Below, one piece after another: positions 1 to 64,000 of a DNA stretch of 64,000 nt. The translations under genes were made by a program, and so were the position numbers. Within the stretch, counting starts at the first letter, position 1. Each line of letters begins with the position of its first letter. Below the pieces are notes generated by a model, which did not search any database, was not told the origin of the DNA, and saw only the letters and a program-made list of their open reading frames with translations. The stretch comes from an uncultured Lachnospiraceae bacterium (lineage in GTDB: Bacteria > Bacillota > Clostridia > Lachnospirales > Lachnospiraceae), in assembly GCA_930972465.1 (NCBI GenBank), contig CAKNHF010000004.1, positions 1-64,000 of the forward strand, read 5' to 3'.

Positions 1-52
1 AAACCCTTTATTTATCAGGTCTCTGCTAACTTGGTCTTATTATAACACGTGC
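1..52. other. Foreign sequence at an ABC-gene breakpoint
   Basis: The reading frame of the ABC ATPase at 55-181 (minus) is normal up to the third glycine of Walker A and then runs into unrelated AT-richer DNA that ends the frame at position 26. A clean break inside a codon run that is nearly invariant suggests insertion of an element or a recombination endpoint. No transposase or terminal repeat pair can be seen because the window starts here. The nature of the flanking DNA is unknown. Confidence 0.35.
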
Positions 53-181
53 CCCCGAGCCGCTTGGCCCCATCACTGCCACAAACTCTCCTTTCTCCAC
101 CCGGAACGACAGATGTTTCAGCACCGGGTAGACATGATCCCCTGTATGGTATGTTTTATTCAGATCTTCAACTCTCAGCAT
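26..181 (-). pseudogene. ABC transporter ATP-binding protein, N-terminal fragment
   Basis: The true start is the ATG at 181, preceded by a strong GGAGGAAAC ribosome-binding site; the longer upstream frame has no support. The first about 45 residues are a typical MacB/LolD/BceA-type ATPase start: a beta-strand opening, an aromatic A-loop tyrosine in NKTYHTGD, then GEFVAVMGPSGSG. The frame breaks where the Walker A lysine should be, and an unrelated tail of about eight residues ends in a stop. Without the lysine, the signature and Walker B it cannot hydrolyse ATP. It lies divergent to a LytTR/GHKL two-component system, a common arrangement for peptide-antibiotic export operons, so that system may originally have controlled it. 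The rest of the gene may continue outside the window beyond an insertion. Confidence 0.75.
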
Positions 182-402
182 AATGTTTCCTCCTCTGATA
201 CATTCTCTGTGTCTGACTCTGCATCTATTATAGGAACTTCGACCGATGAAAACTATTTTGCAGAAAGGTAAGTTTTGAAGAGATTCCGGAAAGTTTGGCA
301 GCCGCGCCGGTCCATTTTCCGTATCTGTGGTCTGGTGTTTCCTTCTGAAATCAGATATAATGGAGAACGGCAATCTGTAAGAAACGAAGAAGGAGCACAT
401 AT

Positions 403-1104
403 ATGGAGATCTGTATCTGCGATGACGAGAAAAAACTGAGAAATGCCCTGCGAAGTGCAGTGGAGACAGAACTGCAGCTGAGCGGCGTCTCCTACACCAT
501 AAAGGAATTTGCATCCGGAGAGGCGCTCCTTTGTTCTCTTGAGACTTCAGAACCGGATATCCTCTTCCTGGATATTGAAATGGAAGGTCTGAACGGAATG
601 GAGACTGCTCGCATGCTGAGGGAACGATGCCGCAGGACCGTGATCATCTTTGTCACTGCCTATCCGGATTATGTGTTCCAGGGATACGAAGTCCATGCCT
701 TCCACTATATCCTGAAGCCTTACCGGGAAGAGAAGATCCGTGAGGTCCTCCGCCTCGCCCTGGCAGAGACAGAGCGTCTGGACGACCGGTATTTTCTCAT
801 AGAACAGAAAAACAGGAGCCTGAGGCTTCCTTTAAGGGAGATCCACTATTTCAAAAGCGACCGGAAAAAAATTTCTGCCGTGACGAGAGACCGAAGTGAA
901 GAATTCTACGGGAAACTGACAGACATCGAATCGGGGCTGCCGGAATATTTTATCCGTATCCACAACCGCTATCTTGTGAACCTGCGCCATGTCACAGACC
1001 TTGGCACTTCCTCCTGTATCTGCGGAGGAGAGGAACTCCCGGTAAGCCGTCCGTACCGGCATGCTCTTGCAGCATCGTTTGCCAGAAATATGCTGAACAG
1101 CTGA
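403..1104 (+). CDS. LytTR-family response regulator
   Basis: 233-residue cytoplasmic regulator of the AgrA/LytR type. Residues 1-120 form a receiver domain, with the acidic pair D7-D8, the phosphoacceptor D57 in LFLDIEM and a lysine in LKPYRE. Residues about 130-228 form a LytTR DNA-binding domain, including the IHYFKSDRKK and FIRIHNRYLVNL signatures. The start follows an AAGGAG site, and a TATAAT hexamer lies at 356-361. The sensor kinase gene begins 31 bases downstream with its own GGAGGA site, so the two are very likely cotranscribed and form one signalling pair. LytTR regulators usually bind paired direct repeats upstream of targets; the broken ABC gene upstream is a plausible former target. 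The family assignment is firm; the signal and regulon are unknown. Confidence 0.93.
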   Translation: MEICICDDEKKLRNALRSAVETELQLSGVSYTIKEFASGEALLCSLETSEPDILFLDIEMEGLNGMETARMLRERCRRTVIIFVTAYPDYVFQGYEVHAFHYILKPYREEKIREVLRLALAETERLDDRYFLIEQKNRSLRLPLREIHYFKSDRKKISAVTRDRSEEFYGKLTDIESGLPEYFIRIHNRYLVNLRHVTDLGTSSCICGGEELPVSRPYRHALAASFARNMLNS

Positions 1105-1135
1105 TCCCGATCTGATAAAAGCAGGAGGAACTCAT

Positions 1136-2416
1136 ATGGAAACATTGATCCATTTTCTCAGTATCATTCTTTATCTTATACAGGGCTGTTTTTTCTACAA
1201 GTCTGTCTGCTGCGCCATCCGCCCGCTGGATTCCCTCCCGGGGAAAGTGCTGGCGTGGCTTCTGTTAAGCATGGCAGGCAGCGTCAGGCTCTTTGCCGGA
1301 GATCCGGTCAATATCATCGGAACGCTCGGTCTTTTTCTCGCGACAGTCTTCCTTCTTTTCCGGGGGCAGTGGTTCGTCAAACTGGGGATCGTCATGATCT
1401 TCTATCCGATCGTCGCGGCATTCAACTTTCTGCACAACAGCCTGGGCGCAAATATCTTCTTTTCATTTTCAGATGATATGGGCATGAAAAACTATCTTTT
1501 CTCCGTCCTGGCTCAGGTCATTCTGATCCTGTTCTGGTATCTCTTCCACAGGTTTATGGGCGAACGCCTTTCAAGGACATGCGGGATGCTGGATCAACGA
1601 TCCTGGATGCTCCTTACCGTCATCTGCCTCGCTTCGCTGACCGCAGTCATCAGTCTGATCTCTTTTCAGCTCTCCTCCGCCGTTGAACCGGTGGTTTACC
1701 TGTGCATGGCCGCCTGCATCGTCACGAATTTCGGAACCATCTGCCTTGCCACGCGGCTTGCCGACACCATTCTTGCGGATATGGAACGCAGGAATCTTCG
1801 GCTCCAAAAAAGCTACTATGAAGAACTGGATCAGAACCAGCAGCAGATCCGGAAAATCCGGCATGATATGAATAACCATCTCTCGGTTGTAGAGGAACTT
1901 CTGAAAAAAGGGGATATACAGAACGCACTGGAATATTTTGAAAATCTGGCCGGGCACGTCAGGACCGGAACCCGCCGTTTCTGTAAGGACAGCATTGTAA
2001 ACGCCGTGCTCAACGCAAAATACAATGCCGCTGAAGATGCCTCTGTCGACAGTTTCTTTCATGTGGATATCGATGAGATCCTGGGCATTGACCCGATATC
2101 CCTCTGCACCATCTTTTCAAACACACTGGATAACGCCATTGAAGCCTGCCGGAAGATCCCGGAAAGAGAAAAGCGGCGTATCTCCCTGAAAGCACGTTAC
2201 ACAGAGAACGGATACTTCAGCTGTGAGATTGTAAATTCAAAGAAAAATGCGATTCGAAAGAAAAAGGACGCCTTCCTCACCGACAAGGAAGACGCCCGCT
2301 CCCACGGACTGGGAATTGCCTCAATCCGGGATGTGGTCCGCAGATATGATGGAACGCTGGATATCTCCTATACGGAAGAGGAGTTCCGAGTGGTAGTTCT
2401 GATCAAAACGAAATAA
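1136..2416 (+). CDS. GHKL-domain sensor histidine kinase (AgrC/VirS-like)
   Basis: 426-residue membrane sensor. The first about 210 residues are hydrophobic with roughly six membrane segments and little extracellular sequence, as in peptide-sensing AgrC-type kinases. A helical linker leads to the phosphoacceptor H243 in KIRHDMNNHL. The ATPase part follows, with an N-box (FSNTLDNAIEAC, about residues 322-333) and a G-box (SHGLGIASI near 390). The ATG follows GCAGGAGGA. It sits directly after the LytTR regulator, which it presumably phosphorylates. No pheromone precursor gene is visible beside it, so the ligand may be an exogenous peptide or antibiotic. The class is secure; the signal is not known. 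Confidence 0.92.
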   Translation: METLIHFLSIILYLIQGCFFYKSVCCAIRPLDSLPGKVLAWLLLSMAGSVRLFAGDPVNIIGTLGLFLATVFLLFRGQWFVKLGIVMIFYPIVAAFNFLHNSLGANIFFSFSDDMGMKNYLFSVLAQVILILFWYLFHRFMGERLSRTCGMLDQRSWMLLTVICLASLTAVISLISFQLSSAVEPVVYLCMAACIVTNFGTICLATRLADTILADMERRNLRLQKSYYEELDQNQQQIRKIRHDMNNHLSVVEELLKKGDIQNALEYFENLAGHVRTGTRRFCKDSIVNAVLNAKYNAAEDASVDSFFHVDIDEILGIDPISLCTIFSNTLDNAIEACRKIPEREKRRISLKARYTENGYFSCEIVNSKKNAIRKKKDAFLTDKEDARSHGLGIASIRDVVRRYDGTLDISYTEEEFRVVVLIKTK

Positions 2417-2481
2417 ACAGCCAGTACCGGAAGCTGCATTTATGACAAAATGAAGGCTTTATTCGACTTCACGATTTCCCA

Positions 2482-2510
2482 TTGTAATCCTTCTTTCCCC
2501 ATAGTATAAT
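2482..2510 (+). promoter_or_regulatory. Promoter of the SMR efflux gene
   Basis: TTGTAA at 2482-2487 and a perfect TATAAT at 2505-2510 are separated by 17 bases, giving transcription start about 30 bases before the ATG at 2549. No obvious operator dyad was seen. Confidence 0.7.
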
Positions 2511-2548
2511 CTGTGTCGTACCACTGATAAAAGAATGGAGGAACATAA

Positions 2549-2875
2549 ATGCAATACATATTATTATGCTCTGCGATTATACTGGAAATCATTGCCACCA
2601 CACTTTTAAAGGCTTCAGAAGGTTTCACAAAACTGCTTCCGGCATTCGGCTGCATTGTTTTATACATTATCTGCTTCTATTCATTCTCAAAAGCGCTTCT
2701 GCGCATCGATCTCGGCGTAGCATACGCCACATGGTGCGGCGGAGGCATTGTTGCGACAACCATCATATCTGCTCTTGTATTCGGGCAGAAGATCAACACC
2801 ATCGGAGTCATTGCGATCGTTCTGATCATCGCCGGATGCGTGATCCTGAACCTCTTCGGAACATCCGGAAACTGA
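2549..2875 (+). CDS. Small multidrug resistance (SMR/EmrE) family protein
   Basis: 108 residues, the usual size for the family, with four hydrophobic helices. The membrane-embedded glutamate that couples proton and substrate is E13, in the first helix (IILEIIATTLLKASEGF). The family motifs AYATWCGGG and IIAGCVILNL are present. SMR proteins act as antiparallel dimers exchanging protons for cationic compounds or guanidinium. The start has a GGAGGAACATAA spacing. The gene stands alone with its own promoter; members of the guanidinium-exporter subgroup are normally paired or riboswitch-controlled, and neither is seen here. Substrate cannot be assigned from sequence. Confidence 0.9.
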   Translation: MQYILLCSAIILEIIATTLLKASEGFTKLLPAFGCIVLYIICFYSFSKALLRIDLGVAYATWCGGGIVATTIISALVFGQKINTIGVIAIVLIIAGCVILNLFGTSGN

Positions 2876-2929
2876 TACCGTTCCGACGACGTCCGCCTTC
2901 CCCCTCTCAAACGTATCTTCCGATAATTA

Positions 2930-4372
2930 TCACCGGCCGGAAAACTCAATCTTTTTCAATGTTTTCTTAAACTGCACCGCAAACAGAACCGCCGTAAATG
3001 TCACTGCAAGCAGATCCGCGATCGGTTCCGCCATATATACAGCCATTGTCCGGTTTGATCGGATGATATGCGGCATGATATAGATCAGCGGGATCAGAAG
3101 AATGAACTTCCGCATGACAGCAACTACAATAGATTCTGTCGCTTTTCCCAATGCATTGAAGGTCATCTGGCAGGCCATCTGAATACCGAACAGGAACATG
3201 GAGCCCATATAAATCCGAAGCGCCGTCTTCGTATACTCCATCAGCCGGGCATCGGATGTAAACATGGCTGCAAATCCTCCCGGAAACAGCATAACCAGAA
3301 GCCACAGAAGGACAGAATATCCCAGGCTGACTTTGAGCAGAAGTTTGAATGCATTCCGCACCCTGCCGGAATCCCCGGCGCCGTAACAATAGCTGATGAT
3401 AGGCTGCGCTCCCTGTCCCAGTCCCTGGAGCGGCAGCATTGCAAACTGCATGACACTTGTCAGAATTGTGATGGCACCCACCGCAATGTCTCCTCCATAA
3501 CTCTGGAGAGAACTGTTAAAACATACGGAAATCACGCTCTCACTGGCCTGCATGATAAAAGTAGCGACCCCCAGCGCCAGACAGGGAAGTATGATATTCG
3601 GCGTAAGTCCCAGATTCTTTCTCTTTATCCGCAGAAATGTTTTCTTTCCGCACAGAAAGGCAACTACCCATATACAGGAGAGCGCCTGCGAGATGATCGT
3701 AGCCAGGGCTGCCCCCCGCACATCCATATTGAAACCGAAAATGAAGATCGGATCCAGAATGATATTGGCGACCGCACCGATCAGCACGGAGAGCATCCCC
3801 GTTTTGGCAAAGCCCTGGGCTGTGATAAACGCATTCATGCCGAGCGTGATCTCTACAAAGATCGTTCCCAGAGCATAGATATTCATATAGCTGACTCCAT
3901 ATTCAATCGTATTTTCACTCGCTCCGAATGCCATAAGGAAATCTCTGTTCCAGATCAGCAGAACGACGGTAAGTATGACAGAAATGATGATCTGGAGCAC
4001 GAAACAGTTTCCCAGTGTCTTTTCCGCTGACTCATGATCCTTCTTCCCCATAAATATGGAAGCCCTCGGTGCCCCGCCGTAGCCCACCAGAGCTGCAAAG
4101 GCGGAAACAATCATAATCAGCGGCATGCAGACCCCCACTCCTGTCAGCGCAGTTGCGCCAATGTCCGGAATATGGCCGATGTAAATCCTGTCAACGATAT
4201 TATAGAGCATATTGATCAGCTGAGCCGCCACTGTCGGCAGCGCCAGTTTCAGAAGCAGCTTTCCCAGAGGTTCTGTCCGCAGGAATTCCTTGTTTTCACT
4301 TCCCCCGGAACCGCCGCTGTTCCCTGCTGTCTGCACTTCTCTCTGATTCTGTTCTGTCTGTTTCATGACCAT
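2930..4372 (-). CDS. MATE-family efflux transporter
   Basis: 480-residue membrane protein with about twelve hydrophobic helices in two homologous halves. The polar N-terminus of about 35 residues leads into LPTVAAQLINMLYNIVDRIYIGH, a typical first MATE helix, and the second half repeats the pattern (MQFAMLPLQGLGQGAQPIISY). MATE proteins exchange sodium or protons for drugs and metabolites across the inner membrane. The ATG at 4372 overlaps the end of the MarR gene by ten bases; a second ATG six bases on is also possible. The shared promoter and the large operator upstream of marR imply repression by that MarR. Substrate unknown. Confidence 0.93.
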   Translation of the reverse strand: MVMKQTEQNQREVQTAGNSGGSGGSENKEFLRTEPLGKLLLKLALPTVAAQLINMLYNIVDRIYIGHIPDIGATALTGVGVCMPLIMIVSAFAALVGYGGAPRASIFMGKKDHESAEKTLGNCFVLQIIISVILTVVLLIWNRDFLMAFGASENTIEYGVSYMNIYALGTIFVEITLGMNAFITAQGFAKTGMLSVLIGAVANIILDPIFIFGFNMDVRGAALATIISQALSCIWVVAFLCGKKTFLRIKRKNLGLTPNIILPCLALGVATFIMQASESVISVCFNSSLQSYGGDIAVGAITILTSVMQFAMLPLQGLGQGAQPIISYCYGAGDSGRVRNAFKLLLKVSLGYSVLLWLLVMLFPGGFAAMFTSDARLMEYTKTALRIYMGSMFLFGIQMACQMTFNALGKATESIVVAVMRKFILLIPLIYIMPHIIRSNRTMAVYMAEPIADLLAVTFTAVLFAVQFKKTLKKIEFSGR

Positions 4373-4830
4373 TTACTTCCTTCCATTGCTTTTTTTGTGT
4401 TGTCAAACAGTTTCCTCAGAAACCGGCTCTGCATCTCCAGCTCTTCCTTTGTAAATCCCGCTAACACTGTTTCCAGAAATTCATCCCGCACTTCTTCGAC
4501 CGTTGCCGTTATCGGCCCTGCCTGAGGCATCAGTCTCAGATGAATCTTTCTCCGGTCTTCCGTATCAGGGAACCTTTCCAGAAGCGACTTCTGTATCAGA
4601 GAGTCCACGCCTTTCGACACAGCCCCCTTGGACAGCATACGAAGCTCCACAATATCAGCCGCTGTATCTTTTTCCGGATTATTCTGCAGAAAACTGATAA
4701 TATCCGCCTCTATAACTGTGAGATTATGTTCCATGCATACTTTTTTCAGCAGCTTGTCATACAGACGGAACAGACTTCGAAATCCTGTAAATAACTCTGT
4801 GGTCCTTTTCATCTCCGCACTCCTTTTCAT
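4363..4830 (-). CDS. MarR-family transcriptional repressor
   Basis: 155-residue winged-helix regulator. The HTH is around residues 55-85 (AADIVELRMLSKGAVSKGVDSLIQKSLLERF), followed by the wing motif DTEDRRKIHLRL and C-terminal dimerisation helices. It is the first gene of a two-gene operon with the MATE transporter, overlapping it by ten bases. A long near-palindrome lies between its promoter and start codon, so autorepression with release by a transported compound is the natural model. The family call is certain; the inducer is not. Confidence 0.93.
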   Translation of the reverse strand: MKRSAEMKRTTELFTGFRSLFRLYDKLLKKVCMEHNLTVIEADIISFLQNNPEKDTAADIVELRMLSKGAVSKGVDSLIQKSLLERFPDTEDRRKIHLRLMPQAGPITATVEEVRDEFLETVLAGFTKEELEMQSRFLRKLFDNTKKAMEGSKWS

Positions 4831-4840
4831 TCTTCAGTAA

Positions 4841-4912
4841 GTTTCATCAGAAACAGTTTCTTTATGAACTGTTTCCAATGAAACATTATAGTACAATACT
4901 CAGCATTGTCAA
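4841..4912 (-). promoter_or_regulatory. Strong promoter with MarR operator
   Basis: On the minus strand TTGACA (4907-4912) and TATAAT (4885-4890) are 16 bases apart. Immediately downstream, 18-base arms at 4841-4858 (GTTTCATCAGAAACAGTT) and 4867-4884 pair with two mismatches around an 8-base spacer. The inner 9-base arms GAAACAGTT/AACTGTTTC are perfect. Position over the start site is typical for MarR autorepression. Confidence 0.8.
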
Positions 4913-4994
4913 TAAATGTGAACAAAAATTCACAGGCCCATGTATTATAAACGATCTCATTCCGGAGTTTACACACATCACAAATGCTGAAAAT

Positions 4995-5034
4995 GCGGCT
5001 GCCGGGACGGAATTATCCATTCCCCGGCAGCCGC
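4995..5034 (-). terminator. Intrinsic terminator after ABC exporter operon
   Basis: A perfect 12-base stem, GCGGCTGCCGGG at 4995-5006 with CCCGGCAGCCGC at 5023-5034, followed on the minus strand by a short T-rich stretch. It lies about 20 bases past the stop of the ABC gene at 5056. The interval 4913-4994 holds nothing else recognised. Confidence 0.75.
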
Positions 5035-5055
5035 ATAATCCTTATAACGGAAATC

Positions 5056-6954
5056 TTACGACGCAAAATTTCCTGTATACAACTGATAATATTTTCCTTT
5101 TGCCGCGATCAGGTCATCATGAGTACCTCTCTCAATGATACGCCCCTGCTCCATAACCATGATGCAGTCGGAATTCTTGACCGTGGAAAGACGGTGAGCA
5201 ATAACGAATGTCGTCCGTCCCTTCATCAGTGCGTCCATGCCTGCCTGCACCAGTTTCTCGGTACGGGTATCAATCGAAGAGGTCGCCTCGTCAAGAATCA
5301 GGGCCGGCGGATCTGCAACTGCCGCCCTTGCGATAGCCAGAAGCTGTCTCTGGCCCTGGCTTAAGTTTGCCCCGTCCCCGGTCAGCATGGTATTATAACC
5401 GTCCGGCAGACGACGGATAAAGCCGTCGGCATTGGCAAGCTTAGCAGCCTGAATACACTCTTCATCGGTAGCGTCCAGTTTTCCGTAACGGATATTGTCC
5501 ATCACGGTTCCGGTAAACAGGTGTGTGTCCTGAAGTACCATTCCCAGCGATCTTCTCAGATCCGGCTTCTTAATCTTGTTAATATTGATTCCGTCATAGC
5601 GGATCTTTCCGTCAGCGATATCATAGAAACGGTTGATAAGATTGGTGATGGTTGTCTTGCCCGCACCTGTAGCACCGACAAAAGCGATCTTCTGTCCAGG
5701 CTCTGCGTAAAGACTTATATTGTGCAGAACGATCTTGTCATCCGTATATCCGAAGTCTACATCATCCAGGACAACAGCGCCCTCCAGCTTCTGATATGTG
5801 ACAGTACCCTCTGCTTTGTGCGGATGCTTCCATGCCCAGAGATTGGTTCTTTCCGGTGATTCAGTCAGATTACCGTTCTCATCTTCTTTTGCATTGACAA
5901 GCTCTACATATCCGTCGTCCACTTCCGGTTCCTGATCCATCAGGTCAAAGACACGCTGTGCTCCGGCCGCCGCGTTGACAACAAAGTTGATCTGCTGGCT
6001 GACCTGAGTGATCGGGTTGGTAAAGCTTTTATTCAGTCCGACAAAGGTGACCACCGTACCGATGGTAACGCCTGCCAGCCCGTTGATACCGAGAACAGCT
6101 CCCACGATTGCAACCAGCGCATAGCTGATCCAGCCGATATTGGCATTGATCGGCATCAGCAGGTTTGCGTACCGGTTCGCTTTATTTGTACTGTTTCTCA
6201 GTCTCTCATTCACCTCATGAAAATCCCTCATCGCCGCTTCTTCGTGACAGAAGACTTTGACCACCTTCTGTCCGTCCAGCATCTCCTCAATAAATCCGTC
6301 CACGGTTCCCAGATCAATCTGCTGGCGGATATAATATTTCCCGGACAGTTTTGAAAAGTTAGAGGTTACAAAGAGCATAACGACAGCTGTTAATATCGAG
6401 ATCACTGTCAACGCGGGATTCAGGATGATCATTGTGATCAGAGTAGCCGCCATGGTAATGACTGAGTTGATGATCTGCGGTATGCTCTGACTCAGCAGCT
6501 GTCTCAATGTATCCACATCATTGGTGTACACGGACATGATATCGCCATGGGCGTGTGTATCAAAATATTTGATCGGAAGCGCTTCCATCCTGCGGAACAG
6601 GTCGTCTCTTAAATGCCGCATTGTTCCCTGGCTGACATTAACCATGATCCTGTTATATGAGAATGCCGTAATTACGCCGATGCCCATGATACAGGCCAGC
6701 CGGATCAGGTCCGATGCCAGACCGCTGAAATCATTCGAGCCGCTCTCAAGCATAGGAGTAATATAATCATCCACCAGAGTCTGCGGAAATGTGGCGCCGA
6801 CGACCGTTGCGATAGCAGTGATCAGAATGCAGGCGATTACAAGCAGAAACGGATATTTATAGTAATGAAGCATATATCGGATGACCCGGCTGATCAGTTT
6901 TGTAGCTGTATTTACCCGGGCTCCTGACTTTTTCTCGTTCATTTTTTCACTCAT
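5056..6954 (-). CDS. ABC exporter, catalytically competent half (permease-ATPase)
   Basis: 632-residue type IV ABC exporter: about six membrane helices in residues 40-330, then a nucleotide-binding domain. It has Walker A GATGAGKTT (around residue 430), signature LSQGQ, Walker B ALILDEATSS with the catalytic glutamate, and the H-loop histidine in VIAHRLST. Compared with homologs the region before the ATPase carries an insertion of roughly 45 residues (about 350-395). It forms an operon with the upstream half-transporter (24-base gap) and a MarR gene. The partner has degenerate catalytic residues, so the pair is almost certainly a heterodimer of the BmrCD/TM287-288 type exporting drugs, lipids or peptides. 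Confidence 0.94.
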   Translation of the reverse strand: MSEKMNEKKSGARVNTATKLISRVIRYMLHYYKYPFLLVIACILITAIATVVGATFPQTLVDDYITPMLESGSNDFSGLASDLIRLACIMGIGVITAFSYNRIMVNVSQGTMRHLRDDLFRRMEALPIKYFDTHAHGDIMSVYTNDVDTLRQLLSQSIPQIINSVITMAATLITMIILNPALTVISILTAVVMLFVTSNFSKLSGKYYIRQQIDLGTVDGFIEEMLDGQKVVKVFCHEEAAMRDFHEVNERLRNSTNKANRYANLLMPINANIGWISYALVAIVGAVLGINGLAGVTIGTVVTFVGLNKSFTNPITQVSQQINFVVNAAAGAQRVFDLMDQEPEVDDGYVELVNAKEDENGNLTESPERTNLWAWKHPHKAEGTVTYQKLEGAVVLDDVDFGYTDDKIVLHNISLYAEPGQKIAFVGATGAGKTTITNLINRFYDIADGKIRYDGININKIKKPDLRRSLGMVLQDTHLFTGTVMDNIRYGKLDATDEECIQAAKLANADGFIRRLPDGYNTMLTGDGANLSQGQRQLLAIARAAVADPPALILDEATSSIDTRTEKLVQAGMDALMKGRTTFVIAHRLSTVKNSDCIMVMEQGRIIERGTHDDLIAAKGKYYQLYTGNFAS

Positions 6955-6978
6955 AGATCAGTTTTCCTCCTTTCTGGG

Positions 6979-8718
6979 TCAGGCCGGCTGATCGAAGTCG
7001 CCGCTGCCTTCGAGCTGTGAGTTATAGATCTCCTGGTAGATGGCGTTGTTCTTCAGCAGGTTTTCATGAGTATCAAATGCATCGATTCTTCCGTTATCCA
7101 GCACCAGAATACGGTCGGCAGATTCCACACTGGAAACACGCTGGGCAATGATAATCTTGGTCGTACTCGGAATCTGTTTCGCAAATGCGGCACGGATATT
7201 TGCATCCGTCGCGGTATCTACAGCACTGGTAGAATCATCCAGAATCAGAACCTTCGGTTTCTTCAACAGCGCGCGGGCAATACACAGTCGCTGTTTCTGA
7301 CCGCCGGAAACGTTAGAACCGCCCCGTTCGATCCTTGTATTATACCCATCAGGCATCCGGTCGATGAATTCATCGGCACATGCCGCCTTACATGCCTCAA
7401 TGCATTCTTCCTCTGTTGCGTCCGGATTGCCCCAGCGCAGATTGTCCAGAATGCTTCCTGAAAAAAGAGTGTTCTTCTGGAGCACAACAGAAACCTGGTT
7501 TCTCAGGACTTCCGTATCATATTTTCGGACATCTACACCGCCTACACAGACTGATCCTTCATCCACATCATACAGACGGCAGATCAGATTGACCAGACTG
7601 CTCTTTCCGGATCCGGTTCCTCCGATTACTCCGATCGTCTCTCCGCTCTTAATGTGGAGATCGATATCCGACAGGGCATTTTTCCCGCTTCCATGTTTGT
7701 AGGAGAAATTCACATGGTTGAAGTCAATCCTTCCGTCAGCTACGCTCATCACCGGATTTTCCGGATCTGTCAGGTCAGCAGTCTCATTCAGGACTTCGCT
7801 GATACGCCGGATACTGGCCATGGACATACTGATCATTACGACAACCATGGAAAGCATCATCAGACTCATCAGCAGTGACATAATGTAACTGAACAGACTG
7901 GTCAGATCACCTGTCGTCAGTGATCCGCCGACAATGAACTGAGCGCCGAACCACGAAACGGAAATAATACAGAAATAAACAGCTACCATCATTGCCGGGT
8001 TATTAAAAGCAAGAAGGCCTTCTGCCTTAACCGAAAGATCATAAAGCATTTTTGATGCTTTTGAAAATTTCTTATTTTCATAATCTTCTCTTACAAATGC
8101 CTTGACAACCCGAATTGCAGTCACATTTTCCTGTACGCTGGCGTTCAGGTCATCGTATCTGCGGAATACCTGTCTGAAAATTTTCAGCGTGACAACCATG
8201 ATCGAACCGATAACAATCACAAGGAATACAACTGCAATCAGAAACATGGAGCTTAAATGCGGGCTGATAACCAGGCACATTGCGAAACTGAAAATCAGGT
8301 TCAGAGGTGCACGTACAGCCACACGAATAATCATCATAAACGCGTTCTGTACATTGGTTATATCAGTCGTCATACGGGTAACCAGCCCCGGAACGCTGAA
8401 CTTATCGATATTTGAAAATGAAAAAGTCTGGATATTGGCATAGATTGCTTCACGCAGGTTTGCCGACAGTCCGGACGCGGCGCTTGCTGCATTCTTTCCT
8501 GCCAGAGCACCGAAAATAAGGCTCATAAAAGCCATTATCACCATAAGAGCTCCATACCGGTAGACAACCGGAAGATTGCCCGCTTCCAGACCTCTGTCAA
8601 TAATAATCGCTGTGACAAAGGGCATCAGTATTTCCATAATTACTTCCAGGGCGGTCAGGCCGATACAGAGAAAGGTGTCGCGCCTGTACTTTCCCAGCTG
8701 TTGTAAAACTTTTCTCAC
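6979..8718 (-). CDS. ABC exporter, degenerate half (permease-ATPase)
   Basis: 579 residues: six membrane helices, then an ATPase domain with Walker A GGTGSGKSS and signature VSGGQ. The Walker B is LILDDSTSA, with aspartate where the catalytic glutamate should be, and the H-loop reads IIAQRVSS with glutamine for histidine. These replacements mark the noncatalytic site of heterodimeric exporters; its intact signature would complete the active site of the partner at 5056-6954. It starts at a GTG (8716-8718) whose GTGA overlaps the MarR stop codon by four bases, implying translational coupling. Expected to reside in the inner membrane. Substrate unknown. Confidence 0.94.
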   Translation of the reverse strand: MRKVLQQLGKYRRDTFLCIGLTALEVIMEILMPFVTAIIIDRGLEAGNLPVVYRYGALMVIMAFMSLIFGALAGKNAASAASGLSANLREAIYANIQTFSFSNIDKFSVPGLVTRMTTDITNVQNAFMMIIRVAVRAPLNLIFSFAMCLVISPHLSSMFLIAVVFLVIVIGSIMVVTLKIFRQVFRRYDDLNASVQENVTAIRVVKAFVREDYENKKFSKASKMLYDLSVKAEGLLAFNNPAMMVAVYFCIISVSWFGAQFIVGGSLTTGDLTSLFSYIMSLLMSLMMLSMVVVMISMSMASIRRISEVLNETADLTDPENPVMSVADGRIDFNHVNFSYKHGSGKNALSDIDLHIKSGETIGVIGGTGSGKSSLVNLICRLYDVDEGSVCVGGVDVRKYDTEVLRNQVSVVLQKNTLFSGSILDNLRWGNPDATEEECIEACKAACADEFIDRMPDGYNTRIERGGSNVSGGQKQRLCIARALLKKPKVLILDDSTSAVDTATDANIRAAFAKQIPSTTKIIIAQRVSSVESADRILVLDNGRIDAFDTHENLLKNNAIYQEIYNSQLEGSGDFDQPA

Positions 8719-9215
8719 GGTAGATATACCTCCTGTCTGTTTTTTTCATTGTTTTCACTGTGTTCCATCCTGGCAAACTGTGACATGAGTTTCCGTTCCA
8801 GATTCCAGAGCTGGGTTTTCTCCTGCCCGTCAAGCACGCTGCATATTTCTGTCTCCATCTGGTCGGCCTTCTTCATGAATTCCTTTCCTTCAGCCTCCAG
8901 TTTCGCCGTGGGGAGCACTTTCTTTTTTCGGACATCATCCGAATCTGCAAGAAAATAAAGATAACCTTTTTCTCTCATTTTTTTGATCAACGCGGAAAGC
9001 GTCGGCTTTGACACTCCGATTTCCCGGCACAGCTCTGTAAGATATGTACCTTTCGGATGATGTCTCAGAATGTAGACCAGAAAATAAACCTGAACACCGG
9101 TTATATTCTTGCTTTTTAAACTCAGCTCCAGCTGTGCTGTCAGATTCAGATTGATCCTCTTCATCATAAAAAGCAGTTCTTCTGATCTGAAACTTTCTGT
9201 CATCTCTTTGAACAC
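8715..9215 (-). CDS. MarR-family transcriptional regulator
   Basis: 166 residues with the MarR fold: N-terminal dimerisation helices, HTH around residues 60-90 (LTELCREIGVSKPTLSALIKKM) and a wing with DSDDVRKKKVLPT. It leads the heterodimeric ABC exporter operon and overlaps the next gene by four bases. A perfect 6-4-6 dyad lies 21 bases upstream of its start. It likely represses the operon until an export substrate binds. Some N-terminal sequence (RINLNLTAQLELSLKSKNI) is longer than in the shortest MarR proteins. Confidence 0.92.
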   Translation of the reverse strand: MFKEMTESFRSEELLFMMKRINLNLTAQLELSLKSKNITGVQVYFLVYILRHHPKGTYLTELCREIGVSKPTLSALIKKMREKGYLYFLADSDDVRKKKVLPTAKLEAEGKEFMKKADQMETEICSVLDGQEKTQLWNLERKLMSQFARMEHSENNEKNRQEVYLP

Positions 9216-9235
9216 CTCCTGTAAGCCAAAGAATT

Positions 9236-9251
9236 TGTTCGTGTCCGAACA
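9236..9251. promoter_or_regulatory. Candidate operator of MarR-ABC operon
   Basis: TGTTCG-tgtc-CGAACA is a perfect 6-base inverted repeat with a 4-base spacer, between the MarR start and the divergent LysR promoter. Its position suits autorepression. A convincing -35/-10 for the minus direction was not identified. Confidence 0.5.
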
Positions 9252-9299
9252 GTTCGCATCCTTATTTTCTATCCATGAGAAATTTTAGCGCAGATTTGT

Positions 9300-9328
9300 T
9301 TGAATGTGAAATTCAAAAGTGCTATAAT
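9300..9328 (+). promoter_or_regulatory. Promoter of LysR gene
   Basis: TTGAAT at 9300-9305 and TATAAT at 9323-9328 with a 17-base spacer, about 55 bases before the LysR start codon. Confidence 0.7.
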
Positions 9329-9382
9329 CAATAAAAACTTTTTATAGTTATCCATTATTTTTTTATATCAAAGGAGAATACC

Positions 9383-10258
9383 ATGAACACAGTACAGCTT
9401 GAATGTTTTGTCGCAGTCGCAGAATATCTGAATTTTTCAAAAGCTTCACGCTCTCTCAAGATTACTCAACCCGCAGTCAGTCACCAGATTCAGGCACTGG
9501 AAGAAGAGCTGGAGACAAAACTGTTCAACCGCACAAGCAAAAATGTAACGCTTACGCAGGAAGGCATCCTGTTTCTCACGGATGCTCAGCTCATCCTGAA
9601 GACAGCTTTTTCTGCCAAAGAACGCCTGGGAAGCCACGAGCATTTCATTCCTCTCGAACTGGGATGTCATAATTATATGGAACTGAATCTGTTTCCGCCG
9701 ATACTGGAAAAACTTTCAGCGGAGTTTCCCCTTCTGCGCCCAAACATCCGTCTTGTTCCCTTTCCCTCGCTTCTCAATATGATTGAAAACAATCAGATTC
9801 ACGCGGTTCTCGGCATAAAGGACGAACAGAAAATATCATCTCTGTCTTTCAGAGAACTCTGCTCCGCTCCCATCGCCTGCGTATGTTCTCCCGGGCATCA
9901 GCTGGCCCGGTATAAAACGCTTTCCCGGAGACAGCTCATCGGTAATTTCATAGCCTGTTCTCCCCGTCAGATTTCCGACTCAATTTTCACTGTGCAAAAC
10001 AGCATCCTGGTAAATCTGTCCCCGGGACAGAGATTCTTCGCTGAGAACGTAGAAAGCGCCTTTGCTCTCGCAAAGGCACATCTTGGCTACACTCTCTATC
10101 CGGATATTCTGCCGGCCCGGGACAAAGATCTCTGCTATATTCCGGTCACGGACTTTCCAAAGGTCTCTTTTGGAGTATATTGTCAGTACAGTCATGATCA
10201 GCCTGTGATGAAGCGTTTTCTCACTCTCCTCTCCGGATTTATGCGGGAAAATGGATAG
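9383..10258 (+). CDS. LysR-family transcriptional regulator
   Basis: 291 residues. The N-terminal winged HTH (residues 1-60) has the family pattern LECFVAVAEYLNFSKASRSL and ITQPAVSHQIQALEEEL. Residues about 90-290 form the periplasmic-binding-like effector domain. Start ATG follows AAAGGAGAA. It is divergent from the MarR-ABC operon and is followed by an HxlR gene; neither neighbour is an obvious metabolic target, so the regulon cannot be inferred. Confidence 0.93.
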   Translation: MNTVQLECFVAVAEYLNFSKASRSLKITQPAVSHQIQALEEELETKLFNRTSKNVTLTQEGILFLTDAQLILKTAFSAKERLGSHEHFIPLELGCHNYMELNLFPPILEKLSAEFPLLRPNIRLVPFPSLLNMIENNQIHAVLGIKDEQKISSLSFRELCSAPIACVCSPGHQLARYKTLSRRQLIGNFIACSPRQISDSIFTVQNSILVNLSPGQRFFAENVESAFALAKAHLGYTLYPDILPARDKDLCYIPVTDFPKVSFGVYCQYSHDQPVMKRFLTLLSGFMRENG

Positions 10259-10425
10259 AGCTGACGTCGGAATACATGTCTGTGATTCCGTATTTCTAAC
10301 ATGATATTTCGTAAGGCCATATTGATTTTTTTCTTCCCTATTATATGATATGTATAAAAGTAACTAAGTATATATTTGAAACCAGCTTCCCCCAGGGAAC
10401 TGTAAAACAAAAAGGAGAAGATCAT

Positions 10426-10761
10426 ATGTCAGAGCAGACAGCGAAAAAAGAACTCCCGGCATGTCCGGTAGAAACGACACTCACACTGATCGGAGATAAA
10501 TGGAAAGTGCTGATCCTCCGCGATCTGCTCCCGGGCAAAAAACGATTCGGAGAACTGAAAAAGTCTCTCGGAAAAGTCTCTCAGAAAGTGCTGACCGCCC
10601 AGCTCCGGGATATGGAGAGCAACGGCCTCGTAAGCCGTAAAGTCTATCCGGAAGTTCCGCCCCGGGTGGAGTATTCGCTTACTGAATTAGGACAGAGTTT
10701 AAAGCCCATCCTCGACGCCATGCAGGACTGGGGAGAAGAATACAAGGCAAAAAACGCATAA
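10426..10761 (+). CDS. HxlR-family transcriptional regulator
   Basis: 111 residues from the ATG at 10426, which has an AAAGGAGAAG site eight bases upstream; the longer frame from 10345 lacks one. The winged HTH shows the usual HxlR residues: an N-terminal cysteine in PACPVETTL, IGDKWKVLILRDL, RFGELKKSLGKVSQKVLTAQLRD, and PPRVEYSLTELG. HxlR proteins often sense reactive electrophiles or redox state through that cysteine. The upstream DNA includes GTAACTAAGTA (10360-10370), resembling half of the dyads found at 47496 and 52946. A bidirectional terminator follows. Confidence 0.92.
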   Translation: MSEQTAKKELPACPVETTLTLIGDKWKVLILRDLLPGKKRFGELKKSLGKVSQKVLTAQLRDMESNGLVSRKVYPEVPPRVEYSLTELGQSLKPILDAMQDWGEEYKAKNA

Positions 10762-10771
10762 AAAATCCCAC

Positions 10772-10814
10772 CGGCTGCAGCAGGTCTGTTTCACACACTT
10801 TCCTGCTGCAGCCG
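10772..10814. terminator. Bidirectional terminator between convergent genes
   Basis: A 13-base perfect stem CGGCTGCAGCAGG (10772-10784)/CCTGCTGCAGCCG (10802-10814). TTTTAT follows on the plus strand and a run of six T follows on the minus strand, so it serves both the HxlR gene and the ABC-2 permease gene. Confidence 0.9.
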
Positions 10815-10828
10815 TTTTATGAAACGGA

Positions 10829-11944
10829 TCAGGCTTTCATGCTCTGGCTCAGAAGAGCATACTTTCGCATTCCATGCCCGGTGCAGAAAACGAGCATGCC
10901 TGCTGCCACACCGACCGGTATGAACAACATCCTATATACATCAATTAATACCCCCGGCATAACCAGAAAAAGAGGAGTGCCCGCTATAATCAGATATCCT
11001 CCTCCACGGAACATGATCCGGAACAGCAGCGGAGCAATCCACCCTGTACACGAAATTACCACTGTATGGAAAGTCGTCTCAAAATAGGCAGACACACAGA
11101 CCGTTAATGCACATAAGGAATTCAGCGCCAAAAAATCCAGAATCAGTTCAACTCCTGCAAAACGCCCAACAGCTGTCATTGTCACCGCATTTTCCGCATT
11201 CAGATGATACCCCTTTACAAGCCCCAGCATACAGTCACCCCCTGAAAATCCATACACCAATCTCACCCCCAGAAATACATACAGCACAATTCCTGTATAG
11301 ATCATGGCTGAAACTGTAAATGCTGCAGCTGTTTTTGCCCTCACACCTTTCTCTTTTCCTTCCGCGCTGGTGAGAATAATGGCTGCTGTTTTATTCTGTC
11401 TTTCTTCCGCAAATACCGGAGAAACGCCGATCAGAATCAATACACTTCCCAAAATCATCCCCAGCTGAAGAGTATCCAGAAAAACAGCCCAGCCACCGGT
11501 ATAATCCAATGTAGTTTCCATTCCGGTAATCTCAGCTGCTCTCCCCAGTTCCGTATCCGCAATCGGAGAAAGAGCTGTTGATACCTTATAGTCTTCCCAG
11601 TCCCTCATGTAACCATTGCCCAGATATTCTGTAACAAATCCATTGAGATAATTCTCATCGCGAAAGCCTCCGTAATATTCCTCTACTTTCGAGGGAAAAC
11701 CATATGTCTCAATAATCTGTTCCGCCTTTCTGTCTGTCAGTATCCCGGCATATTCCTCCGTAATCTCCCGGTCTGTTCGGACAGCCTGCAAGCCGGTATA
11801 TACGTGACCGTCCACCACGGACCTCTCATCTCCCACGTTCACAAAATAGAAATAAACAAAAAGAATCCCCAGTGTCAAAGCAATACTGATCACGAAAAAT
11901 TTTCTGCAAAGCAGTTTATAAAGTTCCATTCGGTATAATCTCAT
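10829..11944 (-). CDS. ABC-2-type transporter permease
   Basis: 371-residue membrane protein. One helix lies near the N-terminus (FFVISIALTLGILFVYFYF), then an extracytoplasmic region of about 130 polar residues, then five to six helices from about residue 155 to the end. This is the layout of ABC-2 permeases such as those for peptide antibiotics or Na+. It is the last gene of a four-gene operon led by a sigma factor and overlaps the ATPase gene by an ATGA. It would form the membrane channel for the ATPase. The substrate is not evident; homologous BcrAB-like systems confer peptide-antibiotic resistance. Confidence 0.87.
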   Translation of the reverse strand: MRLYRMELYKLLCRKFFVISIALTLGILFVYFYFVNVGDERSVVDGHVYTGLQAVRTDREITEEYAGILTDRKAEQIIETYGFPSKVEEYYGGFRDENYLNGFVTEYLGNGYMRDWEDYKVSTALSPIADTELGRAAEITGMETTLDYTGGWAVFLDTLQLGMILGSVLILIGVSPVFAEERQNKTAAIILTSAEGKEKGVRAKTAAAFTVSAMIYTGIVLYVFLGVRLVYGFSGGDCMLGLVKGYHLNAENAVTMTAVGRFAGVELILDFLALNSLCALTVCVSAYFETTFHTVVISCTGWIAPLLFRIMFRGGGYLIIAGTPLFLVMPGVLIDVYRMLFIPVGVAAGMLVFCTGHGMRKYALLSQSMKA

Positions 11945-12822
11945 TGTTCTCCCTCCTGCTTGTCCCGGGTAAGATACAGATAGATATCCTCTAGCGTTGC
12001 TTCTGCCGGGACAGCGTCTGGCATCGGTTTTCTTCCGGAAATGATACGTAGTTCCGCACTATTTCCCCTGTCCTTTATGTTGCCTACAACGTATTTTTCT
12101 CTGATAGCTTCCACATTTTCCTCTGACACGGTACAATTCCATACAATCTGACCAACGGAATCAGACAGCCAACCCGGTGTTCCTCTTCGGATTATTCTCC
12201 CCTGTTTCATAATCATGATTTCATCCGCTATATAATCTACATCGGATACAATATGCGTTGAAAGAAGCACCGTTCTCTCTTTTCCCAGAGAGCTGATCAA
12301 ATTACGGAACCGGACTCTCTCACCGGGATCCAGCCCGGCTGTGGGTTCATCCAGAATCAGAATCTCCGGATCATTAAGCAGCGCCTGCGCAATTCCAATC
12401 CGCCGGATCATTCCTCCGGAAAATGTCTTCAGTTTCTGCTTCCTGACATTTTCCAATCCCGTCAGTTCCAGCAGATCATTAATCTTTTTTTCTGCCGTCA
12501 CCTCAGGCAGAGCTTTCAGCGCCGCCATATAGCGCAGAAATCTCAGAGCGGTAAACTCTTTGTAATAGCCAAACTCCTGCGGAAGATATCCCAACAGGCT
12601 CCTGTATGTCTTTCCCATCTGTCCAATCTCTATCCTGTCGCAGCGGATCACACCCCTGGTTGGCTTCAGTATCCCGCAGGTCATCCGCATAAGAGTGGTT
12701 TTCCCCGCCCCGTTTTCTCCCAGCAGGCCATAAACGCCTTGCTGCAGGCAGAGATTTGTAAGATGAACCGCCTTCTTAGCTCCGAACTCTTTCTCTACCC
12801 CGATTAATTCCAGTCTGTGCAT
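11941..12822 (-). CDS. ABC transporter ATP-binding protein (BcrA-like)
   Basis: 293 residues with Walker A GENGAGKTT (about residue 36), a Q-loop in YLPQEFG, signature FSGGMIRR, Walker B ILILDEPTAGLD and the H-loop in LLSTHIV. After the core, residues about 210-290 form a C-terminal domain typical of ATPases paired with ABC-2 permeases. It overlaps the upstream membrane protein by 19 bases and the permease by four, so the set is translationally coupled. It powers the neighbouring permease. The signature LSGGQ is the common FSGGM variant of this subfamily. Confidence 0.93.
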   Translation of the reverse strand: MHRLELIGVEKEFGAKKAVHLTNLCLQQGVYGLLGENGAGKTTLMRMTCGILKPTRGVIRCDRIEIGQMGKTYRSLLGYLPQEFGYYKEFTALRFLRYMAALKALPEVTAEKKINDLLELTGLENVRKQKLKTFSGGMIRRIGIAQALLNDPEILILDEPTAGLDPGERVRFRNLISSLGKERTVLLSTHIVSDVDYIADEIMIMKQGRIIRRGTPGWLSDSVGQIVWNCTVSEENVEAIREKYVVGNIKDRGNSAELRIISGRKPMPDAVPAEATLEDIYLYLTRDKQEGEQ

Positions 12823-13649
12823 AATATCTCTCCTTTGTCAATCACATAAAACAGATGTCTGATCTCCGCTGCAAGTACCCCAATTCCCGCCGCAAGTGCT
12901 CCTACCCAGACCATAGCCGCAGATACACAATAGAGTTGCGGCACAATTGCAATCACCAGAAAGACAGCACCGGAAATCAGTCCCGCCGCAGTCACCGGGT
13001 AGGATCTGCTTCGTAATCTTTCGAACTGCAGTACCCCCATACATACGCACACTGTAACCACGAACGGAACTGACGCGTAAATTCCAATCCACATCATTTC
13101 TGTTTCCCACCGGCTTCCGACAAAGCAGATTAGAAACGCAAGAGTCAAAAGATTCACTGCTCCCAACCCGAACATTTGCTGTGCGGCAAACTGCCGGGCA
13201 CTAAAATAGCAGGTACTGGACAGTTCCCCTACTCCTCCGTCAAACAGATGGGAAAGCACAAGAATTGAAATACTGCCCAACAGGGATGAGGCCAGCATAA
13301 GAAAAGCTGTAACATCCTCTGCTCCGGCCCCAAAGTTTCTCATAACAACGGGAATTGCCGCTATGCAGATATTTCCCATCAGATCCGCCCCCCATGCTTT
13401 TTTGTCCATATATCGTATCTGGCTGCACAGAATCCTCAGCCACTGACGGAAATATGAAGGAGACCCGGACGCTTCCGCCGCCGTGCAGAATCCCTGATTT
13501 CTACTGATTTCCGATTCTTTAAAATTATTTTCCCGATCATCTGCCCATCCGGTCAACAGTTCCAGAGTCCGGGACTTCTCCAGGTCACTGACGCGAATCT
13601 CATCCTTCGCCTTCTGAAATAACATCTTCAGTTGATTTTCAGTCCTCAT
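12804..13649 (-). CDS. Membrane protein in sigma-factor/ABC operon, candidate anti-sigma
   Basis: 281 residues, not matched to a named family. The first about 95 residues are hydrophilic and charged, and the remainder contains roughly six hydrophobic helices. The gene lies directly after an ECF-like sigma factor, overlapping it by 11 bases, and before an ABC ATPase. Sequence position and layout (soluble N-terminus plus membrane domain next to a sigma gene) fit an anti-sigma factor that holds the sigma at the membrane, but there is no zinc-binding HxxxCxxC motif. It could instead be a third subunit of the transporter. The role is inference only. Confidence 0.75.
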   Translation of the reverse strand: MRTENQLKMLFQKAKDEIRVSDLEKSRTLELLTGWADDRENNFKESEISRNQGFCTAAEASGSPSYFRQWLRILCSQIRYMDKKAWGADLMGNICIAAIPVVMRNFGAGAEDVTAFLMLASSLLGSISILVLSHLFDGGVGELSSTCYFSARQFAAQQMFGLGAVNLLTLAFLICFVGSRWETEMMWIGIYASVPFVVTVCVCMGVLQFERLRSRSYPVTAAGLISGAVFLVIAIVPQLYCVSAAMVWVGALAAGIGVLAAEIRHLFYVIDKGEILCTDWN

Positions 13650-14190
13650 CCTCTATCATCTCCTTTCTCAGCCTTGCGATTGCGAGACGGTATCGGGATT
13701 TTGCCGTAGACTGACTGCAGCCCAGCACTTCCGCTATCTCCTTGAACTTCAGTTCCTCTCCAAACCGAAGAGCAATTACTTCCCTCTGTTCTGCGGGCAA
13801 CCGGCTTAAAATGCCCTGAAACAGATACCGGAGTTCCGTATGTTCCAATTCCTTGTTCCCCGCACCGCCCGTCTCCGCACCATCATCTTCATGCAGCAAT
13901 GCCGGATTTGACATCCGTATATAATCTTCTCTATCCCTCCTGCTGAAATAATCGCGGCAGAGATTTCTTGCGATAATCAGCAGATATCCTTTCAGATTTC
14001 TATAATAGTAAGAAGATATATATTTCATAAAGCGCAGAAACACCTCCTGCGTAATATCGTATGACTCTGTCTCATCAGCTGTCAGATATAGACAGAACCG
14101 ATAAATATCTTCATAATATCTGTCAACTATTCCGGTCAATGCATTCTTATTTCCGGAGCGAAGCTGCCGGATCAGTTCACGGTCGGTCAT
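13639..14190 (-). CDS. ECF-type RNA polymerase sigma factor
   Basis: 183 residues. Region 2 lies around residues 15-80 (YDITQEVFLRFMKYI, GYLLIIARNLCRDYF). Region 4 lies around 115-180, with LPAEQREVIALRFGEELKFKEIAEVLGCSQSTAKSRYRLAIARLRKE. Region 3 is absent, as in group IV sigma factors. The start follows AAAGGAGGTGGG. It heads an operon of membrane protein, ABC ATPase and ABC-2 permease. Such sigma/anti-sigma/ABC groups usually respond to envelope or antibiotic stress and are autoregulated. The promoter seen upstream is sigma-A-like, so the ECF site was not identified. Confidence 0.92.
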   Translation of the reverse strand: MTDRELIRQLRSGNKNALTGIVDRYYEDIYRFCLYLTADETESYDITQEVFLRFMKYISSYYYRNLKGYLLIIARNLCRDYFSRRDREDYIRMSNPALLHEDDGAETGGAGNKELEHTELRYLFQGILSRLPAEQREVIALRFGEELKFKEIAEVLGCSQSTAKSRYRLAIARLRKEMIEDED

Positions 14191-14236
14191 CCGTCTCCCA
14201 CCTCCTTTTCCTGCCCCTCATAATAAATAACTGCAA

Positions 14237-14264
14237 ATTATAAAAAAAAGTTAACTCCTGACAA
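14237..14264 (-). promoter_or_regulatory. Promoter of sigma-factor operon
   Basis: Minus-strand TTGTCA (14259-14264) and TATAAT (14237-14242) spaced by 16 bases, about 45 bases before the sigma start codon. An alternative ECF-type promoter could not be recognised. Confidence 0.55.
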
Positions 14265-14351
14265 TATAAATATAACAGTTTAATCTTTCTTTTGCAGACA
14301 GTGTTGTCCTCCCTATGCCCATGATGAAATTTTATTTCCGGCATCAATAAA

Positions 14352-14372
14352 GGCAGGGCATAACACCCTGCC
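14352..14372. terminator. Terminator-like hairpin
   Basis: GGCAGGG (14352-14358) and CCCTGCC (14366-14372) with T-rich DNA on both sides. On the minus strand it lies just past the end of the apbE remnant and may be that gene's original terminator. The rest of 14265-14419 shows no gene. Confidence 0.55.
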
Positions 14373-14419
14373 GACTTTTTCAAATATTCTTTTCTGTATA
14401 TGCCCGGGAGTTTTCACTT

Positions 14420-14836
14420 TTAACTCCGTAGATTATCCACAGGGTGTCCCGTCTCCGGGTCAATGATATGTCCGTATACCTGTCCGTTTTCGCCGACAAA
14501 ATACCTCTCATAGTTTCCGGACGTCACCACCGCGCAGTCCGATACAGAGAGCACGCCGATGTTCCCTTCTCCAAATGGATTGCGCAGCCCCAGTCTCCAG
14601 TCCGACCCGTCCGGTCTGGAACCGACTGCCTGAACATTTCCTCCGATATCAAGGAGAGCCGATGTGACCCCTTCTTCTTCCACCAGTTCCGCAGCCAGAT
14701 CCCCGGCATAGCCCCTTCCGACCGCTCCCAGATCCAGTTCCATTCCCTGAGGGAGCGTAATCACATTTCCGTCCAGTTCCACTTTCTCGTACCCTGTGTC
14801 TTTAAGGAGCGAAGGGATTGCCTTTGTCCATGGAAC
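14420..14836 (-). pseudogene. ApbE (FAD:protein FMN transferase) internal fragment
   Basis: About 139 codons encode the middle of ApbE: PWTKAIPSLLKDTGYEKV, then the family core LPQGMELDLGAVGRGYAGD, LLDIGGNVQAVGSRP and HIIDPETGHPVDN. Full-length ApbE is about 330 residues. The N-terminal third is missing, with an in-frame stop just upstream, and the frame ends right after PVDN, before the conserved catalytic ALADALST region. ApbE attaches FMN to Rnf/Nqr-type subunits. Both ends are cut, and an IS1182-type remnant abuts the 5' side, so this is a dead fragment. Confidence 0.88.
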
Positions 14837-14849
14837 CGGACGGCGGAAA

Positions 14850-15056
14850 ACACACCTTCAGAAGTCGCTGGAAACTCTGGAAACTTACATAGCAAAACTG
14901 AAGGAGTACAATAAAAAACTTTATGTCTGTGGAGACCGTAACAGTTATTCTAAAACAGACCCGGATGCGACTGGGCAGCTGAAACCGGCTTATAATCTTC
15001 AGCATGGAGTGGATTCAGAATACATTACATGGCTGGATATCGTATTCTTCCAGTAG
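14850..15056 (+). pseudogene. IS1182-family transposase remnant
   Basis: About 65 codons resemble the C-terminal half of IS1182-type DDE transposases: an ETYIAKLKEYNKKL helix, then GDRNSYSKTDPDAT followed directly by GQLKPAYNLQHGVDSEYI. In intact relatives about ten residues separate DAT from the GQLKP block, so an internal deletion is present. No start region, no catalytic N-terminal part and no terminal repeats are seen. It is the only transposase trace found in the window and sits between apbE and AKR fragments. Confidence 0.8.
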
Positions 15057-15073
15057 CTGATGAATGATGTTAC

Positions 15074-15556
15074 GCTTGCGCTTCATCACCGAGCTTCTCC
15101 ATTGTTTCGATCTCTTCCGCTGACAGTTCAACCGCAGCAGCTTTTACAGCATCCTCTACCTGGTAAACTTTCGTCACACCGATGATCGGCAATGTTCCTT
15201 TTGCAATGGCCTATGCCACCGGGATCTGAGCCGTCGCCACATGATGACGGTCCGCAATCTTCTCCAGCTCTTTGTTCAGTTTTTCCAGCGTCGGGAGCAT
15301 CGGATTGTAAGTTCTTCCCCTGTCAGAGTCTGCCGGGAACGGATGCTCTGTATCATACTTTCCGGTCAGAGCGCCCTGCTCCAGCACCATATAGGAGAAA
15401 AAGATGATATCATTCTCTTTGCAGTAATCCAGAATCCCGGATGTTTCCGAAGACCGGTTCAGAAGGCTGTAGTGATTCTGAATCGCTGAGATCTTCAGTC
15501 CTTCTTTCGCAAGAATATCCGCTGCCTCTTTGATCTCTGCCAAGCTGTGGTTTGAA
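15074..15556 (-). pseudogene. Aldo/keto reductase C-terminal remnant with nonsense codon
   Basis: Codons from SNHSLAEIKEA through ISAIQNHYSLLNRSSE, GILDYCKENDIIFFSYMVLEQGALTGKY and HHVATAQIPVA match the C-terminal two thirds of a roughly 280-320-residue AKR. A TAG at 15211-15213 interrupts the helix normally reading IPVAWAIAKG; in frame beyond it the family sequence resumes (AIAKGTLPIIGVTKVYQVED) to a TAA at 15074. The catalytic N-terminal half is absent, replaced by uppP sequence in one continuous frame. It is nonfunctional on three counts: truncation, fusion and nonsense. Confidence 0.85.
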
Positions 15557-15609
15557 AGCCACAGATACCCAAGCGCAAGGAAGACTATGATAGACACGAG
15601 GATCATGAG

Positions 15610-16055
15610 AAGGTTTGAAAACGTGATCCTCGGCTGTCTGCCCTCAGTCCTGCTCTCTATCACGATAAACGCGATTTCGAACACGATCAGCGCCAGGGCA
15701 ACAGGTACCGCATGGTAAAACAACGCCTCAAAGGTACTATCGAAAAGGACTCCCTCAACAGCCGCAGGGATGCACGCAATGATGATCTTCCCCCCCCCCA
15801 CATAGCCATCTTTCCTCTGTCCAGGACCGGCTTTCTCCTGTCGCGGAACTGAAACGGGAAAAGCTGATCCCAGAACAGGACGACGACCGCAAGAAGCGCG
15901 CCGAGCTGGATCACCACAAGAAATACGTTGACAAAAGAATCGGAGCCCTGAAGTTTTACAAATTCATCCAGAAGGATCATATGACCGGTGCTACTCACCG
16001 ACAGCCATTCTGTGATTCCCTCTACAATGCCGAATATCACTGCTTTTAATATTTC
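15610..16055 (-). pseudogene. uppP: Undecaprenyl-diphosphatase (UppP/BacA) fragment, frameshifted
   Basis: The minus-strand frame begins [28 protein letters not shown], the N-terminal active-site region of UppP, with serine replacing the usual proline after EWL. It continues through [19 protein letters not shown] to MAMWG. There a run of cytosines (plus strand, near 15788-15797) shifts the frame, and homology resumes as [18 protein letters not shown] in another frame. Sequence after about residue 150 is lost and joined to an AKR remnant. UppP recycles the cell-wall lipid carrier; this copy lacks a start codon, the middle is out of frame and the C-terminal half is gone. Confidence 0.88.
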
Positions 16056-16109
16056 TTAAATATTTGTTAAACAAAGAACTGATTCATACATTGAATCCTG
16101 CATCGAATC

Positions 16110-16756
16110 CTACAATTCTTTCGTTTTATACGTGGTATACCCTTCGTAATAATAACTGTGGTCGATCCCTTTCATATTGATTTCCCGGCTGTCGGTCTCA
16201 TCGGTAAGCGCATTTTGTAAAACGTGTTTGATCTCAAGATCTTTCGCAGGACCGCGCTCCATTGCCATCAGATAATCCTCTTTATCTACTCTGCTCCAGT
16301 CAACCACTTTCCCACTCTCTTTTTTCAGCATCAGGTCAAGCCATATCCGCATGCTGCGCCCGTTTCCTTCCCGGAAAGGGTGAGCAACATTCATCTCAAC
16401 ATATTTTCAACGATCTCATCAAACGTAGACTGAGGCATTTTATCAATGCTTTCAAGCGCCGCCTCCAAATACATTACAGGCGCGAAGCGAAAGTTTCCTT
16501 CCGCCATATTTACTGTCCGTATTTCTCCGGCAAAATCATAAATCTCTTCAAACAGGATTCGGTGTATCGCCTGTAAAGAAGAGAATCTGCCTGGCTCAAG
16601 CTGATCAGGACTTCGGTCTTCAAAAAGCTGAGCAGCTTTCTTTTTGCTGATACGCTCCTCTTCTCGCGCAAGTTCAGATGAATCGACGATTCCCAGTTTG
16701 TTTTCAAGTGCAATACTGTACCTCCGAACAGAGTTTCTATTATTGCTGCATTTCAT
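16110..16756 (-). pseudogene. Fic-domain AMPylase-type protein, frameshifted
   Basis: Two overlapping frames make up one Fic protein. Residues 1-121 (16391-16756) hold the N-terminal helices, FEEIYDFAGEIRTVNMAEGNFRFAP and the start of helix 5. The second frame (16110-16394) carries the catalytic loop [14 protein letters not shown] and the C-terminus. The join restores the usual sequence if one base is added in the A-run near 16400, so a single-base deletion is the likely lesion. The HPFx(D/E)GNGR loop is otherwise intact. Fic proteins transfer AMP to target proteins and often act as toxins. It sits six bases downstream of hicB in the same direction. A sequencing error cannot be excluded. Confidence 0.85.
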
Positions 16757-16761
16757 TTTCG

Positions 16762-17160
16762 TTACTTATCTGCGTTTATTTTTTCCTTTAACGCTTCCTG
16801 AAGCACCTGTGAGAAGTTCACTCCCATCGCAGTCGCTTCTTCATTCAGCCATGCAGGAATGCTGAGTGTTTTTTTCACTGCCCGGGAATTATGCTTTTTC
16901 TGATATTCAAGCATATCAAACTCCACGATCACCAGTATCCCATCCTCCAAAGATAATTTATCAATCTCGGTAGGCGCAGGGATTTCCTCTTTTTCCTTTT
17001 TTCTGCTTGTCACCGCAAGCCCTAACGCCTCTACAGCCATTTCATACGCCTGGGTTATGTCATCCCCTTCTGTAAAACACTCCGGGAAGTCCGGAAATGA
17101 AATCCAGAATCCTCCCTCCTCTGCTTTGTGAAATAATGCCGGATAAAACAACTTATTCAT
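16762..17160 (-). CDS. hicB: HicB-family antitoxin
   Basis: 132 residues from the ATG at 17160, which has a GGAGGT site; an upstream ATG overlaps that site and is unlikely. The N-terminal partial RNase H-like fold shows YPALFHKAEEGGFWISFPDFPECFTEGDD. The C-terminal part ends in a ribbon-helix-helix (KKTLSIPAWLNEEATAMGVNFSQVLQEAL). HicB neutralises the HicA RNase and represses the hicAB promoter. It follows hicA by 30 bases in the order toxin-antitoxin usual for this family. Confidence 0.93.
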   Translation of the reverse strand: MNKLFYPALFHKAEEGGFWISFPDFPECFTEGDDITQAYEMAVEALGLAVTSRKKEKEEIPAPTEIDKLSLEDGILVIVEFDMLEYQKKHNSRAVKKTLSIPAWLNEEATAMGVNFSQVLQEALKEKINADK

Positions 17161-17190
17161 ACGTGATACCTCCATTTTCAGGCATAAAAC

Positions 17191-17379
17191 TTATCTCAAC
17201 CCTGCCTGTTTCAATATTGCCTGCTCCAACCCCTTTTTCATGGCTTTTGAATGATAAGGAACAATAACCGATTTTCCCGTCTTCGGATTTTTCAGCTTTA
17301 TATGAGAACCATTTTGACCTAATTCTTCAAAACCATTTTTCTTGAGATATTTTATCATCTCTTTCGGCGTCATTGGCAT
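17191..17379 (-). CDS. hicA: HicA-family mRNA interferase toxin
   Basis: 62 residues with the double-stranded RNA-binding-like fold: MTPKEMIKYLKKNGFEELGQNGSHIKLKNP, the putative catalytic H26 in GSHIK, then KSVIVPYHSKAMKKGLEQAILKQAGL. HicA cleaves mRNA and tmRNA during translation. Length and all family residues are intact, and the cognate hicB lies directly downstream, so the pair is probably functional. RBS is AAAGGAGAT. Confidence 0.94.
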   Translation of the reverse strand: MPMTPKEMIKYLKKNGFEELGQNGSHIKLKNPKTGKSVIVPYHSKAMKKGLEQAILKQAGLR

Positions 17380-17429
17380 CTTTTGTATCTCCTTTGCTTA
17401 CCATATCTATAATAATATCACGTATTTTT

Positions 17430-17461
17430 ACGTAAGTCGATATTTGCACCTATTCTTACGT
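17430..17461. promoter_or_regulatory. Candidate hicAB operator
   Basis: ACGTAAG (17430-17436) and CTTACGT (17455-17461) form an inverted repeat 18 bases apart, each containing a TACGTA palindrome, upstream of hicA. An AT-rich stretch with TATTAT-like hexamers lies between it and the start codon. HicB ribbon-helix-helix domains typically bind such dyads. The remaining DNA to 17558 shows no gene. Confidence 0.5.
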
Positions 17462-17558
17462 ATCATTTATGTTTTAGTAAATATGACATTCCTGATTCTC
17501 TCCCATCACTTTTGAAATTTCGTTATCATCAGAATCACAAAAACCATGCAGTCCCAAA

Positions 17559-18422
17559 TCACAACAACGCCATCGCAACTGTTCCCGCCGTCAGCAGCAC
17601 CAATCCTGCCGCTTCCTTCTTCCCCAGCTTTTCGCCGAACACAAAGTAAGCGAATGCCACTGTCACAAGTACGCTCAGCTTATCAACAGGCGCCACCACA
17701 CTCGCCGGTCCTTCCTGCAGCGCACGGTAGTAGCAAAGCCAGGACGCGCCGGTAGCAATCCCGGAACAGCAGATAAATGCAAGCTCCTTTCTGCCGATCT
17801 TCTTCACCTCACCCTGTTTCCCGGTTACCAGAACCATAAGCCACGCCGTGACCAGCACCACGCAGGTCCGAATGGCGGTCCCCAGGTTTGACTCCACACC
17901 GGTGATGCCGATCTTTCCCAGGATTGCCGTCAGGCTGGCAAAGAAAGCGGAGCCTGCCGCATAGAGAAACCATCCTCCTCTCCTGCTCTTTGTCTCCTGT
18001 ACATCCTTCTTCTCGATCATCAGAAAGATCCCGGCAGCGATCACTGCCACCGCCACAGCTTTTGGCAGAGAAATCCCTTCCTGCAGGAAGATCAGCGCCA
18101 GCAGGATCGTGAGGACCGTACTTGATTTGTCAATCGGGACTACCTTATTGATATCTCCGATCTGCAGCGCCTTAAAGTAGCAAAGCCAGGATGCACCCGT
18201 AGCTGCTCCGGAGAGGATCAGAAACAGGAGCGTCCTTCCGCTGATCCCTGTGATCTGATTCTGGGAACCTGCTACAAACACCATGATCCAGGAAAAGACC
18301 AGGATCACAATCGTCCGTACTGCCGTCGCTACGGTTGAATCCGTCTTTCTGATTCCGCACTTTGCAAGGATAGAGGTTACACCCGCGAAAAACGCGGAAC
18401 CAATGGCATAAAAAAGCCACAT
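17559..18422 (-). CDS. EamA/DMT-family transporter
   Basis: 287 residues from the ATG at 18422, which has an AAGGA site; 28 further upstream codons in frame look spurious. Ten hydrophobic helices form two EamA repeats that are clearly similar to each other (AIGSAFFAGVTSILAKCGI and AAGSAFFASLTAILGKIGI; GASWLCYFKALQIGDINKVVPIDK and GASWLCYYRALQEGPASVVAPVDK). Members export or exchange small metabolites; the substrate is unknown. It sits between two toxin-antitoxin modules. Confidence 0.93.
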   Translation of the reverse strand: MWLFYAIGSAFFAGVTSILAKCGIRKTDSTVATAVRTIVILVFSWIMVFVAGSQNQITGISGRTLLFLILSGAATGASWLCYFKALQIGDINKVVPIDKSSTVLTILLALIFLQEGISLPKAVAVAVIAAGIFLMIEKKDVQETKSRRGGWFLYAAGSAFFASLTAILGKIGITGVESNLGTAIRTCVVLVTAWLMVLVTGKQGEVKKIGRKELAFICCSGIATGASWLCYYRALQEGPASVVAPVDKLSVLVTVAFAYFVFGEKLGKKEAAGLVLLTAGTVAMALL

Positions 18423-18481
18423 AACTGATTCCTTCTTTCTGTTTCCAAACTCATCTGTTAGACATGAGTTTCTTTGATTCG

Positions 18482-19411
18482 TTATTCTGCGCTTCCAGCA
18501 AGACAATTCATCACTACCTTCACCATCATGTCCTTTTCTTCCGGTTTTGACTCAGCGATCATGATCGTCAGGGCAGCCAGAGCATAATCATCTATCCTCT
18601 TTTTCCCGTTCGGGAAAAGTGCCTGGTTTCTATCCAGAAAATACAGAAAGAGCGCAGCGGCAATCCTTTTATTTCCATCTGAGAAGGAATGGTTTTTTGT
18701 GAGAAAATACAGAAGATTCGCCGCTTTCTCCTCCAGAGTCGGATACACTTCTTCTCCTCCGAAAGTCTGGTAAATCGCACCGATACTTCCCCGGAAGGAA
18801 TCATCCTTTTCATTCCCGAAAAGTTCGCTTTCCTCTCCGAATTTCATGCTGTCGATCACTTCTCTGCACTCCTCATACTCCAGAACATAGACCGCCTGGT
18901 TCCCTTCCGGCTTCTTCATCGTCTGATGGTCATACTCGTCCAGGAGATCCAGAGCCGTGTTGTACCGTTCAATAACAGAAAGCACCTGTTTTGCATCCAG
19001 ACGGTTTTCTACCCTTTTCATGATCCGTATCACCTCTCCCAGTTCATTGATACGGTTATGATTCACAGCATATCCTTTCAGTATGTAATCCCGGAGAACT
19101 TTATTCGCCCAACGGCGGAATTCGATTCCCCGCTTTGACTTTACACGGTAACCGACGGAGATGATGACATCCAGGCTATAGTAAGCCACAGGTCTGTCTG
19201 AATTTGCAATTTGCAAAAAATGCAAATTGCTTTTTTCGTCTAACTCTTCTTTGAAAATATTTTTAATATGTCTGGAGATAACTGACACATCTCTTTGAAA
19301 TAGCTCCACAAGCTGTGCCTGCGTCAGCCACACCGTCTCATCCTCGATCGGCACACGCAGTTCAACATTTTGGTCTTCCGACTCAAAAATAACGAGATTC
19401 TCCTGTTTCAC
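18482..19411 (-). CDS. RhuM-family protein with C-terminal Fic/Doc-like domain
   Basis: 309 residues starting at GTG 19409-19411, whose GTGA overlaps the stop of the XRE gene by four bases. Residues 1-115 match the RhuM domain (VWLTQAQLVELFQRDVSVISRHIKNIF, DVIISVGYRVKSKRGIEFRRWA). Residues about 175-300 form a Doc/Fic-like helical domain with HSFSDGNKRIAAALFLYFLDRN, close to the Doc loop HxFxxxNKR. Doc enzymes phosphorylate and Fic enzymes AMPylate targets. Coupling to a small HTH partner points to a toxin-antitoxin role. The first histidine of the loop is retained. Confidence 0.88.
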   Translation of the reverse strand: MKQENLVIFESEDQNVELRVPIEDETVWLTQAQLVELFQRDVSVISRHIKNIFKEELDEKSNLHFLQIANSDRPVAYYSLDVIISVGYRVKSKRGIEFRRWANKVLRDYILKGYAVNHNRINELGEVIRIMKRVENRLDAKQVLSVIERYNTALDLLDEYDHQTMKKPEGNQAVYVLEYEECREVIDSMKFGEESELFGNEKDDSFRGSIGAIYQTFGGEEVYPTLEEKAANLLYFLTKNHSFSDGNKRIAAALFLYFLDRNQALFPNGKKRIDDYALAALTIMIAESKPEEKDMMVKVVMNCLAGSAE

Positions 19412-19614
19412 GTGCTATCTTCCCCTTTCTCTTCCACAAGCCCTTCCATCCTCACCTTATACGCCATCAGGCGGAACAGATATTCCGGCACTCTGCGGTT
19501 CCCAAGTTCCCAGTCCTGAAACGTACGGTACGGGATCCCGAAATACTCGGAAAACTGCCTTTTGTTCATTCCCGTACTCTTCCTCAGTTCGATCAGTTCA
19601 TTTTTTAATCCCAC
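19408..19614 (-). CDS. XRE-like HTH protein, probable antitoxin partner
   Basis: 68 residues if started at GTG 19612-19614, which lies ten bases after a G-rich AAGGGGGGG site. An ATG at 19641 has no ribosome-binding site and is very close to the likely transcription start. The protein is one HTH: ELIELRKSTGMNKRQFSEYFGIPYRTFQDWELGNRRVPEYLFRLM, the form seen in antitoxins encoded before RhuM/Fic genes. It overlaps the RhuM gene by four bases. Presumed role: repressor of the pair and neutraliser of its product. Confidence 0.85.
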   Translation of the reverse strand: MGLKNELIELRKSTGMNKRQFSEYFGIPYRTFQDWELGNRRVPEYLFRLMAYKVRMEGLVEEKGEDST

Positions 19615-19738
19615 GATCCTGTCGCCCCCCCTTGTACGCATTGCGTTCTATTTCTATAATACTAACATAATAGAAGACAATGCACAAGCATTTTATTCGC
19701 AATGCGTGCATAACGCATATCTGCAGAACTGCGCTTAC

Positions 19739-19781
19739 CTGTCTGAATTTGCAATATGCAAAAAATGCACATTGCTTTTTC
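19739..19781 (-). repeat. 43-bp remnant copy of a rhuM segment
   Basis: The segment is identical at 41 of 43 positions to 19194-19236 inside the rhuM gene. Read on the minus strand it encodes SNVHFLHIANSD, the version of this stretch I associate with other RhuM proteins, flanked by stops and a one-base gap. It is therefore probably a leftover of a second rhuM gene. The core can also fold as a hairpin (GCAAT.TGCA-AAAAA-TGCA.ATTGC). The rest of 19615-19821 contains no gene. Confidence 0.65.
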
Positions 19782-19821
19782 ATTTTCTCATAAAAAACGA
19801 GCAAAGGACTGACCACTACGT

Positions 19822-19992
19822 TCAATCCTTTACTCTCCTCTCAGCTCCCAGCACTTTCAGCCTCTCCTTCGGATGCCGCTCCTGAGTCGACCGGTCCACG
19901 GCGATCAGCCATTTAGGCGAAGAGAAGTGGTACATCGTGACCACCGGCTCGATCCGCGCCCACTCGATGGAGAAGCGGTATGCGTTCAGACC
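19822..19992 (-). pseudogene. Glycoside hydrolase family 1 remnant in three pieces
   Basis: One open frame of 56 codons joins three well-known GH1 (6-phospho-beta-glucosidase/beta-glucosidase) segments: GLNAYRFSIEWARIEP (normally near residue 70), VVTMYHFSSPKWLI (near 120) and AVDRSTQERHPKERLKVLG (near the C-terminus). Hundreds of residues, including both catalytic glutamates, are missing. It abuts the stop codon of the LysR gene. This shows repeated internal deletion rather than simple truncation. Confidence 0.85.
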
Positions 19993-20823
19993 TTAAGCAA
20001 ACCTTTCCGCGTATTTTTTATTTTCCTCTGTAAAGACCAGATGAAACGTGACCTTCGCCTCCCGGTCCGTGATCGGTATGATGATCCTGCCGCCGAATGT
20101 CTCTTTATCTTCTGCCGTGAGATCTGTCACAAAGCAGGGCAGGGAGGATTCCCGGATCAGCTCCTGCAGTGTAAACTGATCTGTCTGCACCAGGAAACGG
20201 GAGGCAGGCATCTTTTCCCGGCACATGTCATCCCAGAACCCCAGCCTGGTGCCAAGGAGAAAGTTATATCCGTTCAGCTCGGCAAAAGAGAGTTCACTAT
20301 ATCCCGCAAGCTCATGATCGGGCGGAACACATATGGACAGATTTTCTTTCAGGAAGGGGACACTGCAGTAGTCTTCCGGGGCAAGCCCCTCCGGAAGGAC
20401 CGCCAGGGTACAGTTTTCGGAACGCAGATCGTCAAGGACAGACACATTGTTCTTGATCGCCGACGATATGGTCATACCCGGAAATGACTCGCTCAGGGCA
20501 GGGAGCAGATTCCACAGAGGCGCAGGCGCACAGGAACTCACATTGATCGTATGCAGGCTCCGGTCAAACGCTCGGACTCCTTCCACCGCCTCTTTCGCGT
20601 CTTTCAAGAGTTCTCTCGCATACTCCACCGCTTTCCATCCTGTTTCATTCAATGCAATGTGGTTCTTGCTGCGCAGGAACAGAGGAACCCCGAAGACGTC
20701 TTCCAGATGCTGCATCGTCCTCGTGATCGTCGGCTGCGAAATGTGCAGATTTTCCGCTGCTTTTGACAGAGTTCCGCAGTCTGCAAAGGCAGAAAGCTGT
20801 TCCAGTTCTAAAAGATCCAACAT
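19993..20823 (-). CDS. LysR-family transcriptional regulator
   Basis: 276 residues, slightly short. HTH: LEQLSAFADCGTLSKAAENLHISQPTITRTMQHLEDVFGVPLF. The effector domain spans about residues 90-270 and ends in KKYAERFA. It is divergent from an aldo/keto reductase gene 192 bases away, the classic layout for a LysR activator and its target. Dyads in the intergenic region (20946-20986) may be its sites. The extreme C-terminus abuts a GH1 remnant, so a few terminal residues may be lost. Confidence 0.9.
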   Translation of the reverse strand: MLDLLELEQLSAFADCGTLSKAAENLHISQPTITRTMQHLEDVFGVPLFLRSKNHIALNETGWKAVEYARELLKDAKEAVEGVRAFDRSLHTINVSSCAPAPLWNLLPALSESFPGMTISSAIKNNVSVLDDLRSENCTLAVLPEGLAPEDYCSVPFLKENLSICVPPDHELAGYSELSFAELNGYNFLLGTRLGFWDDMCREKMPASRFLVQTDQFTLQELIRESSLPCFVTDLTAEDKETFGGRIIIPITDREAKVTFHLVFTEENKKYAERFA

Positions 20824-20945
20824 ATTCTCTCACCTTCTCACTATTCATTTTCAGGAAACTGGATTCCTGTATTTTTATTGTACATTTTCCGTTCCCGGAT
20901 GTAAACTGATAAATGAAAACAGGGAAACGCCCTGATAGAGAAAAG

Positions 20946-20986
20946 GTTACTTTGAACTGTAACCGGACAACGATCATGATATGATC
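20946..20986 (+). promoter_or_regulatory. Promoter and dyads before the AKR gene
   Basis: GGTTAC-TTTGAACT-GTAACC (20945-20964) is a 6-8-6 inverted repeat that contains the probable -35 TTGAAC (20952-20957). GATCAT-gat-ATGATC (20972-20986) is a second dyad overlapping CATGAT/TATGAT, the likely -10. Either could be the site of the divergent LysR protein. Confidence 0.5.
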
Positions 20987-21015
20987 AGATTTCAGAAGAA
21001 ACGGAGGAATTTATC

Positions 21016-21855
21016 ATGGAATATGTTACATTGAACAATGGCGTCAAGATGCCGAAATTAGGTTATGGGGTATACCAGACTCCGCCGGAGGAGACCGAGC
21101 GCTGCGTACTGGAGGCCATCGAGACCGGTTACCGCAGCATCGATACGGCACAGGCTTACGGCAATGAAGCGGGAGTCGGCAACGCGATCGCAAAAAGCGG
21201 ACTTCCGAGGGAAGAGTTTTTCATCACTACAAAAGTGTGGATCTCCAATGCGGGATATGAAAAGGCGAAAGCTTCCATCGAGGAATCTCTGAAAAATCTT
21301 CAGACAGATTATATCGATCTGCTCCTGATCCACCAGCCCTTCGGCGATTACTACGGGACCTACCGCGCTATGGAAGAGGCTTACGACGAGAAAAAAGTCC
21401 GTGCCATCGGCGTGTCCAACTTCTATCCGGACCGCTATCTGGACCTCTTCCACTTCTCCCGGATCAAACCGGCCGTGAACCAGGTGGAGACCCATGTGTT
21501 CCAGCAGCAGAAGATTGCAAAGGAATATATGAAGAAGAACGGAACACAGATCATGTCATGGGGACCGTTCGCAGAGGGTAAAAACGATTACTTCAACAAT
21601 CCGGTGCTGAAAAAGATCGGTGAGAAGCACGGAAAGACGGTCGCGCAGACTGCCCTTCGATTCCTCCTTCAGAGCGATGTGGTGCTGATCCCGAAGTCCA
21701 CCCACAAAAACCGCATGGAGGAAAATTTCAACATCTTCGACTTCTCTCTGGATGCAGAGGAAATGAAGGAAATCGAGGCGCTGGATACCGGAAACAGCCT
21801 GTTCTTCTCACACTATGATCCGGCGACGGTAGAGTGGTTCATGTCCCTCGTATAA
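21016..21855 (+). CDS. Aldo/keto reductase
   Basis: 279 residues, the full family length. The catalytic tetrad is D43, Y48, K73 and H106 (IDTAQAYGNE, TTKVW, LLIHQPFG). The NADPH-binding end shows IPKSTHKNRMEENFNIFDFSL. It resembles 2,5-diketo-D-gluconate reductase/YvgN-type enzymes that reduce aldehydes and ketoaldehydes with NADPH. The start has an AAACGGAGGAA site. It is divergent from and probably controlled by the LysR gene. The physiological substrate is unknown. Confidence 0.94.
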   Translation: MEYVTLNNGVKMPKLGYGVYQTPPEETERCVLEAIETGYRSIDTAQAYGNEAGVGNAIAKSGLPREEFFITTKVWISNAGYEKAKASIEESLKNLQTDYIDLLLIHQPFGDYYGTYRAMEEAYDEKKVRAIGVSNFYPDRYLDLFHFSRIKPAVNQVETHVFQQQKIAKEYMKKNGTQIMSWGPFAEGKNDYFNNPVLKKIGEKHGKTVAQTALRFLLQSDVVLIPKSTHKNRMEENFNIFDFSLDAEEMKEIEALDTGNSLFFSHYDPATVEWFMSLV

Positions 21856-21911
21856 AGGTTTCTGTTCCGGGATTATTTCGAAAAAATCCCGCGGCAGAGC
21901 GAAATTTCGCT

Positions 21912-21994
21912 TTGAAAATCTGAGAAAAAAACATTATAATTTAATTACAACGTGTAGCTTTTATGCGTAATTCCAGTTGCGCCCAAGCTGCACG
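21912..21994 (+). ncRNA. Short leader RNA hairpin, copy 1 of a repeated motif
   Basis: Promoter TTGAAA (21912-21917) and TATAAT (21935-21940), 17 bases apart, should start RNA a few bases before the hairpin. Arms CGTGTAGCTT (21951-21960) and AAGCTGCACG (21985-21994) form ten pairs with one G-U, then TTTTTC follows. The loop holds GCGTAATTCCAGTTG. A second locus at 63475-63516 has the same fold with a compensatory stem change and nearly the same loop. It precedes a small decayed gene at 22026. It may be an attenuator or a short terminated RNA. Confidence 0.6.
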
Positions 21995-22025
21995 TTTTTC
22001 ATTTTTCAGAAAGAGAGGTAACCAG

Positions 22026-22265
22026 ATGAAAAGGGTAAAAGCAGCATGTATCTGCCAGACTCTCCACTTTATACTGAAGGAGGACGTCGTACACGACTAC
22101 GCCGTCTCTTTGGTAAAGTAAGAAGTTGCGCAATACAAAAAAGGACTGGACCAGCACCACACTCAGTACAGGATCGTTGAGGAGACGGAACAGCCGGACG
22201 GTTCCATTATGATAAAAATAATCAAGCAGTATAATTCCAGCCCGGTAGGAAATTATCTGGACTGA
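22026..22265 (+). pseudogene. Small conserved protein gene with in-frame TAA
   Basis: From an ATG with an AGAGAGGTAACC site the frame encodes MKRVKAACICQTLHFILKED and, after an in-frame TAA at codon 32 (22119-22121), continues without shift as EVAQYKKGLDQHHTQYRIVEE, then QPDGSIMIKIIKQYNSSPVGNYLD to a TGA. The 79-codon whole looks like a small hypothetical protein I recognise from Lachnospiraceae; no function is known. A single base change (for example GAA to TAA) would explain the stop. A terminator follows at 22285. The leader hairpin at 21951 lies 32 bases before the start. Confidence 0.6.
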
Positions 22266-22284
22266 AAAATACCCGGGTAAAGAA

Positions 22285-22324
22285 ATACAGCCCTGTGCGG
22301 AGAAGCATCCGCGCAGGGCTGTAT
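22285..22324 (+). terminator. Terminator after small gene
   Basis: ATACAGCCCTG (22285-22295) pairs with CAGGGCTGTAT (22314-22324), extended internally by GCGGA/TCCGC, followed by TTTC. Confidence 0.8.
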
Positions 22325-22360
22325 TTTCAGTGAGGCTTCTATAACCGCTCATATTTTTTG

Positions 22361-22410
22361 TTGACAAAGTCCACAAAATGTATTACTCTACAGAAAGTGG
22401 ACTCAGTCAA
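22361..22410 (+). promoter_or_regulatory. Promoter with long palindromic operator (EamA gene)
   Basis: TTGACA (22361-22366) with TACTCT (22384-22389), 17-base spacer. The -35 itself is one end of a palindrome: 22361-22374 and 22397-22410 pair at 12 of 14 positions, with perfect 7-base cores AGTCCAC/GTGGACT, so the -10 sits in the centre. A repressor bound here would block polymerase. The MarR-GNAT gene downstream is one candidate. Confidence 0.75.
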
Positions 22411-22437
22411 CAAATAATCAGGAGGTTATGATTACAT

Positions 22438-23307
22438 ATGGAAAATTCTTCGAAAAGAGCAAAGATCATGCTCAGCGTGTCCATGGCGATCTTCGGCACG
22501 CTGGGACTTTTTACCCGCTTTATCCCCCTGAGTTCCGGGGAACTGGCGCTGTACCGGGCAATCCTTGCAGCGGCACTGATCCTTGTGTATCTGGCAGTTA
22601 CAAAACAGAAGATCGACCTGAAAGGCATCCGCAGAGATATCCCACTTCTTCTCGCCTCCGGCGTAGCAATGGGGATCAACTGGATCCTGCTCTTCCAGGC
22701 GTACCGCTACACGACGATCTCGGCGGCGACTTTGAGCTATTACTTCGCACCGGTCATCGTGACCGTGGCGTCGCCGCTTCTCTTCCGGGAGAAGCTGACG
22801 GCAAAGCAGATCCTCTGCTTCTGTATGTCCACGCTGGGACTGGTCATGATCATCGGGATCAACAATCTCACCCGGGGAGGCAGCGACCTGATCGGCATCC
22901 TCTTCGGACTTGGCGCCGCCGTTTTCTACACGACGGTCATCCTGCTCAACAAATTTATCAAGAATGTGGCAGGTATCCACCGCACGCTGCTGCAGTTCTT
23001 CGCGGCGATCATCATCCTGATCCCCTACGTGGGAGTTACCGACGGAGTAAACCTCGCCTCCCTGTCCGGGATCGGATGGGCGTGCCTTCTGATCGTAGGG
23101 CTGGTACACACCGGCGTCACCTACTGCATGTACTTCTTCGCCCTGAAAGACCTGCCCGGACAGGAGGCGGCGATCCTAAGCTATATCGACCCGCTGGTGG
23201 CGGTCATCGTCTCCGTACTGGTCCTGGGCGAGAGCATGACCATCCTGCAGTTCATCGGCGGTGTACTGATCCTGGGATTTACATTATGGAATGAAAAAAA
23301 TGCCTGA
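22438..23307 (+). CDS. EamA/DMT-family transporter
   Basis: 289 residues, ten hydrophobic helices in two EamA repeats (MAIFGTLGLFTRFIPLSSGELALYRAI in the first; LFGLGAAVFYTTVILLNKFI in the second), ending in a short charged tail. The start follows CAGGAGG. It probably exports amino acids or other metabolites; no substrate can be read from the sequence. It has its own tightly controlled promoter and a stem-loop after the stop. Confidence 0.93.
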   Translation: MENSSKRAKIMLSVSMAIFGTLGLFTRFIPLSSGELALYRAILAAALILVYLAVTKQKIDLKGIRRDIPLLLASGVAMGINWILLFQAYRYTTISAATLSYYFAPVIVTVASPLLFREKLTAKQILCFCMSTLGLVMIIGINNLTRGGSDLIGILFGLGAAVFYTTVILLNKFIKNVAGIHRTLLQFFAAIIILIPYVGVTDGVNLASLSGIGWACLLIVGLVHTGVTYCMYFFALKDLPGQEAAILSYIDPLVAVIVSVLVLGESMTILQFIGGVLILGFTLWNEKNA

Positions 23308-23325
23308 GCACATCGTCAGATGTAA

Positions 23326-23353
23326 CCTGCAGCAGCGTGTCGTCTGCTGCAGG
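23326..23353 (+). terminator. Stem-loop after EamA gene
   Basis: CCTGCAGCAG (23326-23335) and CTGCTGCAGG (23344-23353) form a perfect 10-base stem, but only CTTTG follows, so termination strength is uncertain. Confidence 0.55.
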
Positions 23354-23495
23354 CTTTGCCGCTGATTTCTGTATACAATTCCACTCATAATGGTATATAA
23401 TCATGGACAGGACAACTCAGTAAAACAGACTTCGTAAAATGGACTTCGCAAAATAGATTTCCGGCAATTCCGGAACAGAACGGGAGGTAACGACA

Positions 23496-24422
23496 GTGTT
23501 TTCATCAGATCAGATCGCAGATGTACAGGGCTTTAACAAAGTCTACCTGTATCTGTGCAAACGGATCGACAGCGCGATTCTTGACGCGGGATATTCCCTG
23601 ACAGAAAAAGACGTCCTGCTGGAGATCAGCAAGACGGAGCGGTGTACGGCGAACATCCTGACGCAGCAGCTTCATATCGACCGGAGCTATATGAGCCGGA
23701 TGATCGCCAAATTTGAGAAAAAGGGACTGATCGAGAAATCTCTGTCCAAAACGGACAGCCGCGTCCGGTACATCCGGCTGACCGAACTGGGGCGCAGGGA
23801 GTTCAACCGGCTCAGCGATATCCAGAGCGCCCAAATCCGGAATATCTTCCAGAAGTTAAGCGACGAGGATCAGCAGACCGTCCTGGACGCCATGGTCATG
23901 ATCCGCAACAAGCTCTCCGACGCCAACGACGTCATCACGATCCGCCCCTTTACACAGAGCGATATTGAGTATGTGATCTCCCGGCACAAGACGCTCTACT
24001 ACGCGGAGCGCCATCTTTCCGATGTGTTCTCCGCCTATGTGGACCGGATCGTGTATGAGTTCGTGGATAAATTCAACGCAGATACAGACTGCCTGAACAT
24101 CCTGGAGTGCAACGGCGTCCCCGCCGGCAGTATCGCCGTCGCCAGAGTAGACGATGCTACCGCACAGCTCCGCTTTTTCATGCTGGAGCCGGAAATGCGC
24201 AAACGCGGCTACGGGAACCGGCTGATCGATCTGGCGCTGGATTTCTGCCGGGAGAAAGGATATAAGAAAGTCTTCCTTCTCACCATCACGGCACAGGTCG
24301 TAGCACGGCACGTCTATGAGACACACGGCTTCTATAAAGTATGGAGCCGGGATAAGTACGAGTGGGGAGAGGGTGTCATCGAGGAGCGGTGGGATCTGGA
24401 TCTGCAGATCCCCGGTATCTGA
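23496..24422 (+). CDS. MarR-GNAT fusion regulator/acetyltransferase
   Basis: 308 residues starting at GTG 23496 after GGGAGG. Residues 1-145 form a MarR winged HTH (CTANILTQQLHIDRSYMSRMIAKFEKKGLIEK, SKTDSRVRYIRLT). Residues about 150-305 are a GNAT N-acetyltransferase with the acetyl-CoA loop RKRGYGNRLIDLAL and the beta-strand KVFLLTI. Such fusions are known in Firmicutes, yet what is acetylated is unknown; detoxification of a small ligand sensed by the same protein is plausible. TATAAT lies at 23396-23401. It may act on the EamA promoter upstream. Confidence 0.9.
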   Translation: MFSSDQIADVQGFNKVYLYLCKRIDSAILDAGYSLTEKDVLLEISKTERCTANILTQQLHIDRSYMSRMIAKFEKKGLIEKSLSKTDSRVRYIRLTELGRREFNRLSDIQSAQIRNIFQKLSDEDQQTVLDAMVMIRNKLSDANDVITIRPFTQSDIEYVISRHKTLYYAERHLSDVFSAYVDRIVYEFVDKFNADTDCLNILECNGVPAGSIAVARVDDATAQLRFFMLEPEMRKRGYGNRLIDLALDFCREKGYKKVFLLTITAQVVARHVYETHGFYKVWSRDKYEWGEGVIEERWDLDLQIPGI

Positions 24423-24511
24423 CACACCCGGATCCAGGAACAGTGAAAAGAAGGACGGCGTCAATTCTGCAGTCCTTCTTTTCTACTTTTTTATATTTCA
24501 TTCGCTTTTTC

Positions 24512-25079
24512 TTATCTTCTCTCCACTGCTCCGAACGGGCAGACCTCCATGCAGTTTCCGCAGTGCAGGCAGTGTTCCTGCTGAATGGCAAAGGGTTTTG
24601 CAGACATATCGATACATTTCTGGGGACATTTGCTGTAGCAGATGCGGCATCCGTGGCATCGGTCCGTAATGAAGTATCCGCCCTGCTGCCCCGACACATT
24701 TCCTGAAGTCCACCCACTCTCCTGCCCGCTCTGTCTACTCTGGCCGTCTTCCCCGGTCCGTCCCATCTGATTGCCTTCTTCCTCCGTACTGCCGCCCAGC
24801 ACAAATGTGTCCCGGAAGATCGGCTTCACGGACAGATATCGCTTTCTTGTTCATTGTCCCCTCTCCGCCGCACATACCGCTGATGGCGATATAGGGATTT
24901 CCCATGAGCTGGGTATAAAATGCTTTTCCCTTTGCCGTGATAAAATACAGACTGTTCTCATCCGTCAGCATGATATCGATCACACGGGTGACTGGTCTTC
25001 CTTCTCCGTCTACCGTGGCGATCACTGTGGAATGGATCTCTTCTCTCAATATTCTCAGATAATCTTTTGTCACCTTCAA
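24512..25079 (-). pseudogene. PNPOx-like/4Fe-4S ferredoxin fusion, deleted and frameshifted
   Basis: The upstream frame (24735-25079) has the flavin-reductase-like start YLRILREEIHSTVIATVDGEGRP, DIMLTDENSLYFITAKGKAFY. The downstream frame (24512-24829) begins KPIFRDTFVLGG and ends in two 4Fe-4S motifs, CHGCRICYSKCP and CLHCGNCMEVCP. The intact relative at 46745-47362 has about 65 residues between these parts, so the middle is deleted and the frame changed. The linker in the second frame (TGEDGQSRQSGQESGWTSG) is also unusual. The protein could no longer bind FMN properly. A palindromic repeat sits at its 5' end. Confidence 0.82.
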
Positions 25080-25100
25080 GACTCGCTCGCGAGTCTTGAA
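25075..25100. repeat. Palindromic repeat TTCAAGACTCGC
   Basis: TTCAAGACTCGC-TC-GCGAGTCTTGAA is a perfect 12-base inverted repeat. The same palindrome occurs at 28368-28390 and 40102-40124, with decayed forms near 56840 and 63545. Here it separates the PNPOx remnant from a MATE remnant. Confidence 0.8.
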
Positions 25101-25261
25101 CTATTGTATTCGACTGGCCAGTCATAGCAGTTTACATCCTGATGTGCTCGGACCAGATCGTGAAACTGCCGTGGGTATATCCGAGATACAAAAAAATTTA
25201 TGTGGTTAAAAATCTGACGCGGGAAGAACAGGATCAAATATCAGAATGCTCTGTAAAATAA
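25100..25261 (+). pseudogene. MATE transporter C-terminal remnant
   Basis: An open stretch of 53 codons reads FDWPVIAVYILMCSDQIVKLPWVYPRYKK then VKNLTREEQDQISECSVK and a stop. This is the last helix and cytosolic tail typical of MATE proteins. It starts exactly at the edge of the palindromic repeat and has no start codon. Confidence 0.75.
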
Positions 25262-25290
25262 TGCCGTCTGAACACCGCCCTGTATCTGTC

Positions 25291-25662
25291 CTTCCGGAAT
25301 TCATCGCGCAGAAAAAGGGACATATCGTCATCACCTCCTCAATGGCGGGGATAAAGACAGTCCCGGGAAACGCAGTATACTGCGGTACAAAACATTTTGT
25401 CAGGGCCATGCTGGAATCCTTCCGCGCCGAATCCATCTCGGGGAACACGAATATCCGCACCACTACGATCTATCCGGGCGCGATCAAGACCGAACTCCTC
25501 AATACCGTCGCGCCCTCTGAGACGAAAACAGTGGTAGAAGAATTCTACCGGAATGTGGGTCTGGAGCCGGATGCAATCGCGAACGCCGTGCTGTACGCCG
25601 TCTCACAGCCGGACAATGTGGATGTGTCTGATCTGGCGGTGCGCCCCAGCCTGGAGAGCTGA
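25291..25662 (+). pseudogene. Short-chain dehydrogenase C-terminal remnant
   Basis: The frame encodes LPEFIAQKKGHIVITSSMAG, the catalytic YxxxK as YCGTKHF, and the substrate-loop sequence TIYPGAIKTELLN, ending in ALAVRPSLES-like NADP-SDR tail. The Rossmann glycine motif and about 95 N-terminal residues are missing, so no cofactor can bind. Sequence from 25262 to 25290 is a junction with the MATE remnant. Confidence 0.85.
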
Positions 25663-25682
25663 CGGCCATCCCCTGCTCACTG

Positions 25683-26426
25683 TTATTTCATTTTACGCGC
25701 AGTGACCAGGTACGCGGCCCCGAGCCCCAGGATGATCAGGCTGACCGCACCTCCTGTGATTCCGTTCATCATCATATTGAAGCCTTCTTCACCCACGGAA
25801 AAAGCAGAAAACATGGCTGTCTGCAGAGTCAGTATGGACACAGACGCGTCCACCAGCCCGATATCACGGATAATGATCCAGGACTGCTCTCTGCGTTTTC
25901 TCGCCCGGACCATATTCCAGACTGCCAGGATGATCCTGGTAAAGGAATACGCAGCCGCGGCATAGATCGTCCATCCGGGGTAGGTCTTCCCGCCCTCAAG
26001 ATGTATCAACAGGATGACCGCCCCGCCCAGAACGACCGCCATAAACAGATACATGATCCCATAACGACGGCGGATCTTCCGGGGAGAGACCTGTTTCATC
26101 CTCCGTTTTTCCGCCGGCCTTACTTTGTCCCTGTTGCGCAGGATCCAATATGACCGCATGATCCCCAGGAGCAGATAGTAAGCCGACAGCGTCCCCGCGA
26201 TATAATAGCAGGACAGCGCGAATGTAACCCCGGCCGCCGAATACACGGCCACCGCAGCTGCATCCGGAAGAACGTCTTCCCATATCACGTTTACCATGGA
26301 CATTCCCGCACAAAACAGTGTGACAAGATACAGCAAAAGTTTATATCTCAGTCTCAGATCCGGCATCCTCCATTTTCTCACTTTTTCAAAAATCTTTTTC
26401 CACCCGGGAAACCGGATCTTTCTCAT
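25683..26426 (-). CDS. Multi-pass membrane protein of unknown function
   Basis: 247 residues from the ATG at 26426 with a GAGGAGGAA site; the longer frame from 26468 is not needed. A basic N-terminus of about 30 residues is followed by roughly six hydrophobic segments, with a strongly basic cytoplasmic loop around residues 105-130 (RNRDKVRPAEKRRMKQ) and another near 185. No family was recognised. The nearest genes are an Rrf2 regulator upstream (same strand, 63 bases) and an SDR remnant downstream. Confidence 0.8.
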   Translation of the reverse strand: MRKIRFPGWKKIFEKVRKWRMPDLRLRYKLLLYLVTLFCAGMSMVNVIWEDVLPDAAAVAVYSAAGVTFALSCYYIAGTLSAYYLLLGIMRSYWILRNRDKVRPAEKRRMKQVSPRKIRRRYGIMYLFMAVVLGGAVILLIHLEGGKTYPGWTIYAAAAYSFTRIILAVWNMVRARKRREQSWIIIRDIGLVDASVSILTLQTAMFSAFSVGEEGFNMMMNGITGGAVSLIILGLGAAYLVTARKMK

Positions 26427-26489
26427 CCTATTCCTCCTCACATCCAGATCACAGGCTGCCTTACACAATCATCCGGATCCTGATCAGGT

Positions 26490-26918
26490 TCAGATATATT
26501 TCCCCAGATCTTCCATCACATCCGCCAGAGTGATCGACTCCAGTTCCCGTTCCATCGCCGCCTGCACCCGGTGCAGCTTGTCGTCCAGGATATTATGGAT
26601 ATTCTTTCCCACCGGACAGTTGGGGTTCGGATTTTCATGGAAATGGAACAGAGTGTTCTCCTCGATACATTCCACTGCCCTGTATATATTCAGAAATGTG
26701 ATCTCATCCAGCGGTTTTCTGACCGCCGCTCCCCCGGTTCCCCGCTTCACTTCGATCAGTCCTGCGTCCTTAAGCTGCGACAGGATTCTCCGAATGATGA
26801 CCGGGTTCACATTGATACTGGCCGCCAGGAAATCACTGGTAATCTTATGCTCTTCTTTGAACGTCTCCATACATGTCATCATATGTATGGCAATCGTAAA
26901 TCTGCTTGAAATCTGCAT
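26490..26918 (-). CDS. Rrf2-family transcriptional regulator
   Basis: 142 residues from the ATG at 26918 (site GGGAGGAG). The N-terminal winged HTH shows SSRFTIAIHMM and KITSDFLAASINVNPVIIRRILSQLKDAGLIEVKRGTGGA, as in YwnA/Rrf2 proteins. The region that carries three cysteines in iron-sulfur Rrf2 members has only one here (NPNCPVG), so an Fe-S cluster of the IscR type is unlikely; thiol or electrophile sensing is possible. Its promoter and a second one at 28422-28458 carry the same operator, which suggests autoregulation and control of the sirtuin-macrodomain unit. Confidence 0.92.
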   Translation of the reverse strand: MQISSRFTIAIHMMTCMETFKEEHKITSDFLAASINVNPVIIRRILSQLKDAGLIEVKRGTGGAAVRKPLDEITFLNIYRAVECIEENTLFHFHENPNPNCPVGKNIHNILDDKLHRVQAAMERELESITLADVMEDLGKYI

Positions 26919-26943
26919 GATAGTCTCCTCCCTTTCGGATTCC

Positions 26944-26979
26944 ATTTTACCTGCGGCGTATTGTAATGTCAATCATTAC
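26944..26979 (-). promoter_or_regulatory. Rrf2 promoter and operator
   Basis: Minus-strand TTGACA (26967-26972) and TAAAAT (26944-26949), spacer 17. GTAATG (26963-26968) and CATTAC (26974-26979) form a dyad over the -35. The sequence TTGACATTACAAT recurs exactly at the promoter near 28445. Confidence 0.78.
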
Positions 26980-27003
26980 GTCACTCCGGCTCCTCTTCCT
27001 GTT

Positions 27004-27837
27004 TCACTTCAATTCCTCTTCATATAACTCCCGGTCCACATCCTTAAACACATTGAAAACGATTCGGTCAAACTTGTCCTCATGTCCTCTCAGAAACTCC
27101 GTCACCGTCTCCACCGCGATCTTCGCGGCCTCGTCATTAGGGAAGTGAAACTCTCCCGTGCTGATACAGCAGAAGGCGACAGAACGGATCTGATTCTCTG
27201 CACAGCATTGCAGCACATTCCTGTAACAGTTCCGCAGATCTTCCCGCAGCGCCTGCGTCAGCCGCACTCCCACGATAGGACCCACAGTATGGATCACGTA
27301 CTTTGCCGGCAGATTGTATCCCTTCGTCAGGACAGCCTGCCCGGTGGGCTCCTCATAACGAGAGCCGTACTGCATCTTTCTGCGGTTCATATAGTGACTG
27401 CACTCCTCCCTCAGTTCAATGCCCGCCGCGCTGTGTATCGCATTGTCGATGCAGCGATGACAGGGAACGAAGCATCCCAGCATCTGGGAATTCGCCGCGT
27501 TCACGATCGCGCCGACCTGAAGCCTGGTGATATCCCCCTGCCAGATCGAGATCTTATCTGCAAAGAGATGTCTGCTCCCGTACTGTTCCGCTACAGCAGG
27601 GATCTCATCCAGAGTCACGATCCCTTTCTCTTCCGCTTCCTCAGAGAGGAATTCATCCTGTATCCTGACCACGTCCTCCGCCATCTCTCCGGGCATTCGG
27701 ATGTTCATGAGAGACCGCAGCGCCATCCGCTTTTCCGTATAGTCGTCGCTCACTTCCAGATCCCGGTATCTGCCGGAGTCCTCTTTGAATTTTCGAATGA
27801 GATAGTCCAGACGTTCCTCCTGTTTCCTGTCAGTCAT
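27004..27837 (-). CDS. Zinc-type macrodomain protein-ADP-ribose hydrolase
   Basis: 277 residues from the ATG at 27837 (site AAAGGAGGA). A helical N-terminal region (about 1-100) precedes a macrodomain with IWQGDITRLQVGAIVNAANSQMLG, the zinc/active-site segment CFVPCHRCIDNAIHSAAG and VIHTVGPIVG. These residues mark the Zn-macrodomain class encoded beside SirTM sirtuins, which removes ADP-ribose from modified proteins, often lipoylated GcvH-L, in oxidative stress. It overlaps the C-terminal stub of a sirtuin by eight bases, matching that operon. The sirtuin stub means the writer enzyme here is lost, although another SirTM-like gene exists at 51975-52841. Confidence 0.92.
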   Translation of the reverse strand: MTDRKQEERLDYLIRKFKEDSGRYRDLEVSDDYTEKRMALRSLMNIRMPGEMAEDVVRIQDEFLSEEAEEKGIVTLDEIPAVAEQYGSRHLFADKISIWQGDITRLQVGAIVNAANSQMLGCFVPCHRCIDNAIHSAAGIELREECSHYMNRRKMQYGSRYEEPTGQAVLTKGYNLPAKYVIHTVGPIVGVRLTQALREDLRNCYRNVLQCCAENQIRSVAFCCISTGEFHFPNDEAAKIAVETVTEFLRGHEDKFDRIVFNVFKDVDRELYEEELK

Positions 27838-28138
27838 CACAGTCGTCCTCCTTTCTATATCTGTCCACATCCATACTGCCTTTGATATCTTGTATACTCC
27901 TGGCAATATCTTCATTGATCCCCACGGCGCGTCTGCCGAAGCGATCCGGCACAGCTGCCTCATCCAGATTCAGTCGTATCAGGGACCATTTCTCATCTTC
28001 CCTCACCATCTTTTCAAAAGGAAAGCGGATGATCGTCGGCGTGTTGAACCCGACTCCCAGTTCCAGGAGCACCACGCGTTTATTCCGGTTCGCTTTCAGA
28101 AGCTTCGTCTTCTTTCTGTTTAATATCTGAATTGCCAT
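27830..28138 (-). pseudogene. SirTM-type sirtuin, C-terminal fragment
   Basis: About 100 codons resemble the C-terminal third of class M sirtuins: NRNKRVVLLELGVGFNTPTIIRFPFEKM, then RLNLDEAAVPDRFGRRAVGINED. The intact relative at 51975-52841 has the parallel stretch VYLELGVGYNTPGIIKYPFWQM. The NAD-binding GAGAG and the TTNVDH segments are absent. Sequence upstream of the stub passes directly into an array of palindromic repeats (28160-28390) lying between it and its apparent promoter. An ATG at 28138 could still give a short nonenzymatic product, with an AAAGGAGCA site. Confidence 0.85.
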
Positions 28139-28159
28139 AGCTGCTCCTTTACTGCCTGA

Positions 28160-28390
28160 TTTATCAGATGGGGGAAGACTCCCGCCTCTACAGGCGGTGA
28201 GGAACAAATATGTATCAGTGGCGGGTGTCAATCCCCCATCTAATAAACGCTCCGCGAGGGCGCTGAACGTCCGGGGGACGTTCGATTAGCGCCGGCCGTA
28301 GTGGAACGAAGAGCGCAGGGATTCGGAGAAGTATTATGCCGGCTGATGCCGACCCGAATCCCGCGCCAAGACTCGCGAGCGAGTCTTGAA
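28160..28390. repeat. Compound palindromic repeat array
   Basis: Three modules. 28160-28247 is bounded by inverted TTTATCAGATGGGGGA/TCCCCCATCTAATAAA and matches 56859-56945 in reverse orientation. 28257-28295 is a GGCGCT..AGCGCC hairpin with inner GAACGTCC/GGACGTTC. 28296-28390 matches 40102-40196 in reverse at 93 of 95 positions and ends in the AAGACTCGC palindrome. No open reading frame or transposase is present. The array occupies the place of the missing sirtuin N-terminus. The type is best described as MITE- or REP-like. Confidence 0.85.
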
Positions 28391-28421
28391 TGTAATATTT
28401 ACAGTTACATCTTGCAGTTTC

Positions 28422-28458
28422 AGGATAGCACTCTTCTATTGTAATGTCAATGGTTACA
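28422..28458 (-). promoter_or_regulatory. Rrf2-type promoter/operator before the sirtuin stub
   Basis: Minus-strand TTGACA (28445-28450) and TATCCT (28422-28427), spacer 17. TGTAA (28440-28444) and TTACA (28454-28458) form a dyad. TTGACATTACAAT is identical to the Rrf2 gene's own promoter. A further TGTAA-TAT-TTACA palindrome lies at 28391-28403. Confidence 0.75.
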
Positions 28459-28460
28459 TT

Positions 28461-29030
28461 TTATAGAAGTTTGTTCCCCTTCTCGCAGATCTCATAGATC
28501 TCATCATATTTTTCCTCAATCAGCGGTGTGATCTTCTCCGTCTGCTTCCTCACTCCCGCCCTGTACAGGAAATAAGGAAGGATCCATCCGAGGAATCCCG
28601 GGATCGCCAGGATGATGCAGAGTGCGATGAGAGGCGGATCCGCCGTCACCGCAAACGTAGATCCCGCCATGAACGCGGTTCCGATTATCCCTACTGTCAG
28701 GGCAGTAACCATCGGCCCCGACGTTTTCTCCTTCTCCAACTGTCCGATCTGTGAAACGCAGGCGTCGAAGTTCCTCTGAAGTCTTGTCAGTTCCATCTTA
28801 TTGATAATCTTCCGGTCCCGTTTGAACCGGATCACGGTTTTCCTGTGATGCGGAGAGCCGGTTTGCTCCGGGTACTTCTCAAGCCCGCCGGGCATTACAT
28901 TCTCATCGATCTCCCATCCGAAATTGGCATAACCGTCTATGAGAAAGGACGCCTGTCCCGGGTCTGCCGTTACCTCTTTATATTCGTAGCCTATAAATCC
29001 TCCGGGTCTCCCGGCCCTATTCTCCACCAT
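28461..29030 (-). CDS. Two-helix membrane protein linked to two-component operon
   Basis: 189 residues. The first about 75 residues are soluble (GFIGYEYKEVTADPGQASFLIDGYANFGWEIDEN). A helical coiled stretch follows (ELTRLQRNFDACVSQIGQLE), then two adjacent membrane helices (about 107-160) and a charged cytoplasmic tail. The start overlaps the kinase gene by 14 bases and uses a GGAGGAGAC site inside it, so it is translated from the same mRNA. No named family was recognised. It might modulate the kinase or be a target of the pathway. Confidence 0.78.
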   Translation of the reverse strand: MVENRAGRPGGFIGYEYKEVTADPGQASFLIDGYANFGWEIDENVMPGGLEKYPEQTGSPHHRKTVIRFKRDRKIINKMELTRLQRNFDACVSQIGQLEKEKTSGPMVTALTVGIIGTAFMAGSTFAVTADPPLIALCIILAIPGFLGWILPYFLYRAGVRKQTEKITPLIEEKYDEIYEICEKGNKLL

Positions 29031-30189
29031 ACTCGTCTCCTCCGATCTGCTCTCTTTTTTCCGTTTTTACCGCTATGGGAAGTCTCACTGTAAACGTGCT
29101 TCCCTTTCCCTCCTCACTGATAACCGAGATTTCACCGTTCATCAATGTCAGGATCCTCTGGACAAGGGCGAGTCCCAGCCCGTTTCCTTCTTTTGAATGG
29201 GAGGTGTCGCCCTGATAAAACTTGTCAAAGATATGGCGGACACTCTCTTTGCTCATCCCGCAGCCTGTATCCGAGACAGATACCTCTGCATATTCCGCTG
29301 ATGTGGTCTGTCGTATAGAAACCCGGCCCCCCGGATCCGTGAACTTGATCGCGTTGGAGAGGAGATTGTTCCATACCATCTCCATCAGGCTCCTGTCCGC
29401 CTGTACCACCGTCCTGTCTTCCATATCCACTTCCAGCTCCAGATCTTTTTCATCCCACAGTTCCTCATAATGCAGGATGCACTCCTCCAGCTGTCCGCAC
29501 AGGTCATAACTCTGGATCTCAGGATCGATCCGCTGGTTCTCCAGCTTGTTCAGTCTGAGGATATTGCTGATCAGGTCGGACAGACGCACCGCCGCCTCTT
29601 CAATATTCCGGGCATACTCCTGCTTCTCCTGTTCTGTTCCGTTTCCCTTCTGGAGAAGCTCCGCATAATTCTTGATAATAGAGATCGGCGTTTTCATCTC
29701 GTGGGAAACGTTTGAGACAAAGTCCGTCTTCAGCGTCTCCACGCTCCCCAGTTCCTCCACCATCTTGTTAAAATCCATGATCATGACGTCCAGATAGTCG
29801 AGCCGGTCCGCAGTATGCGGCGTGGGGACATACACGGAAAAATCGCCGTTGGACACCTTTTCCGTAGCTTCGGCAAGCCTGTGGAGAGGTTCTTCATAGG
29901 TGCTTCTCATTTTCTTTCTTGTAAAAAGAGTCAGCCCCACTGCCACGATCCCCCAGTAGATCATGGGCACTGCGCACTGAACGACCTCATTCCACCCCAG
30001 CTTGTTCATCATAACGACCAGTCCTACATGAAGCCCTGACATAAGGAACAGGACGCCCAGATAAATGGCAAAAAGAGACAACGGGAAAAGGCTGTTCTTT
30101 ATGATCCTCTGTTCCTTTCCCGTTCTCCCTTTTTTCCTGTTCCCAAAGCTTTCCCTGTTTTCTCTCTGTTTTCTGCTCTCCCCGCTCAT
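29017..30189 (-). CDS. Sensor histidine kinase, HAMP-HisKA-HATPase
   Basis: 390 residues. A strongly basic N-terminus (about 30) is followed by two membrane helices separated by a very short loop, so it probably senses within or at the membrane. A HAMP-like linker lies near 95-150, then HisKA with the phosphoacceptor in FVSNVSHEMKTPISII and an ATPase domain with NLLSNAIKFTD, SDTGCGMS and NGLGLALVQRIL. It overlaps the response regulator by four bases (ATGA). Class and pairing are firm; the stimulus is unknown. Confidence 0.93.
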   Translation of the reverse strand: MSGESRKQRENRESFGNRKKGRTGKEQRIIKNSLFPLSLFAIYLGVLFLMSGLHVGLVVMMNKLGWNEVVQCAVPMIYWGIVAVGLTLFTRKKMRSTYEEPLHRLAEATEKVSNGDFSVYVPTPHTADRLDYLDVMIMDFNKMVEELGSVETLKTDFVSNVSHEMKTPISIIKNYAELLQKGNGTEQEKQEYARNIEEAAVRLSDLISNILRLNKLENQRIDPEIQSYDLCGQLEECILHYEELWDEKDLELEVDMEDRTVVQADRSLMEMVWNNLLSNAIKFTDPGGRVSIRQTTSAEYAEVSVSDTGCGMSKESVRHIFDKFYQGDTSHSKEGNGLGLALVQRILTLMNGEISVISEEGKGSTFTVRLPIAVKTEKREQIGGDEYGGE

Positions 30190-30860
30190 TGCAGCACCGC
30201 CTTATATCCGAGCCCGCGTACGGTGACGATCCTGAAGCCATCGCACCCGGACAGTTTATTCCTCAGTTTTGTCATATATACGTCCACCGCGCGGAGGCCG
30301 GTGTCGCTGTCCACATCCCAGAATTCATCCATGAGCTGCGCCCTGGAAAATGTCTTCTTCGGATAAGACAACAGTTTATATATGATATTAAATTCCCGTG
30401 TGGTCAGACTGATTTCTTCCCCATCCACCTCGGCGCTCAACGCATCTGCGTCCAGCACCAGATTTCCCACAGTGATCTTCCGCTCCATTTCGATATTGGC
30501 ACGGCGCAGGAGCGCACGGACGCGGAGCACCAGTTCATCCAGATCGATCGGTTTTACCATATAGTCGTCGATCCCGAGCTGAAATCCTTTCTGCTTGGAG
30601 GGAAGGTCATCCTTTGCGGACATGAACAGAATAGGAATTCGCTTGTTCACTTTCCGCACGGTCCGCGCGAACTCAAACCCGTCGATCCCGGGCATCATGA
30701 TGTCCGAGATGATCAGGTCATAGAGCTGATTGTACATCTCGTCATATGCGTCCTGCGCGTTCAGGCATCCCCTGGCCTGGAACCCGCTGTCGTTCAGATA
30801 TGTGCAGACGATCCGGTTCAGCCTTTCATCGTCCTCAACAACAAGAATGTGTATCATCAT
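30186..30860 (-). CDS. OmpR-family response regulator
   Basis: 224 residues from the ATG at 30860 (GGAGGGTGAA); the 31-codon extension upstream is not supported. Receiver domain: acidic pair in VVEDDERL, phosphoacceptor aspartate in LIISDIMMPG, conserved lysine in MVKPID. C-terminal winged helix: VDGEEISLTTREFNIIYKLL, DSDTGLRAVDVYMTKLRNKL, IVTVRGLGYK. It is first in the operon with the kinase and the two-helix membrane protein. Confidence 0.94.
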   Translation of the reverse strand: MMIHILVVEDDERLNRIVCTYLNDSGFQARGCLNAQDAYDEMYNQLYDLIISDIMMPGIDGFEFARTVRKVNKRIPILFMSAKDDLPSKQKGFQLGIDDYMVKPIDLDELVLRVRALLRRANIEMERKITVGNLVLDADALSAEVDGEEISLTTREFNIIYKLLSYPKKTFSRAQLMDEFWDVDSDTGLRAVDVYMTKLRNKLSGCDGFRIVTVRGLGYKAVLQ

Positions 30861-31008
30861 TTCACCCTCCGCATCATTTTCAATCCTGCTATAATGTAAC
30901 AACCCTGTGTTTCTGTAATGTTTGTCTTTTGTTTCCAAATTATTAAAAACCATTACAGATTTATAAACCGCGTCCTAAAATGTACTGACTTTCTGCACCG
31001 CCCGTCCG

Positions 31009-32403
31009 CTATTTCTCACGGACTGCAAAGATTGAGATCAGGAACAAAATCACCGCGCCGGCAGCCATCCAGAGGAAAGACACATTCATTCCATGCATCA
31101 GAGCGTTGACTCCGTAGACTGCTGCCGATGCCGCGCTCACCGCTGTCATGATCCCCACAAATACGGCAGAACCTATGGAGCCCGCGATTGTCCGCAGAGA
31201 GGTGAGCAGCGAGGACGCGTCCGCCACCTTCTGCGGATGCACATTGCTCGTTCCCCAGGTCAGAAGGGGCATCATGAGACTTCCGATGGAAATATTCCGG
31301 ATCACATTGAGAGCCGCGGCTGTCCACAGCGGCGTGTTCATCGTCAGAAAATACATTCCCACGTTGCTGATGATCAGTGCCGCAGAGCCTGCCACAAAAA
31401 TCTTCTTGATCCCTATCCTGTCATAAAGATTCCCCGCAAACGGGCTTACCACCGCCGTCGCAAGAGAACCCGGAAGGGTAACAAGACCGGATACGACCGC
31501 CGAATACCCCATAACGCTCTGCACATACAGCGGCATCATGACAGAGGATCCCATCATCACGAGATAAAGTACCATGCTGGCGATCACACTGACGGCATAG
31601 TTCCGGTTTGCCAGAATCTTCACATCCAGGAACGGCTTTTCAAGACCGCACTGCCGCAGGATAAAGAGAGCGCACACAACTGCGCCAATGATCAGTGGAA
31701 GTCCCCCCTCTACACTGATCAGGCCGAAGCTGCTGATATTTCCGATGCCAAGCGTGATTCCTCCGAATCCGACGATGCTCTCCACAAAGGAAACTACATC
31801 GAATTTCTTATCCTGAAGCTCCAGAACATCCTCAAAGACAAAACAGGATATTACAAAGGAAACTGCCAGGATGACCAGCGCTACATAGAAGATCGATTTC
31901 CATCCGAAGGCGTCGATCATCAGACCTGCGATCGTAGGCGCCACTACCGGAGCTGCGGTTGTCGCCAGTCCATAGGTTCCCATCATCGTACCTTTTTTGT
32001 CAACAGGGTAAACGGTCAGGATAATGACCTGTGCTGCCGTCATCAGGACTCCGTTTCCGCATGCCTGCAGGATCCTTCCTGCCATCATGATCCCGAAGTT
32101 CCCTGCAAATATACTGACCAGAAGTCCCAGGATAAACCCTCCGATCCCGACCAGATACAGTTTTTTCGTTGGAAAACGGGTAATCAGGAACGCGGTCAGC
32201 GGCATGATCATTCCCATTGCCAGGGAATATCCGCTGGTGATCCACTGTCCCACCGACGTGCTGATCCCGAAATACTCCACCACGTTCGGCAGTGCCGTGG
32301 TCATTGCCGTCGACAGCATCGACGATGCGATCCCGGAAACGACCAGGCATATAAATATCATTGTCCTCTTTTTACTGCTTAATTCTGCTTTATTACTGCT
32401 CAT
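31009..32403 (-). CDS. MFS multidrug transporter, DHA2 (EmrB/QacA-like)
   Basis: 464 residues, fourteen probable helices. Features include STAMTTALPNVVEYFG and WITSGYSLAMGMIMPLTAFLI in the first helices, RILQACGNGVLMTAAQVI, and motif C as TTAAPVVAPTIAGLMID. DHA2 transporters export drugs with proton antiport. The gene overlaps its MarR regulator by 11 bases, so MarR-controlled export is likely. Substrate unknown. Confidence 0.92.
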   Translation of the reverse strand: MSSNKAELSSKKRTMIFICLVVSGIASSMLSTAMTTALPNVVEYFGISTSVGQWITSGYSLAMGMIMPLTAFLITRFPTKKLYLVGIGGFILGLLVSIFAGNFGIMMAGRILQACGNGVLMTAAQVIILTVYPVDKKGTMMGTYGLATTAAPVVAPTIAGLMIDAFGWKSIFYVALVILAVSFVISCFVFEDVLELQDKKFDVVSFVESIVGFGGITLGIGNISSFGLISVEGGLPLIIGAVVCALFILRQCGLEKPFLDVKILANRNYAVSVIASMVLYLVMMGSSVMMPLYVQSVMGYSAVVSGLVTLPGSLATAVVSPFAGNLYDRIGIKKIFVAGSAALIISNVGMYFLTMNTPLWTAAALNVIRNISIGSLMMPLLTWGTSNVHPQKVADASSLLTSLRTIAGSIGSAVFVGIMTAVSAASAAVYGVNALMHGMNVSFLWMAAGAVILFLISIFAVREK

Positions 32404-32857
32404 GACGTGCCTCCATTCTGTGCCATACTTTCTGATTGATGTTATCCGCCATCTTCAGCAGAATCTGTTCCGCTGACTCCAGTTCCTCCCGGGTCAGTCC
32501 CTTGCTGAATGTATCGTAAAACTCGGCGTGTATCTGTTTGATCCTCTGCGCCGCGGGAACCGCCTTTTCAGTGAGATACAGATGCTTCACCCGCCGGTCC
32601 TTCTCATCGCCGTCAACCCGGATATACTTTACTTCGCTCAGTTTCCTGATCGTCTTGGACAGTGTGGCCTTGTCAACCCGGAACCGGTCCGTCATCTCCT
32701 GCGGTGTTGCCCCTGGATGCTCGTAGAGATATTCTACATAGAACTGCTGTCCCCATCCGATCTCAAATTCAGACAGACCGTGATCATAGTACATCTTCAT
32801 GAGCCTGTCAAAAATCGAGACACAGCGTCCTATATCGGGGAAACATTGTTTACTCAT
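32393..32857 (-). CDS. MarR-family transcriptional regulator
   Basis: 154 residues with MarR HTH (TPQEMTDRFRVDKATLSKTIRKLSEVKYIRVD) and wing (DEKDRRVKHLYLTEKA). Forms a two-gene operon with the downstream DHA2 transporter. The promoter at 32926-32954 has a GC-rich spacer. The presumed function is repression of the exporter until an inducer binds. Confidence 0.92.
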   Translation of the reverse strand: MSKQCFPDIGRCVSIFDRLMKMYYDHGLSEFEIGWGQQFYVEYLYEHPGATPQEMTDRFRVDKATLSKTIRKLSEVKYIRVDGDEKDRRVKHLYLTEKAVPAAQRIKQIHAEFYDTFSKGLTREELESAEQILLKMADNINQKVWHRMEARHEQ

Positions 32858-32925
32858 TAGAAATCCCTCCTTGTTCTTACGCTCTTTTTCAGAGTCAGGA
32901 GCCGGAAAATCCGCTCCGGTTTCAT

Positions 32926-32954
32926 ACTATAGCGCAAGTTAGTAGCGCGCGCAA
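32926..32954 (-). promoter_or_regulatory. Promoter of MarR-MFS operon
   Basis: Minus-strand TTGCGC (32949-32954) and TATAGT (32926-32931), spacer 17. TTGCGC occurs again at the end of the spacer, and CGCTACTAACTTGCGC spans the region; a repressor could read these, but no perfect dyad was found. Confidence 0.6.
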
Positions 32955-32973
32955 CCTTTTTCTCGAGAAGAAA

Positions 32974-32999
32974 TTCCCGGCCATGACTCTGACCGGGAA
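32974..32999 (-). terminator. Terminator after small alarmone synthetase
   Basis: TTCCCGG (32974-32980) pairs with CCGGGAA (32993-32999), extended by one or more further pairs; T-rich DNA follows on the minus strand and TTTTTAT on the plus strand, just past the 33004 stop codon. Confidence 0.7.
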
Positions 33000-33003
33000 C
33001 TTT

Positions 33004-33750
33004 TTATATAAGGTTGATATCTATCTTTTTCAGTTTTTCATACAGTGCCTGAGGACCCGTGGTATCTTCCTTGATATTATCCATCTCGATCCGTATCTCC
33101 TGCATGGTCTCGTCCACATGGGCGATCTCATCCGCGCATTCTTTCAGACGCGCGATCACTTTCTCCGCATGCTCCACATTCTGCTTGTACTTGATCTGAT
33201 GCTCCAGACTTGCCCAGAAATCCATAGCAATGGTGCGGATCTGTACCTCTGCCTTCACTTCCTTCACCGACTCCGCGAAGAAGATCGGAACACTGATGAT
33301 CAGATGAAGGCTCCGGTATCCGTTGGGTTTGGGATTGCTGATATAGTCTTTCCTGCGGATCAGTTTGATATCGTCCTGTCTTGTCAGGGCATCCGCCAGG
33401 AGATAGATATCATCTATGTAGGAGCAGATCACCCGGATCCCGGCGATATCATTGAGATGCTCCTCAATATTCTCTCTCGTAGGCGGAATCCCCAGTCTCG
33501 CCATCTTCTCAATGATACTGGTCTGACTCTTCAGGCGGGTCTCGATCGAACTGATCGGATTTCTCTTATACCTCACCTCAAATTCCGTATCCAGCACCTC
33601 AAACTTCGTATTGATCTCCTTGATCGCGCAGGCATATCCCATCATCAGTTCTTTATAATCCAGCACATCGTCGAGCAGATCCATCGCCTGTCCCAGCAGC
33701 AGATTCCTGCCGTCTCCATTGAGAAACCCAAGCACGTTTTCTTTCTCCAT
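33004..33750 (-). CDS. Small alarmone synthetase (RelQ/YjbM-like GTP pyrophosphokinase)
   Basis: 248 residues with a single RelA/SpoT synthetase domain: IEKMARLGIPPTRENIEEHLNDIAGIRVICSYIDDIY, RRKDYISNPKPNGYRSLHLIISVPIFFAE and VEVQIRTIAMDFWASLEHQIKYK. It lacks hydrolase and ACT/TGS domains, so it makes (p)ppGpp from ATP and GDP/GTP. An N-terminal helical region and the C-terminal helix match tetrameric SAS1 enzymes. Start has an AAGGGAGA site. A structured RNA with a terminator lies about 300 bases upstream on the same strand. Confidence 0.92.
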   Translation of the reverse strand: MEKENVLGFLNGDGRNLLLGQAMDLLDDVLDYKELMMGYACAIKEINTKFEVLDTEFEVRYKRNPISSIETRLKSQTSIIEKMARLGIPPTRENIEEHLNDIAGIRVICSYIDDIYLLADALTRQDDIKLIRRKDYISNPKPNGYRSLHLIISVPIFFAESVKEVKAEVQIRTIAMDFWASLEHQIKYKQNVEHAEKVIARLKECADEIAHVDETMQEIRIEMDNIKEDTTGPQALYEKLKKIDINLI

Positions 33751-34050
33751 TTTTATCTCCCTTCTGACAGTTTTCTACTGTCCGGCTCATATCTCCTATT
33801 TTAGCCGTCCCGTCAGAGATCATCAATAAAAATAGACTATATTTTTTTGAAAATTGTTTGAAAATCATTTCCGAATTATTAAAATCGGTTATGGAAAGAC
33901 GCCAGGTACTCCTCACAGATCAAAGCCGTTAAGCGCTGTGGTAAAAGCAGAGGGCCCCTCCCCGACTGGTTTCAATCCGGAGCGGAAGCCGCCCTGCTCG
34001 CTCCCGCCGCCTGTTCTGTATCGATCGTAAGGTCCTTTCCTATAGAATTA
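33751..34050. other. Gene-free interval
   Basis: The 300 bases between the synthetase start and the RNA terminator at 34051 contain no convincing reading frame. The part near 33800-33890 is AT-rich and could hold the synthetase promoter. 33895-34040 is GC-rich, with a short frame ending in AAGASRAASAPD that may be a gene remnant. Nothing can be assigned. Confidence 0.4.
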
Positions 34051-34228
34051 AAAAAACCGGATAAGATATAAGCTTTTGCTTATCTCTTATCCGGTCCTGT
34101 CATTTCACCGAATGACTTTACCTCCGAGGAACAGGATCTGTCTCCTGCCTCTTATCCGGCCAGCCGCTCTCGCCCCGGCTGCCCCTCCGAGCAATGTGCA
34201 GTCTAGCACAAGTTTTTCTGTTTGTCAA
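34050..34228 (-). ncRNA. Tandem structured leader RNA with overlapping terminator
   Basis: Minus-strand promoter TTGACA (34223-34228)/TAGACT (34200-34205), spacer 17, starts an RNA of about 140 nt. Module 1 (34191-34149) and module 2 (34128-34084) share CUCGGAGG at the 5' end and CCGGAUAAGAG at the 3' end, enclosing different hairpins: CAGCCG/CGGCUG in module 1, GUCAUU/AAUGAC in module 2. The 3' strand of module 2 is also the 5' arm of an 18-base terminator stem (34056-34073 with 34078-34095, one mismatch), followed by seven U. The alternative pairings resemble a tandem-aptamer riboswitch. No known class was recognised. Confidence 0.7.
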
Positions 34229-34296
34229 ACAAACCGGGGATCTGTTAAACTCAGGATCCGGTCAGACCGGATTTCAGGTGTCCCGGGACCTGCGCC

Positions 34297-35193
34297 TCAC
34301 TCCAGGACTACGCATTGATTTCCCCGGGACTCAAACACGTCTTCAAACTGTTCTCTGTCATATTCCACCCGGCCGGAAATCGGATCCGCGATCGTCACTG
34401 TAGTTTCCGTATAGCCGATCAGCACTGCCCCGTGGTCGTTGGTACTCCAGTCCACATACGCACCGTCTTCCGTATACCACCCCTGGATGCTCCTCCTGTC
34501 CGCCATGGAAATCGTCACCCAGACAACCACGGGCTGTCCCTGGCTCACCCGTTCATAGAGTTCCTCCGGAGAACTCCCGGTCACATCCGCTGCCCGCATG
34601 GAACTCCCCTGATCGGCGAGATAACTGTCCGCCGCTGTCACGATAGCTCCTGTGCCGCATATGATCCCGTTTTCCGTAAAGGGATCACCGATGAAATACT
34701 TATTCATGTCCGTACCGTACAGCCTGCCGTCTGAACCATAGTAACGGTCTGCCGACGCCGTTGGCAGATACTCGGAGGCCATGACCGTCTTATCCACAGG
34801 ATAGCCGTAGTAGTTGAGCGCCATGGTCAGAGCCGTGATCTCACATCCCGTCGGCAGTTCCGGCATCTGATTTACAATGGGAAAGTCCTCGATCTGCGCC
34901 GAGGTGCTGACTTCTTCGGCGGCCTCATTTTCGACAGCCGCAGTTTCAACTGTTTCTTCCTCTGTGACTGCGTTTTCGGCAGCGGCATCTTCCGCCGCAT
35001 ATTCATCATTATCAGAGTTGGAACTATTTTCCCTGTTCGTTTCATTCATCTCCATACTCTGGATCCGCCCGGTCATCTTCTGTTCTTCTGATCCGCATGC
35101 CCCCTGAACACCGCAGCTGCCCTGAACTCCCAGTGCAACACAGGTCAGCAGGGTCAGGCTCAGGCTCACTCCTGTAATTATCTTTCCTGCCAT
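34297..35193 (-). CDS. Secreted C39-like cysteine protease
   Basis: 298 residues from the ATG at 35193, with an AAGGGAAAC site; an upstream TTG is less likely. A signal peptide (residues 1-25, KIITGVSLSLTLLTCVALG) leads to an acidic low-complexity linker (about 45-110, rich in Glu, Ala and Asn). The catalytic domain follows, with VNQMPELPTGCEITALTMALNYYGY carrying the active cysteine and TNDHGAVLIGY the histidine, ending PISGRVEYDREQFEDVFES. This is the peptidase_C39_2 type found in exported Firmicute proteins. The linker suggests cell-surface display or secretion. The target is unknown. Confidence 0.87.
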   Translation of the reverse strand: MAGKIITGVSLSLTLLTCVALGVQGSCGVQGACGSEEQKMTGRIQSMEMNETNRENSSNSDNDEYAAEDAAAENAVTEEETVETAAVENEAAEEVSTSAQIEDFPIVNQMPELPTGCEITALTMALNYYGYPVDKTVMASEYLPTASADRYYGSDGRLYGTDMNKYFIGDPFTENGIICGTGAIVTAADSYLADQGSSMRAADVTGSSPEELYERVSQGQPVVVWVTISMADRRSIQGWYTEDGAYVDWSTNDHGAVLIGYTETTVTIADPISGRVEYDREQFEDVFESRGNQCVVLE

Positions 35194-35323
35194 CTGTTTC
35201 CCTTCCGTCCTTTTCTCTTGTGAAATCTTCTGCAAACCTACCGCATCCTGTACTGCTGCAGGCGTGCGATTATGTTATTATTATTCCCTGCTTTGTTCAC
35301 TTAACTATCCGCAGATAAAAAAT

Positions 35324-35362
35324 GAGTGCAGACATAAGGACATTTCCCCTCTGTCTACACTC
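35324..35362 (-). terminator. Terminator after cytidylate-kinase-like gene
   Basis: GAGTGCAGAC (35324-35333) pairs with GTCTACACTC (35353-35362), one mismatch, followed on the minus strand by ATTTTTTAT. The remaining DNA from 35194 to 35443 shows no gene. Confidence 0.75.
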
Positions 35363-35443
35363 ACATTATAATTATAATTTTCCTTTTATGTCTAATACTT
35401 AAATTTCATCTTTTTTCATGCTTTCCAAGCATGTCTGTGGTTT

Positions 35444-36046
35444 TTACTCAAAGATTCCCTTGAGCACATTCACGCAGCCTTCGATCCCCAGCTTTGAAGA
35501 GTCCAGCACAACGTCGTAATTCTTCAGATCCTTCCACTCTTTTCCGGTATTTGCGCGGAAATACCCCGCTCTCTTTTTATTATAATATTTGCGGGTGGAT
35601 TCCGCCTCTTCCGGAGCGATCCCGTAATCTTTTATAATCCTGTTTTTTATCTCTTCCTCATTCTCAGAATGGATAAATACTTTGGCAACGCCCTTCTGTT
35701 CTCTCAGTGCCTCAGCAGCACAGTGTCCCAGGAAAATCGCCGGTCCTTCCATGGCAAGTCTGCGGATCTCAAGCTGCTCATCCAGGAAAACCTTCCCCTC
35801 CGTCGTCAGCATGCTCGGATCCCCTGCCTGCACACGACTCATGACAAACATGGAATAGATCAGGCTTCCTGTCGCCTTTTCCTCATACTGGTTGATCTGC
35901 TCTACCGGCATTCCCTGCTTCTTTGCCACTGCCTCCAGAATTTCTTTTCCATAACATGGAATGCCGCAGACTTCTGACAGTCTGCGCCCAATTTTAGTAC
36001 CTCCGCTTCCATATTCCCTTTCGATCGTAATATAACGAAATTTCAT
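35444..36046 (-). CDS. Cytidylate kinase-like family protein
   Basis: 200 residues of the cytidylate-kinase-like (Cmk2) P-loop family: N-terminal ITIEREYGSGGTKIGRRLSE is the characteristic glycine-rich loop, followed by IPCYGKEIL and AIFLGHCAAEALREQK, and a lid region RRAGYFRANTGKEW-like (KKRAGYFRANTGKEW). These small kinases are common in Clostridia, often near regulatory or transport genes, and their substrates are unproven; they differ from the housekeeping Cmk. Start has an AGGAGGTAGAGA site. Confidence 0.87.
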   Translation of the reverse strand: MKFRYITIEREYGSGGTKIGRRLSEVCGIPCYGKEILEAVAKKQGMPVEQINQYEEKATGSLIYSMFVMSRVQAGDPSMLTTEGKVFLDEQLEIRRLAMEGPAIFLGHCAAEALREQKGVAKVFIHSENEEEIKNRIIKDYGIAPEEAESTRKYYNKKRAGYFRANTGKEWKDLKNYDVVLDSSKLGIEGCVNVLKGIFE

Positions 36047-36300
36047 AGTCTCTCTACCTCCTGAAACGTCCGGACAGATATGTATGATCTCAAAGACAGT
36101 CTGACCGACGAATATTTTTCCGGTTATTTCTCACAAGTGTATTAATATTCACCCGTTGATTACCCTTTGCTATGGTATTATAATAATAAAAATATGTTTT
36201 CACCACAATGGACAGCTGATCATACGTGTGGTTTAATCCTCATTTTTTCAAATATGAGGATTAATTTGATTCATACATGCTGTCAGGAAGGATATTAATA

Positions 36301-36918
36301 ATGAGTCAGACAGAAAAACATGATCTTCGTTTCGTTAAAAATGAAAATCTGATTCGAAAAACATTCCGTGAAATGATGAAAGAAAACGAGTATGCAAAAA
36401 TATCGATCAAAGTACTTACAGAGAAAGCTCAGATCAATCGGAAAACTTTCTATCTGCATTATCCCTCTCTGGATCATCTGCTCACCAGCCTTCAGCTTGA
36501 GCTCATGTCCCCTGCTCTTGAAATGATCTCAAAGACTGCCTTTCCGGATGACGCAGAGCAGATTATACAGCATAGCTTTGAATTCATGGCTTCCCTTGAT
36601 CCTGTTGACAAAAAGATTCTCTCAAGCAAGGGACATTTTCCGGAGGGATTGAATCCTCCCGATCTGATCCGGGAGTACTTTTTCCGAAAATACGATCGTT
36701 TTCCCGGCTACACCCGCTTCGAGACCAATCTGATCATAACCTATTTTTCCGTCTCTCTCGGGGTGATCTACCGTCAGTGGGAGGTAGACGGACAACGGAT
36801 TCCCATTGAGGAAATGGTTCCTCTTGCCACACGTCTGATCCTGCGCGGACTGGACGGGGCCGGACTGACGGCAAAACAGGCAGGTAAAACGTATGATGAC
36901 AGACAGCGTGAGAAGTGA
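36301..36918 (+). CDS. TetR-family transcriptional regulator
   Basis: 205 residues from the ATG at 36301 (GGAAGG nine bases before). HTH region FVKNENLIRKTFREMMKENEYAKISIKVLTEKAQINRKTFYLHYPSLDHLLTSL. The C-terminal domain resembles the DhaS-like TetR_C_8 type (ITYFSVSLGVIYRQWEVDGQRIPIEEM). A stem-loop (36901-36911 with 36928-36938) encloses its stop codon. It may regulate the convergent genes downstream, which are remnants, or a distant target. Confidence 0.91.
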   Translation: MSQTEKHDLRFVKNENLIRKTFREMMKENEYAKISIKVLTEKAQINRKTFYLHYPSLDHLLTSLQLELMSPALEMISKTAFPDDAEQIIQHSFEFMASLDPVDKKILSSKGHFPEGLNPPDLIREYFFRKYDRFPGYTRFETNLIITYFSVSLGVIYRQWEVDGQRIPIEEMVPLATRLILRGLDGAGLTAKQAGKTYDDRQREK

Positions 36919-36958
36919 CCTGTGTCATATCTCACGCTGTAAAGCTGTGCTTTTCCTT

Positions 36959-37085
36959 TATACATGGAGATCTTTATAATAATATTCCAGATCCCGGTCT
37001 GTGATCTCCCGGATCACTCTGCACGGATTTCCTGCTGCTACCGAGTTTGGCGGAACATCCTGGAGCACCACGCTTATCGATCCAT
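36959..37085 (-). pseudogene. Hexapeptide-repeat acetyltransferase C-terminal remnant
   Basis: About 40 codons read SVVLQDVPPNSVAAGNPCRVIREITDRDLEYYYKDLHV, the end of a maltose/galactoside O-acetyltransferase. All the catalytic left-handed helix upstream is gone and no stop codon ends the homology; the frame simply runs antisense to the TetR gene. Confidence 0.8.
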
Positions 37086-37093
37086 TCACCGGA

Positions 37094-37219
37094 TCATGAT
37101 AACAGTTGCTCTTTTACATGTTTGATATACTTTTCCGCCGCAATCCCGAAAGGCTGATATCTCTTCCAGACAAGAGCGCAGTCTGCCTTCAATTCGGGCT
37201 TCAGCGGCCTGTATGTGAT
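37094..37219 (-). pseudogene. LysR-type C-terminal remnant
   Basis: About 41 codons, ITYRPLKPELKADCALVWKR then YQPFGIAAEKYIKHVKEQLLS and a TGA, match the last part of a LysR effector domain. Nothing of the HTH remains. It lies between the acetyltransferase remnant and the iron alcohol dehydrogenase. Confidence 0.75.
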
Positions 37220-37237
37220 CTTTGCCTTAAATACCTA

Positions 37238-38410
37238 TCAACGGTAAGATCTCTCATAGATCGCCGCGCACTCCTCGTCCGTCATCTGGACCGGATCCGC
37301 CATGAACAGTCCTCCCATAGTCGCGCGTGCGTTCTTTGCCAGTGTCATGCATTCCTCTTTCCTGATGCCGTAGTCGGACATCTTCAGATCCGCCACGCCG
37401 CATGCCTCCTGCAGCTCAACGAGCGCCGTCACAAAATCCATGGGGTCTTTCGCGTCAGTCTTTCCCAGTGCCTGTGCCATGCGGATAAACCGCTCGTCGC
37501 AGCAGTGTTTGTTTACAAAATGGGTGTAATACTCTTTTGAGATCATGATCAGTCCCGCGCCGTGAGGCAGATCCTGATGGTAGGCGCTCATGGCGTGCTC
37601 CATGGCATGTTCGCTGGTGCAGGTTCCCACTACCATGGAATAACCTGACATGGTATTTGCAAATGCCACATGCTCACGGGCTTCCATATCACTTCCGTCT
37701 TTCACTGCCCGCGCCAGATATTTTCCGATATTCTCGATGGCCGCAAGCTGAACCATATCGCCCATCAGACTGGTCACGCCGGACATGTAGCCCTCCGTAG
37801 AGTGGAACAGCGCATCAAAACCCTGATATGCCGTAAATTTCGGCGGAACTGTTGCCATCAGCTCCGGATCCACCACCGCGATCACCGGGAACAAACTGTC
37901 CATGCCGCCGCAGCCGATCTTCTCGTTGGTCTCCGGATTCGTCACAACGCCCCACTGATCCACCTCGGAACCTGTACCTGCCGTGGTCGTGATCGCGATC
38001 AGCGGGAGAGTCGGGTTGACCAGCGGCTGCATCTTACCGGTAGAACCTGCAACATAATCCCACAGATCCCCCGGCTGGAGCGCGTACATCGCCATGATCT
38101 TCGCCGCATCCATGACAGAGCCTCCGCCCAGAGCCACAACAAAATCACATCCGTTGTCGCGGGCGTACCTTCCGCCCTCCTCCACTACGGATTTCAGCGG
38201 GTTGGCTCCCACTTTGTCAAAAAGGACCGTCTCAACACCCGCCTGATGCAGTTCCTCCATCGTGCGGTCAAGAGAACCGTTCTCCCTTGTAGATTTTCCG
38301 TTTGAGATCACCACCATTGCTTTCTTTCCCGGCATGGTCTGCTCATGAAGATGGCTGAGCTGTCCTGCGCCGAAAAGTACTCTTGTAGGGTCAAAAAAAT
38401 TGTAATTCAT
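37238..38410 (-). CDS. Iron-containing alcohol dehydrogenase
   Basis: 390 residues from the ATG at 38410 (GAGGAGGTAAC). N-terminal NAD(P)-binding half: NYNFFDPTRVLFGAGQ, KAMVVISNGKS, VVALGGGSVMDAAKIMA. The helical half has the metal ligands in AYQGFDALFHSTEGYMSG and DLPHGAGLIMISKEYYTHF; the TTTAGTGSEVDQWGVVTN motif is intact. Group III ADHs reduce aldehydes to alcohols such as butanol or 1,3-propanediol, anaerobically. The substrate is not defined. It is followed by small remnants and preceded by a MATE gene on the same strand. Confidence 0.93.
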   Translation of the reverse strand: MNYNFFDPTRVLFGAGQLSHLHEQTMPGKKAMVVISNGKSTRENGSLDRTMEELHQAGVETVLFDKVGANPLKSVVEEGGRYARDNGCDFVVALGGGSVMDAAKIMAMYALQPGDLWDYVAGSTGKMQPLVNPTLPLIAITTTAGTGSEVDQWGVVTNPETNEKIGCGGMDSLFPVIAVVDPELMATVPPKFTAYQGFDALFHSTEGYMSGVTSLMGDMVQLAAIENIGKYLARAVKDGSDMEAREHVAFANTMSGYSMVVGTCTSEHAMEHAMSAYHQDLPHGAGLIMISKEYYTHFVNKHCCDERFIRMAQALGKTDAKDPMDFVTALVELQEACGVADLKMSDYGIRKEECMTLAKNARATMGGLFMADPVQMTDEECAAIYERSYR

Positions 38411-38477
38411 ACTGTTACCTCCTCTGAAATCTAATCTATATCTAACCATGCTCATCGCATGGAGGATAACTGTTTTC

Positions 38478-39899
38478 CTATCCGATCACACGGAACTCTT
38501 TCCACTTTCCTCTCCGGAATCTGATCCAGAAGAACATTGCCCGGATCATCCAGTCCAGACACATGGCGAACGCGATCCCGATCACCCCCAGGTCCAGGAA
38601 GATTCCGAACAGGATTGAGAATACCACGCGGCATCCGATGGTGGAAAAAATACTCACATACATGGTATATCTCACATCCCCCGCTGCTCTCAGCCCGTTT
38701 GCGAGAGCGCCGGAAAGAGGATAGAACAGAGCGTTAAAGATATTGTGTATGATGACCAGGACCACCACCAGATCCGCCGCCTCATCCGACAGCGCATATC
38801 CCTTCAGGACAAGGGGCGTCGCAGCCAGGATCAGGGCATTCCATAGGATCGATGCAAGGAAGGTGATCCGCAGCAGTTTCTTCATATAATATTCCGCTGC
38901 TTCCGTATCTCCCGCTCCCATGCACTGCCCGATCACAGTGACAAAGGCAAGCCCCAGGGCGGTCCCCATCAGTGCCGCCACGGACCAGAAGCTCTGCGCC
39001 ACTCCATTCGCCGCGATCTGCACGGTCCCGAACAGGGCAGTGATGCTGCTGAGAGCGACTTTCGTGAGCTGAAACAGCCCGTTCTCGATCCCGTTGGGCA
39101 CGGCAATACTCAGAATTCTCTTCACCATGCTGCCCTCCCATCGGAAGATATTTTTCCAGACAAGGCGGACGCTGACCGGACAGTTCTTTTTCCGGAAACA
39201 GAGAATCAGGATCACCACTGCGGAAAATGTCCTGGCGATCAGGGACGGATACGCGACCCCCGCCACGCCTGCGTGGAGTACGAACACCCCAACGGCATTC
39301 CCGACGATATTAATCCCGTTTGAAGCCAGAGAGATATTCATGGTCACACCGGTCTTTCCCATACTCCGGTAGACTGCCGCCCCGGCGTTATAGATCGCGA
39401 TCGCCGGATAGGAATATGCCGAGATCTGAAGGTATGTCACGCACACCTCCATCACATCCGGGTCCACCTCTCCGAACAGGAGCCTCAGGAGCTGACGGTT
39501 CAGCGCCAGAGAGAAAACTGTCACCGCCGCGGAAAAGACTGCTGCGATCATCACCAGTTGTCCTGCGGAGAGATTTCCGTTCTTCTCATCCCTGCTGCCG
39601 ATATACTGGCTTACCACCACGGCGCCGCCGGCCGCCAGCGCAGAAAACAGAAAGATAAAAACCATATTGAACATATTCACAAGGGATACGCCGGATACCG
39701 CCGCCTCCCCAGCATAGCTGACCATGAACGTATCGGAAACCCCAACCAGCACCTCCAGAAGCTGTTCCAGGAAAAGCGGGACGATCAGGATCTTCAGATC
39801 ATGGTTTGAAAAGATCTTTCTCTCATCCGGTATTGTCCCTGCCGGCTCTGTCAGCCGGTATATCAGTCCTCTCATCAGAATTTCCCTCTTATCCTTCAT
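38478..39899 (-). CDS. MATE-family efflux transporter
   Basis: 473 residues, about twelve helices. N-terminal helix region LKILIVPLFLEQLLEVLVGVSDTFMVSYAGEAAVSGVSLVN is typical of MATE, as are VSQYIGSRDEKN and VAQSFWSVAALMGTALGLAFVTVIGQCMGAGD in the second half. A promoter with TTGGAT and TATACT (spacer 18) lies just upstream near 39910-39940. There is no neighbouring regulator. Substrate unknown. Confidence 0.93.
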   Translation of the reverse strand: MKDKREILMRGLIYRLTEPAGTIPDERKIFSNHDLKILIVPLFLEQLLEVLVGVSDTFMVSYAGEAAVSGVSLVNMFNMVFIFLFSALAAGGAVVVSQYIGSRDEKNGNLSAGQLVMIAAVFSAAVTVFSLALNRQLLRLLFGEVDPDVMEVCVTYLQISAYSYPAIAIYNAGAAVYRSMGKTGVTMNISLASNGINIVGNAVGVFVLHAGVAGVAYPSLIARTFSAVVILILCFRKKNCPVSVRLVWKNIFRWEGSMVKRILSIAVPNGIENGLFQLTKVALSSITALFGTVQIAANGVAQSFWSVAALMGTALGLAFVTVIGQCMGAGDTEAAEYYMKKLLRITFLASILWNALILAATPLVLKGYALSDEAADLVVVLVIIHNIFNALFYPLSGALANGLRAAGDVRYTMYVSIFSTIGCRVVFSILFGIFLDLGVIGIAFAMCLDWMIRAMFFWIRFRRGKWKEFRVIG

Positions 39900-39987
39900 T
39901 TCTTTCAGCTAAAAGTATAGTTCTTTGGCAGAAATATATCCAATACTTAGTTTTCATATGACGACATGCCCCGAAAGCATGAAAAAA

Positions 39988-40030
39988 GGATTCCGAATGC
40001 GGAGAGGAAAACTCTCCGCATTCGGAATCC
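39988..40030. terminator. Strong bidirectional terminator
   Basis: A perfect 19-base stem GGATTCCGAATGCGGAGAG/CTCTCCGCATTCGGAATCC with a five-base loop, flanked by six T on each strand. On the minus strand it ends transcripts from the dehydratase/activator genes before the MATE promoter. 40031-40101 has no gene. Confidence 0.88.
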
Positions 40031-40101
40031 TTTTTTCTCGGTTTCTGCCTATTCTTCTGTATTGCAGCAGCACACTTCTTTCTTATGCTGTCAGAAATAA
40101 A

Positions 40102-40196
40102 TTCAAGACTCGCTCGCGAGTCTTGGCGCGGGATTCGGGCCGGCATCAGCCGACATAATACTTCTCCGAATCCCTGCGCTCTTCGTTCCACTACGG
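40102..40196. repeat. 95-bp palindromic repeat module
   Basis: This copy differs from 28296-28390 (inverted) at only two of 95 bases. It begins with TTCAAGACTCGCTCGCGAGT, continues as GGCGCGGGATTCGG, a GCCGGCATCAGCCGAC hairpin and CCGAATCCC, and ends CACTACGG. GGGATTCGG and CCGAATCCC pair to close a larger stem. It lies about 55 bases past the stop codon of the activator gene. Confidence 0.88.
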
Positions 40197-40252
40197 TTCT
40201 CAAACCAGAGGTCTTCTCATATGCTACTCACCGATATTTCATCCGGCATCAC

Positions 40253-41959
40253 TCAGTTCATCTTCTCCAGCGCGTACACCGCCGCTCCGGCAGCTCCGAC
40301 GATCTCCGGCTCCTCACAGATATAGAGCTTCGATCCGATCTTCTCCTCCACGGCTCGCACCACACCCGGGTTCTTCGCCACTCCGCCGGTCATCATGAAC
40401 TCCGGCTCCATACCCACCCGGCGGAGCAGCCCGGACGCCTTATTGGCAATCGCGTAACAGACTCCGTCCGCGATGTCCGCCTTCTCTTTGTTGTTTGCGA
40501 TCAGAGAAATCACCTCGGACTCGGCAAAGACGGAACACATGCTTGTGATCTCAATCTTCTCCTGAGAGGTCAGGGCAATGGCACCCAGCTCATCCAGAGA
40601 GACCTCCAGAGTCCGGGCGATCATTTCAAGGAATCTTCCCGTTCCGGCAGCACATTTGTCGTTCATGACAAAGTCCTTCACCTCGCCGTTTTCGTTCAGG
40701 CGGATCGCCTTGCTGTCCTGCCCTCCGATATCCAGGATCGTCCGGATCTTCGGATTGAAATAGTGGGCTCCCTTGCCGTGACAGCTGATCTCCGTCACGT
40801 TCTCATCGGCAAACGAGATGCTGACGCGGCCGTAGCCGGTGGACACGATCCAGGAGATATCCTCCCTGGTCAGTCCCGCCTTCTCAAGCACGTCGTTTAA
40901 CGCACGTTCCGCGCTGACGCCGGATTTCGCTCCGGTGCGCACCACGGAGAACGCCTTTATCTTCCTGTCCTGATCCATAATGACCGCATTGGTCGATGTA
41001 GATCCGCTGTCGATTCCCATCACATACATTGGTCCGTCTCCCTTCTTCCATCTCTCTATAGCATCCCGCATTTTTCCCGCTCTTCCTGTTCGGTTTTGTA
41101 CGCCGTCCCGTCCGGATGACAACGATTCAAGGAACGCCTCGATCCTGGTCCTGACCTGGCCGCCGCTCTGCCTGGTGTAGTCCGTCTCAAGCAGGAGCAG
41201 AGGCCTGTCGATCCACTCCTTCAGCCAGGCATACTCATAGGCATAATTATCACAGAACTGTACCGTATGATAGATGATCCCGTCCACGCTTCCCGCGCTC
41301 CTTCTGATCAGCTCATCCCGGTTCGACGCCTGCTCCATGCGCATGCAGGGGAACTGGCTCAGAAGCCCTCTGGCGTATCCGCTTATTACATCGTCTTCCT
41401 CCACCAGGACCTTTCTCCCCAGTCCGGTACAGGTCAGGTCGAAAGCTACATTGGCGCCGTTCTCCGCCAGGATCTTCTTAATGCTCTCATTGGCCCTGGC
41501 TCCGATGATGCCGATATTAACAGAACCGTTTTTTACGGCATACTGCTGTTCTTCCTCTTTTCCTTTCAGGTATCCGCAGAACTCCTCTTCGTCAAATGTC
41601 TCCCCTGAAAATTCCTCATACTCGCGGATCATGGCCCGGATCCGCTGCTCATAGAGCGTGATCCCCGCGTCTTTCGTGGTCCGGGGCGTATCCAGCATGT
41701 AAATGAATTTATCCGGGAATTCTTCCTTTAGTATGTCATAAAGCCTGCGGATACTGTCACAGCAGGTAGTCAGGATCACGCCTTCGTACTTACCGCTCAT
41801 GACCTCTTCCAGCACCCCTTTTGCAAAACTGCAGATATTGGGATGCATCCGGATCTCCGCCTGATTGAAGTTGGTCACATCCGGCTCGATCCGTTCCATC
41901 TGGACTCCCATGGACTCAAAGAGTTCCACCGGAGCATATTTACATATATAACCTAGCAT
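40253..41959 (-). CDS. Fused 2-hydroxyacyl-CoA dehydratase subunit and BadF/BcrA-type ATPase activator
   Basis: 568 residues. Residues 1-265 resemble a HgdA/B-type dehydratase subunit (LTTCCDSIRRLYDILKEEFPDKFIYMLDTPRTT, FDLTCTGLGRKVLVEEDD). Residues about 310-565 are an HgdC/BcrA-like ATPase: GIDSGSTSTNAVIM, IVSTGYGRVSISFADENVTEISCHGKGAHYFNP, ILDIGGQDSKAI, NDKCAAGTGRFLE and MCSVFAESEVISL, where the two cysteines ligate the interfacial 4Fe-4S cluster, and MMTGGVAKNPGVV. Activators pass one electron to the dehydratase using ATP. The fusion of the two roles in one chain is like YjiL-type relatives with an extra domain. It overlaps the next gene by seven bases. Confidence 0.88.
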   Translation of the reverse strand: MLGYICKYAPVELFESMGVQMERIEPDVTNFNQAEIRMHPNICSFAKGVLEEVMSGKYEGVILTTCCDSIRRLYDILKEEFPDKFIYMLDTPRTTKDAGITLYEQRIRAMIREYEEFSGETFDEEEFCGYLKGKEEEQQYAVKNGSVNIGIIGARANESIKKILAENGANVAFDLTCTGLGRKVLVEEDDVISGYARGLLSQFPCMRMEQASNRDELIRRSAGSVDGIIYHTVQFCDNYAYEYAWLKEWIDRPLLLLETDYTRQSGGQVRTRIEAFLESLSSGRDGVQNRTGRAGKMRDAIERWKKGDGPMYVMGIDSGSTSTNAVIMDQDRKIKAFSVVRTGAKSGVSAERALNDVLEKAGLTREDISWIVSTGYGRVSISFADENVTEISCHGKGAHYFNPKIRTILDIGGQDSKAIRLNENGEVKDFVMNDKCAAGTGRFLEMIARTLEVSLDELGAIALTSQEKIEITSMCSVFAESEVISLIANNKEKADIADGVCYAIANKASGLLRRVGMEPEFMMTGGVAKNPGVVRAVEEKIGSKLYICEEPEIVGAAGAAVYALEKMN

Positions 41960-43302
41960 GCTTCCTCTCGTTCCTCCTCTGGCAAATGTCTGTCTGCGGC
42001 TTCTTTATTCTTTCTGCCTGGCCGATTTTCTTCTGCCTCTTCTCCCGTTTCCAGCATCTCAAGGAACGCCTCCAGCCTGGTCTTGATCTGTCCGTCGTGG
42101 CTGTTGCGCCGGTCAATACCGTCTCCGTCCAGGATCAGCATGGGGATATCCATCTCCTGCAGCTTCTCTTTGAGCAGGATGCTGCCCCCGGAGGACTGCT
42201 TGCATCCCCAGTGGCAGAACTGGATCACCGCGTCCGGGTGGAGACGGTTCGCCAGCTTTCCGACCATATCCGCCTTGTGCGAATAGGATCCGTTATACAG
42301 GTTCCTGATGATCTTCTTCGCCAGTGCATGGAACGGCTTTGTATCGTCCATCTCCTCCATAGAATCGATGATGATGTCACTGGCAATGATCTGGTATTTA
42401 CGGCTTGCGTTGAAATAACTCTGCAGCGTCTCCTGATAGAACGGAAGCAGATGAATCCAGAGGATCTTCTTCCCGTCGAACTTCGGATAGTTCTTGATAT
42501 CCTTTATCATGAACCGGATCAGGTCGAGGAACTCCTGGGTCCCGATGAGCAGGTGCATCCCCATCATCATATAGAGGTGGCTGATCAGTTCCCCCGGATA
42601 GTACCGCTCGCTCTGAAGCTCGAAGAACCGCATCAGTTCCTTTCTCGTCTCGTTTTCGATCCGTATCGCTTTTCTCAGTTTCTCCACATCAAAGGTTGAT
42701 CCGAAGCGTTTCTCAAGTTCCGCGGTGAAATCCTTTAGCTGTTCCGCCAGATAGTCCACCGACGCTTCGTCGTCCCGGTACGGTACGTCGAGAAATGTGA
42801 ACGGAACCCCCTTCTTCTTCTCCAGGTAGCGGAACGTGTTCAGATTTCCATCGCAGGAAAGTGAAGTCGTCACGGCATACTCCGGCACAGGCACCGCCCC
42901 GCTGTCGATTGCTCCTACAAAAGTCTTATGATAGGAGCACAGTGTCGGCGCAATCCCCGTATTCTGTGCATAGTCTATAAAAAAGTCTTCCAGATGATAC
43001 CCGCTGAAATAGCAGGAAAGACACTCAATCGAGAGTGTGTTCAGTCCGAAACACCCTATGATCTCACAGGGTGAAAAGATATTGCCCCATACGTAGCTGT
43101 CCGGGCGGCCGAGAGAATCAGCTACAAAGGACATCATCATTGCCTCCAGCTTCTGGTAGCCCTTTGATATCCCCTTCTTCGGAAGCAGTTTCGTGCGGAG
43201 CTTGTTCAGTTTGAATCCAAGAAGCATCTGAGCCCAGCTCTCTCCGGGATGCTCCGTGGTCTCTTCTTTTACATGGTCGATATATTTATCTGCGATCCAC
43301 AT
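41953..43302 (-). CDS. 2-hydroxyacyl-CoA dehydratase family subunit (HgdB/YjiM-like)
   Basis: 449 residues from the ATG at 43302 (GGAGGGAAT). It has the FeS-subunit pattern with cysteines in SPCEIIGCFGL, SIECLSCYFSGYHLEDFF and TTSLSCDGN, and HWGCKQSSGGSILLKEKLQ with LILDGDGIDRRNSHDGQIKTRLEAFLE at the C-terminus. Enzymes of this family remove water from (R)-2-hydroxyacyl-CoA by a ketyl-radical mechanism, or reduce aromatic rings. With the fused activator it forms a two-gene operon without visible CoA-transferase, so the substrate may not be a CoA ester at all. Confidence 0.88.
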   Translation of the reverse strand: MWIADKYIDHVKEETTEHPGESWAQMLLGFKLNKLRTKLLPKKGISKGYQKLEAMMMSFVADSLGRPDSYVWGNIFSPCEIIGCFGLNTLSIECLSCYFSGYHLEDFFIDYAQNTGIAPTLCSYHKTFVGAIDSGAVPVPEYAVTTSLSCDGNLNTFRYLEKKKGVPFTFLDVPYRDDEASVDYLAEQLKDFTAELEKRFGSTFDVEKLRKAIRIENETRKELMRFFELQSERYYPGELISHLYMMMGMHLLIGTQEFLDLIRFMIKDIKNYPKFDGKKILWIHLLPFYQETLQSYFNASRKYQIIASDIIIDSMEEMDDTKPFHALAKKIIRNLYNGSYSHKADMVGKLANRLHPDAVIQFCHWGCKQSSGGSILLKEKLQEMDIPMLILDGDGIDRRNSHDGQIKTRLEAFLEMLETGEEAEENRPGRKNKEAADRHLPEEEREEAC

Positions 43303-43439
43303 TTTATTCCCTCCAGATCTCACGTTGATGTATAAATACAGTCTATCTGTAGTTCCAAAAATAATACAAAATTAATATATAGCACATTTCCGTGAAAATT
43401 TCCAGAGGGGGATCCCGGCGTTTCTTTCTTTCACTGTAT

Positions 43440-43630
43440 CTAATTCAGTCCGGCAAACGCGCAGATCGCAGCAATCACAAAGGTCGGCAGCATATTATCC
43501 ACTTTCAGCCATTCGCCGAACTGAGTGATCCGCTTCTCAAGATTGATCCATTCTCCCAGCAGAAAACCGATGGCAAAACTTGCAATAATCCTCATCGTCC
43601 CACCGCTTATAAGTTCTCTTCCCATGACTG
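43440..43630 (-). pseudogene. DUF554 membrane protein remnant
   Basis: MRIIASFAIGFLLGEWINLEKRITQFGEWLK is a middle segment of DUF554 proteins, fused directly to a last-helix tail, VDNMLPTFVIAAICAFAGLN. The bulk of the roughly 230-residue protein between and before these is lost. The DNA 43303-43439 has no gene. Confidence 0.78.
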
Positions 43631-43661
43631 TCATCATCCCTTCAACCGCGCCGCCGGGACC

Positions 43662-43751
43662 GTGCAACTGTATGCGCGCTGGCACGGACTCTGGAAACTG
43701 ATCGATGACGTCCACACGGAAAATATGGGCTGCGAGTACGGGGTATTATAA
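43662..43751 (+). pseudogene. Unidentified C-terminal remnant
   Basis: A short plus-strand frame reading VQLYARWHGLWKLIDDVHTE then NMGCEYGVL and a TAA has the look of a real protein end, but the family was not recognised and no start or upstream body exists. It abuts the DUF554 remnant head to head. Confidence 0.4.
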
Positions 43752-43842
43752 TGAAAGCATGACTGACTGAGAGAGTTCCCTCATACGAGGGAGCAAAGGC
43801 ATTTTTCACAAAAAAGAAGGGAATTGTATCGATGATTTTTAC

Positions 43843-43872
43843 TTGACTATACAGGGATATATATGGTAGACT
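43843..43872 (+). promoter_or_regulatory. Promoter of DUF2798 gene
   Basis: TTGACT (43843-43848) and TAGACT (43867-43872), spacer 18. A 5' untranslated region of about 100 bases follows, without a clear terminator hairpin. Confidence 0.55.
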
Positions 43873-43982
43873 CATGTCCGCTGAGAAAATCCAGGTTTTT
43901 ATTGGAAACGTCCATTCTCCTGAATGATTAACGAACAACACGGATTTTTGTTGCCAGTATGATCATTAAAGGAGGATTTTTT

Positions 43983-44483
43983 ATGCCAAAAACTAAATTT
44001 GAAGATGTTATTTTTACGATCATCATGGTCTTTGTGATGGTCTACGCAATGATCTGTTATAATATCGTGCTGAATACAGGCGCGATGACTTATTCAGTCT
44101 TTCTGTCCGCTTTCCATGAGCTGGTGATTATGGCGCCCGTCGCTTTTGTCATTGACTTTTTCTTTGTCGGACATATCGCGAAAAAGACTGCGTTCCGGCT
44201 CGTTAATCCGGAAAAGGAAAATCCGTTCCATCTTGTCCTCGCTATTTCCGCGGTATCTGTCATGTGGATGTGCCCACTGATGAGCTTTGTGGCAACGCTG
44301 CTTTTTAAGAACGCGGGAACGGATCTGCTCCCGGTCTGGCTTCAGACCGTGGCTCTGAATTTTCCGATGGCGTTTTTCTGGCAGATATGCTACGCAGGAC
44401 CGTTTGTAAGGTTTGTCTTCCGGCTTATCTTCAGACAGACGGAGGGAAATCCAGAAACATCAGCTGCCGATGAATGTGCATAA
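43983..44483 (+). CDS. DUF2798 membrane protein
   Basis: 166 residues from the ATG at 43983, which has AAAGGAGGA eight bases before it. Four hydrophobic helices form two repeats, with FTIIMVFVMVYAMICYNIVLN, AFHELVIMAPVAFVIDFFFVGHIAKK, MWMCPLMSFVATLLF and NFPMAFFWQICYAGPFVRFVFRL. The family has no established function. A second, decayed member lies at 63583-63985. A terminator follows. Confidence 0.88.
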   Translation: MPKTKFEDVIFTIIMVFVMVYAMICYNIVLNTGAMTYSVFLSAFHELVIMAPVAFVIDFFFVGHIAKKTAFRLVNPEKENPFHLVLAISAVSVMWMCPLMSFVATLLFKNAGTDLLPVWLQTVALNFPMAFFWQICYAGPFVRFVFRLIFRQTEGNPETSAADECA

Positions 44484-44490
44484 ATCAGCC

Positions 44491-44536
44491 AAAACCCCGT
44501 GGGACGAACATTTTCTGTTCTCTCTCACGGGGTTTT
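44491..44536 (+). terminator. Terminator after DUF2798 gene
   Basis: AAAACCCCGTG (44491-44501) pairs with CACGGGGTTTT (44526-44536), followed by GTTT. Confidence 0.85.
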
Positions 44537-44572
44537 GTTTACCGCTTTCTGAAACCAAAAGTACAGGGGATT

Positions 44573-45130
44573 TCACCTTTTTCCCGTCCATTCTCTTTCA
44601 GCATAGAAAAAACGGGCTTCCATCAGAAGACCCGTTTGGTTTTCCTGTATAAGCCCTTTGGCAAATGCTCTTTGGGCCTTAAGCGTATCGTTTTCTCGCA
44701 GCAAAGCCGCTTTGTTCAGGCATGTGCGGCTGACGCCCCACTGAACTCGCAGTCCCACGATCCCCATCCACCTGCTGACCGCTTCCCTTGTCTTCTTTTT
44801 ATCCCGGCTGTTCAGAAGGTTCGGCACATAGGCGATATTCTGTTCCACCGTCATATGAGGGAACAGGACGCTCCCCTGAATTGCGTAGCCGATGTTCCTC
44901 CGCAGCATTGTCTGGTCCTTCTCCCTGATGTTCTCTCCTTCGATCAGGATCTCGCCCCCGTCCGGCTCCAGAAGCCCGTTGATCATCTTGAGAACCGTCG
45001 TCTTTCCGCATCCGGACGAGCCGATGATCGTAACAAACTCACCTTTCTCCACACACAGGTTAAAATCCTCCAGGATTACTTTCTCTCCATAAGCCTTCCG
45101 CACATGGCGGAATTCGATCATTTTCTGCAT
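44573..45130 (-). pseudogene. OpuCA-like osmoprotectant ABC ATPase, truncated
   Basis: From the ATG at 45130 (GGAGGAGGCAGC) the first 127 residues are a proper ATPase of the betaine/choline type: IEFRHVRKAYGEK, Walker A IGSSGCGKTT, Q-loop IGYAIQGSVLFPHMTVEQNIAYVP. After WMGIVGL (about 44750) the sequence becomes unrelated, and the signature, Walker B and CBS domains are missing. A terminator at 44611-44636 falls inside the remaining frame, confirming that the tail is not genuine coding sequence. It starts 78 bases past the permease stop. Confidence 0.85.
44611..44636 (-). terminator. Terminator of the decayed OpuC operon
   Basis: On the minus strand AACGGGTCTTC pairs with GAAGCCCGTT around TGATG, then TTTT. 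It marks the original operon end although the ATPase has lost its 3' half. Confidence 0.75.
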
Positions 45131-45208
45131 CTTGCTGCCTCCTCCCGGTCCAAACCGTCCGGACCGTTCTGTTTTCTGATATACTGATATGTTTATACGT
45201 TTATCCAT

Positions 45209-46748
45209 TTACTCCAGAAGCCCATGGGCATCGAGATATTCTTCCGCCACATCCTCCGGCTCCCGGTTCTCCGTCTCCACTTCATAATTCATCTGCGCCA
45301 TGTCGCTGTCCGAGATCAGTCCGGTGACCTTCTCAAACACGCGGTTCAGTTCCGGGTATTCTTCCAGGACTTCGCCGCGCACTACGTTTCCGCAGAGGTA
45401 AGACGGATAGAACTGCTTATCATCCTCCAGCACCACCGCATCCGACGCGGAAAGCTGTCCGTCTGTGGTGAACACCACCATGACATCGATCTGTTCCTGC
45501 TCCAGCGCCTGATATTTCAGCCCGATATCCAGGTCCATCGTCTCCCTGAAATTCAATCCGTAAGTATCGCAAAGAGCGTCATATCCGTCCTCCCGTTCAA
45601 AGAAATCATATTCTGCGCCGAACACAAGCTGATCGGCAACTGCGGCGAGATCAGAATAAGTATGAAGGTCATACTGCTCCGCGATCTCCCGACGGACCAC
45701 CATACCGTAAGTATTGTTGAACCCGTACATCCCTCTCCATTCCATGGAGTAATTTTCCTCATATTCCTGCTGAAGCTGATCAAACAGATCTTCTGTATAC
45801 ACGTCCTCGTTTTTCAGCACCATATTCCATGCCGTACCTGTATATTCGGGATAGATGTCGAATTCACCACCCTCCATGGCCGGCTGTATATTGGAGGTGC
45901 CTCCTCCCACCCCCTGGGTCAGCTCCACCGTCAGATCCGTATCCTGCTCGATCAGCAGTTTCAGCATCTCCCCCATCACATACTGCTCTGTCATGGGTTT
46001 CGTCGCTATGTGGATGGTCTCCTCTTTTCCTGTGCGGAGCGCAGAGGTCACAACCAGCGCCAGGCAGATCACCACTGCGGCGGCCGCCAGAATCCGGTTG
46101 GTCTTCTTCGCTTTTGCGCTTCGCTTCTGCATCCGCTTCTCCGGGAATCCCAGAAGAAAATCAACCGCCAGCGCCAGCAGCGCGATCAGAAGACTTCCCG
46201 TCATAGTCATGGCTGCATTGTTTGTGGTAATCCCACGGTAAATCGCAACGCCCAGTCCACCGGCTCCGATAAAAGAGGCAATACCTGCGAGGGCAATGGT
46301 CATGGTCACCATGCTCCGGATCCCGGACATGACGACCGGCATGGCAAGGGGCAGTTTGATCTTAAAGAGAATCTGCATCCGGGTACTTCCCATTCCCTTT
46401 GCCGCCTCCAGGACAGCAGGATCAATGTTGGACATTCCCGTGTGCGTATTGCGCACCATGGGGAGCAGCGCATACACCGTAAGGGCGATCACTGCCGTCG
46501 CGTTTCCCACACCGGAGAAGGGGATCAGAAATCCCAGCATGGAAATGGACGGGATCGTGTAGAGAAAGTTGATGACCGCCAGTGTGGGCTTTGCCGCCCG
46601 CTGGAATTCGCTGATCAGGATCCCCGCCAGACCGCCCAGAAGGATGGCGATCACAATGGCGAGAAAGGAGATCTCCAGATGCTCCAGCAGCAATCCTGCA
46701 AAAAAAATCAGTTCTCTCTGTGAGCAGTGTTCCTATCTCCCGGATCAT
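45209..46748 (-). pseudogene. OpuC-type permease/substrate-binding fusion, frameshifted near start
   Basis: The ATG at 46748 overlaps the PNPOx stop codon by ATGA and begins MIREIGTLLTERTDFF. A run of eight T (46700-46707 as A on the plus strand) shifts the frame; seven would read on into AGLLLEHLEISFLAIVIAI. Beyond the slip a long frame encodes the OpuCB permease (about 200 residues, with EAAKGMGSTRMQILFKIKLPLAMPV) fused to an OpuCC-like binding domain (IHIATKPMTEQYVMGEMLKLL, YPEYTGTAWNMVL). These import glycine betaine, carnitine or choline. A TTG at 46693 could rescue a shorter product. The slip may be reversible or an error. Confidence 0.82.
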
Positions 46749-47362
46749 CTCTCTTCACCTCTCCTTCTGACCGCCTGAACGGGACATCCCTCAAAGCACA
46801 GCCCGCAGTGCAGGCAATGTTCCTGACGGATTGCAAAGGGCGTTCCTTCTCCGATGCACTGCTGCGGACAGTTTCTCTTACATTTTCCGCATCCGATGCA
46901 CTCCTCTGTGATCTCGAATCCTTTTTTCTCATCTTCTGCGTTGCCGATCGTAAACGTTTCCCAGAAGATCGGCGTCTTTCCCAGATCAAAGAATTCGACC
47001 TGTCCGCTTTGGATACAAAACGGCTCCAGGATATATCTGCTCTCTCCCGGATAGACATCGTTCATGGACGGATTCTCCTCGAAGATCCGGTCAATCCACT
47101 TCTTCTGGTCCTTCAGTCTCTCCGCTTTTCCGGAAAGCCGCACCATCTGATACTCCCGGTTCAGCCCGGTGATCTCCGTATATCCCGAATTCACAAGCTG
47201 CCTGTAAAAGTCTTTCCCACGTGACGTGCAGAAGTAAAGCTTCTCATCCTCCACCAGCATCACATCGATGATCCGGTTGTGGGGTCTGCCCTCCTCATCT
47301 GTGGTGGCAAACGCTGCATCCTTGATCTCGCGCAGTATCTGAAAACATTCTCTCGCTGTCAT
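46745..47362 (-). CDS. PNPOx-like flavoprotein with C-terminal 4Fe-4S ferredoxin domain
   Basis: 205 residues from the ATG at 47362 (AGGAGGATGACG). Residues 1-145 have the pyridoxamine-oxidase-like split barrel (FQILREIKDAAFATTDEEGRPHNRIIDVML, LYFCTSRGKDFYRQL), which probably binds FMN. Residues about 150-205 contain two 4Fe-4S motifs: CIGCGKCKRNCPQQC and CLHCGLCFEGCPVQA. Flavin plus ferredoxin suggests an electron-transfer reductase. The promoter region shares a two-part motif with the sirtuin gene's promoter. A damaged relative lies at 24512-25079. Confidence 0.9.
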   Translation of the reverse strand: MTARECFQILREIKDAAFATTDEEGRPHNRIIDVMLVEDEKLYFCTSRGKDFYRQLVNSGYTEITGLNREYQMVRLSGKAERLKDQKKWIDRIFEENPSMNDVYPGESRYILEPFCIQSGQVEFFDLGKTPIFWETFTIGNAEDEKKGFEITEECIGCGKCKRNCPQQCIGEGTPFAIRQEHCLHCGLCFEGCPVQAVRRRGEER

Positions 47363-47471
47363 ATCGTCATCCTCCTTCTCGATCATAAACCTCAGACACA
47401 GAGTCTCTCCGCATTATCCGCGGACCATTCTCTGTTTTCACTGCTATTTTATGAGTGGGATCATGGATTGT

Positions 47472-47513
47472 AAAGTAAGCACAATATTGTGGTATAGTTA
47501 CCGGGAAGTAACT
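47472..47513 (-). promoter_or_regulatory. Two-part regulatory motif with AGTTAC dyad
   Basis: AGTTAC-CGGGAA-GTAACT (47496-47513) is a perfect 18-base dyad. On the minus strand it is followed after 13 bases by GTGCTTACTTT (47472-47482). The same two blocks with the same spacing occur before the sirtuin gene (52922-52962). An HxlR-type regulator is a plausible binder. Confidence 0.65.
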
Positions 47514-47524
47514 CTTGGACAGAC

Positions 47525-47570
47525 GAAAAGGGAAGCACCTGCTCCCTTAAGAGCCTGTGCTTCCCTTTTC
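47525..47570. terminator. Terminator after 39-residue protein gene
   Basis: GAAAAGGGAAGCAC (47525-47538) and GTGCTTCCCTTTTC (47557-47570) form a 14-base stem. It ends the minus-strand small gene at 47609 and lies before the regulatory motif of the next gene. Confidence 0.8.
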
Positions 47571-47608
47571 TGTTCTCTGATGTCTTTTTGTCTGCTGCTT
47601 CCGGCCGC

Positions 47609-47728
47609 TCAGCTTTTCTTATCCGTCACGCTGTCCGTAAAGTCCTTCCACGCCTTACCGCGCAGGAACATCGCCGCGACTATGCCTCCGCATGCCAGTA
47701 TAAAGAGCACAAATCCCAATGCATCCAT
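47609..47728 (-). CDS. 39-residue single-helix membrane peptide
   Basis: An ATG at 47728 with a near-perfect GGGAGGTGAGCGT site begins a 39-codon frame: MDALGFVLFILACGGIVAAM, then FLRGKAWKDFTDSVTDKKS, ending TGA. It has one hydrophobic helix of about 20 residues with a C-terminal basic cytosolic tail. An extended -10 (TGCTATAAT, 47773-47781 on the minus strand) lies 45 bases upstream and a strong terminator follows, so it looks like a complete independent gene. No homolog is recalled with confidence. It could be a small regulatory membrane peptide or a type I toxin-like peptide. Confidence 0.65.
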   Translation of the reverse strand: MDALGFVLFILACGGIVAAMFLRGKAWKDFTDSVTDKKS

Positions 47729-47779
47729 ACGCTCACCTCCCGGTAAACATTCGAACAATATGTTATGACTGTATTATAG

Positions 47780-48211
47780 CACTCCCTATCATATAAATAC
47801 AGTGTAAACTGTAACAGAATTCAGCCATGCAGTCTGCGAATGATTTTGCACACCACTTTATTCTCCGTTGCCGGCGGTTTTGTATGTGTAAAGAATACGA
47901 TTCCCTCCTGTAAAACTGAATAAAGGCGCTTCTTCTGCCACCTGCAGAGAAACGCCTTTGTTTCCTTCTCATTTTCATGCCTGATCTATGTAATCACCGG
48001 AAGTGCCTAAAGGCACATTCCGGGATTGTAAGCGGTCGCCAAGGTCTCGGGCACGCCCGGACTTTGGCTCGTCGCCGTTGCAAAAAGGGCGCCTGACCCG
48101 ATGATCAGGCACCCTTGCTATGCCTGTTAATATAAACAATTTTCCGCCGGTTATCAAGAGCGGATATTTTTCAGAACGCCGGTACATCCCTAAAACAGCT
48201 ACAGTTCGCAC
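47780..48211. other. Hairpin-rich gene-free interval
   Basis: No convincing gene. An AAAGGCG...CGCCTTT stem-loop lies near 47922-47960 with T-rich DNA after it. CCGGAAGTGCC-TAAA-GGCACATTCCGG is at about 47998-48023, followed by GC-rich imperfect palindromes to 48075. A terminator is at 48087-48114 (GGGCGCCTGA/TCAGGCACCC), with five T on the minus strand after AzlD. Confidence 0.55.
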
Positions 48212-48538
48212 CTAAAATACGAGCTGCACCAGCAGCATATAGCACACCGTCCCGCCCGCGATGGATAAAAGCATCTGCCGCTTCCACACATGCAGCACGA
48301 TGACCAGCAGAATCGAAATCATTTCCGGGATCCCGCGGCTCCCCGAAAAAACACTCACGTCTTTCAGGCTGTAGATGACAAGGAGTCCGAATACCGCGGC
48401 AGGGAGGAATTTTCCAAGGAACTGCACATACTTCGGCGTCGGTTTTTCCGACGGGAATACGAGAAAAGGCAGGAACCGCGTGACCGCCGTCCCCAGCACT
48501 ACCATTGCGACTGTAATAATCTGTTGTGTCAGTGTCAT
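48212..48538 (-). CDS. azlD: AzlD-family branched-chain amino acid export subunit
   Basis: 108 residues, about four hydrophobic helices: [20 protein letters not shown] at the N-terminus, [24 protein letters not shown], and a last-helix end [15 protein letters not shown]. AzlD is the small partner of AzlC. The gene overlaps azlC by four bases. Together they export leucine/isoleucine-type compounds or azaleucine. The start follows GGAGGAGAAA. Confidence 0.9.
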
Positions 48539-49383
48539 TGTATTTCTCCTCCTTCTTTCTTCTCAAGCGGGCGCCAGATCAGCGTCAGGACTGCAAGGAT
48601 CGCCAGCATCGCCGGAATGATAAAGCTGTCTGCTCCGAACGCGATCAGGCAGAGCAGGGAGATCCCCAGCCCCAGCAGCGAACTCGTATGATCCTTTTCC
48701 TTGAGCCACTGCTCCAGGAAGATCACCACGAACATGGCGACCATGACAAACTCAAGTCCCTCTGTACTGAAATTAATCAGGGAACCGAAGATTCCGCCAA
48801 GCGTGGCGCCGGAGAACCAGTACAGGTGATTCAAAAGGGTAACTAAAAACATAAACCATCCCCGGTCCACATCCTCCGGGATATCCGCAGTATAATTGAT
48901 GGAAAATGTCTCATCGCACATTCCGAAGATCAGATAAAATTTCTTCCACCCCATCCCCCGGAACTTATCCAGCATGGAGATCCCGTAAAACAGATGCCTC
49001 GCATTGATCATCAGCGTCATGGCAAATGCCTGCAGCGGGTCAAATGCTCCGAGGAGCATATTGACGGTGACAAATTCTATGGATCCGGCAAAGATTGTAA
49101 TGCTCATGAGCATCGGATACAGGAAACTGAAACCGGAAACATTCATATAGATCCCGTATGTAATACCAAGGAACCAGAACCCCGCAAAGATCGGTATGGT
49201 ATAGGGAAAGGCCGCTTTGAACGCCTTTTTTAATATCCTTGATTTTTGAACAGACTGTTCTGACTGTAAAACGGTTGACTCTGACTGCATTTTCCTCTGT
49301 TCAGAAGCGGATACATAAGCTCCGCCTCTCTCCTTCCTCTCAATTTTCTCACTATTACAGACTATCACCATATTTACATACAA
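48535..49383 (-). CDS. azlC: AzlC-family branched-chain amino acid exporter
   Basis: 282-residue frame; AzlC homology begins near residue 50 with [32 protein letters not shown]. The family signatures [12 protein letters not shown]-like ([17 protein letters not shown]), [19 protein letters not shown] and [10 protein letters not shown] are present, with about seven helices. The start is uncertain: codons near residue 33 (ATG CAG) would give a protein closer to the usual length, though its ribosome-binding site is tight. The divergent MocR gene shares the intergenic region with TAATTGTATGGA motifs and may regulate the pair. Confidence 0.88.
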
Positions 49384-49392
49384 TCAATATAA

Positions 49393-49595
49393 TAATTGTA
49401 TGGATTACAATTTTATCAAATGACGTATTGCAGCTCACACCTTGCTCAGGAACCGTCTTAGCGCATAGTACGGGAATCGGAGCGCATCAGCGCCACGAGT
49501 GCACATGCAGACAGGCGGTCAGGTATGGACTGAACTGCTGCCAAATTTCCCGCTGACTTGTCTCTGCCATACATTTCGTATTATAATTGTATGGA
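49393..49595. promoter_or_regulatory. Two TAATTGTATGGA sites between azlC and mocR
   Basis: TAATTGTATGGA occurs at 49393-49404 and again at 49584-49595 in the same orientation. The first is part of an ATACAAT...ATTGTAT inverted repeat (49386-49401). MocR/PdxR proteins bind paired direct repeats, so these fit the divergent regulator. 49405-49583 shows no gene. Confidence 0.55.
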
Positions 49596-49639
49596 AATTT
49601 AACTCCTGTTTTCTATCCATATATGCAAAGGAGGTTCCC

Positions 49640-51028
49640 ATGCCGTTCAATTCATTTCTAAACTATCCCATGTCATGGAAGCCGGACCGAAGCCGGCTGA
49701 CTCGCCCCATCTATCGTTCTCTTGCCGAACAGATGGAGAAGGATATCGCCGCGGGATTCCTGCCGCCCGGAACAAGGCTTCCGCCCCAGAGGGAACTGGC
49801 GGACTTTCTGGATATCAACTTTACCACAGTCACCCGTGCCTATCGTTTATGCGAACTGAAAGGTCTGATCTACGCGGTGACTGGAAGCGGAACCTTTGTG
49901 GCACCCAACGCGGCAAAATCTGTAACGATCTCTGCAGGCACACTGGCAGGCGGCAGTATCGATCTGGGCTTCGTCAGTTCTTTCGAACAGTGCAACGACA
50001 TGATCAGCGACACCATTGCCTCCGTCATTAAAAAACGGCGCTTCGCGGAGCTCCTGGACTACGAATATCCCACCGGAATGCCCCACCATAAAGCCGCCGC
50101 TGTAAACTGGCTGGCGAACATGGGCGTACATACTGATCCGGATCACCTTGCCATTGCATCAGGCACTCTGAATGCGATCGCGCTCGCCCTTTTCTCCCTC
50201 TTTGAGCCGGAGGCCCGGATCGCAGTGGACACATATGCCTTCGTCAATTTTATTGAACTGGCGAAGATGCACCACCTCCAGCTTGTCCCCATCAGCGGAG
50301 ACGCCGAGGGGATGATTGCCGGGGAGCTGGAGGCCCAGCACAGGCTCAAGCCCATCCGCGGCGTTTTCCTCTCCCCCTCCTGCTGCAACCCCACTACCAT
50401 CATGATCACGGAACGCAGAAAGGCCGCCCTTGCCGATGTGATCGGCCGGTGCGGCATGATCCTGATTGAGGACGATATCCACGCATTCTTAAGCGCAGGC
50501 ATTGTAGAAGACTACGCCGGTCCCATCTCCCGTTTTCTTCCGGAGCAGTCCGTCTTTATCAGCGGGACCTCCAAATCTCTCTGTTCCGGGCTCCGGGTCG
50601 CCTATCTTGTCTACCCTGACCGGTTTCGTGAACAGCTTTTAAGCGCACTTTTTAACATCAATGTCAAAACTTCCTCCCTTGACGCCGAGGTCATCACGGA
50701 ACTGATCCTCTCCGGAAAGGCAGGTGAGGTCACAGAGAAAAAGCGCGCTCTTGCTGCAGAAATGAATGCGCTGTTCTATGAATTTTTTCCTGAACAGAAA
50801 GGCGTCGGACATCCCTTAAGCTTCTACCGGTGGCTGCCGATCCGGGACACGAGAAGGGGATCTGAGGTGGAGAGAGAACTTCTGGATAACGGGATCCGCG
50901 TCTATCACTCAGACCGGTTTCTCAGCGGTCCCAGGGAAGGACAGTGTTATCTGCGTATTTCTCTTGCCACAGCCAGAGAAAAGGAACTGCTGAGGACGGG
51001 GCTGACCATACTGGCAAAGCATATATAG
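49640..51028 (+). CDS. MocR-type GntR/aminotransferase regulator
   Basis: 462 residues from the ATG at 49640 (AAAGGAGG). Residues about 20-90 form a GntR winged HTH (PIYRSLAEQMEKDIAAGFLPPGTRLPPQRELADFLDINFTTVTRAYRL). Residues 110-460 are a fold-type I aminotransferase domain, with SPSCCNPTTIMITERRKA, LIEDDIHAF and the PLP lysine in SGTSKSLCSGLRVAYL. MocR proteins sense amino acids or vitamin B6. It is divergent from azlCD, the classic AzlB-independent placement for control of an amino-acid exporter. Confidence 0.92.
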   Translation: MPFNSFLNYPMSWKPDRSRLTRPIYRSLAEQMEKDIAAGFLPPGTRLPPQRELADFLDINFTTVTRAYRLCELKGLIYAVTGSGTFVAPNAAKSVTISAGTLAGGSIDLGFVSSFEQCNDMISDTIASVIKKRRFAELLDYEYPTGMPHHKAAAVNWLANMGVHTDPDHLAIASGTLNAIALALFSLFEPEARIAVDTYAFVNFIELAKMHHLQLVPISGDAEGMIAGELEAQHRLKPIRGVFLSPSCCNPTTIMITERRKAALADVIGRCGMILIEDDIHAFLSAGIVEDYAGPISRFLPEQSVFISGTSKSLCSGLRVAYLVYPDRFREQLLSALFNINVKTSSLDAEVITELILSGKAGEVTEKKRALAAEMNALFYEFFPEQKGVGHPLSFYRWLPIRDTRRGSEVERELLDNGIRVYHSDRFLSGPREGQCYLRISLATAREKELLRTGLTILAKHI

Positions 51029-51053
51029 AACGCTCCGGCGCCCGCACTCCCTG

Positions 51054-51929
51054 TCAGCCGCACTTTCCGCAGTCCGAGCATCCGTTGCAGGTCAGCCTGC
51101 TCCCGCACTCCCTGCATGTGACCGGATGATAATGGGGAATGTAAAGTTCCTCTTCCGGAATGTCATATCCCCATTCATCCGTCAGATGGAATTTCATCTC
51201 CTTCCCCTGATAACTTAAGCCGGAACGGAACGCCTGGACGGACTGAGTCCGCTTGTCAGGGATACGGTATGTCCTTCCGTCTTTCACAAAATATGTCCCT
51301 GTCTCAATAAAGTCAAAGGTGACGTCATATACCCGGCACTGATCGCTTAAGAGCTTCACCCATTCATATCTGCACGGACGGGAGCCGTCATAGTTCTCCC
51401 CGCCGCAGAGTACCTGCTCGATCTGTCCTTCGGGAAGATACTTTTCAAGATCCACCGGTCCCACCAGGGGCGCCGTCATGATCCCTTTATGCCGAAAAGG
51501 AAGTTCAAACAGGATCGGTATCCTTTCGTCCGCCCGTCTCTGATTCTCACATGTCACATTAAAAAAGACGTTCTCCCAGCCGTCTTCCCAGTCATAGGGA
51601 AGGCAGGAGGCGACCCGCTCCGGGCGCTTTGTCAGCAGAAAGAATTTCACATCCTTTCTCTGACGCATGACTGCCCACGCCTCGTCCCGCCAGGCGTCCG
51701 CCTCCTCAAGAAAAAAATCCGAGGTCATACAGACCCGGATCATTTCTCCGCTCTTCACCTTATACCTTCCCTGCCGGTCTTTGGACAGGGGATAGCGGAA
51801 GCCGCTCTTTGTGCAATAGATCCGGCTCCCGTCCTGATCCCTCATCCGGTCCAGGAAATACATATAACAGTTTTTACACCCCTCGGAGCATTTTCTGCAT
51901 CCGTGCCAGGGATTCCAGATATCATGCAT
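51054..51929 (-). CDS. DUF5131 (phage Gp37/Gp68-like) family protein
   Basis: 291 residues. The N-terminal WNPWHGCRKCSEGCKNCYMY provides three cysteines spaced like an iron-sulfur site of radical-SAM-like proteins. FFLLTKRPERV, FNVTCENQRRADERIPIL and IEQVLCGGENYDGSRPCRYEWV follow in family order. The C-terminus has a zinc-ribbon-like CRECGSRLTCNGCSDCGKCG absent from the simplest members. DUF5131 is often phage-associated but chromosomal copies next to Sir2/macrodomain genes exist. It ends 46 bases before the sirtuin start on the same strand, probably cotranscribed downstream of it. Function unknown. Confidence 0.85.
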   Translation of the reverse strand: MHDIWNPWHGCRKCSEGCKNCYMYFLDRMRDQDGSRIYCTKSGFRYPLSKDRQGRYKVKSGEMIRVCMTSDFFLEEADAWRDEAWAVMRQRKDVKFFLLTKRPERVASCLPYDWEDGWENVFFNVTCENQRRADERIPILFELPFRHKGIMTAPLVGPVDLEKYLPEGQIEQVLCGGENYDGSRPCRYEWVKLLSDQCRVYDVTFDFIETGTYFVKDGRTYRIPDKRTQSVQAFRSGLSYQGKEMKFHLTDEWGYDIPEEELYIPHYHPVTCRECGSRLTCNGCSDCGKCG

Positions 51930-51974
51930 TGTTTTCGGCTCCCTTCGTAAATATGGGGACTGCTGCTTCTCAAA

Positions 51975-52841
51975 TCATATCAGCCGCAGCACCTCCCCGA
52001 TATCCCCGTCAATACAGATCGACCGGTCCGCGATCTCCTTCGGCGCCGCCATATCCCCGTAATTGATACATGCGTATGCTGCCTTCGGATTCCGGTATGT
52101 CATCTGCCAGAAGGGATATTTTATGATTCCGGGAGTATTATACCCCACTCCCAGCTCCAGGTAAACCGTCTTTGTTCCCTGACGGGTTTCAAGGAATCTT
52201 GAATATCTGTCCGACGCCTCGTACCATCCCTTATCCTGCACAAATGTATCATCCGCCCGCAGATTCATGGACATCGGCTTCCCGCAATGCGGACAGTGGG
52301 GAACCAGCCCGGAAGGAATCCGCATATTCTTCTGCTCCCGCATCATCTCGCGGATCAGCTCCTCATTATCCCATGTCTCCTGACAGCAGGGCCCGGAGCA
52401 CTGAAACAGCCCGTAATCCCCCTGGGTATAGAACAGTCTTTTCTTATCAAATCCTGCCTTCTGAAAGCAGTGATCCACATTCGTCGTCAGGACAAAATAA
52501 TCCCGGTCTTTCACAAGCTCCAGCAGCTCATCATAGACCGGCTTCGGCGCATCCGTATACCGGTTCAGCCAGATATACCTGCTCCAGTAGGCCCAGTGTT
52601 CCTCCAGCGTATCATAAGGGTAGAATCCTCCCGAATACATATCGTGAAAACCGTATTTCTCCCTGAAATCTGAAAAGTACTTTTCAAACCGCTCTCCGTC
52701 ATAAACAAACCCGGCCGATGTGGAAAGGCCGGCCCCGGCTCCTATGACAATGTTGTCGGCCCCTTGTAATATATCTCTGAGCTTTCTTATCTTCTCCTGA
52801 TAGGTTTCTGCTTTTCTGCGCAACGGTATCTCTGCAAACAT
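51975..52841 (-). CDS. SirTM-like sirtuin (NAD-dependent ADP-ribosyltransferase/deacylase)
   Basis: 288 residues. NAD-binding IVIGAGAGLSTSAGFVYDGERF, then the class M feature DMYSGGFYPYDTLEEHWAYWSRYIWLNRY, TTNVDHCFQKAGFDKKRLFYTQGDYG, zinc cysteines in CSGPCCQ and CPHCGKPM, and LELGVGYNTPGII. In known SirTM proteins these residues go with protein ADP-ribosylation rather than deacetylation. It leads a probable operon with DUF5131. A conserved two-part motif precedes it. The C-terminal stub at 27830-28138 is a second relative. Confidence 0.9.
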   Translation of the reverse strand: MFAEIPLRRKAETYQEKIRKLRDILQGADNIVIGAGAGLSTSAGFVYDGERFEKYFSDFREKYGFHDMYSGGFYPYDTLEEHWAYWSRYIWLNRYTDAPKPVYDELLELVKDRDYFVLTTNVDHCFQKAGFDKKRLFYTQGDYGLFQCSGPCCQETWDNEELIREMMREQKNMRIPSGLVPHCPHCGKPMSMNLRADDTFVQDKGWYEASDRYSRFLETRQGTKTVYLELGVGYNTPGIIKYPFWQMTYRNPKAAYACINYGDMAAPKEIADRSICIDGDIGEVLRLI

Positions 52842-52921
52842 CCGTCTATTCCTCCTCCGGACTGTGATCTGTCCACTTCATTTTTGACATGCTTATCATA
52901 CCTCGGAAGCGGGCGGAGGAA

Positions 52922-52962
52922 AAGTACGCACTTTTTTATCACCAGGTTACCAGGAAGTAACT
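52922..52962 (-). promoter_or_regulatory. Two-part regulatory motif before the sirtuin gene
   Basis: GTTAC-CAGGAA-GTAAC (52947-52962) and, 13 bases further on the minus strand, GTGCGTACTTT (52922-52932). Both blocks and their spacing match 47472-47513. The AAAAAAGTGCGTACTT part overlaps the likely promoter. Confidence 0.65.
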
Positions 52963-53084
52963 GTCAGCTCTGAAACCTGACGGTCACCTTTGAAACCCGC
53001 AGCATGTCTCTCCGGTCTGCTCATTGTCCCAGTACCACAGATCTTCATTTTTCAGCCGTTTAGTCAGAAAATTTAATTTAGGGG

Positions 53085-53144
53085 TTGCAAAATACCTCCG
53101 GAGGGTATATATTATAGGCGCAGGAAATAATACCCCATGGGGGT
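53085..53144 (+). promoter_or_regulatory. csoR-copA promoter with CsoR operators
   Basis: TTGCAA (53085-53090) and TATATT (53108-53113), spacer 17. The spacer carries ATACCTCCGGAGGGTAT (53092-53108), a G/C-tract dyad, and AATACCCCATGGGGGTTT lies at 53129-53146. Both have the TACC...GGTA pattern that CsoR binds, one over the promoter and one just before the start. Confidence 0.82.
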
Positions 53145-53160
53145 TTATTGAAAGGGGTGC

Positions 53161-53484
53161 ATGATAACATTGGATGAAAAGAAAGTCTGTCCGGCATGCA
53201 AGCATCGGACAAAAGAGCGCACAGAGAAGGAGCGCCGGGATATGCTTAACCGCCTGAGCCGTATTGAAGGTCAGGTAAGAGGGATCAAAAAAATGGTTGA
53301 GAACGATGTGTACTGTCCGGATATCCTGATCCAGGTATCCGCTGTCAACGCCGCACTCAACAGTTTTAACAAAGTACTCCTCGCTGAACACCTCCGTTCC
53401 TGTGTTGTTGACGACATCAAAGCAGGCAAGGAAGAGGACGCTATCGACGAACTTGTCCTTGTCCTTCAGAAACTGATGAAATAA
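53161..53484 (+). CDS. csoR: CsoR-family copper-sensing repressor
   Basis: 107 residues, all helical. The copper-binding C-H-C set is C52 (DVYCPDIL), H77 (AEHLRS) and C81 (SCVVDD). The R-rich helix MLNRLSRIEGQVRGIKKMV binds DNA. The N-terminus (KKVCPACKHR) adds two more cysteines of unknown role. Copper(I) binding releases DNA and turns on copA, which follows 24 bases later. The start overlaps an AAAGGGGTGC site. Confidence 0.94.
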   Translation: MITLDEKKVCPACKHRTKERTEKERRDMLNRLSRIEGQVRGIKKMVENDVYCPDILIQVSAVNAALNSFNKVLLAEHLRSCVVDDIKAGKEEDAIDELVLVLQKLMK

Positions 53485-53508
53485 GAATTGATTTCGGGAG
53501 GTTTTCAT

Positions 53509-56046
53509 ATGGAACAATATAATGTAACGGGCATGAGCTGCGCGGCATGCAGCGCCCGGGTTGAAAAAGCAGTCTCAAAAGTACCTGGAGTCACATCCTG
53601 TTCCGTGAGTCTTCTGACGAACTCGATGGGAGTAGAAGGAACTGCTTCTCCGTCTGACATTATTGCAGCTGTAGAGCAGGCGGGATACGGTGCCTCAGAG
53701 AAAGGACATCACGCGGATCAGACACGCGGAGCCGGAATCTCTATCGCGGAAGAGGAAGATTCCCTGAAAGACCGTGAGACGCCGAAAATGAAGCACAGGC
53801 TGGTCGCTTCCCTGTGTTTCTGGGCCCCGCTGATGTATGTTTCCATGGGACATATGATGTGGAACTGGCCTCTTCCGGCAGTTCTCGCAGATAACCATAT
53901 GGCCATCGGGCTGGCGGAACTGCTGCTGACGACGATGATCATGGTGATCAACCAGAAATTCTTCATCAGCGGATTCCGCGGACTGATCCACAGAGCGCCG
54001 AACATGGATACCCTGGTTGCCCTTGGAGCCGGCGCCTCCTATGTCTACAGTCTCTATGCTCTGTTTGCCATGTCAGCCGCTCTGACACGTGGAGACACAG
54101 CCGGAGCCATGTCCTATATGCATGAATTCTATTTTGAATCGGCAGCCACGATCCTGACACTGATCACGGTCGGAAAGCTCCTGGAGGCGATCTCCAAGGG
54201 CCGCACCACTGACGCTCTGAAGGGTCTTATGAAACTGGCTCCGAAAACGGCAACAGTGATCCGGGACGGCAGAGAGGAGACGGTTTCTGTTGATCAGGTA
54301 CGCAAAGGCGATGTATTCGTTGTAAAACCCGGTGAGAATATCCCGGTAGACGGCGTTGTCCTGGAAGGAACCAGCGCGGTCAACGAGTCCGCGCTGACCG
54401 GCGAGAGCATTCCTGCAGACAAAAAAGCAGGCGACACAGTGTCAGCCGCAACTTTGAACCAGTCCGGCTACCTGCGGTGCGAGGCGTCCCGGGTAGGTGA
54501 AGACACTACTCTTTCTCAGATTATCCAGATGGTCAGCGATGCGGCGGCCACGAAAGCGCCGATCGCAAAAGTGGCCGACCGGGTATCCGGTGTATTTGTA
54601 CCGACGGTGATCGGAATTGCCATCGTTACCCTGATCGTCTGGCTGCTGGCCGGACAGACACCGGGCTTCTCTCTGGCTAGAGCTATCTCCGTACTGGTCA
54701 TCAGCTGTCCGTGTGCCCTGGGTCTTGCAACGCCGGTGGCGATTATGGTTGGCAACGGTATGGGGGCGAAGAACGGGATCATGTTCAAGACCGCTGTCTC
54801 CCTGGAAGAGACAGGCAAGACACAGATCGTTGCTCTGGATAAGACAGGGACTATTACCAGCGGCGAACCGAAAGTGACAGATATGCTCCCGGCAGACGGC
54901 GTCTCAGAAGAGGAACTTTTAACCTATGCCTATGCTCTGGAGCAGAAAAGCGAGCATCCTCTTGCGCGTGCAGTCATCGTGAAAGCCGGAGAATACAGTT
55001 CTCTGCAGAAATTTGACGCCGATGGATTCCAGGCCGTACCGGGCAACGGACTCTCCGGAAAGGTAAACGGCTCCGTGGTCTGCGGAGGCAACCTGAAGTT
55101 CATCCGTCAGAGCGCCGGGATTTCAGAAGAGACAGAAGAAACGGCCCGGGAACTTGCAGAAGAAGGGAAGACCCCTCTGTTCTTCAGCAGAGACGGTAAA
55201 CTGATCGGCATCATCGCCGTGGCGGATGTAATCAAGGAGGACAGCCCGGCAGCAATCCGGGAACTGCAGAATATGGGAATCCACGTAGTCATGCTCACCG
55301 GAGACAATGAACGGACCGCAAAAGCCATTGGCGCTCAGGCCGGTGTGGACGAAGTGGTCGCGGGCGTACTGCCGGACGGAAAAGAGAACGTGATCCGTTC
55401 CTTAAAGAAAAAGGGAAAAGTCGCCATGGTAGGCGACGGTATCAACGACGCTCCGGCTCTTACCAGAGCAGATATGGGCATCGCCATCGGAGCCGGTACG
55501 GACATTGCCATCGATGCAGCTGACGTGGTCCTGATGAAAAGCAGGCTGACAGATGTGCCGGCAGCCATCCGGCTGAGCCGTGCAACACTCCGCAACATCC
55601 ACGAGAATCTGTTCTGGGCGTTCTTCTACAATGCCATCGGGATTCCTCTGGCAGCCGGCGTCTGGATCCCGCTGTTCGGATGGCAGTTAAACCCCATGTT
55701 CGGAGCCGCAGCCATGAGCCTTTCCAGCTTCTGTGTAGTAAGTAATGCATTGCGTCTTAACTGGTTCAAAATGTATGACACCAGTAAAGATAGAAAGATC
55801 AAAACTAAAAAGAACCACAAAAAGGAGGACAAAACAATGACAAAAACCATAAAGATCGAGGGTATGATGTGCGGACACTGCGAGGCTACCGTAAAGAAAG
55901 CACTCGAGGCGCTGAGCCAGGTGGACAGCGCAGAGGTCAGCCACACAGCAGGCACAGCTGTAGTTACTCTGAATGCTGATGTAAGTGATGATGTACTCAA
56001 AAAAACAGTTGAGGATCGGGACTATAAGGTAACTGGCATCGAATAG
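53509..56046 (+). CDS. copA: Copper-exporting P1B-type ATPase
   Basis: 845 residues from the ATG at 53509 (GGGAGG). An N-terminal HMA domain has the GMSCAACSARVEKAV metal site. Eight membrane helices include the CPC transport motif in ISCPCALGLATPVAI, and the phosphorylated aspartate lies in VALDKTGTITSGEPKV. HP (SEHPLARAV), GDGINDAPAL and the YN/MSS helices at the end are all present. Unusually a second HMA domain, GMMCGHCEATVKKAL, is fused at the C-terminus through a lysine-rich linker (about 770-785). That linker contains a full ribosome-binding site, so the last 69 residues can also be made alone. Confidence 0.95.
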   Translation: MEQYNVTGMSCAACSARVEKAVSKVPGVTSCSVSLLTNSMGVEGTASPSDIIAAVEQAGYGASEKGHHADQTRGAGISIAEEEDSLKDRETPKMKHRLVASLCFWAPLMYVSMGHMMWNWPLPAVLADNHMAIGLAELLLTTMIMVINQKFFISGFRGLIHRAPNMDTLVALGAGASYVYSLYALFAMSAALTRGDTAGAMSYMHEFYFESAATILTLITVGKLLEAISKGRTTDALKGLMKLAPKTATVIRDGREETVSVDQVRKGDVFVVKPGENIPVDGVVLEGTSAVNESALTGESIPADKKAGDTVSAATLNQSGYLRCEASRVGEDTTLSQIIQMVSDAAATKAPIAKVADRVSGVFVPTVIGIAIVTLIVWLLAGQTPGFSLARAISVLVISCPCALGLATPVAIMVGNGMGAKNGIMFKTAVSLEETGKTQIVALDKTGTITSGEPKVTDMLPADGVSEEELLTYAYALEQKSEHPLARAVIVKAGEYSSLQKFDADGFQAVPGNGLSGKVNGSVVCGGNLKFIRQSAGISEETEETARELAEEGKTPLFFSRDGKLIGIIAVADVIKEDSPAAIRELQNMGIHVVMLTGDNERTAKAIGAQAGVDEVVAGVLPDGKENVIRSLKKKGKVAMVGDGINDAPALTRADMGIAIGAGTDIAIDAADVVLMKSRLTDVPAAIRLSRATLRNIHENLFWAFFYNAIGIPLAAGVWIPLFGWQLNPMFGAAAMSLSSFCVVSNALRLNWFKMYDTSKDRKIKTKKNHKKEDKTMTKTIKIEGMMCGHCEATVKKALEALSQVDSAEVSHTAGTAVVTLNADVSDDVLKKTVEDRDYKVTGIE
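55837..56046 (+). CDS. copZ: CopZ-like copper chaperone from an internal start in copA
   Basis: An in-frame ATG at 55837 is preceded eight bases upstream by AAAGGAGG, as strong as any site in the window. The 69-residue product, starting TKTIKIEGMMCGHCEATVKK, has the exact size and C-x-x-C of CopZ/Atx1-type chaperones. In other Firmicutes copZ is a separate gene after copA; here the copA stop appears to be lost, so that CopZ is both a fused domain and an independent initiation product. Translation of both forms is inferred, not shown. Confidence 0.65.
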   Translation: MTKTIKIEGMMCGHCEATVKKALEALSQVDSAEVSHTAGTAVVTLNADVSDDVLKKTVEDRDYKVTGIE

Positions 56047-56070
56047 ATCCTGCTTATATATCGGCTTCAG

Positions 56071-56111
56071 CAAAAAACGATGGGATCGGAAACCGGTCCC
56101 ATTGTTTTTTG
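56071..56111. terminator. Bidirectional terminator after copA
   Basis: CAAAAAACGATGGGA (56071-56085) pairs with TCCCATTGTTTTTTG (56097-56111), U-runs in both directions. It separates copA from the convergent glycosidase remnant. Confidence 0.85.
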
Positions 56112-56112
56112 C

Positions 56113-56729
56113 TTATCTGTTCTCTACCTCTTCCAACAGAATCGCATCGCATTCGCACGCATGGCATCTCAGGATTCTCTGTTCGTCCTCCATGGTCTTT
56201 TTGCTCCACAGTTCTTTCCATACCATGCCGGGACGAAGCTGAGCCCTGGCAAGTTCAACCTCTGTCTCCTCTTCTTTCTCCTCCCAGTGAAACACTGCCA
56301 GATACTGTTTCCCGTCGATCTCCGCCGTATAGAAAAGTCTTTCCCGATCCGTTCTTTATCCAGATTGTCTGCAATCCACTGATATCCGACAGCGATCGCC
56401 TGGCGTCCCGTGCAGATCGATCTGTCATAATGACAGCCTTCTGCTGCTCCGTGGCTTAGGAAATCCAGTTTAATATAATCGAATCCCCAGTCCACAAACC
56501 GGTCGAGCTTCCATTTCATCTGCTGTTTCCACACCGGATGGGTTACATCCAGCGGATAAGATCCGTCCAGTTTCGGAAGGATCCGTCCCCTGCTGTCCCT
56601 GAGCAGAATCTCCTCATAAGTGTGCCCCGGCGCACCGGGAATTTTCCGTCCGGCATCCTCCCCGGCAAACACATAGGGCGCGTCATAGATTCCGGCTTTC
56701 TGCCCCTTCTGATGAAGCTCTTCTGCCAT
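56113..56729 (-). pseudogene. Alpha-galactosidase-like glycosidase remnant, deleted and frameshifted
   Basis: The upstream frame contains KAGIYDAPYVFAGEDAG, LRDSRGRILPKLDGSYPLDVTH and WGFDYIKLDFLSHG, the (beta/alpha)8 core of GH36/GH27-like enzymes with its nucleophile aspartate in KLDFL. After KERIGKDF the frame shifts (about 56340), and another frame gives FYTAEIDGKQYLAVFHWEEKEEET and a C-terminal beta domain ending ILLEEVENR. The segment with the acid/base aspartate between the pieces is missing. It also lacks the N-terminal part and a good start site. Confidence 0.82.
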
Positions 56730-56837
56730 TGATTTTCCTCCCCTCGCATTATCCGGACAATAAATTTCCCATATTCACCCTTTCAAGTATACTCTCATAA
56801 TTTTGATAATACACGCCACCTCTGAAATATTGCATAT

Positions 56838-56945
56838 TTAAGACTCGCTCGCGGAGCGTTTATCAGATGGGGATTGCCACCCGCCACTGATACATATTTG
56901 TTCCCCACTGCCTGTAGAGGCGGGAGTCTTCCCCCATCTGATAAA
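56838..56945. repeat. Palindromic repeat module, second copy
   Basis: 56859-56945 matches 28160-28247 in reverse, bounded by TTTATCAGATGGGG and CCCCATCTGATAAA. It is preceded at 56838-56858 by a shortened AAGACTCGCTCGCGGAGCG, so that the roughly 130-bp middle of the array at 28257-28390 is missing in this copy. It contains the apparent peptide ACRGGSLPPSDK, which is a repeat by-product, not a gene. Confidence 0.83.
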
Positions 56946-56946
56946 A

Positions 56947-56967
56947 GGCAGTCCCCGCAGGACTGCC
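56947..56967 (-). terminator. Terminator after MATE gene
   Basis: GGCAGTCC (56947-56954) and GGACTGCC (56960-56967), then TTTTAT on the minus strand, where the T-run is the edge of the repeat. Confidence 0.7.
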
Positions 56968-56990
56968 TCCAAATATCAACCCGATATATC

Positions 56991-58361
56991 TCAATCTGTA
57001 TTTGTCCGTGCCTGCAGCTGCCGGATACATTTCTTTCTCACAAACCAGAAGCAGACTGCCTGCATGATAATAGTTGCAATCCAGGATCCCGGATAAGAAA
57101 TAAACAGAAAATACAGCGATCTGTGTCGGGGGAAAAATGCATAAATCCACAGAACTCTGGTTCCCACTGTTCCGATCACAGACAACACCATCGGCACCGC
57201 GGAGTGCCCCATCCCCCGCAGCGCGCCGGGGATCAGGTCCATAATTCCACAGAGAAAATAAGGAACCGTGGTGATGGACAGGATCTCAAGACCGCACTGG
57301 ATCACTTCTTTATCCGAAGTATATATTCCCAGAAGCGGTGTTCCGAATACATATGCTCCGACTCCCAGGACAGCCGCCGCCCCCGCCGAAAGGATCATGC
57401 AGTCCAGGAGCACCCGGTCCATCCGCTTCTGTTTTCCCACGCTGTAGTTCTGACTGGTAAAACTCATACATGCCTGGGTGACCGCGTTGACCGACACATA
57501 CAGGAATCCCAGGATATTATTTGCCGCCGTATACCCTGCCATTGCCGTCGAGCCAAAAGAATTGACCGAGGACTGCAGCAGCGCGTTGGAAAAGTTAATC
57601 ACCGTACTCTGAATTCCTGCCGGTATCCCCACCTGGAAAATCCGTTTCAGATATATCCATTTGATAGTGAGCTTCGAAAGCCGGAGCTGATAGCTTCCCT
57701 CTGACTTATAGAGACACCGCAGCACGAGGATGCAGGAAATAAACTGTGAAGTCACCGTACCGATCGCCACGCCGGCCACCCCCAGAGGGATCACGATCAC
57801 AAGCAGAAGGTCCAGCACCACATTCGCCATTCCCGCAGCGGCAAGGAAAAGCAGCGGCCGCTTTGTATCCCCAACCGCGCGGAGGATCGCGGCGCCATAA
57901 TTATAGAGCATGAAAAAGGGCATTCCTCCGAAATAGATTCGCATATATGTCACCGACAGGTCGATCACATCCGCCGGCGTGTCCATCAGTTCCAGAGCGA
58001 TACGGGACAGCCCGATCCCCACAAAAATCATGATAATCCCGCTGACCAGAGCAAGCGCGATTGACGTATGTACCGACTCTGACATCTCCCTGTCGCACCC
58101 TGCCGCGAAATACCTTGCCGCAAGGACATTGGCTCCCAGGGATATTCCGATAAAAAGATTGGTAAAGATACTGATCAGGGCAGTCGTCGATCCAACCGCC
58201 GCAAGAGCCTGGCTGCTGTCAAACCGTCCGACTACAATGATATCCACAGCATTAAACATCAGCTGCAGGATGCTGGAAAGCATCAGTGGAAGCGAAAAAG
58301 AGATCAGCTTGTCCATGATGGAGCCATTGCACATATCAATCTCATATTTACTGTGTTTCAC
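56991..58361 (-). CDS. MATE-family efflux transporter
   Basis: 456 residues, about twelve helices. The start is typical of the DinF/NorM-like Clostridial group: NGSIMDKLISFSLPLMLSSILQLMFNAVDIIVVGRF, with GISLGANVLAARYFAAG and, in the second half, ACMSFTSQNYSVGKQKRM. It ends in a basic tail (FVRKKCIRQLQAR). Third intact MATE of the window. No regulator is adjacent. The 90 bases upstream contain no strong promoter that could be identified. Confidence 0.93.
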   Translation of the reverse strand: MKHSKYEIDMCNGSIMDKLISFSLPLMLSSILQLMFNAVDIIVVGRFDSSQALAAVGSTTALISIFTNLFIGISLGANVLAARYFAAGCDREMSESVHTSIALALVSGIIMIFVGIGLSRIALELMDTPADVIDLSVTYMRIYFGGMPFFMLYNYGAAILRAVGDTKRPLLFLAAAGMANVVLDLLLVIVIPLGVAGVAIGTVTSQFISCILVLRCLYKSEGSYQLRLSKLTIKWIYLKRIFQVGIPAGIQSTVINFSNALLQSSVNSFGSTAMAGYTAANNILGFLYVSVNAVTQACMSFTSQNYSVGKQKRMDRVLLDCMILSAGAAAVLGVGAYVFGTPLLGIYTSDKEVIQCGLEILSITTVPYFLCGIMDLIPGALRGMGHSAVPMVLSVIGTVGTRVLWIYAFFPRHRSLYFLFISYPGSWIATIIMQAVCFWFVRKKCIRQLQARTNTD

Positions 58362-58450
58362 TTTCAGTCCCCCTCAACGTAGTTTTGCAATGGATATCTT
58401 AGCTCTTTCTTATCTTTTCGTCAATAGATATCCGGGAGACTCCCTGTGTA

Positions 58451-59755
58451 TTATCCCAGCGTTTCGAAAGCCGTCTCCAGTGCGGCCGTCAGATCCTCCG
58501 CTTTCTCTATCCCGATAGAAAGACGGATGGTGTTGGGCCGGATTCCCTGCTCCTTAAGTTCCTCCGGTGTGCACTGGCTGTGAGTGGTGGTAGCCGGATG
58601 GATCACAAGGGATTTTACATCTGCTACATTTGCGAGAAGAGAAAAGATCGGTAAGTGATCGATAAAATTTCTGGCTGTTTCCGCATCCCCTTTGATCTCA
58701 AACGTAAAGATGGAACCGCCTCCGTTCGGAAAGTATTTCTCATACAGCACATGGGTTGTCTCACTCTCAAGAGACGGGTGGTGGACTGCCTCCACCATCG
58801 GATGCCCGGCCAGATATTTCACCACTTTCAACGCATTTTCCACATGCCGGTCCACGCGCAGAGACAGTGTCTCCAGTCCCTGAAGCAGAAGAAATGCATG
58901 GAAGGGTGACAGTGCTGCCCCCGTATCGCGGAGGAGAACCGCCCGGACATAGGTGACAAAGGCGCTTTCCGGAGCCGCGTCTGCAAAAGCAACTCCGTGG
59001 TAACTTGGGTTGGGATCGGAGATCCAGGGATATTTTCTGGAATCTTTCCAGTCAAAATTGCCTCCTTCGACAATCACTCCCCCAAGAGCCGTGCCGTGCC
59101 CGCCGATGAATTTCGTAGCGGAATGGACCACGATATCTGCACCGTATTCAATGGGGCGGAGCAGATACGGCGTGGCAAAAGTGGAGTCCACCACCAGCGG
59201 AATCTTATGCCTGTGTGCGATCTCCGCAAGCTTTTCCAGATCCGCCACATTGGAATTGGGATTGCCCAGGCTCTCCACGAAGATTGCTTTCGTATTGTCC
59301 CGGACCGCTGCCTCAAATGCCCCTTCTTCCTCCGGATCCACAAACGTGGCCGTGATGCCGCTTGTCAGAGGAAGTGTATGGGCCAGAAGGTTATATGTTC
59401 CTCCGTAAATTGTCTTCGATGCCACAATATGCTCCCCTGCTTTCGCCAGAGCCTGAAAGGTATAGGTGATCGCCGCCGCTCCTGACGCCGTTGCGAGAGC
59501 CGCAGTACCGTTTTCCAGGGCGGCAATCCGCCGCTCGAATACCTCCTCTGTCGGATTGGTCAGCCTGCCATAAATGTTCCCCGAGGCCTTCAGGGCAAAC
59601 AGATCCTCCGCATGACGGCAGTCCTCAAAAACAAAGGATGCGGATGCATAGATCGGGACTGCCCTGGCTCCCGTGGCCGGATCGGCCTGCTCCTGTCCGA
59701 TATGAATCTGTTTTGTCTCAAAACTCCAGTTTTCTGATCTTCTGATGTCTGTCAT
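58451..59755 (-). CDS. metY: O-acetylhomoserine sulfhydrylase/aminocarboxypropyltransferase
   Basis: 434 residues from the ATG at 59755 (AAGGAGG eight bases before). Fold-type I PLP enzyme: QIHIGQEQADPATGARAVPIYASASFVF, YGRLTNPTEEVFERRIAALENGTAALATASG, DSTFATPYLLRPIEYGADIVVHSATKFIGGHG with the PLP lysine, and SLLANVADVKSLVIHPATTTHSQ. It forms homocysteine from O-acetylhomoserine and sulfide, or methionine from methanethiol. No S-box or T-box was recognised in the 160 bases upstream. The gene stands alone. Confidence 0.94.
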   Translation of the reverse strand: MTDIRRSENWSFETKQIHIGQEQADPATGARAVPIYASASFVFEDCRHAEDLFALKASGNIYGRLTNPTEEVFERRIAALENGTAALATASGAAAITYTFQALAKAGEHIVASKTIYGGTYNLLAHTLPLTSGITATFVDPEEEGAFEAAVRDNTKAIFVESLGNPNSNVADLEKLAEIAHRHKIPLVVDSTFATPYLLRPIEYGADIVVHSATKFIGGHGTALGGVIVEGGNFDWKDSRKYPWISDPNPSYHGVAFADAAPESAFVTYVRAVLLRDTGAALSPFHAFLLLQGLETLSLRVDRHVENALKVVKYLAGHPMVEAVHHPSLESETTHVLYEKYFPNGGGSIFTFEIKGDAETARNFIDHLPIFSLLANVADVKSLVIHPATTTHSQCTPEELKEQGIRPNTIRLSIGIEKAEDLTAALETAFETLG

Positions 59756-59874
59756 GATCAATTCCTCCTTCGCTCTGCGGTTCTGCCCCTGCCAGACTGC
59801 CGCTCTGAATATCTGCCTGTTTTCTGCGGCTATCCTATCATACCGGTCCGTTTTCCGCTAATACATATAAAAAA

Positions 59875-59907
59875 TATCCGGCTATAGTTTTAATCTATAA
59901 CCGGATA
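59875..59907 (-). terminator. Terminator after flavodoxin gene
   Basis: TATCCGGCTATAG (59875-59887) pairs with CTATAACCGGATA (59895-59907) with one bulge, and six T follow on the minus strand. Confidence 0.8.
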
Positions 59908-59922
59908 ACTTTTCACTTTCTT

Positions 59923-60396
59923 TTACAGGCCTTCCACCCATTTTTTCAGTTCATCCACCGACGGATTTCCATTGAGAAGTCTCCCTTCCCTGATCTCTGC
60001 TCCCGGGCAGCTCGGCGCCAGTCCCTGAACTGTCTTGCCGAATCCGCTTCCTCCGGATGTCGCAAAAAGGATGATCTCTTTTCCTGTAAAATCGTAACTC
60101 TCCAGAAATGTATTAATGATCGTTGGAGCCACATACCACCAGATCGGAAATCCAAGGAAAATCCTGTCATGAGATGCGATATCCGCATCCTTGTCCGCCA
60201 GCTCAGGGCGGAATGACCTGTCGTTCATTTCCACAGAGCTGCGGGATTTTTTGTCCATCCAGTTCAGATCCGCCGATGTATAGGGAACTGCGGGCTTTAT
60301 TTCATAAAGACCGGCTCCGGCCGCTTCCGCCAGCCGTTTCGCTGTCTGCTCTGTTGTTCCGCTCGCCGAAAAATATGCTACCAGTGTCTTTTTCAT
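59923..60396 (-). CDS. Flavodoxin-family protein
   Basis: 157 residues from the ATG at 60396 (AAGGAGACG); the upstream extension to 60462 is not supported. FMN phosphate loop AYFSASGTTEQTAKRLAE, then FLGFPIWWYVAPTIINTFLE and FATSGGSGFGKTVQGL, the flavodoxin_4 type. These small proteins carry electrons or act as quinone/flavin reductases. It is followed by DUF3737 upstream in the same direction (13-base gap), so the two are probably cotranscribed. Confidence 0.92.
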   Translation of the reverse strand: MKKTLVAYFSASGTTEQTAKRLAEAAGAGLYEIKPAVPYTSADLNWMDKKSRSSVEMNDRSFRPELADKDADIASHDRIFLGFPIWWYVAPTIINTFLESYDFTGKEIILFATSGGSGFGKTVQGLAPSCPGAEIREGRLLNGNPSVDELKKWVEGL

Positions 60397-60409
60397 AATA
60401 TCGTCTCCT

Positions 60410-61258
60410 TTATATTTTTTCATCCATGTTACTATAAATCTTTCCCTGAGCATGCTCATCATCCATAATAATCTCTCCGACAGAAGGAACCCGGATCGTC
60501 CCTGACAACGGATTCTTTATGCTGATTACAGGTGTCACTATCGAAGCATTGACTTCAGACTTTTCAAAACAGAGATCCGTATCATTCATCTCGCAATTTA
60601 TCAATTTAAGATTTTTGCAGTAGCAGAGCGGCTGGGTTCCGATAATCCTGCAATTGATCAGTGTCAGATCTTCCGAATACCAGGCGAGATACTCTCCTTT
60701 TATTATACTGTTCTTTACCGTTACATTTTTCGCATGCCAGAATGCATCCTTTGTATCAAATCTGCAGTTGTCAAACAGAGCATTCTCAATATACTGGAAA
60801 GAATATTTCCCTTTGAAATTCACATCTTCAAACAGCAGATTTTCTGAGCGCATCATGAAATACTCACTTTCGGCATTTGTACGGCGCATACGGATATTTT
60901 TTACCGACCAGCCGAATTCCGGTGAAACAATATCACAATTGTCAATCGATACGTCCCTGCATTCCCTGAGGGCTTTAATGCCGTTCATCCGGACTCCCTG
61001 GATATCTATATGGTCTGAATACCAGAGAGCCGCGCGGCACAGCTCAGTCATTTCAGAATTGCGGACAGTAAGAATATGGTCATGCCAGAGTGGATATCTC
61101 AGGTTAAAGAAACAGTTTTCCGCTTCGATATTACTGCATTCTTTTAACGCGCTTTCACCATCTGCCGGGCCATCAAACCGGCAGTTCCTGACAATAACAT
61201 CCTCACTTCCGTACAGTGCTCTTTCTTCGTCAAAACTTTGTTTTTCAATAATCTTCAC
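60410..61258 (-). CDS. DUF3737 family protein (parallel beta-helix)
   Basis: 282 residues starting at GTG 61256-61258 (GAGGAGACATAGAA). The whole length repeats units such as VIVRNCRFDG, IEAENCFFNLRYPLWHD, VSIDNCDIVSPEFGWSVKN and VTVKNSIIKGEYLAWYSED, a right-handed beta-helix with about twenty strands. DUF3737 has no proven function. It ends 13 bases before the flavodoxin start. Confidence 0.88.
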   Translation of the reverse strand: MKIIEKQSFDEERALYGSEDVIVRNCRFDGPADGESALKECSNIEAENCFFNLRYPLWHDHILTVRNSEMTELCRAALWYSDHIDIQGVRMNGIKALRECRDVSIDNCDIVSPEFGWSVKNIRMRRTNAESEYFMMRSENLLFEDVNFKGKYSFQYIENALFDNCRFDTKDAFWHAKNVTVKNSIIKGEYLAWYSEDLTLINCRIIGTQPLCYCKNLKLINCEMNDTDLCFEKSEVNASIVTPVISIKNPLSGTIRVPSVGEIIMDDEHAQGKIYSNMDEKI

Positions 61259-61403
61259 TTCTATGTCTCCTCTCACAGCGCAGTCAAAAGCTCAGTTTCT
61301 AGTATATAACTACTTTCTTATAACAGCAAATACTTATTTGTCATTCCATAATATGCCTGCCGGGCATTGTAAAATTCTGCTGTTACTGCCTGCCGGAGAT
61401 CTA

Positions 61404-61639
61404 TTATCCGAAAACTTCTTTCGCCTTTCTCATGTTTTCCATAATCGGTACTCTGAAAGGACATCTTGTCTCACAGGCGCCGCATCGGAAGCGTACAGGT
61501 CGAAGTAATTGATCCCCTGTCTTTCCGCCTCATCAAACAGCCTCTTCGTGTTGCGGCATTCATCCTCTGAAAAGCCCTCGCATCCCTTTCCGATCTCACT
61601 GACCTGAAGTCCTGTATTTCCCAGCTCTCTATATTTCAT
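61404..61639 (-). pseudogene. Fe-S aldo/keto reductase remnant with internal deletion
   Basis: The N-terminal about 50 codons (KYRELGNTGLQVSEIGKGCEGF, GINYFDLYASDA) belong to the AKR family. Then a C-terminal 4Fe-4S end, CGACETRCPFRVPIMENMRK, AKEVFG stop, is read in a second frame. More than 200 residues between are deleted. Aldo/keto reductases with this ferredoxin-like tail are common in Clostridia. Confidence 0.83.
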
Positions 61640-61669
61640 TTCATGATTTTAGCTCTCCTTCTGTCCGGC

Positions 61670-62090
61670 TTACACCTGTTTCTCATTATTCAGCAGCTTT
61701 TTCAGAAGCTCCGCGAATTCTTCAATATAGTAATTCGTCTGCTCCTTGATCCAGAACACGCAGTAATTTCTCCGGAGCTGCTGCCCGTTCTGCATAATCG
61801 GAAGCCGGTTACGGACCGACAGTTCCGCATAGCATCCGCACTGCAGCAGCTGATAATTCGCATGTTTGTCCGAGAACGCTCTCCTCTGGTCATTCAGCAC
61901 AAGAGCCACTCCCCCGAAGCGGTGAAGATCATAGAATTCCTCATGAGTTCCGTTTACGATACTGATGGAGACCTCCGGATATCTTCCACCTGCTCCAGCA
62001 AACCTTTGCTCCGCTCGTAAAAATACTCCCCGGCAGGCGTCAGGGAGAACCTGCAGTTCTCCGTGCTTACATACTCAGGCATCGAAAAAC
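61670..62090 (-). pseudogene. LysR-family regulator remnant
   Basis: An HTH-end piece CRFSLTPAGEYFYERSKGLLEQVEDI (about 61990-62060) is followed after a stop and shift by effector-domain sequence: NGTHEEFYDLHRFGGVALVLNDQ, NRLPIMQNGQQLRRNYCVFWIKEQTNYYIEEFAELLKKLL. The first part of the HTH and roughly 120 residues of the effector domain are missing. Confidence 0.78.
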
Positions 62091-62124
62091 AAAGCCGCAA
62101 ACGGGCTTATTGCACGCAAAAAAA

Positions 62125-62156
62125 GGATATCAGGACACTTCTTTCATCCTGATACC
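62125..62156 (-). terminator. Terminator after TIGR04076 gene
   Basis: GGATATCAGGA (62125-62135) pairs with TCCTGATACC (62147-62156); seven T follow on the minus strand. Confidence 0.82.
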
Positions 62157-62181
62157 CGCGTATATTCATCTTATCAAGCTC

Positions 62182-62526
62182 TTATCGCACCGGAATATAG
62201 TCAATCTCTGCCTCTTCCTCCGTCGCCTCAATCTTGAAAATCACCGGGCGCAGCCCGTCGTTGCAGCTGCAGATCGCAACTCCCGGCTTTCTGATCCAGT
62301 CGCCGTAGTAGAACAGCCCCTCTCCTGTTCCGTGTGAGAGTGCGAACACATACTGATAGACCGCTTTCCATGCCTCATCGCAGAATCCCTCCGGCTTCGC
62401 ATAATCCGCGTAAAAGACCTGGCCTTCTTTCATCATCGGACAGGCGCCCAGCCCGGGGACTCCGTATTCTTCCGCAAGTTCCTTATCCAATGTTGTCTTC
62501 AGCACCGTGATCTTACATTTTTTCAT
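62182..62526 (-). CDS. TIGR04076 family protein
   Basis: 114 residues: CKITVLKTTLDKELAEEYG, GACPMMKEGQVFY, EGFCDEAWKAVYQYVFALSHG and VAICSCNDGLRPVIFKIEA. These cysteines and the size match TIGR04076, a family of unknown function common in anaerobes. It is divergent from the Crp/Fnr gene 95 bases away, which may regulate it. Confidence 0.88.
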   Translation of the reverse strand: MKKCKITVLKTTLDKELAEEYGVPGLGACPMMKEGQVFYADYAKPEGFCDEAWKAVYQYVFALSHGTGEGLFYYGDWIRKPGVAICSCNDGLRPVIFKIEATEEEAEIDYIPVR

Positions 62527-62621
62527 ACACTTACCATCCTTTCCCTTGATTGTAGTCTCTCATTTTCTGTGATATGATGAAAACAGTTCGATGATATTTT
62601 TAATGAATGAAGGTGACAGAC

Positions 62622-63299
62622 ATGCTGATCCCCCGCTATTATTTTTCCAATGACTTTGTAAATTTCCAGGAATATTTTCGCACTCAGCCTCACACTGTAA
62701 GAACCTTTCGAAAAAATGAATACCTGTGGAATTACGGAGACCCCATTACACATATCTTCTATATCCTCTCCGGCGTTGCCCGGACCACGCTGGAACATGA
62801 AAACGGTTCCCGCAAGATTTCCTCTTTTCACAGCGAAGGGACGGTTTTTCCCGGCTGTCATCGTTCTGTCTTCAAGATAGAGCAGTCCATCGCTACAATG
62901 GCGGTCACCGAGCTGGAGACATTCTGCTTTTCCAGTAACGACTTTCTTCAGATGCTGACAGAAAACCCGCAGCTCATGCTCAGCACACTGGACTGGTATG
63001 CGTCCTATATCAACCTGCTCCTGTATGAGAGTGCTCATCAGGATTACAACAGTTCCTTTGTCAGACTCTGCAACCTGCTGTACCTTTTCTCCCGGAATTC
63101 TCCCTCCGGAGAACACGGACGCATTAACCTGACGCAGGAAAGCATCGCTGAGATTCTTACAGTAACCAGGGTAAGCGCTGCCCGCAGTCTGGGGCGTCTC
63201 CGCGATGAAAAGATCATCATCCCTCACCGGAGCCGGATCCAGATCATCGACCAGAAGGCATTGGAATCCTACTGCTCCGACGAGACGCTGCAGTCCTGA
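62622..63299 (+). CDS. Crp/Fnr-family transcriptional regulator
   Basis: 225 residues from the ATG at 62622 (GAAGGTGAC). Cyclic-nucleotide-binding-like beta-roll: FRKNEYLWNYGDPITHIFYILSGVARTTLEHENGSRKISSFHSEGTVFPG. The dimer helix and C-terminal HTH read LTQESIAEILTVTRVSAARSLGRLRDEKII. There is no cysteine set for an iron-sulfur cluster of the Fnr type. Likely targets include the divergent TIGR04076 gene. Confidence 0.92.
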   Translation: MLIPRYYFSNDFVNFQEYFRTQPHTVRTFRKNEYLWNYGDPITHIFYILSGVARTTLEHENGSRKISSFHSEGTVFPGCHRSVFKIEQSIATMAVTELETFCFSSNDFLQMLTENPQLMLSTLDWYASYINLLLYESAHQDYNSSFVRLCNLLYLFSRNSPSGEHGRINLTQESIAEILTVTRVSAARSLGRLRDEKIIIPHRSRIQIIDQKALESYCSDETLQS

Positions 63300-63435
63300 C
63301 TCAGCCGGCACAGTGCTCCTCCGCCTGTATCTTTTTCCTCATTTCCTATTTATATTATCATGGTTTGGAGACTTTTTCTGTAACATTGTTTACAGTTTTC
63401 CGGATCAGTTTTTCCAACTTTGTGCAAGATCACCT

Positions 63436-63516
63436 TTGAAATTTCTGATCTGAATCATATAAAATAATATCTGACGTGTGGCATTCTACTGCGTAAATCC
63501 AGTTGAAAGCCACACG
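63436..63516 (+). ncRNA. Short leader RNA hairpin, copy 2 of the repeated motif
   Basis: TTGAAA (63436-63441) and TATAAA (63458-63463) precede CGTGTGGC (63475-63482) and GCCACACG (63509-63516), a perfect stem, followed by seven T. The loop contains TGCGTAAATCCAGTTG. Compared with copy 1 at 21951-21994 the stem has an A-U to G-C change on both strands. It lies upstream of a decayed DUF2798 gene. Confidence 0.6.
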
Positions 63517-63524
63517 TTTTTTTG

Positions 63525-63558
63525 TCAGATGGAGGAAGACTCTCAAGCGAGTCTTGAA
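63525..63558. repeat. Decayed edge of the palindromic repeat family
   Basis: TCAGATGGAGGAAGACTC and AAGCGAGTCTTGAA combine the ends of the two modules seen at 28160-28390, with the interior missing. Confidence 0.6.
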
Positions 63559-63582
63559 TTCTAATTGAAAGGAGCACCTGAA

Positions 63583-63985
63583 ATGCCAAAAAACAGAACA
63601 CAGAGAATCGTTTTCGGAATCATCATGTCCTATGCCATGGCATACGGCATGGAAGTTTATAATGTCGCCATCAGAGAGGGCGTCAATCTGACACCGGGCG
63701 GGAGCGGCTTTTGCCGCAAAGCACTGTGATCCTGAAAAAGATAATCCGTACATCTGCCGTCTTCTTCGCCAGGCCGGTACAATTGCTGTCATGTGTCCGG
63801 CGATGAGCCTTGTGGCTTCTATCCTGTATAATATCATTATGGATGGGATGCCGGTCACAAAGCTCCCCGCTGTCTGGATCGGAACACTTATTAAAAATTT
63901 CCCGATAGCTTTCTTCTGGAACATGTTTGCAGCCGCACCTTTTTCACACTGGCTCTTTGGGAAAATATTTCCTGACCGTGGATAG
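63583..63985 (+). pseudogene. DUF2798 membrane protein, deleted and frameshifted
   Basis: The ATG at 63583 (AAAGGAG) opens MPKNRTQRIVFGIIMSYAMAYG as in the intact gene at 43983, then after LTPGG the frame shifts. The second part continues from DPEKDNPYICRLLRQAG through CPAMSLVASILYNIIMDGM to the C-terminus FAAAPFSHWLFGKIFPDRG. The helix between (about 35 residues) is deleted. The leader hairpin at 63475 and a repeat fragment lie just upstream. Confidence 0.82.
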
Positions 63986-64000
63986 CAGCACAGCTTCCTT

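Follow-up and report, generated by a model that had tools for sequence, protein, structure and literature searches.

A terminator-overlapping leader RNA linked to MATE exporter genes, a candidate riboswitch with a tandem copy in a Lachnospiraceae genome

A leader RNA encoded in a 64,000-nt stretch of DNA from an uncultured Lachnospiraceae bacterium (contig CAKNHF010000004.1, positions 1 to 64,000; referred to as the window) belongs, judging from sequence comparison, to a genuine and widespread family of exporter-linked attenuator RNAs, most likely a riboswitch of a class for which we found no description. Three general features of riboswitches are present: conserved nucleotides lie within covarying helices, the RNA occupies the leader position before related genes, and its expression platform excludes its aptamer. 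We consider it likely that the motif is a cis-acting transcription attenuator through which efflux-pump genes are turned on, and most probably a riboswitch belonging to a class absent from Rfam.

Architecture of the tandem element

The earlier note on this DNA, made from the letters alone, had described a strong minus-strand promoter followed by two consecutive modules of the form CUCGGAGG-hairpin-CCGGAUAAGAG, and all of these elements are present (Table 1). TTGACA (34228-34223) and TAGACT (34205-34200) are separated by a 17-nt spacer, and transcription is expected to start at module 1 or just before it. In each module CUC was said to pair with GAG, leaving an internal loop GGA/GGAUAA. This fold is exact in module 2, whereas module 1 is shifted by one G, so that its loop is GGAG/GGAUAA. 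Seven U were claimed to follow an 18-bp terminator stem; they are found at 34056-34050, but the stem is predicted to consist of 14 and 6 pairs flanking one mismatch. Mutual exclusion of the second aptamer fold and the terminator is borne out, because the 3′ strand of module 2 is at the same time the 5′ arm of the terminator. The strand shared by the aptamer and the expression platform is CCGGAUAAG.

Table 1 Features of the window and sets of related loci
Feature	Position or loci	Strand	Remark
Sigma-70-type promoter, TTGACA-17-TAGACT	34200..34228	-	Consensus at 10 of 12 positions
Module 1 (P1a): outer helix CUC/GAG, internal loop GGAG/GGAUAA, GC-rich inner hairpin	34149..34191	-	
Linker hairpin: GAGG of module 1 (3′ strand) with CCUC of module 2 (5′ strand)	34126..34151	-	-10.7 kcal/mol
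Module 2 (P1b): outer helix CUC/GAG, loop GGA/GGAUAA, inner hairpin GUCAUU/AAUGAC	34084..34128	-	77 bits with model R1
Intrinsic terminator: 5′ arm including CCGGAUAAGA of module 2, AAAA loop, U7	34050..34095	-	-26.4 kcal/mol
Leftover 3′ coding end of the lost operon's second MATE gene	34001..34037	-	37 bp, 95% to G419, 92% to G403
Remnant of the nitroreductase gene	33885..34010	+	Gene next in order in relatives
RelA/SpoT-domain small alarmone synthetase	33004..33750	-	Brought next to the RNA by deletion; not its original target
Guanidine-IV-like leaders upstream of SugE	L242-L245, L247, L257-L260		
Cytidylate-kinase-like gene or piece	L036, L055, L063, L093, L097, L068, L084		

When folded alone, module 2 takes the proposed fold at -9.4 kcal/mol, and module 1 reaches -17.5 kcal/mol with its inner helix shifted by one G. 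Module 2 together with the terminator gives -31.4 as the terminator versus -15.8 when constrained as the aptamer. The fold of the leader lies 6.2 s.d. below those of dinucleotide shuffles, 0 of 200 shuffles being equally stable. In the minimum-energy fold of the whole leader, the terminator is kept and the two modules are mispaired, with neither formed. A terminator as the favoured fold suits a switch that is off by default, but it also implies that the resting leader does not contain the module folds. The linker hairpin is predicted to compete with both modules. The exact two-part pattern occurs twice in the genome assembly of the window (2.81 Mb, 86% complete), here only, and 0 times when reversed.

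On inspection by eye, the terminator is topped by a short hairpin whose loop is often GNRA-like, and such a hairpin also lies between tandem modules.

Homologs and covariation

Searching GTDB contigs with the exact pattern gave 83 loci. At 58 of them a TTATCCG arm, which could form the terminator and is not part of the search pattern, follows within 70 nt of the motif. The remaining 25 were judged from their flanks; L034, L042, and L091 among them are true variants, and many of the others look like chance.

A covariance-model search had been proposed as a check, and our model (R1, built from 35 sequences) matched 77 of 397 sampled genomes, representing 70 of 334 genera, of the window's family at E ≤ 1e-4. 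At E ≤ 1e-10, matches were found in 24 of 58 genomes of the window's genus, and at E ≤ 1e-4 in 15 of 391 genomes of a sample of the class, the window's own genome being counted in both cases. Two of the latter 15 (L164 and L166) are without the CGGAGG core and doubtful. With a looser threshold (E ≤ 0.1), 53 of the 391 class-sample genomes are matched, but many of these matches are weak, and the core is absent where inspected. Some genomes belong to more than one of these samples (family, genus, and class), and the window's genome is in all three. R1 also matched all three genomes picked for having pattern loci.

Named carriers of the motif include Mediterraneibacter, Blautia, Merdimonas, Negativibacillus, Clostridium drakei, Phascolarctobacterium faecium, and Streptococcus moroccensis. 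Two pattern matches in viral contigs, with no terminator arm in their flanks, were taken as chance. A blastn search of the leader against plasmids and phages returned short matches only, at E 0.1 or worse.

Covarying homologs had been named in advance as what a functional RNA should have, and they were found: covariation in the helices was 0.473, versus 0.232 after shuffling and at most 0.084 when pairing partners were slid by 1-3 columns. The underlying alignment (A6) holds 114 model-aligned matches, 103 of them distinct. In these 103 rows 91.9% of the helix cells are paired, a value that applies to an alignment fitted to the model and containing 6 antisense rows, which arise from the near-symmetric terminator. 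The outermost pair is C-G in 65 of the 103 rows, A-U in 12, G-C in 2, U-A in 1, G-U in 1, and non-standard in 22. Some of the rows with a non-standard outermost pair seem, on a reading by eye, to be bulge-shifted.

The first homologs came from the exact pattern, so core identity is forced in those, and many are close relatives. Conservation of the core was counted in 43 distinct sense rows, none of which contains the exact search pattern. GGAUAA is unchanged at every position in all 43 rows and the C-G-G-A positions are each conserved in 42 or 43, while the outer strands vary.

The start of the inner helix was compared in 94 modules, a set from which 4 nested or chance rows were left out and to which 5 variants were added by hand before removal of duplicates. 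One register is found in 64 modules and the other in 14, with 16 ties. With two registers in use, the loop is not strictly uniform and reads GGAG or GGA on its 5′ side. Compact members with only a short inner hairpin also exist (L027, L051, L042, and L071), the compact form of the putative aptamer being 28 nt long (L027 and L042). The terminator helix was compared in 35 sequences, where 99.3% of the cells are paired and the end pair is G-C in 16, A-U in 14, and G-U in 5. Its loop is AAAA in the window and short and variable in relatives.

Because GGAGG is a perfect Shine-Dalgarno sequence, it could be used as the ribosome site of a short leader ORF, and attenuation could then be ribosome-mediated. 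However, an ATG, GTG, or TTG codon is found 4-12 nt after GGAGG in only 30 of the 94 modules (ATG in 11 of 94), meaning that a leader ORF is not conserved. The loop lengths vary, and the compact members leave almost no room for such an ORF. Ribosome-mediated attenuation is thus highly improbable.

Position in leaders and downstream genes

Of 86 distinct upstream regions, 74 have a promoter-like -10 element that ends 4-14 nt before the motif starts, compared with a mean of 5.3 for shuffled sequences. Since these promoter-like sites end just before the motif, it is probably the first RNA transcribed.

Downstream, an ORF of at least 80 aa starts within 450 nt at 74 of 84 loci, and 10 of 84 are without one. 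With the neighbour in the window itself (the synthetase) left out, 73 downstream proteins were obtained, many of which are close relatives. The families that they match include MatE (65 proteins), MFS (2), LysR (1), Cytidylate_kin2 (1), and histidine kinase (1), and one downstream protein is named Bcr/CflA efflux. In a second round, 8 proteins selected from both surveys gave MatE (5), an ABC transporter (1, at L218), threonyl-tRNA synthetase (1, at L214), and LysR (1, L197 again). The second-round survey covered 25 slices, of which L222 and L224 were left out for wrong boundaries and L215 had no ORF.

At L218 the ABC transporter that the motif precedes has fused membrane and ATPase domains. 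L214 has a compensated outer helix AUC/GAU, with the threonyl-tRNA synthetase gene about 200 nt downstream of the motif; no piece of a MATE gene of the type found in the related genome G407 was detected there. Pieces of MATE genes, 66-86% identical to the G407 gene, follow the motif at L068, L084, L154, and L197. Hence several apparent exceptions are lost pumps, and such loss behind a conserved switch seems to recur.

A cytidylate-kinase-like gene or piece follows at 7 of 16 long loci with MDFLNG-type MATE matches (PF13189 in L124). This neighbour could hint at the chemistry of the ligand.

The downstream genes also bear on the possibility that P1, the hairpin formed by a module, is stabilised by a trans-acting RNA-binding protein, whether of the BglG/LicT type, CsrA, or another. 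A hairpin overlapping a terminator is also the layout of LicT-type RAT sites, and the two GGA motifs resemble CsrA sites. Yet the motif is followed by exporters, not sugar systems, and neither protein seems required: among 40 presumed carrier genomes (not all of which are complete, G462 moreover being a weaker match), CsrA was found in only 11 and a CAT_RBD antiterminator in 28. We regard control by such a protein as unlikely.

Proposed mechanism

Our preferred reading, a ligand-controlled attenuator, could work as follows. The first RNA made would be hairpin P1, whose internal loop CGGA(G)/GGAUAAG is conserved, and the 3′ strand of P1 doubles as the 5′ arm of the terminator just ahead of the exporter gene. 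Because P1 and the terminator share this strand, P1 would be the antiterminator. Without ligand, the terminator would displace P1 and transcription would stop. With a ligand in the internal loop, P1 would be held, the terminator blocked, and the exporter made. Exporters are typically raised by the compound that they remove, and for this reason the likely sense of the switch is ON by ligand.

Tandem copies may add a further step. Pairing of GAGG in module 1 with CCUC in module 2 across an intervening hairpin is predicted in 16 of 17 distinct tandem linkers. As CUC/GAG is common to both modules, three of the four linker pairs are given in advance, and what is added as evidence is the fourth pair, G-C, together with the adjoining hairpin. 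The linker between modules 1 and 2 repeats the relation between module 2 and the terminator, which suggests a chain, possibly a relay of the tandem copies. As long as module 1 is empty, it would hold module 2 blocked through GAGG/CCUC, an occupied module 1 would free module 2, and an occupied module 2 would stop the terminator from forming. Read-through would then need both modules to be occupied, making the pair a series gate with a steeper response.

It is quite possible, although we stop short of calling it probable, that all these elements belong together in a new riboswitch class widespread in gut Clostridia. Its very small aptamer would sense a toxic compound and raise MATE and MFS exporters, and its tandem form would be a strand-exchange relay, in which an empty module captures the 5′ strand of the next one and the last module meets the terminator.

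A switch that is carried by about one-fifth of the genomes sampled from the family, and that is linked to MATE exporters, would provide a direct handle on pump substrates. Once the ligand is identified, the substrate class of the pumps would follow; guanidine and fluoride are precedents in which the ligand revealed the substrate class of exporters. The relay, if formed, is a simple design for steep gene control.

Comparison with known riboswitches

Comparison with Rfam, also proposed earlier, gave 0 matches in the window (Rfam 15, gathering thresholds) and tRNAs only on 6 related loci. A 551-base stretch gave 8 matches, all sub-threshold. Guanidine-IV-like leaders have no Rfam 15 match at gathering thresholds either, so a missing Rfam match says little on novelty. 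In the open-access literature, the titles and abstract starts among the matches listed contain no description of the motif, and in the main text of two open genome-wide riboswitch surveys MATE and multidrug are unmentioned. An earlier description of the motif elsewhere is possible.

The known riboswitches of closest interest are guanidine-IV and its variant Gd4v, for both of which terminator use and links to MATE genes among others are reported (PMC7736828, PMC9788692). Like the present motif, guanidine-IV (also GGAM-1 or the mepA motif) is described as a 5′ leader of exporter genes including MATE, with a terminator that is blocked on ligand binding (PMC7736828, PMC11611296). As published, it has two hairpins, a kissing loop-loop pseudoknot, and conserved nucleotides in the second loop. 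In contrast, the present motif consists of a hairpin with an internal loop, the 3′ strand of which serves as the terminator arm, and the conserved nucleotides lie in P1 and the terminator stem.

Cross-model searches were made with R1 and with a guanidine-IV-like model (R2), whose leaders were taken from regions upstream of SugE in genomes of the family to which that of Streptococcus moroccensis belongs. These leaders have two hairpins with complementary loops, ACC/GGU or GCC/GGC, and fit the published description, the identification being our own. R2, resting on 9 SugE-linked leaders from one family of genomes and on an automatic structure that missed the second hairpin, gave no match at E ≤ 1 to any of the 83 motif sources; its positive control L243, itself a training sequence, scored E 4.5e-19. 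Conversely, R1 gave no match better than E 0.25 on 16 guanidine-IV-like or guanidine-I loci. Guanidine-IV membership was rejected on the basis of these searches and the different architecture.

The gene contexts can also be compared. SugE is the commonest guanidine-IV gene, and its family PF00893 is absent from those matched by the 73 downstream proteins; MATE is common to both. At SugE loci of the window's class, guanidine-I was found in 5 of 7. For Gd4v, a transaminase is reported as the commonest gene, and the published architecture has a guanidine-IV pseudoknot with an altered core (PMC9788692). Between them, the 73 downstream proteins match 9 families, of which none is a transaminase. This gene context sets the motif apart from Gd4v, and the guanidine-IV model finds no motif source. 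That the motif is a member of guanidine-IV or Gd4v has, in our estimate, hardly any likelihood.

Two other riboswitches share single features with the motif. The HMP-PP (thiS) riboswitch has, going by its title, an aptamer embedded in the terminator (PMC6478431), but its genes and ligand are different, and the motif has no Rfam match. The yjdF azaaromatic riboswitch is suggested to raise an exporter on planar toxic compounds (PMC7266159). The motif differs in that it gives no match to this family in Rfam. Inspection by eye also led to the rejection of K-turn and UAA/GAN motifs, for which the required pairs do not fit.

The internal loop can further be compared with the in-vitro-selected FMN aptamer, whose loop is AGGNUAU/AGAAGG with a G.G mismatch. 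The strands GGAUA and GRAG of the motif lie in the same antiparallel order as in that aptamer, and 8 of 9 core positions are alike in the commoner register, although the register varies. The motif usually has G for A at one loop position and carries one extra A, and 14 of 94 modules have a pair where the G.G mismatch would be. A literature search found no paper giving the sequence of the in-vitro FMN aptamer. By this analogy the loop might be a natural version of the aptamer that senses flavin or a flavin-like planar molecule, which we hold to be very improbable. E. coli YeeO, a MATE protein, is reported as a flavin exporter (PMC12934955).

An orphaned copy in the window

The earlier note held that the RNA once controlled, or still controls, a gene to its 3′ side, possibly the alarmone synthetase. 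Past control of a 3′ gene is borne out by the relatives, which have a MATE operon downstream, and the window retains scraps of it. The synthetase, on the other hand, loses its place as the target because the MATE operon intervenes in relatives, where the synthetase starts about 6 kb (L124) or about 10 kb (L127) further on.

In G407, the order is a C39 peptidase gene, the tandem RNA, a MATE gene, a cytidylate-kinase-like gene, a second MATE gene, an acetyltransferase gene (named by eye), a nitroreductase gene, the synthetase gene, and a MarR-like gene. The window is homologous to G407 from the peptidase gene as far as 34036, just past the terminator. Beyond that point, a scrap of the end of the second MATE gene and part of the nitroreductase gene precede the synthetase gene. 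The counterpart of the 37-bp remnant in the G419 and G403 loci is the end of the second MATE gene. G403 has kept the synthetase and has no RNA at the corresponding place; R1 gave there only one weak match elsewhere (E 0.005). The ortholog of the lost MATE gene was not found in the window's genome, the best match to the first 110 residues of the relative's protein being 39% identical. A best match of 39% indicates that the ortholog is absent from this incomplete assembly. On this comparison of loci, the window retains the full sequence of the switch, which has been orphaned by deletion of its downstream MATE operon, and nothing suggests a present function of the RNA in the window itself.

As no exporter remains downstream in this genome, the window copy could alternatively be a constitutive terminator or a stand-alone small RNA with no regulatory role today. 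This explanation fails to account for the conservation and the exporter linkage in relatives, and we find it very unlikely; it may describe the present state of the window copy alone, with the family as a whole read as an exporter-linked attenuator.

Several other genes and gene pieces in the window were noted. An SMR/SugE-family gene (PF00893) is at 2549-2827 on the plus strand, and a nearby stretch at 2996-4225 on the minus strand aligns with MATE proteins. At the SugE locus L133, no guanidine riboswitch was detected by Rfam. Another MATE gene, at 38478-39899 on the minus strand, is 4.3 kb upstream of the RNA and about 25% identical to the switch-linked MATE of relatives. At 36970-37095, also on the minus strand, 42 residues are 62% identical to a near-end part of the acetyltransferase of the lost operon, displaced from its place.
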